IMG/VR virus record: IMGVR_UViG_3300027608_000191
Location: 1 to 21,212 of that record
DNA length: 21,212 nt
Direction: 5' to 3' (one strand)
From: a virus
Shown here: one piece after another, positions 1 to 21,212 of the stretch
Position numbering within the stretch: position 1 is the first letter of the stretch
How the letters are laid out: each line of letters starts with the position of its first letter
Translations under genes and position numbers: made by a program
Notes under the pieces: generated by a model
Told to the model about the DNA's origin: nothing
The model's database searches: none
Seen by the model: the letters and a program-made list of their open reading frames with translations, nothing else

Positions 1-2251
1 TCTTCGTAGAGTTGTCTATTATGATTGGTGCAGCAGGAGCTGACGCTGATATAGCAAGATCATTTACTCTTTTTAAGAACGCAGGAGCAGTCGGATTTTC
101 TATCGGCATTAGATCCGCCATACTGTTGCCAAAATTAGCGCTAGCAGAACCTGTAAATGTAGGCTGTTCTTGATTATTAAAAGTCGGTTCAGCTTCATCA
201 AATCTCTGATCACCTGCCATTTCTTGAGTAGTATAAGCCCCTCGAGGGCTCATTTTTGTAATAGCGGTTAGAACCGAACGTTCGGCAGCTTTTCCAGCAG
301 CTATGCCAGTTTCGCTATCAGGATTACCTGTCGATCTAGTAAGAGGATTAGATGTTCCCGGTATTTTACCTATAGTAGATTCCCACAGATCATAGGCATA
401 ATCATTGACTATAGATCCGAGATTAGCAAACATGTTTTTAACTGTATCTATAGCTTCACCTATTTTCTTGCTAATATAACCGGCAAGATCAAAGTTAGCA
501 ATCTCTCCTATTTTTGCAACAAATTCAGGCCCGAAGTAATTTATTATCTTTTGTTTAAAATCTTCAAATGCTGTTGTTATCGCACCTGTTATACTCCAGC
601 TAGCCCACCATTCATTGAAGCTAACTGATGCACCAGCCATTTTTTCACTGACCCATTTTCCTATGTCAATGAAAAAAACTTTGACTTTTTCAATTAACGC
701 ACCTGATATAGACCAGCTATCCCACCATTCATTAAAACTGACTGATGCGCCAGCCATTTTCTCACCAACCCATTTTCCTATGTCAATAAAAAAATCTTTG
801 ACTGTTCCGATAAGCTTTGTAAACATTTCACTAAAAGAAAATGAGTTTAATTCTTTTTCAGCATTTTCAAATCCAAATTTACCCAATACCCATGCTATAG
901 CGCTTTTAAGCATATCTAGAGGACCAAATAGTAAACTGTTAAACAATCCTGTTACAGCTCCGGCTATAGCGCCAACAATTCCTTCTTTTTCGTAACCTTC
1001 TATCATACCTTTGACTGTATCCCATAAAGTCATGACAACGAATAATGGATATACCAATTTGCTAACGATACTGGACACAAATTTAAATACGCCAGCAAAT
1101 CCCCTTAAAAATTTCATCATATTTCCTGCAGTTCCTGCTACCCCAGTAAATATCCCGCTAAATGATTTGAATACATTTACTATATAATTAGCTGGACCCG
1201 AAATTAAACTTTTAAGCACATTAAACGCTTCGATAAAGGGTGCTGATAATTTAATTATCCCCTGTCCGAAAGCTGTAAGTATTCTAGCTAATCTAGATTC
1301 TGAACCTACGCTCTTAAAAAGATTGGATATTTTACTAAACGCCTCTTCAAATACAACGCTAATATTTTGAATATTTTTTGTAAAGAGTGTTTTTAATTTT
1401 AAAAATACATCATCAAAGAATGTGCCGATAGCAGTGAATTTACCTTTGATAGATTTGATGAGCGATTCAGGTAATAGTGCCTCAGCAAAAAACTTTAAAG
1501 TTTTCAACCAACCTAGGATGATCCCATAGACGGTTCCTAACGCCGCTGCGATTATCTTGCTCCATTTACCTAAAGATGATTGTTCTTCTAACTCTTTTGT
1601 ATCTGTGTCAGTAACACCTTTACCTGCTTCTCCTGATTTTCTATTAGCTTCTCTTTCAGCTTCGATGCGGCCTTTTGCTGCGGCAGTCAGTGAGTATAAT
1701 AGGTCTTGAAGCAGTTCATTGTTATCTTGCAAGACATTCAAGATGCTCTCTAAGATGCCAACAGATTCTTTTCCTGGATTTTTCCCTCCACCTGACGGAG
1801 ACGCTGCGGATCTCCTGCCGCCGGTTCCCCCGCCCTCGGCCCCCATCGTGACTAATCCGCCGACACCTGCAGCATCAAGAGTAGCAGCTGCAACGCCACG
1901 AAAACTAGGAATAGATCCTACAGAAGCAGCGATAGTTCCTGCCCCTATAGTCTTTGCTATATTACCTAAAGTCCCGTCAAGTGGGCCCCTGCCAGAAGAT
2001 ACTTTTTGTGTTACTCTGCTTAATCTGCCTTCTTCTTTCTCTTTGTATTCTTTTCTTTCTTCTTTTGTCTTTTTAGTAGAACGTTCTACAGAAGAATCTT
2101 TCTTCTTCTCGATCTTATCAAGTATCTCAGTCTGTTTCTTTGTTTCTTCTAATTGAGCCAAAGCGACTTTAGCCTGCTCAACTGCAGCAGTCTGAGTACC
2201 TTCTTTAATGATCCTTCGAAGGATGTCTTCTGGTGTATCGTTCTTAGCCAT
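1..2251 (-). CDS. Tape-measure-like tail protein (gp29 position), 3' end cut by window
   Basis: An open frame of 750 codons runs without a stop from ATG at 2251 to the left edge, so the C-terminus is missing. Residues about 15-75 are rich in Lys/Glu and likely coiled coil (AALAQLEETKK-like pattern around VALAQLEETKKQ). Residues about 129-160 are a Gly-rich low-complexity linker. A long amphipathic/hydrophobic stretch follows, with segments such as VYPLFVVMTLW (about 395-410) and GAIAGAVTGLF (about 423-435). Residues 484-561 hold two near-identical 39-residue repeats containing FFIDIGKWV and FNEWW. Length, hydrophobic helices and position directly after the gp26/gp51 chaperone locus match a tape measure, which sets tail length and lies inside the tube. 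The start overlaps the preceding small ORF by 8 bases. Sequence similarity to T4 gp29 itself is not obvious, so the role is inferred from context; another large tail protein is possible. Confidence 0.7.
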   Translation of the reverse strand, partial: MAKNDTPEDILRRIIKEGTQTAAVEQAKVALAQLEETKKQTEILDKIEKKKDSSVERSTKKTKEERKEYKEKEEGRLSRVTQKVSSGRGPLDGTLGNIAKTIGAGTIAASVGSIPSFRGVAAATLDAAGVGGLVTMGAEGGGTGGRRSAASPSGGGKNPGKESVGILESILNVLQDNNELLQDLLYSLTAAAKGRIEAEREANRKSGEAGKGVTDTDTKELEEQSSLGKWSKIIAAALGTVYGIILGWLKTLKFFAEALLPESLIKSIKGKFTAIGTFFDDVFLKLKTLFTKNIQNISVVFEEAFSKISNLFKSVGSESRLARILTAFGQGIIKLSAPFIEAFNVLKSLISGPANYIVNVFKSFSGIFTGVAGTAGNMMKFLRGFAGVFKFVSSIVSKLVYPLFVVMTLWDTVKGMIEGYEKEGIVGAIAGAVTGLFNSLLFGPLDMLKSAIAWVLGKFGFENAEKELNSFSFSEMFTKLIGTVKDFFIDIGKWVGEKMAGASVSFNEWWDSWSISGALIEKVKVFFIDIGKWVSEKMAGASVSFNEWWASWSITGAITTAFEDFKQKIINYFGPEFVAKIGEIANFDLAGYISKKIGEAIDTVKNMFANLGSIVNDYAYDLWESTIGKIPGTSNPLTRSTGNPDSETGIAAGKAAERSVLTAITKMSPRGAYTTQEMAGDQRFDEAEPTFNNQEQPTFTGSASANFGNSMADLMPIENPTAPAFLKRVNDLAISASAPAAPIIIDNSTK
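582..802 (-). repeat. Tandem duplication, 117-bp period, inside tape-measure-like gene
   Basis: Two direct copies of 104 bases lie at 582-685 and 699-802, offset by exactly 117 bases (39 codons), with 13 mismatches by my count (about 87% identity). Each encodes a 39-residue unit carrying FFIDIGKWV, EKMAGASVSFNEWW and SWSI. The period is a multiple of three, so the frame is kept. In a tape measure such a duplication would be expected to add length to the rod. Confidence 0.9.
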
Positions 2252-2417
2252 TTTTTCTTTGTTCTTCTACTTGTTTTAGATGTTGCATCAGCAGTTCCAC
2301 AAATAGATCCCTCTCATAAGGATACATATCATTTAAATCAGACATACTGTATTTATGGTGTTGCATCAAAGAGAACATAGTATTATAGTAGACCGCGATA
2401 TTAGAATACCCGGTCAT
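2244..2417 (-). CDS. 57-codon ORF in gp51 position, probable frameshift extension of gp26
   Basis: This short ORF lies in the -1 frame relative to the gp26-like gene. Its own ATG (2417-2415) overlaps the gp26 TGA stop (2419-2417), and it ends at TAA 2246-2244, overlapping the tape-measure start by 8 bases. The peptide begins MTGYSNIAVYYNTMF, contains the motif YPYERDLFVELLMQHL, and ends in a charged helix (KQVEEQRKNG). No Shine-Dalgarno sequence precedes the ATG, so translation would need either stop-start coupling or -1 slippage at 2429-2423. Slippage would give a 289-aa gp26 fusion with 59 extra residues. In T4 the neighbour of gene 26 is gene 51, a hub assembly catalyst of about 249 aa; this ORF is far shorter, so only its position is equivalent. 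Its placement before a tape measure matches the T part of G/GT-type tail chaperones. Confidence 0.75.
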   Translation of the reverse strand: MTGYSNIAVYYNTMFSLMQHHKYSMSDLNDMYPYERDLFVELLMQHLKQVEEQRKNG

Positions 2418-2429
2418 CACGTAAAAAAA
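2391..2429 (-). promoter_or_regulatory. Candidate programmed -1 ribosomal frameshift site (slippery heptamer plus hairpin)
   Basis: Read on the minus strand, the gp26 frame passes ..AGT TTT TTT ACG TGA. The heptamer T TTT TTT occupies 2429-2423. After a 7-base spacer, a hairpin starts at 2415: 2415-2411 (GACCG) pairs with 2395-2391 (CGGTC); 2396 is a one-base bulge; 2410-2406 pairs with 2401-2397 (one G-T wobble); the loop is TCTA (2405-2402). A -1 slip puts ribosomes in the 59-codon extension, which is open until 2244. Spacer length and geometry are typical of bacterial and phage -1 frameshift elements. The pairing was worked out by hand. Confidence 0.7.
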
Positions 2430-3112
2430 CTATTGAGACCCTTCAGAACAACATCAGTCGATTTGCCAGCTTTATTCTTTAATGTCACAGTATGTTCTAG
2501 AGACGGCATCGTATCAAAAAATTCTTTGATCTTGTTCATGCTATCCATAGGTAGACTGTTAACGAATTCTTCGAGATCTTTTTCTGTAAAATCCGTATAT
2601 ACTGTCTCGCTGTCATAGATCTTATCGATACACTTGAACAACATATCAAATACCGCATCTTCTTTGTTATTTGAGTCATCGAGCAATCTGACTTCATCTA
2701 GAGTGGGATATCTCATCGCCAATCCTACATCATCATGTATGATGAATTTGCTCTTATGATCTGGGTTGTGTTTGATCTCGATGTTGTCTAGATTAACTTT
2801 GAACTTGATGACTTCTTCGGTGTCAGGATCTTTGTATTCGAGATCCACGACTTCACCTATCGATTTTGAACGAAGCTTAACGAACAGATATTCAACATCA
2901 AATGTTGCTAGCTTATCTACATCTACTGTTTCGATGATACAGTTCTTAATGATCTGCTTGACTGCGGCGATAACATCTTCAGTCTTCTCTGAAGATTTTG
3001 CCATCAGAAGGATCTTTTCTTCTTGCACGGTGAATGGTTTGATATTAATGCTCTGCTGAGTAGAAGGTATTGTCACAGAGTATGTTGGGTGTTTGAGCTT
3101 AGGTAATGCCAT
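2417..3112 (-). CDS. 26: gp26-like baseplate hub subunit / tail assembly chaperone (T4_baseplate family)
   Basis: The 231-aa product begins MALPKLKHPTYSVTIPS and carries the features of the T4 gp26 family (PF12322): a short beta N-terminus, IKPFTVQEEKILLMA near residues 25-40, and a helical middle with LFVKLRSKSIGE near residue 76. T4 gp26 is about 208 aa, so the length fits. In T4 it acts in hub assembly. Its position two genes upstream of the tape measure, followed by a -1-frame extension, is the arrangement of long-tail chaperones. An AAGGA site at 3127-3123 lies 10 bases before the ATG and supports this start. The last codons form the slippery run TTT TTT, and the stop TGA overlaps the next ATG. 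It is the fourth gene of the leftward late unit. Confidence 0.85.
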   Translation of the reverse strand: MALPKLKHPTYSVTIPSTQQSINIKPFTVQEEKILLMAKSSEKTEDVIAAVKQIIKNCIIETVDVDKLATFDVEYLFVKLRSKSIGEVVDLEYKDPDTEEVIKFKVNLDNIEIKHNPDHKSKFIIHDDVGLAMRYPTLDEVRLLDDSNNKEDAVFDMLFKCIDKIYDSETVYTDFTEKDLEEFVNSLPMDSMNKIKEFFDTMPSLEHTVTLKNKAGKSTDVVLKGLNSFFT

Positions 3113-3130
3113 AATATAGGTATCCTTATG

Positions 3131-3892
3131 TTAAAAATTAATGCCGTCACGGATACGGCTGCCTTTATAGATCAATTTTTCTGTTATCTTATTCAACTGT
3201 TCATCGATATAATTGCTTGTAGAAGTCAGCGCAGTTGTTCTAGTCAGTGAATTTCTATCGGCAACACCTTGATCTAATGTGGTTGATGTCCAGTTAGTAT
3301 ATGCAAAAGTCACCGGAATTTTTAAGATCTGATCTTGCATGTTCCAATCGACCTGGATGTCTCCGATTGATATAGGATATGCTTCGAGCAATTGATATTT
3401 TACAATCGTGTTATCTGCTTGTTTTGTAGTGTTTATCTCATTCATATGGATGATCTCTACAATACCGTAATATTCGCTAGGATATTGGAAAGAATTCAAT
3501 GGCAACCCTTTGACTGTCCCGTTAGGATTTGCTGCATCATTGAAGGAAAATACTGATTGCATCCATGCATGAAAATATTTAAATACTGATCCGTCTGCAT
3601 CGCTATAGAATGTCAAAGGGACATCTTGAAATATCGTAGCATACGGACGCTTCTCGACGTTGCCGTAGCCAGACATCCTGAACTCATCTGTCTGGTATCC
3701 CAGGCCCGGAAGAACAGCGCTGTCACAAAGGAATGAGAGATTTTGTGCCCCTCCTACTACTGCAGGACCTCTGTCAGCTCGTCCGACATTAGCATTTGTT
3801 GACCTTGTGATAGTGACCATGAACTTGGATGCCTTGGACAATCCGCCTACTGAATTAACTGCAGAAAGCATTTCATTGATACTAAACGCCAT
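3131..3892 (-). CDS. 54: gp54-like baseplate tail-tube initiator
   Basis: The 253-aa protein begins MAFSINEMLSAVNSVGGL and has the tail-tube fold signature of the gp19/gp54 group: FMVTITRS near residue 24, FLCDSAVLPGLGYQTDE near 54-70, a GYGNVEKRPYATIFQDVPLTFY stretch near 75-96, then FKYFHAWMQSVF, and a C-terminal IQVDWNMQDQILKIPVTFAYTNW region. T4 gp54 (320 aa) is the first tube-like ring on the hub, from which gp19 polymerises. The shorter length also resembles gp19, but the genetic setting (with gp26, tape measure and gp48 nearby) favours gp54. It overlaps the upstream 201-aa gene by 11 bases and sits 18 bases ahead of gp26. The choice between gp54 and a gp19-like tube subunit is not fully settled. 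Confidence 0.72.
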   Translation of the reverse strand: MAFSINEMLSAVNSVGGLSKASKFMVTITRSTNANVGRADRGPAVVGGAQNLSFLCDSAVLPGLGYQTDEFRMSGYGNVEKRPYATIFQDVPLTFYSDADGSVFKYFHAWMQSVFSFNDAANPNGTVKGLPLNSFQYPSEYYGIVEIIHMNEINTTKQADNTIVKYQLLEAYPISIGDIQVDWNMQDQILKIPVTFAYTNWTSTTLDQGVADRNSLTRTTALTSTSNYIDEQLNKITEKLIYKGSRIRDGINF

Positions 3893-4487
3893 TTATGATA
3901 TCTTTCGATTCTTTATAAACATAATTCTTAGATTTCTTTGCGAATCTCTCTAGCGGCAAGAACATAGCAATGTCCCATTCATTAGCGGGTATCTGTAAAA
4001 ATCTACTCCTGACATGGCTGTGCAAATATCGTTTCACACACGGTTTGAAATATTTATAACGAGAAGCAGCATTTAATAGCTTATATGAAGCCCTTATCTT
4101 TGATGTCTCGTTGTATTTTTCATTATTTAACAGATCATAGAGATAATCCAGCAATCTCGCCCTGTATACGTGAGGGAGGTAATGCAGGTTCATCGCAAGG
4201 AAGCTGTCACCCTGATCTTCGAAAGGAAATATCAGAGGAAACCTGTCATAGTAAGGGAGGTCTTCTTTATGTTTAGGATCGTATTGAAACAGGTACATGA
4301 ATCCCGGACGAACGAAGTTCTTGTTGTATTGTGGATTCCTGCTGACCAACGTCTCTACTCTTACAGATCGAACTTCTCTTGCTTTGTCTCGGAACCAATC
4401 CCTGACGTTAGGAGCTCCTGGTTTGAGTGCAGAACCGGGTCCTAAGCTAGATTTACCTTGTTCAAGAATCTTCGTAAAAATAGGCAT
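3882..4487 (-). CDS. 201-aa conserved phage protein of unknown role between gp4 and gp54
   Basis: I do not assign a function. The start ATG shares one base with the gp4 stop (TAATG), a translationally coupled junction. The N-terminal 60 residues are basic and rich in Gly/Pro. The core has FMYLFQYDPKHKEDLPYYD (about 63-81), FPLIFPFED, then FLAMNLHYLPHVYRARLLDYLYDLL, and a C-terminal block with FKPCVKRYLHSHVRSRFLQI and WDIAMFLPLERF. From memory this DPKHK/PYYD/NLHYLP pattern recurs in marine T4-like phages next to head-completion genes. T4 carries gene 2 (DNA end protector) near gene 4, so a DNA-end or neck role is possible, but I see no direct similarity to gp2. The many Arg/Lys/His residues would suit nucleic acid contact. 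Confidence 0.8.
   Translation of the reverse strand: MPIFTKILEQGKSSLGPGSALKPGAPNVRDWFRDKAREVRSVRVETLVSRNPQYNKNFVRPGFMYLFQYDPKHKEDLPYYDRFPLIFPFEDQGDSFLAMNLHYLPHVYRARLLDYLYDLLNNEKYNETSKIRASYKLLNAASRYKYFKPCVKRYLHSHVRSRFLQIPANEWDIAMFLPLERFAKKSKNYVYKESKDIINGV
4051..4058 (-). promoter_or_regulatory. Possible internal late promoter box inside the 201-aa gene
   Basis: The minus strand reads TATAAATA, an exact match to the T4 late consensus, which would start RNA near 4045 and serve gp54, gp26 and the tape measure. It lies in codons for RYKYF, so it may be chance in AT-rich coding DNA. Confidence 0.3.
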
Positions 4488-4930
4488 TATCTCTTATCCA
4501 ATCCTAGATCTTTTTCTGTTAATATCTTAAACTGCCATTTCCTATCTAGACAGAACTGTTCAGCAGCTTTCCATTTAGCACTATTGACACCATAAGTAGT
4601 CACTTCATTGATATATCTTCTAGTTATCTTCTGTTGCTTGACCGGTTCTTTGCACTGAGCATGGGGTTTAATCTCTATTATCATCGTATTTATCACGCCG
4701 CCTTTGGCAGCTGTCTTTACCCAGAAATCAGGAAAATACCTATGGATCTTGTTGTCCATAGGGCTAACATAGGGGATAATTATCTCTTCTGATGACCATT
4801 GGATTACGCCCGGATGAGAATCAAGATGTCTCATGAACCTCAATTCCCACAAGCTCCTATAAACGATGTTTGTAGGATTTCCTTTATATTTTTCAGGAAA
4901 CTTGGGTCTAAATTTACCTTTATACGACAT
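4487..4930 (-). CDS. 4: gp4-like head completion protein with PD-(D/E)XK nuclease fold
   Basis: The 147-aa product (T4 gp4 is about 150 aa) starts MSYKGKFRPKFPEKYKGN, followed by YRSLWELRFMRHLD (24-37), VIQWSSEEIIIPY (42-54), YFPDFWV (65-71) and MIIEIKPHAQ (83-92). Glu29, Asp68 and the Glu86-x-Lys88 pair form the E...PD...ExK layout of TnsA-N/restriction-like nucleases, the fold predicted for gp4. In T4, gp4 acts late in head completion, after DNA packaging and before tail joining. It is the first gene of the leftward unit, with its late promoter box at 4966-4959; the leader is about 23 bases and has no strong Shine-Dalgarno. The role as head completion protein is family knowledge; any nuclease activity is inference. 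Confidence 0.88.
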   Translation of the reverse strand: MSYKGKFRPKFPEKYKGNPTNIVYRSLWELRFMRHLDSHPGVIQWSSEEIIIPYVSPMDNKIHRYFPDFWVKTAAKGGVINTMIIEIKPHAQCKEPVKQQKITRRYINEVTTYGVNSAKWKAAEQFCLDRKWQFKILTEKDLGLDKR

Positions 4931-4943
4931 GCCATATTACCAT

Positions 4944-4951
4944 TATAAATA
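4944..4951 (+). promoter_or_regulatory. Late promoter box, rightward unit (TATAAATA)
   Basis: This is an exact T4-type late promoter octamer. With T4 spacing, RNA would start near 4957 and lead into gp48 at 4983. The surrounding 17 bases (cattataaatatacgat, 4941-4957) are repeated exactly at 12771-12787 in front of gp25, which supports a true regulatory element. Confidence 0.8.
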
Positions 4952-4958
4952 TACGATA

Positions 4959-4966
4959 TATTTATA
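4959..4966 (-). promoter_or_regulatory. Late promoter box, leftward unit (TATAAATA)
   Basis: An exact late promoter octamer on the minus strand (TATTTATA on the plus strand). T4 spacing predicts a start near 4953, about 23 bases before the gp4 ATG at 4930. It lies only 7 bases from the opposing box, so the two initiation sites overlap. Confidence 0.78.
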
Positions 4967-4970
4967 GGAG
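4966..4970 (+). promoter_or_regulatory. Ribosome binding site for gp48
   Basis: AGGAG lies 12 bases before the ATG at 4983, a slightly long spacing. It directly abuts the leftward promoter box, so promoter and ribosome site are packed into the same bases. Confidence 0.6.
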
Positions 4971-4982
4971 TTTATATCGAGC

Positions 4983-5831
4983 ATGTCTGTCGTCACTCAA
5001 TTTGCATTTCCTCAAGAAGTGCCAGAATTCTATACCAGGATGTCGTTGAGAAAGTATGAAAGGCCAAAGCCCGGATCTACTTTGACACCTACGTTTCGAA
5101 CATATATACGATTGCCCATTCCTCAGCAATTGATAGATTCTTTTAATATATCTGTCAGCGGAAATAACATGGATTTGTTAGGAAATTTTCAGGAATCCGC
5201 ACAGATGCAGGCTGCTGGTATAACATTGGCTGATAAATTTAACGCTGAAACACAAGGTTCAAATGCAGCAGGCTCAATCATGAGCATGGTTGGCATGGTT
5301 GCAGCTCTGACGCCGGGCATATCAGATAGCAATCTCGCGAGATTTTCACAATCACAGCTGGGTGTGGTACGAAATCCTCACTTGACGACTATATTCGAAG
5401 GTGTCGCATTAAAGACATATCAATTCGAATGGAGACTCTCTCCTAAATCAGAAAAAGAAGCACTAATGATGAATAGGATGATAGATTACATCAAAGCATT
5501 CATGCATCCAGAAATAGTAGGAGGTGGGTTTGCCTTAGATTATCCGTATCTTGCTACTGTTGAATTTGTGACGGGATCTAGCAGTGCTAACCTACCTAAC
5601 GTATCAGATTCATTCATAACAGGTCTATCTATCAATAGCACGGGTGGGGGAACAGCCGCATTCTATAGAGACGGAAATCCGGTCATCATAGATATCCAGA
5701 TGTCTTTTCAAGAGATCGATATCAAGACAAGAGGAAATTTTGCCGCCGGAAAGACAGGAAATCCTTCTCGACCTCTTGATATAACAACAGGACTGCCTCC
5801 GGTAACTTACGCTGGTCCAGGTTCATCGTGA
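4983..5831 (+). CDS. 48: gp48-like baseplate tail-tube cap protein
   Basis: The 282-aa product matches the T4 gp48 tube-cap family (PF11091): an N-terminal SVVTQFAFPQEVPEFYTRMSL segment, FRTYIRLPIPQQL near 39-51, a Gly/Ala-rich middle (GSNAAGSIMSMVGMVAAL), and the diagnostic NPHLTTIFEGVALKTYQFEWRLSP near 132-155, followed by MNRMIDYIKAFMHPE and a C-terminal VIIDIQMSFQEIDI strand. gp48 sits on the hub and, with gp54, forms the platform for the tail tube. T4 gp48 is 364 aa, so this is a compact form. It is the first gene of the rightward unit, behind a late promoter box and an AGGAG site. Its T4 partner gene 54 is on the opposite strand here, across the shared promoter region. Confidence 0.88.
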   Translation: MSVVTQFAFPQEVPEFYTRMSLRKYERPKPGSTLTPTFRTYIRLPIPQQLIDSFNISVSGNNMDLLGNFQESAQMQAAGITLADKFNAETQGSNAAGSIMSMVGMVAALTPGISDSNLARFSQSQLGVVRNPHLTTIFEGVALKTYQFEWRLSPKSEKEALMMNRMIDYIKAFMHPEIVGGGFALDYPYLATVEFVTGSSSANLPNVSDSFITGLSINSTGGGTAAFYRDGNPVIIDIQMSFQEIDIKTRGNFAAGKTGNPSRPLDITTGLPPVTYAGPGSS

Positions 5832-5863
5832 GACCTTTACGAATTTTAAAACAGAGAGCTTAA

Positions 5864-6427
5864 ATGTCATTAGCTAATTATTATCCTTTTGTAACTTATA
5901 ATAATTTAAAAGCGATCAATCTGCTCGTAGAGGCAGAAGTCGTTAAAAGATACCTGGAAGATTATAGATTATTCTATACATACATCATAAAGAATGGCGA
6001 ACGTCCGGATACGCTTGCCTATGATGCATACGGAGATTCCACTCTTGATTGGGTGATATTCCTCACGAACGGAATCATTGATCCTTATAAGGATTGGATA
6101 TTAGATGAAAAACAATTGATATCATATCTAGAGAAAAAATATAATACTGCAGTAGAAAAATTGACGACTACTACTATAGCAAGTTCTATCGCATATTACT
6201 ATTACAAAGGGATCGCTAGTGATAGCCCTGAGACAATCGCTTCATATAATTATAATATGACACCGGCGACTTATTCTAAGCTAGGCAGTCCTGCAGGTTG
6301 GATCGCTAAGAGCGTATGGGATTATGAGAATGAGATCAATGAATCTAAGAGAGAAATCAAGCTGATGCGGAACGAATTCGTTTCGGATTTCAAACAACAA
6401 GTAAAAGATATATTTAATAATGGCTAA
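5864..6427 (+). CDS. 53: gp53-like baseplate wedge protein
   Basis: The 187-aa protein (T4 gp53 is 196 aa) shows the gp53 family core (PF11246): YYPFVTYNNLKAINLL at the N-terminus, RPDTLAYDAYGDSTLDWVIFLTNGIIDPYKDW (about 47-79), and a helical ESKREIKLMRNEF C-terminus. In T4, gp53 clamps adjacent wedges at the hub so that six wedges can close into a ring. It lies 32 bases after gp48 and overlaps the next start by 8 bases (ATGGCTAA), which suggests translational coupling to the hub gene. Confidence 0.9.
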   Translation: MSLANYYPFVTYNNLKAINLLVEAEVVKRYLEDYRLFYTYIIKNGERPDTLAYDAYGDSTLDWVIFLTNGIIDPYKDWILDEKQLISYLEKKYNTAVEKLTTTTIASSIAYYYYKGIASDSPETIASYNYNMTPATYSKLGSPAGWIAKSVWDYENEINESKREIKLMRNEFVSDFKQQVKDIFNNG

Positions 6428-7862
6428 TCTCAATCCTTTAAATATAACAGTATCCGATATTGAAATAGAAAAATTCAATAAAAGGGATAAGATGAGTCTG
6501 CTGCCTCAGTTCATGGAATTGACCATATATCAATCTATGTTTGAGCCTACTATAAAAGGCGAGATGCTTATCAATGATCCTATCGGACTGTTCGTCAATT
6601 ATCCTTTCACGGGTGAAGAGCTAATAATAGTGACATATGATCAGGTCAACACTGGTAGCAGCGATACATCCGCCTCCGCGGGAAGCTATTTTCAAGACGT
6701 TAGCCCAAATAAGACCAACCAATTAAAATTCATAATAAAAGGTGTCCGTAATATCATCATCGGCGATAGAGCAAGATCGCTGATGTATATCGTTGATCTT
6801 GCAAGCCCTCAATTGCTTCAGAACATGAGAAAATACGTATCTCATGCTTTTAATGATCTAGTCGAAGACATGGCAGAGAAAGTATATGATGAGTATATCG
6901 CAGATGAGACGACCAAACAATATAAAATACCTAGGAAACCTTTTGTCAAGGAGACATCAGTCAAGGTACGTAATATGGTTGTTCCCAACATAAGGCCTTT
7001 CCATGCTATAAGTTGGCTAGCAAAACATGCTGTCGCAAAAGAAAACGATAGGCATTTCCTATATCTATTCTTCGAAGATCTAAAGCAATTTAACTTCATC
7101 ACGATGCAGCAGATCATAGAAGATGCTTTAAAGATAAAAGACACGTTGAAGAAAAACAAATATAGGTATATCTCAGATATTGCTAGCTTATCTAAATCAG
7201 TGACAGGAGATTCTAATCAAGATCTCCGCGTCATCACTAACATCGTAAATAATAAGAGGTTCTCTTCTTTAGAAAAGATACCGGGAGGATACTATCAGAA
7301 TGAATTGTTCGAGATCAATATGTTACAGAAAGCATATGCAAGCACTCCTACAGAATTAAATGAATCTAACTTATATGATGCTAACATTCCTACATTAGCA
7401 CCTTCTACTTTAAACACTCCTGATTACATCAAGTATGTAAAGAATGAGAAGATAGAAAAAGAATACTCAAACCGGGTCCGTTATATAATAAACAATTTTC
7501 CTGATGCTGATGGTCAAGGTATGGATCAACCTACCTATAGACGTAAGTTTGGAAATGTGACTAAATACATGAATGCTATGAACCAGATCGATCTGACAAT
7601 CACCGTTCCAGCAAACATGGATCTAAGAGCAGGTCAAGTGATATACTGTGACATACCAGAAAATCACGGATTCAATACCGTTGAAATAGATAAGTATATA
7701 TCCGGGTTATTCATCATATCAGAAGTCAAACAAGTGATAATGCAGGGTAGTTTGGCTGCGACAACTTTACGAATATATAAAGATGGATATCTCAATAGTC
7801 TTTTCGAGTCATCATTATACAATTCTACAGGCAGAGGTACAGGATTGCAGGGTCCAGTTTAA
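6420..7862 (+). CDS. 27: gp27-like baseplate hub protein
   Basis: The 480-aa product has the tube-like hub pattern: FMELTIYQSMFEPTIKGEMLINDP (about 31-54), then LFVNYPFTGEELIIVTY. A helical middle follows (FHAISWLAKHAVAKENDRHFLYLFFEDLKQFNF), then C-terminal strands with DLTITVPANMDLRAGQVIYCDIP and YISGLFIISEVKQVI. This matches T4 gp27 and related gpD/VgrG-like hubs, which form the trimeric ring holding the spike. T4 gp27 is 391 aa; the extra length is mostly in the middle helical region. The stop shares one base with the start of the gp5-like gene (TAATG), as expected for partners needed in equal amounts. Confidence 0.83.
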   Translation: MANLNPLNITVSDIEIEKFNKRDKMSLLPQFMELTIYQSMFEPTIKGEMLINDPIGLFVNYPFTGEELIIVTYDQVNTGSSDTSASAGSYFQDVSPNKTNQLKFIIKGVRNIIIGDRARSLMYIVDLASPQLLQNMRKYVSHAFNDLVEDMAEKVYDEYIADETTKQYKIPRKPFVKETSVKVRNMVVPNIRPFHAISWLAKHAVAKENDRHFLYLFFEDLKQFNFITMQQIIEDALKIKDTLKKNKYRYISDIASLSKSVTGDSNQDLRVITNIVNNKRFSSLEKIPGGYYQNELFEINMLQKAYASTPTELNESNLYDANIPTLAPSTLNTPDYIKYVKNEKIEKEYSNRVRYIINNFPDADGQGMDQPTYRRKFGNVTKYMNAMNQIDLTITVPANMDLRAGQVIYCDIPENHGFNTVEIDKYISGLFIISEVKQVIMQGSLAATTLRIYKDGYLNSLFESSLYNSTGRGTGLQGPV

Positions 7863-8833
7863 TGATCAATGACGATTTTTATGGCGACAGATTTAGGTGG
7901 TTTACAGGTGTCGTGAAAGATGTCGGTTTCGATGGCCGCGTGAGAGTTAGGATATTCGGGATCCATCATACAGAAGATATTGTCAGAGTCTCTGACGGAG
8001 ATCTTCCCTGGGCTATTGTATTGTTTCCCACTACTGGCGGACAGACATCTGGGGGCAATGCTAATCATGGCCTAGTGAACGGCACTTGGGTAGCGGGATT
8101 CTTTGCTGATGGTGAAGATTCTCAACAACCGATCATCATGGGAGTAATCAATGGAGGTCAAGGTTCTGTAAATAATTCTCCTGGGGGACAAGCACCTCCA
8201 ACAAAAAATTCTGATAGCGGTTTACTTATTACGCCAGATACAGGTGGGACTCCTACAGATACGACACAGACGCCATCTACGACTCAACTCACAGGTTCAG
8301 GCAATCCTCAGAAGGTATACAATTTCTTCTGGGAAAAGATCAAAGCAAGCGGAGCAGTCGGCGAAGGGGCATCTTTAAAAGCTATATGTGCTGGTATAGT
8401 CGGAAACCTCCAAGGTGAGTCTGGGCCTAGCATAGATCCTACAGCTTCTAATGGCAACACTATCGGAATAGCTCAATGGTTGGGTCCTAGAAAAGCAGAA
8501 TTAGCTAGACAATGTGGATTGACAAGCATAGGAAAAAGCAATGCTCCATCTTTAGAAAAACAATTAGATTATCTTTGGTGGGAACTCACTGAAGGAGATG
8601 AGAGAGTACATTTTAAAAAATTATTAACATCTCAAAATATCGAAGATGCAACTGCTAATGCTATAATGTTCGAACGAGATGAATCTACTATCGTCCCGGG
8701 AACAGGGACTTCTAAACAAAATCCTCCTAAATCATTAGGATATTCTGATAGGAGTCACCCTGTATATAAAAACAAGTTAGCATTTGCTATGAAAGCATAT
8801 TCTTCGCTCTCATATACTGGAGGTGTGTCATGA
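7862..8833 (+). CDS. 5: gp5-like spike base: OB fold fused to phage tail lysozyme
   Basis: Residues 1-100 form the gp5 N-terminal OB domain (FRWFTGVVKDVGFDGRVRVRI, DLPWAIVLFPTTGG, NGTWVAGFFADGEDSQQPIIMGVING), which sits in the gp27 ring. Residues 101-147 are a Gly/Thr/Pro-rich linker. Residues 148-320 match the Phage_lysozyme2 family: KAICAGIVGNLQGESG with probable catalytic Glu186, then NTIGIAQWLGPRKAEL and LDYLWWEL. It would cut peptidoglycan during injection. T4 gp5 places a different lysozyme between the OB fold and the beta-helix in one chain of 575 aa. Here the chain ends after the lysozyme, and the beta-helix lies two genes downstream. The gene ends within the next start (ATGA). Confidence 0.86.
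   Translation: MINDDFYGDRFRWFTGVVKDVGFDGRVRVRIFGIHHTEDIVRVSDGDLPWAIVLFPTTGGQTSGGNANHGLVNGTWVAGFFADGEDSQQPIIMGVINGGQGSVNNSPGGQAPPTKNSDSGLLITPDTGGTPTDTTQTPSTTQLTGSGNPQKVYNFFWEKIKASGAVGEGASLKAICAGIVGNLQGESGPSIDPTASNGNTIGIAQWLGPRKAELARQCGLTSIGKSNAPSLEKQLDYLWWELTEGDERVHFKKLLTSQNIEDATANAIMFERDESTIVPGTGTSKQNPPKSLGYSDRSHPVYKNKLAFAMKAYSSLSYTGGVS
8819..8823 (+). promoter_or_regulatory. Strong ribosome binding site for the 126-aa gene
   Basis: GGAGG ends 6 bases before the ATG at 8830, inside the end of the gp5-like gene. It is among the best Shine-Dalgarno matches in the window and supports both the start and the reality of this small gene. Confidence 0.7.
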
Positions 8834-9210
8834 AGAACGTGTCTCCTGAAGCATTATCATATTGTAAGAATTTCTTTTTCACTTTTTCTAATACTCGTAG
8901 GAATGAATCTGTGAATCTAAACGATTATGCTAGCGCAACATTCATCATAGATGTCGATGGCAGGATATATCAAGGTGCAGAAGCTAAAGAAGATGCGGCA
9001 TCAGTCATTCTCATCGGCGGGACAAAGAAATTCATAAATGAGAAAGCTTTAACGGTACCTTCATATTACTACGTCACGCAGCAACAGAAGATCACTCTAT
9101 ATAAAGCGATGAAGTTGCTTTCTACATTCACTCATTCTGCACAGATACAGAGTGATAACGAACAATTACAGAGATCTATTTCAGCTCTATACTTAAATTT
9201 TTGTGGGTAA
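8830..9210 (+). CDS. Small amidase-like protein lacking zinc ligands, in spike operon
   Basis: The 126-aa product reads like an N-acetylmuramoyl-L-alanine amidase (Amidase_2/T7 lysozyme fold) whose active site has decayed. FFFTFSNTR (15-23) aligns with the family's FVHCSAT strand, ATFIIDVDGRIYQG (36-49) with YHFVIDRDGTIYQGR, SVILIGGTKKF (58-68) with the CLVGG strand, and VTQQQKITLYKAMKLL (82-97) with the following TPAQ helix. The two histidines and the third ligand (His/Cys) of the zinc site are absent: Thr/Phe and Thr replace the His positions, and SDNEQL replaces the GH-containing end. A structural role in the spike, or peptidoglycan binding without cleavage, is therefore more likely than hydrolysis. 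It sits between the lysozyme and needle genes, with 4-base overlap upstream and a 3-base gap downstream. The fold assignment is by eye. Confidence 0.62.
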   Translation: MKNVSPEALSYCKNFFFTFSNTRRNESVNLNDYASATFIIDVDGRIYQGAEAKEDAASVILIGGTKKFINEKALTVPSYYYVTQQQKITLYKAMKLLSTFTHSAQIQSDNEQLQRSISALYLNFCG

Positions 9211-9213
9211 CAT

Positions 9214-11094
9214 ATGTCTATCAATCCAGAATCGTTTACATCAGATCCTCTATCAAATAAACAAATCACTAATAGAGAAGGTGATGGTGTCAGCAGATCA
9301 ACTGCTCCTCAAAATATAGTTGCAGGAAATCCTGCACCCTATTATGAAGTGTCTGTAAAGGATAAACCGAGCACGGGCAGCGATCAGACGATCACACATA
9401 CAGGACCCGGAGTAGGCATCGCAGGTGGAGTCGGCGATCCTAGCGACATGCAAGGATTCGTTTCTGCGACAGGAAACAAGATACTAATTGACAATAACTT
9501 TGGTTCTGATACAATAACATTACAACACCATTCTGGCGCTACTATCATGATAGATGCGGATGGTTCTATCCATATGATATCTTCTGGCAAGAAGGGTGTA
9601 GGCCTTATCGCTCCAAAAGGTGATGCTACTGTATTTGCAAGAAACCATCTGATTCTAAAAGCTGACGGCAGGATAACGATTGAGACAGACGGCGATCTTG
9701 ATTTCAATGTCGGCGGCAATCTAGGATTACATGTACGTGGTGACATGATAACATCTGTCCGAGGTTCTTCAGAAGAATCTATCGAAGGAAGCAAAGTATT
9801 TGAAGTAGCAAAAGACATGAGCACGATGATCGCAGGTGACAACAGGATAACGTCTGCAGGTAAGACGAAGATACAATCATCGCAGAGCATTGACATGGAC
9901 GCAGGCCTAGATATCTTCGTTAGGAGCGATGCTGCTATCTCGATGCAAGCACAGAAAGAATTCACAGCATTGTCTTTGACTGACATGAATCTAGGAACAA
10001 AGACGAAGTTTACAGCGCTCGCTACAGGTGACATGAACTTAGGTTCGAAGGCAAAGGTTATTGCTAAGTCATCAGGTAATATGAGCATAGAATCAGGTGG
10101 CACATTTGATGTCAAAGCAGCTAGCACGACCAAGATATCATCCGGGGGTGACGCATCTATCCATTCTGCTTCTACTGTAGATGTGTTAGGTAGCGGAAAG
10201 ATTCAGATCAAAGGATCTGCCACTGACGTTCAGGTAGGAGGATCTCCTAGCCTTTCGGCTCCATCTGATCCTGCAGATCCAGGAGAAGCATCTTTAGCTC
10301 AGTATGCCCCAGCAGAGACTATCATCGATAACATAACAACACAGAGAACCGCACCTGATTTTCCTAAGAATTCGAAGAAGATGTCCAAGGAAGAATTCTC
10401 TCTCTATAAGAACGAAGGCGGGACGCCGAACCAGATCGCTGAAGGCGCTGCATCAGGTAATTCTGGTGCTGGAATTGTTCCTGAGATCGTAGATACGGGA
10501 ATGAGTGCAGAATCTGCATCTGAAGGTGATTATGACAGGCCTGCAGGAGCAGTCACGGGTACTGGGACCGCAGAGAAAAATCCAACACCCATGCCTTCAT
10601 CAATATATAACTCAAGCGAAAAGATATCAAGACATGTCACTGTCGGCATGATATTAGATCTGAGAGATTGTCCTGCGTCTCAACATAAAGCAGTACTCAC
10701 AGAAGCAATGAATATTGCATGGAATATATTAGATCCTCTATTTGAGAAGTTCGGATCTAGGATGAAGATAACTAGCTGGTATAGGACATCTAAATCTACA
10801 TCTAAGCACACGACCGGAGGAGCAGTAGATCTCAGATGTTCTAACAAAGATGATACTTCATTTACAGCACAGATAGCTGCATATGTGAGGGATAATCTTC
10901 CGTACAGCAGGATATATCTAGAAAAGAATGATTCTCCTGGTATTCATGTACATCTCGAATCTGCTCAACCAGGACAGCCTGGCGGCGGATTAGTCATCAC
11001 TTGTGCTGATCCAGGTTGCAAAAATTCACAACCAGGATTGCAATTATCCTATGCACAAGCTGCTTTAAGGGGAAGAGTGGGAACCTATGGTTGA
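9214..11094 (+). CDS. Spike beta-helix protein with C-terminal M15 peptidase domain
   Basis: A 626-aa protein. Residues about 85-345 are short repeating strands rich in Gly, Asp and Ser (GNKILIDNNFGSDTITLQHHSG, DGRITIETDGDLDFNVGGNL, SIDMDAGLDIFV), the pattern of the gp5 C-terminal/VgrG triple-stranded beta-helix that forms the membrane-piercing needle. After a flexible linker, residues 470-590 match Peptidase_M15_3: KITSWYRTS, KHTTGGAVDLR (His532, Asp539), and GIHVHLE (His578/His580) as zinc ligands or catalytic residues. M15 enzymes cut peptide cross-links in the cell wall. The final 35 residues contain two cysteines (CADPGC). It follows the amidase-like gene by 3 bases and overlaps the next gene by 8. 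It supplies the needle missing from the gp5-like gene. Confidence 0.85.
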   Translation: MSINPESFTSDPLSNKQITNREGDGVSRSTAPQNIVAGNPAPYYEVSVKDKPSTGSDQTITHTGPGVGIAGGVGDPSDMQGFVSATGNKILIDNNFGSDTITLQHHSGATIMIDADGSIHMISSGKKGVGLIAPKGDATVFARNHLILKADGRITIETDGDLDFNVGGNLGLHVRGDMITSVRGSSEESIEGSKVFEVAKDMSTMIAGDNRITSAGKTKIQSSQSIDMDAGLDIFVRSDAAISMQAQKEFTALSLTDMNLGTKTKFTALATGDMNLGSKAKVIAKSSGNMSIESGGTFDVKAASTTKISSGGDASIHSASTVDVLGSGKIQIKGSATDVQVGGSPSLSAPSDPADPGEASLAQYAPAETIIDNITTQRTAPDFPKNSKKMSKEEFSLYKNEGGTPNQIAEGAASGNSGAGIVPEIVDTGMSAESASEGDYDRPAGAVTGTGTAEKNPTPMPSSIYNSSEKISRHVTVGMILDLRDCPASQHKAVLTEAMNIAWNILDPLFEKFGSRMKITSWYRTSKSTSKHTTGGAVDLRCSNKDDTSFTAQIAAYVRDNLPYSRIYLEKNDSPGIHVHLESAQPGQPGGGLVITCADPGCKNSQPGLQLSYAQAALRGRVGTYG

Positions 11095-12778
11095 TATTAC
11101 TTTTACAGAAGACATATCTTCTGGCAATTTAGATCTCGCTGCTAGTCAAGCTAGAGCTAAGGCATACACACAAGCGATTGCTGATGCTGCTAATCAGACA
11201 GCAACAGGAACTTTTAAATTACCAGATACAAGCACGTTTACGTATACTGCATATCCTGCTTCTCAAACAACAGGATCGTCACCTCCTGCAGGATCTTCTA
11301 GCGGCAGCAATCAGATTTTAAACAGTGATATCACAGCAGCAATGCAAAGAGGTGATATACAGAGACCTGGATTCTATGGCAATCAAGAATTAAAAGAATC
11401 TAATGATTTTTTTAATACAGCAATCAACATAGGAGCACAATTATTAGGAGTTGCTGCTGCATTGAAATTAGCAGGACCTCCGCCTGTCAACTATGTACGT
11501 ACTCCTCAAAATTATATCCTCACTGATCTAGAAAAAGCTGTTATCCTATCTAAATCTACTGAGCTCGCTTCTTTTGGAGTCGTTCCTCAAGATACCTTAG
11601 AGAATTTCTTTTACATACTTGCAGCAAACCAGAACCAGAACGATCTCGAATATATCGCAAATGTTATCGGAATTCCTGATCTTGGACAGCCGAGATATAT
11701 CAGAAACATAAGAGACATCACTCAGATACAAGATATCTATAAGGTCGGATATTTAGCAAACGGAATCGCATCTGTTAATCAAAGGTATGCACCACAATAT
11801 ACCAATATACAACGATATGATGATTATACTCAGAGCAGTGGTGGAGATATCTTATCTGCGGCAGCTCTCGGAATATCATTGGGTGTGATAGGCCCGTCTA
11901 TCATCGAGACAGCTGGAATATACAATGCACATTCAGGCATCCTCAAGAATGCTCCTGCATTATCGACTGCTGCAATCAACCAATCTATCAACCTATATTC
12001 TGGATTATCGAGCGGCATCGCTTTGGATCCTAATACGATCAGTGCTGTCTTGAATCCAACAGCTACCATACAATCACAGGCTACGATGATAGCAGCTTCA
12101 GCAATCACCAGCCTCCTAGGAGCAACACCTCTAGGAGGTGTGCTAAGTTCTTTAGGACCCTTGGGTGGAATTGCTATGGGAGTCCTGTTACAACAAGTCG
12201 GAGGCAATGCAGTAGGTAGCTTCATGTCTGAGGTATTGACGGGGAAAAGGATCGCATCTTCAACGATAGCAAATAATCCTATGCTGACACCACCTTCTAT
12301 GGCGGGTAAGAGTTTCTTCGGTGAGGCTCCGATATCGCTTCCTGCAGTCGATCAAGTGTTCTGTAGGAAGATAGGAGCATTCGGGGCTCCTAGCGGCGGC
12401 ACGGGCGTTGTTAGTTTTGGAATGCAGAATTTTGCCTCCATGGGCGGATCTTTATCTATCGCATCTGTAGTATCTAACCTAGTGACAGGATCATCTGCTA
12501 TACCATCACCGACTACTTTTTATGGACAGCAAGTAGCAACGATGACATCCGACCTTTGCAACAATATGAACGTCCCTATAACATCTATGATCGAGATGAG
12601 AAGATCAGACAATGCTATACCATTGATGCTCGGGATGAGTGCTGTGATGGTCGGAGAGAACTTCTCTCCATTTGGGTCTAAACCTATGACACAAGGATGG
12701 GCATTAGCATCTTCTACTGCTAATGACATCCAAAAATACAATCCGCAATATCTAAATGCTTGTCGGACATCATTATAA
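11087..12778 (+). CDS. 563-aa hydrophobic tail/hub protein, function unknown
   Basis: No family recognised. Residues 1-100 are polar, Ala/Thr/Ser/Gly-rich and likely flexible. Hydrophobic segments occur at about 113-130 (IGAQLLGVAAALKLAG), 253-275 (ILSAAALGISLGVIGPSII) and 330-370 (MIAASAITSLLGATPLGGVL and following GIAMGVLL). A middle region (140-245) with LENFFYILAANQNQNDLEYIANVIGIPDLG looks globular and helical. The C-terminus has several Met/Ser-rich turns and four Cys residues. The gene overlaps the spike gene by 8 bases (ATGGTTGA) and ends just before the gp25 promoter box, so it belongs to the hub/spike set. Membrane insertion at the spike or a tape-measure-like role are both possible; nothing decides between them. 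Confidence 0.8.
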   Translation: MVDITFTEDISSGNLDLAASQARAKAYTQAIADAANQTATGTFKLPDTSTFTYTAYPASQTTGSSPPAGSSSGSNQILNSDITAAMQRGDIQRPGFYGNQELKESNDFFNTAINIGAQLLGVAAALKLAGPPPVNYVRTPQNYILTDLEKAVILSKSTELASFGVVPQDTLENFFYILAANQNQNDLEYIANVIGIPDLGQPRYIRNIRDITQIQDIYKVGYLANGIASVNQRYAPQYTNIQRYDDYTQSSGGDILSAAALGISLGVIGPSIIETAGIYNAHSGILKNAPALSTAAINQSINLYSGLSSGIALDPNTISAVLNPTATIQSQATMIAASAITSLLGATPLGGVLSSLGPLGGIAMGVLLQQVGGNAVGSFMSEVLTGKRIASSTIANNPMLTPPSMAGKSFFGEAPISLPAVDQVFCRKIGAFGAPSGGTGVVSFGMQNFASMGGSLSIASVVSNLVTGSSAIPSPTTFYGQQVATMTSDLCNNMNVPITSMIEMRRSDNAIPLMLGMSAVMVGENFSPFGSKPMTQGWALASSTANDIQKYNPQYLNACRTSL

Positions 12779-12781
12779 ATA
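12774..12781 (+). promoter_or_regulatory. Late promoter box immediately before gp25 (TATAAATA)
   Basis: An exact late promoter octamer spanning the stop codon region of the 563-aa gene, within a 17-base block identical to the one before gp48. T4 spacing would start RNA at about 12787, practically on the gp25 ATG at 12786. Confidence 0.72.
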
Positions 12782-12785
12782 TACG

Positions 12786-13175
12786 ATGGCAAGCACAGTA
12801 TTCTATTCAGATATACCCACTAATTTTGATATCCATCCTATAAAACAGGATATGGTATTGATAACCAATGAGGTTGCGGTAAAAAGATCTGTTAGAAATC
12901 TTTTATTGACAGATCCTTATGAGAGGTTCTTTAATCCAGGATTAGGTTCAGGTATACGCCAGACACTGTTTGAGAATATAAGTCAAGATAGTGAATATAT
13001 CTTAAAAGAAAAGATCGCAGAGACCATAAACAATTATGAACCTAGAGCTCGTCTTATAAGCGTAACTGCAAAGGGATTTCCTGATGATAATGCTTATGAA
13101 GTAACTATCGTATTTTCGCTAGTCAATAATATATCACCAATAACATTAGATTTCGTCTTAAGAAGAGTAAGATAA
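12786..13175 (+). CDS. 25: gp25-like baseplate wedge protein
   Basis: The 129-aa product (T4 gp25 is 132 aa) matches the GPW_gp25 family: VFYSDIPTNFDIHPIKQDMVLITNEVAVKRSVRNLLLTDPYERFFNPGLGSGIRQTLFE, with the typical ER(F)FNPGLGSGIR motif near residues 46-57, then an amphipathic helix and two C-terminal strands. gp25 lies at the wedge core, contacts gp53 and gp6, and helps set sheath assembly. I chose ATG 12786 rather than the in-frame ATG at 12756. The ten extra residues (MLVGHHYKYT) do not fit the family N-terminus, they overlap the upstream gene, and the late promoter falls between the two. No Shine-Dalgarno precedes either ATG. The stop is directly followed by the gp6 start. Confidence 0.92.
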   Translation: MASTVFYSDIPTNFDIHPIKQDMVLITNEVAVKRSVRNLLLTDPYERFFNPGLGSGIRQTLFENISQDSEYILKEKIAETINNYEPRARLISVTAKGFPDDNAYEVTIVFSLVNNISPITLDFVLRRVR

Positions 13176-15020
13176 ATGGCTAACACAGGATTCCTAGACG
13201 TATCAGAATTGAGTTTTGATGGCATCAAAAACAACCTCAAAACCTTTATGAAATCTAAGACACAATTTAAAGATTATGATTTTGAAGGATCTAATCTTAA
13301 TTCTCTGTTAGATGTATTGTCCTACAACACATACATGAATGCCTTTTATCTCAACATGATAGGCAGCGAGATGTTCTTAGACTCTTCACAATTAAGGAAT
13401 TCAGTCGTATCTCACGCAAAAGAATTAAACTACATACCTAGATCAAGAACATCAGCAAGAGCAAGAGTAATATTTTCAATAAACACCGGAGCTGATGCTC
13501 CTGACAATGTAGTGATCCCAGAAAATTATACCTTAAGATCAGTGGTTGATGGGATCAATATGGATTTTACGACCAATGAGCAGATAACGATCAATAGGAC
13601 TGATGGTGAGTATGTGACCGATCCTGTGTATATATATGAAGGAAAGATCGTATATGAATTCTTTACAGTAGACGGATCTGTTAGATATACTCTCAGTTCA
13701 TTGAATATCGATACGAACAGCATTCAAGTCACGGTGATCAACTCAGCATCGGATTCGTCGAATTCTGTATATACAAAAGCAGATACATTATACGGATTGA
13801 ATTCGAATTCACAAATATACTTCGTTCAAGGCTACAGTAACGATCAATATGAGATAGTATTTGGTGACGGGATTTCTGGCAAAGTATTGACTAACGGGAA
13901 CATAGTAAAAGTCAAATACAGATCTACTAACGGCGAGTTAGGCAATAAGGTTGTGTATTTTGCCCCTACTTCTAAAGTAGGAGATGCATCAACATATCCT
14001 GTGACTGTGACAACTAATATATCTGCAGCAGACGGTTCTGAGAGAGAAACAATAGAATCGATGAAGCTAAATGCTCCTAGACATTTTGCTGCTCAAAATA
14101 GGGCTGTCACCAAAGATGATTATACGACTCTAATCATTGAAAAGTACCCACAGATCAAGACAGTCAATGTATACGGAGGAGAGAATGCTGATCCTCCTCA
14201 GTACGGCAAGGTCATCATCAGCATGATTCCGTACGGAAATTTCCCTGTCGTCTCTACAGAACTAAAGACAGATATCATAGCCTATCTCAGATCAAAGAGC
14301 ATCACGACAGAACCTGTGATCAAAGATCCTGAATACATGTATATCGAGATCCAATCTATCATCAGCTACAATCCTTCATTGACTACTAAAAGCACACAGT
14401 CACTCAAATCAGACGTATTAAATCAGATAAAATCATATGAAGCTACATATCTGAATGATTTTGGAAATGATCTTCGCAAATCTAAATTATCTTCTATGAT
14501 TGATTCTGCAGATGCATCGATAGTCAGCAACCAGACGACACTTCGTGCAGTCTATATAATAACTCCTAGAAAAGGTACTCAACAGAGGATCAATTTCTCA
14601 TTTTCAAATCCTTTATCTAGGCCTTTGCGTGCCCCTTATATCATCAACGAGATCGAATGCGTCAGAAGCACACCATTCGATTATTTCAAAGATGGCGTAT
14701 ATTATAATGCTACTACATCTCAAGGTCAGGTCACGCTCAGCGATGACGGCAACGGAAAAATACGATTGTATTATATCGAGAGAAGAGAAGATACTACAAC
14801 CGGAATCGTCTCGATAGTTCAGCAGATATTAGAATCTGATATAGGGACTGTCAACTATATTACGGGTGAACTATCGTTCGATCTGAATCCTTATGATTAT
14901 GATACGAATATAAAGATATTTGGTAAAGTAATAAATGATGATATCGTAGTTCAAGAAAGCAAATATCTCAAGATAGATTATGACCAAATTGGGATAGCTG
15001 TAAGCACATATAGACAATAA
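13176..15020 (+). CDS. 6: gp6-like baseplate wedge protein (baseplate J type)
   Basis: The 614-aa protein (T4 gp6 is 660 aa) opens with the gp6 signature FLDVSELSFDGIKNNLKTFMKSKTQFKDYDFEGSNLNSLLDVLSYNTYMNAFYLNMIGSEMFLDSS split over residues 6-70, followed by LRNSVVSHAKELNYIPRSRTSARA. A central baseplate_J-like region has YEIVFGDGISGKVLTNGNIVKVKY (about 225-248), and a C-terminal part runs from the AVTKDDYTTLIIEKYPQI block. gp6 dimers form the ring that links all wedges of the T4 baseplate. The start is directly adjacent to the gp25 stop and the end shares a base with the next ATG (TAATG). No anomaly seen. Confidence 0.92.
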   Translation: MANTGFLDVSELSFDGIKNNLKTFMKSKTQFKDYDFEGSNLNSLLDVLSYNTYMNAFYLNMIGSEMFLDSSQLRNSVVSHAKELNYIPRSRTSARARVIFSINTGADAPDNVVIPENYTLRSVVDGINMDFTTNEQITINRTDGEYVTDPVYIYEGKIVYEFFTVDGSVRYTLSSLNIDTNSIQVTVINSASDSSNSVYTKADTLYGLNSNSQIYFVQGYSNDQYEIVFGDGISGKVLTNGNIVKVKYRSTNGELGNKVVYFAPTSKVGDASTYPVTVTTNISAADGSERETIESMKLNAPRHFAAQNRAVTKDDYTTLIIEKYPQIKTVNVYGGENADPPQYGKVIISMIPYGNFPVVSTELKTDIIAYLRSKSITTEPVIKDPEYMYIEIQSIISYNPSLTTKSTQSLKSDVLNQIKSYEATYLNDFGNDLRKSKLSSMIDSADASIVSNQTTLRAVYIITPRKGTQQRINFSFSNPLSRPLRAPYIINEIECVRSTPFDYFKDGVYYNATTSQGQVTLSDDGNGKIRLYYIERREDTTTGIVSIVQQILESDIGTVNYITGELSFDLNPYDYDTNIKIFGKVINDDIVVQESKYLKIDYDQIGIAVSTYRQ

Positions 15021-16951
15021 TGATAACAGATCTAAAAAACATCGCCCCATTAGTAAAGAATCAGTTTCCTGACTTCTATAGAGAAGAGGGTGATAACTTC
15101 CTGCAGTTTATATCTGCTTATTATGAATGGATGGATGAGCAAGGTCCTATAAAAAAATCTAGAAATCTGATTGAGACTTCAGATATTGATTCTGTTAGCG
15201 AAGAATATATAGATTTTTTCTTTTCAAAATACATGAACGGGCTCCCTAAAGATATCCTTTCGAATAAATCGCTGCTAGAAAAACACATATTAGATGTGTA
15301 TAGATCAAAGGGTTCTATAGAAGGTTTGAAGCTGCTATTCAGACTCTTGTATAATATAGAGATACAAGTATTCATCCCGCAAGATGATGTCCTCACGTTA
15401 TCTGGGGGAAACTGGGTCAGGAAAGAATACGTCGAAGTAGAAGAAAGAGAATTAAATCATACGTATGACAATCAGCTAGTACGAGGAACAACATCAGGTG
15501 CTCGTGCTTACGTATCATCGATAGCTACGATCAATAATGATTACGGATTCGCACATATATTCTATCTCACGGATATAATGACAGGTCCTAGCGGAAGTTC
15601 GTTTATTCCTGGCGAATATCTAATGTATGATGGATTAGATATCAGACAAGCGACCTTGATCCGGGGATCTGTCGTTGGAGCGGTCGTAGTTGATTCTGAT
15701 GAGGATCATAATAGCGGAGATATACTATTCACTGAAAGCACATCAGGATCTGGATTACAGTTTGAAGTCAAAAAGTTAGTAGATCCTGAATCTGCTATAG
15801 GATACATTAATTTTAAGATAATCGATGGCGGATACGGATATGCTATAGATACGCCAGTAACTGTAGTTCGTAAGTCTTCTTCTACAGGTATCGGGGCAAG
15901 TTTTAAAGTTGGCTCTATATCTAACACATCTATTTTTACATATAATACTAACCTGATCGATCCGGAAGCAAACACTATCATCGCTCCTGCTAACACACAG
16001 TTCAATGCTAATAGTGCTGTCACAGGTGGTGCAAGCACAGGATTGACGACTGATGCAAACAGCACGATAATCGTCACTAATGCTAACACGTTCCAATACG
16101 GCAGGGGTGTAGTATACACAGCTCTTGCAGGAAATACAGCAATAACAGGTCTTGCTAACAATACTCTATATTACGTACAGCATTCGAATGATACTGTGAT
16201 CGCTCTCTCGACGACTGTAGGCGGATCAAGGATCACGCTTACTCCTGCACAGGTTAGTGGCGACCGAGCAAATGGACATTATTTTCAAGCAAACACTCAA
16301 TTCAGCGCGAATCTCAATGTTGGTACTATCAATTCTGTCCTAGGCAACTGTCTTGCTGATACTACGTTGGAGATAGGAAAGATAGCATCATTGTCAGCTG
16401 TCACATCGGGTGATCATAATTATAACGGATCAGTTCAACCTACAGTATTTGAAAAGAGGATATGGGGCTATAATATAGTAGATGAGGATGGCAACCTGTG
16501 GGGTAATAATGCTGTCATAGTCGGAAATCTTGCTTCTGGTAATGGTGTTATTCAAGAAGTTATACTTTTATCCTCGGGGTATACTTTCAATACACCTAAT
16601 GAAGAATTACTTTTCGTTAATCAATCTAATAACGGCATCACTACAGTGCTTTCTATGATAGTTGACGGTGTTGCTAAAGAAGAAGGCGAGTGGTTAGATA
16701 GTAGCGGGTTCTTAAATGCGGATAAATACATAACTGACAGTGATTACTATCAAGAATTTTCATATGAGATCCAAGTAGAAAAATCTTTAGATAAATATAT
16801 TGATGTGATCAAAAAACTAACTCATCCTGTAGGAAATAAGATGTTCGGTAAACCTTTGATAATAGATACGAATAAATTTGAGCAGAAAATATTAGTTGAA
16901 GCAACTACAACTTATAATGCTAGAGGCGTTATAATCTCATCAAGCGAGTAA
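15020..16951 (+). CDS. 7: gp7-like baseplate wedge protein (tail protein I-like N-terminus)
   Basis: The 643-aa product opens with QFPDFYREEGDNFLQFISAYYEWMDEQG (13-40) and has FSKYMNGLPKDIL, LLEKHILDVYRSKGSIEGLKLLFRLLYN, a block common to marine T4-like wedge proteins and resembling phage tail protein I. It sits between gp6 and gp8, exactly where T4 has gene 7 (1032 aa); I assign gp7 on position and this N-terminus, so the symbol is provisional. Residues about 225-295 contain beta strands with a GGYGYAIDTPVTV motif. Residues 327-422 are a module also found in the following gp8-like protein. The C-terminus has YYQEFSYEIQVEKSLDKYIDVIKKLTHPVGNKMFG, typical of marine homologues. Much shorter than T4 gp7, so the large outer arm regions are missing or replaced. 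Confidence 0.75.
   Translation: MITDLKNIAPLVKNQFPDFYREEGDNFLQFISAYYEWMDEQGPIKKSRNLIETSDIDSVSEEYIDFFFSKYMNGLPKDILSNKSLLEKHILDVYRSKGSIEGLKLLFRLLYNIEIQVFIPQDDVLTLSGGNWVRKEYVEVEERELNHTYDNQLVRGTTSGARAYVSSIATINNDYGFAHIFYLTDIMTGPSGSSFIPGEYLMYDGLDIRQATLIRGSVVGAVVVDSDEDHNSGDILFTESTSGSGLQFEVKKLVDPESAIGYINFKIIDGGYGYAIDTPVTVVRKSSSTGIGASFKVGSISNTSIFTYNTNLIDPEANTIIAPANTQFNANSAVTGGASTGLTTDANSTIIVTNANTFQYGRGVVYTALAGNTAITGLANNTLYYVQHSNDTVIALSTTVGGSRITLTPAQVSGDRANGHYFQANTQFSANLNVGTINSVLGNCLADTTLEIGKIASLSAVTSGDHNYNGSVQPTVFEKRIWGYNIVDEDGNLWGNNAVIVGNLASGNGVIQEVILLSSGYTFNTPNEELLFVNQSNNGITTVLSMIVDGVAKEEGEWLDSSGFLNADKYITDSDYYQEFSYEIQVEKSLDKYIDVIKKLTHPVGNKMFGKPLIIDTNKFEQKILVEATTTYNARGVIISSSE
15998..16285 (+). repeat. 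Shared protein module, copy 1 (gp7-like residues 327-422)
   Basis: Encodes FNANSAVTGGASTGLTTDANSTI, then GNTAITGL, LYYVQHSNDTVIAL and SRITLT. The same order and spacing occur in the gp8-like gene at 17235-17531. Protein similarity is high; the DNA has drifted, so this is an old or horizontally shared domain rather than a fresh duplication. Confidence 0.8.
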
Positions 16952-16958
16952 TGTAAAT

Positions 16959-18995
16959 ATGGCTGGAATATTCAACAGGAACATCAAAAATAAATTCATA
17001 GAAGAGGTGAGGCAGGATCTTGTTGGCGATGGGTCAGTTGTTACAGCCATTGATATAACTTCTGCCGGTACCGGATATGCTGCTAATGCGACTGTTTCAT
17101 TCGAATTTGGCGCAGCAATTGCATCTAGTGTAGCGAGCAGCGCGGGAAAGATAACATCTGCATCTGTCGCATATGGCGGGACTTTTTATCAATCAACACC
17201 TAGTATCACATTTTCTGCTCCATTATCCGAGAGCTTTAATGCAAATTCTGCAGTGACTAATGGCGTTAGCACCGGATTGTCTACAGATGCTAATAGCACG
17301 ATCAGCGTCGCATTCGTTTCAGCTGAATTCAATACGCCGGTTTTTGAAGTCGGTGATGCTATCATATATACTACCAGCACGGGAAACACAGCAATATCAC
17401 CATTGACAAGCGGGACTACTTATTATGTTCAGCATGCTAATACAACAAAGATTGCTCTAGCCATAACCCCTACCGGAGATAGAATAACACTAACTAAAGG
17501 ATTTACAGAATCCGGACATTCACTTCGGGGTGTCACAGCGACAGGGACCTCGACAATTGCTAGTTCTGGCTCAAATTATTATATCACCTTTGGTAAGTTT
17601 TTTGAATGGGATGACGATAATAATCCTCCGGCTACGAATACTTCTATAAAAGAATCATTCTATGACGTGTATTCTAACATGCTATTCGGCAAAAAAGTAT
17701 CTGAAAATGATATCGGATATATCGCTAAAAGAATAACATGGACAACAGGTACTGTATATGATTATTATTCGCATCTAGATCCTGATCTATATCAAAAGAA
17801 TTTTTATGTAGTTAATAGCTTAAATAGGGTATATAAATGTATATTCAATAATTATGGAGCTACATCTACAGTAGAGCCTAATACTACACAAACTTCAGGA
17901 ACATTTACTTTAGCTGACGGATACATCTGGAAATTTCTATTTAATATACCAGGAGCATCTATCAATAAATTTAGTACCGCTACTTATTTTCCTGTCGTTC
18001 CTAATAGCACAGTTGCTAGGCAAGCTATAAAAGGTGCCATACACAACACAGTATTGACAAATACGGGTAAAAACTATATTAGCGCAAATGGTAGCATAGA
18101 TGTCGTCATTGATACAAAGAACTTTAAGGTAGCAAATTCCGGTGCTTCTATAATCAACGGAGCGTATGCCGGATCATCGTTATATGTATATTCAGGAACA
18201 GGTTCACCTGCATTGGCCGTCATTGACAGTTATGTAGTCAATACATCAGGTAAGTTCGTCACGACTTCTTCAGACATCAATGGGTTAGATAGCACATCAT
18301 TATATAGGATTAATCCTAGGGTACTTATCACAGGTGATGGGACGGGTGCTTCAGCGTATTCCCTGATAGATTCAGATACTGGTAAATTACAATCGATAAA
18401 TATGCTCAATACGGGCAGGAATTATTCTTATGCTACGGTCACTATATCTGCTAATGCAGAATTCGGATCAGGCGGTGCAGCATATTCTATAATATCTCCT
18501 CCTGGCGGACACGGGTCTGATGTAATTTCTGAATTAGGGACAGATATAATGGGCATATCTGTCGAAACTAAACCTACAGACGAATTTCCTAGCTGGGCAA
18601 CATATCGTCAGATCGGTCTGTTATTTAATCCTAGAGCATCTTCAAATTCTACGTTGTTTTCTAGTTTGAAATTTGACTACATGTTGAATTTCGAACTGTT
18701 CAATACGACAGACATATTTAATGCAGGAGATACTATAAGAGGATTGCTCAGCAAAGCTACTGCCACTGTCGCATTTATGAATACCACTTCGATGTATGTC
18801 TTAAATTCTGAAGGTAGTTTCAGATCATATGAGACTATAATATCGGGTGATACTGGTAAAACTTGTACGATTACTATTATAAATAATCCTGAGTTGGTGC
18901 CATATTCAGGTGAGATATTCTATTATAAGAATATTCAACCCATCAATAGAGCTAGCATCACTAAAGAACAAGTAAAACTATATTTTAATTTTTAA
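16959..18995 (+). CDS. 8: gp8-like baseplate wedge protein with inserted modules
   Basis: The 678-aa product is twice the size of T4 gp8 (334 aa) but keeps gp8 landmarks: an N-terminal NRNIKNKFIEEV helix, NYYITFGKFFEWDDDNNPP (206-224), IWKFLFNIPG, the Gly-rich ISPPGGHGSDVISELG (about 512-527), and the C-terminal end GEIFYYKNIQPINR...KEQVKLYFNF. Between the first helix and residue 205 lie about 180 extra residues: a GTGYAANATVSF beta-repeat region, then a module (93-191) shared with the gp7-like protein. A further extra stretch (about 345-500) holds more NTGKNY/NTGRNY beta repeats. In T4, gp8 dimers connect gp7, gp6 and gp10 and hold the short tail fibres in place. A 7-base gap follows the gp7-like stop. 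Confidence 0.85.
   Translation: MAGIFNRNIKNKFIEEVRQDLVGDGSVVTAIDITSAGTGYAANATVSFEFGAAIASSVASSAGKITSASVAYGGTFYQSTPSITFSAPLSESFNANSAVTNGVSTGLSTDANSTISVAFVSAEFNTPVFEVGDAIIYTTSTGNTAISPLTSGTTYYVQHANTTKIALAITPTGDRITLTKGFTESGHSLRGVTATGTSTIASSGSNYYITFGKFFEWDDDNNPPATNTSIKESFYDVYSNMLFGKKVSENDIGYIAKRITWTTGTVYDYYSHLDPDLYQKNFYVVNSLNRVYKCIFNNYGATSTVEPNTTQTSGTFTLADGYIWKFLFNIPGASINKFSTATYFPVVPNSTVARQAIKGAIHNTVLTNTGKNYISANGSIDVVIDTKNFKVANSGASIINGAYAGSSLYVYSGTGSPALAVIDSYVVNTSGKFVTTSSDINGLDSTSLYRINPRVLITGDGTGASAYSLIDSDTGKLQSINMLNTGRNYSYATVTISANAEFGSGGAAYSIISPPGGHGSDVISELGTDIMGISVETKPTDEFPSWATYRQIGLLFNPRASSNSTLFSSLKFDYMLNFELFNTTDIFNAGDTIRGLLSKATATVAFMNTTSMYVLNSEGSFRSYETIISGDTGKTCTITIINNPELVPYSGEIFYYKNIQPINRASITKEQVKLYFNF
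17235..17531 (+). repeat. Shared protein module, copy 2 (gp8-like residues 93-191)
   Basis: Encodes FNANSAVTNGVSTGLSTDANSTI, then GNTAISPL, TYYVQHANTTKIAL and DRITLT, matching the module at 15998-16285 almost residue for residue over its first 23 positions. It ends in ESGHSLRG just before the conserved gp8 core resumes. Confidence 0.8.
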
Positions 18996-18998
18996 GGA
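18994..18998 (+). promoter_or_regulatory. Ribosome binding site deciding the start of the DUF4815 gene
   Basis: AAGGA overlaps the gp8 stop. It is 3 bases from the ATG at 19002 but 6 bases from the ATG at 19005, so the second ATG is favoured. Confidence 0.65.
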
Positions 18999-19004
18999 AA
19001 TATG

Positions 19005-21212
19005 ATGGCTGAGTTAAAGACTGATTTTAATGTTGCCCCATTTTATGATGATTACGATGAGGATAAGCAGTATTATAGGATGCTGTTTCGTCCGGCAACT
19101 GCTGTGCAGGCAAGAGAATTAACTCAGCTCCAGACGATGATGCAGAAGCAAGTCTCTCGATTTGGAGACAGCATCTATAAAGACGGGAGCGTAGTAGAAG
19201 GTTGTAATTTTACAGAATATCCAAATATTCCTCAGATAAAATTCAAAGACAAATCTGCTACGACTCTAGATTTTAGCTTAGTGATTAAAAATAATACTGA
19301 TGTAGCGAACGTACAATCACATCTCACCAATTCTTATCTCCTCGTCTCAAATACGACAGGGTTGAGGGCTGCTATCTTTGACGCTTATGTCGGGGCAGAA
19401 TCTGTTGTCAATCAAGGATCTGCAGATACGAATAGAGCATATGTGATATATCTGAATTCAGGAAATAATGCTGGCCAGCAAGTATCTACTTTTAACACAT
19501 CTAGCGAACAGATCGATGTGTATAATCCTAACCAAGATAAGATAGGCCCATTGGTCGCGTCAAACAGAGAAGGCATCCTCTATACGCTTTCTTCTAACAG
19601 CACAGTAAATGCTCTGGGTGTAGGATATGGCCTACATGTAGGAGAAGGAATCATATATCAGAAAGGATTCTTCCTAAAGACACTCGCTGATAATTTTGTC
19701 ATAAAAGAACATTCATCTAGTGTCGCAGGACTTAGAGTCGGGTTTGATACAGCAGAATATATCGTAAAACCCGCAGAAGATAATTCTTTATACGACAATT
19801 CTATAGGAAGTTCAAATCAGAACGCGCCAGGTGCATACAGATTAAAACTGGTTCCCTCACTCGTAGTATATGATTCTGCTAATACTGAAGTTGATATCCC
19901 TAAAGATTTCTTACCCGTCATTGACTATGATGGTGGGTTCGGTGTACCTGTCACTTCAACAGTAGATGCACAATACAGCCTCATCGGTGATATGATAGCA
20001 ACGAGAACTAAAGAAGAATCTGGCGATTATATCGTCCGTCCGTTTCAAGTGAGCGTTGAGAATTCAGCAAATTCACAGACGTTCTATTATAACGTATCTC
20101 CTGGCACAGCATACGTTGATGGTTACAGAATCAATTATACTACAGCACAAAAGACAGAAGTGCAAAGAGCAATATATTCTGAGTCAGTAAATAACCAAAT
20201 CGTCACAGTAAATTTTGGAAATTATTTAAAAATTAGAGAAGTTGTCGGCATATTTGATATCGGTTCAATCCCAGATGTTGGAATATATAGCGCCAATCAA
20301 TATGCAATCACACAGAATCCCGGCACTTCAGCAGTCCTAGGATCGTTAGTAGGAAATGCTAATGTGAGAGCTATCATGTTTAATAGCGGTACCAAAGGCA
20401 CTGCTGCAGCAGAATACCTGCTTTATATTAGCAATATCAGAATGAAAGCAGGTAATAGTTTTGCTGCAAATGCTAAGAGCATACACATCGCTTCTGGAAC
20501 TTATGGTAAAGTATATGCTGACATATATCAAGCAAACGGTCAATCAGAAGTATATGAAAGTTCAAGCAAACAATTGATATTTGATACAGGATTAAAAGGT
20601 GTTAAGAATCTATTGAGCAATACAAATATTAATAGCACCTCTTATATTTACAGAACTACTAGCGATGCTGCTACATTAACAAGAGGATCTGGGGTAGCTA
20701 CTGCAACCATTACTATACCTTCTGATAGATATAATTATAGCGGTTCTCTATTAGACAATCCTTCTGAAGATATCAATGTGATGTTTAATGCAGCTGCTTC
20801 ATCTAACCTGTATTCTACGACACGATCAGTCGACCCTACTATATACTTAATGGCAAGTGACTCATTAGGACGAACAGTATCAAACATCGGCAACCCGGCA
20901 GTAGGTACTGCACCATGGATATCAAATTTCGGCAGCGAAAATAATCAAAATCCTAAAGTTGGTGAAATTCTTAAACTTGTAGTTTCAGGCACCACAACAT
21001 ATCATCATGTCGTCAGTGTTCCATTAGCTAATACGATAGTAGTCACACCTCGTGTTTCTGCTTCAGCATCTGTAACAGGTGCAATATATAAATTCCATCC
21101 TAAAGGTTCATATGTAAATTTTAATGGCACAGGAAATACGATACAGTTCAACACCACAACTGATATGTCCATATCTTTAAATATGGATTTGAATCCTGAC
21201 ACAGCTGCAGCA
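19005..21212 (+). CDS. DUF4815-family virion structural protein, 3' end cut by window
   Basis: 736 codons are open from ATG 19005 to the right edge with no stop, so the gene is partial. The N-terminus carries the DUF4815 signature: LKTDFNVAPFYDDYDEDKQYYRMLFRPATAVQARELTQLQTMMQKQVSRFGDSIYKDGSVVEG, read here over residues 3-65. This N-terminal domain marks large baseplate/tail-fibre-network proteins that follow gp8 in marine T4-like phages, the place of gp9/gp10 in T4. Later parts are strand-rich, with NTSSEQIDVYNP near 165, FYYNVSPGTAYVDGYRINY near 363-381, and many Asn/Thr/Ser residues. Attachment of fibres to the wedge is the likely role, from position and family only. An alternative start at 19002 adds one Met. 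Confidence 0.82.
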   Translation, partial: MAELKTDFNVAPFYDDYDEDKQYYRMLFRPATAVQARELTQLQTMMQKQVSRFGDSIYKDGSVVEGCNFTEYPNIPQIKFKDKSATTLDFSLVIKNNTDVANVQSHLTNSYLLVSNTTGLRAAIFDAYVGAESVVNQGSADTNRAYVIYLNSGNNAGQQVSTFNTSSEQIDVYNPNQDKIGPLVASNREGILYTLSSNSTVNALGVGYGLHVGEGIIYQKGFFLKTLADNFVIKEHSSSVAGLRVGFDTAEYIVKPAEDNSLYDNSIGSSNQNAPGAYRLKLVPSLVVYDSANTEVDIPKDFLPVIDYDGGFGVPVTSTVDAQYSLIGDMIATRTKEESGDYIVRPFQVSVENSANSQTFYYNVSPGTAYVDGYRINYTTAQKTEVQRAIYSESVNNQIVTVNFGNYLKIREVVGIFDIGSIPDVGIYSANQYAITQNPGTSAVLGSLVGNANVRAIMFNSGTKGTAAAEYLLYISNIRMKAGNSFAANAKSIHIASGTYGKVYADIYQANGQSEVYESSSKQLIFDTGLKGVKNLLSNTNINSTSYIYRTTSDAATLTRGSGVATATITIPSDRYNYSGSLLDNPSEDINVMFNAAASSNLYSTTRSVDPTIYLMASDSLGRTVSNIGNPAVGTAPWISNFGSENNQNPKVGEILKLVVSGTTTYHHVVSVPLANTIVVTPRVSASASVTGAIYKFHPKGSYVNFNGTGNTIQFNTTTDMSISLNMDLNPDTAAA

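Follow-up and report, generated by a model that had tools for sequence, protein, structure and literature searches.

Short and long forms of a T4-like tail assembly chaperone probably arise by −1 frameshifting at a conserved T TTT TTY site

In an uncultured T4-like phage, a gp26-type gene ends shortly after a run of seven T residues, and a small open frame continues in the −1 phase up to a tape-measure-like gene. Is this small frame a separate gene, or is it the end of a longer protein that ribosomes reach by slipping backwards? We addressed this question in IMG/VR virus record IMGVR_UViG_3300027608_000191, of which positions 1 to 21,212 (hereafter the window, 21,212 nucleotides) were analysed together with relatives of the same locus. 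The features concerned are as follows.

2..2251, minus strand: tape-measure-like gene (phrog_305, E 3.6e-5, a weak match), cut by the window edge
2244..2423, minus strand: open −1 frame, 59 codons after the slip, with a gp51-type C-terminal domain (phrog_634)
2391..2415, minus strand: downstream hairpin of 10 bp with one bulge and a TCTA loop, a putative frameshift stimulator
2415..2417, minus strand: ATG overlapping the gp26 stop (TGATG), where translation of the small ORF might alternatively begin; no Shine-Dalgarno sequence, not conserved
2416..2422, minus strand: 7-nt spacer ACGTGAT, which holds the gp26 stop TGA at 2419-2417
2417..3112, minus strand: gp26-type gene, short form, TAC-N, 231 aa (T4_baseplate PF12322, phrog_150)
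2423..2429, minus strand: slippery heptamer T TTT TTT in the gp26 phase; T TTT TTY is kept at 127/127 junctions
3131..3892, minus strand: tail tube protein gene immediately upstream, the presumed client (PF23849, phrog_45)

The gp26-type protein matches the Pfam T4_baseplate family (E 1.1e-63) and phrog_150 (E 2.6e-67), and it is at most ~43% identical to gp26 of cultured phages. The −1 ORF matches phrog_634, the gp51 family annotated as "baseplate hub assembly catalyst" (E 6.7e-19), and also weakly matches the final positions of the 282-position phrog_150 profile. A Pfam search of the −1 ORF found no meaningful family, and a Sec23 trunk hit (E 0.056) was judged to be due to chance. The gp26-type gene lies between the tail tube and tape measure genes; the latter is assigned from its position and the weak phrog_305 match, and its start overlaps the end of the −1 ORF. 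It also carries a 117-bp (39-codon) tandem repeat at 577-803 (1.9 copies, 87% matches), which could reflect tail-length variation. On the other side of the locus, next to a DNA end protector gene (phrog_429), a gp4-type head closure gene with a TnsA-like nuclease domain (PF08722, phrog_218; 3882-4930, minus strand) immediately precedes the tail tube gene.

The AlphaFold2 model of gp26 has a pLDDT of 87. For its residues 1-94, 2ob9 (the HK97 tail assembly chaperone) and 3fgx lead the solved structures in VIA-align, both with Z 7.7 against 4.1 for the next, over ~85 residues with an rmsd of 3.7-3.8; the match is supportive, but its Z, being <8, is under the level at which it could be relied on by itself. 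Foldseek comparison of the gp26 model with the PDB gave no significant match (E >1). The −1 domain is predicted to be all helical (pLDDT 80).

The layout is that of a known system. In phage lambda, gpG and gpGT are produced by a tail-assembly frameshift (Levin 1993; Xu 2004, as summarised in PMC5009743), and this G-T frameshift was described in 2016 as conserved in long-tailed phages "except T4" (PMC5009743). The lambda gene likewise lies between the tail tube and tape measure genes and has a short form and a −1 frameshifted long form. Compared by layout, the locus studied here differs in having T TTT TTY in place of the lambda heptamer and a clear downstream hairpin in the clade of the window. 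The lambda slippery heptamer is G GGA AAG.

The original prediction was aware of no such description for a gp26/gp51 locus, and its claim of novelty has to be withdrawn. According to papers that cite Vladimirov, Gautam and Davidson (2022, doi 10.1016/j.virol.2021.11.003), gp26 and gp51 are the tail assembly chaperones of T4-like phages, so the T4-type chaperone role of the gene pair was already known. The title of that work speaks of a mechanism other than frameshifting. Citing it, PMC10885494 states that some T4-like phages have a short gene and a long fused gene, and PMC12846349 treats poly-T slippery sequences in T4-like TAC-N genes as known. As far as these citing papers convey it, frameshifting in at least some T4-like phages was thus very probably known already. 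PMC12846349 also describes a chaperone frameshift with a GTTTTT motif in the Vandenendeviridae and Andersonviridae, which share the poly-T slip site, the −1 direction and the position upstream of the tape measure gene but are other families with another motif. In cyanophages, gp51 has ~20% of its usual length, and in cyanophages and marine vibriophages it is without the first ~200 residues (Sullivan 2010, PMC3037559). The gp26 and short gp51 genes of these phages show a similar gene order and the same −1 phase, with T TTT TTC or T TTT TTT, whereas the window has the diverged gp26 noted above and a hairpin of its own clade.

Direct reading of the minus strand shows that the gp26-type gene ends ...GGT CTC AAT AGT TTT TTT ACG TGA TGACCGGGTATTCTAATATCGCGGTC..., with ACG as the single sense codon between the heptamer and the stop. 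The −1 frame runs from its first codon, TAC at 2423-2421, to a TAA stop at 2246-2244, and its 59 codons after the slip translate as YVMTGYSNIAVYYNTMFSLMQHHKYSMSDLNDMYPYERDLFVELLMQHLKQVEEQRKNG; the predicted fusion has 230 + 59 = 289 aa. The hairpin, written 5' to 3', is GACCGGGTAT-TCTA-ATATC-G-CGGTC (2415-2391), so that GACCG and GGTAT face ATATC, a bulged G and CGGTC. The heptamer, 7-nt spacer, 10-bp bulged hairpin, 59-codon −1 frame and 289-aa product of the original prediction were all recovered base for base. The 17 main genes of the window (6,995 codons) contain 36 in-phase X XXY YYZ heptamers, and all except the one at the gp26 junction run into a −1 stop after at most 29 open codons. 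The local folding energy of the hairpin is ~ −9.7 kcal/mol. Since the 71-nt stretch around it folds only mildly better than its shuffles (z −1.4), the hairpin is unconvincing on its own. An Rfam scan of the window returned zero matches.

We compared 121 complete junctions including that of the window, obtained from two IMG/VR scans with gp26 and from seven cultured-phage records. Some of these loci are near-identical or overlapping, and a dereplicated set of 78 representatives (<80% identity) was used where indicated below. In search of exceptions, the junctions of Aeromonas AS-yj, BUCT-ZZ01, Pseudomonas pf16, P-HM2, S-CRM01 and Bellamy, all cultured phages, were added. T TTT TTT stands in phase at 62/121 junctions and T TTT TTC at the other 59/121. 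The six added phages all agree with this pattern, and at every one of the 127 junctions (121 plus six) the small ORF is in the −1 frame and the heptamer precedes the gp26 stop by 1-4 codons, across gp26 identities as low as 34%. Because the IMG/VR search was seeded by gp26 similarity, it did not select for the heptamer. At all 121 junctions the −1 frame leads into the same protein, and conservation of this protein begins soon after the slip site, including in lineages with no in-frame ATG there. In BUCT-ZZ01, a late sigma factor gene rather than the tape measure gene follows the pair of gp26 and −1 ORF; the heptamer is therefore kept even where the usual gene order is broken. Relatives without the heptamer and with a small ORF started on its own had been named as counter-evidence to the original prediction, and the outcome was the opposite at all 127 junctions. 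Judged by this comparison, the slip signal is not a product of chance, and the frameshift arrangement is the usual one in the sampled Kyanoviridae, marine vibriophage and other T4-like relatives. One metagenomic locus (L009) has an in-frame deletion of seven residues (YPYERDL) in the −1 ORF, with loss of the nearly invariant P..ER motif, and represents either a metagenome artefact or a defective variant.

All 78 representatives (78/78) write the junction Phe-Phe as T|TTT|TTY, whereas only 4/78 control Phe-Phe pairs from other parts of these genes match the heptamer. The residue preceding the junction pair varies (Ser, Asp, Asn, Ala, Thr, Gly or Phe), and its codon always ends in T. From the pattern of codons, tandem tRNA slippage accounts for the invariant T|TTT|TTY and protein constraint does not.

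The RNA downstream of the slip site was analysed in the clade of the window, for which the hairpin alignment comprises 10 distinct sequences. In this alignment 99% of the cells are paired, compared with 29-52% when the pairing partner is slid by 1-3 columns. One compensating pair is seen as C-G, A-U and U-A; seven of the ten pairs never vary, so covariation is modest. With its 7-nt spacer the hairpin falls within the 5-9 nt expected of a stimulatory structure, and it is conserved in the clade of the window, where it is a putative stimulator. Among the 78 lineages, the 45 nt past the slip site fold better than control stretches, with a mean z of −1.30 as against −0.24 within gp26 and +0.19 further along the ORF (p ~1e-6 and ~1e-7, respectively). 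S-PM2 has a 14-bp hairpin after the slip site. The hairpin type of the window is specific to its clade, and other relatives often have different or weak downstream structures. Alignment across relatives, which the original prediction had proposed for heptamer, hairpin and −1 frame together, thus upheld the heptamer and frame widely and the hairpin within one clade.

Both parts of the protein in the window are homologous to the gp26/gp51 family of T4, but the T4 long form comes from a separate gene: T4 genes 26 and 51 lie apart on opposite strands. Residues 13-187 of T4 gp51 match the gp26 profile (E 1.6e-5), and residues 208-244 match the −1 ORF profile (E 2.9e-4). Since it combines a gp26-like domain with the −1 ORF domain, T4 gp51 amounts to a complete long form encoded by a single gene. 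The same tail domain is found at the end of CP220 gp51 (E 2.6e-8), and gp51 of PSTCR6 is read in the same way, as a long form encoded by a separate gene. The end of gene 26 is without the heptamer in T4 (GAG TTC TTT GAG) and in PSTCR6 (GAA TTT TTA TCA). In the phages examined, frameshifting and a separate fused gene therefore replace each other. The original prediction that, as in lambda G/GT, a −1 frameshift immediately before the tape measure gene extends gp26 by a gp51-type tail is supported by these results; its view of gp51 as reduced to a frameshift tail does not, as T4 gp51 is itself a gp26-like N-terminal domain followed by the same tail.

Ordinary termination and reinitiation could also express the small ORF: ribosomes that terminate at the gp26 TGA would begin again at the ATG overlapping it, gp51 would be a separate protein and the T-run would simply encode Phe-Phe. 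The TGATG overlap in the window, which the original prediction did not note, permits such a stop-start, and several public records give gp51 its own ORF (S-PM2, ACG-2014f and phi-ST2). However, only 27/78 dereplicated lineages have a −1-frame ATG no more than five codons from the slip site, and only 1/33 of the nearby ATGs has a Shine-Dalgarno-like tetramer upstream. In many lineages the first −1-frame ATG is at least 13 codons in, past conserved residues. In S-PM2, the conceptual junction after the slip reads ...QSFFR|ISMFYNNLENYYR, and ISMFYNNLENYYR begins upstream of the gp51 Met start. Reinitiation leaves unexplained both the invariance of T TTT TTY relative to the control pairs and the fused homologues in T4, PSTCR6 and CP220. 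We consider it improbable as the explanation of the locus, though some phages could still gain a minor product from it.

Slippage might instead be that of the polymerase on the T7 run, a reading that the seven consecutive T residues in the window invite. At 59/121 junctions, however, the run is six T followed by C, and a six-T run is short for polymerase slippage. The conserved unit is an exact in-phase heptamer for tandem slippage, and the −1 frame alone is open; transcriptional slippage is accordingly a very remote prospect. A sequencing error or a decayed, functionless gp51 is no more credible and is refuted by conservation, as the same phase recurs at 127 loci including cultured phages, the −1 protein is conserved, and no support for either was found.

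We therefore regard it as highly probable that the locus encodes the tail assembly chaperone of a T4-like phage in short and long forms through −1 ribosomal frameshifting. The case is comparative, built on the slip site, its phase, the coding −1 frame, the hairpin of the clade and the homology to T4 gp26/gp51, and from these we infer slippage itself, its rate and chaperone action. Most ribosomes would stop at the gp26 stop and release the 231-aa short form. A fraction would slip by −1 on T TTT TTT, aided by the hairpin that follows the 7-nt spacer, and add 59 codons; the product would be the 289-aa long form, which has a gp51-type tail predicted to be helical. If lambda gpG/gpGT is a guide, the tape measure protein may be coated by many copies of the short form and few of the long form, whose tail domain may recruit the tail tube protein.

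Annotation of the gp51 ORF is inconsistent in public records of cultured phages (L037-L043 and L126-L132 in our set). The ORF is absent from the annotation of S-CAM1, AS-yj, S-WAM1, S-CAM4 and ACG-2014j, it is annotated from an internal Met in D479, P-HM2 and S-RIM2, and other records have it as a separate full gene. Where it is not missed, this ORF is now named as an independent "hub assembly catalyst"; most likely it encodes the C-terminal part of a chaperone completed by frameshifting, and the annotation of gp51 would then be corrected in hundreds of genomes of cyanophages and other T4-like phages.

How widely the pattern extends, the hairpins, and the strict alternation between the signal and a fused gene may be unpublished. 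More tentatively, and with considerable doubt on our part, frameshifting at an invariant T TTT TTY, often with lineage-specific hairpins, might be the general route to the two chaperones outside the T4 subfamily, with T4 as the exception that has a fused gp51. If this is true, the exchange of a recoding signal for a second gene becomes directly testable. The phages compared here also illustrate clearly that a pair of tail-building proteins can be obtained in either of two exchangeable ways, with a recoding signal, as in most of the T4-like phages sampled, or with a separate fused gene, as in T4.
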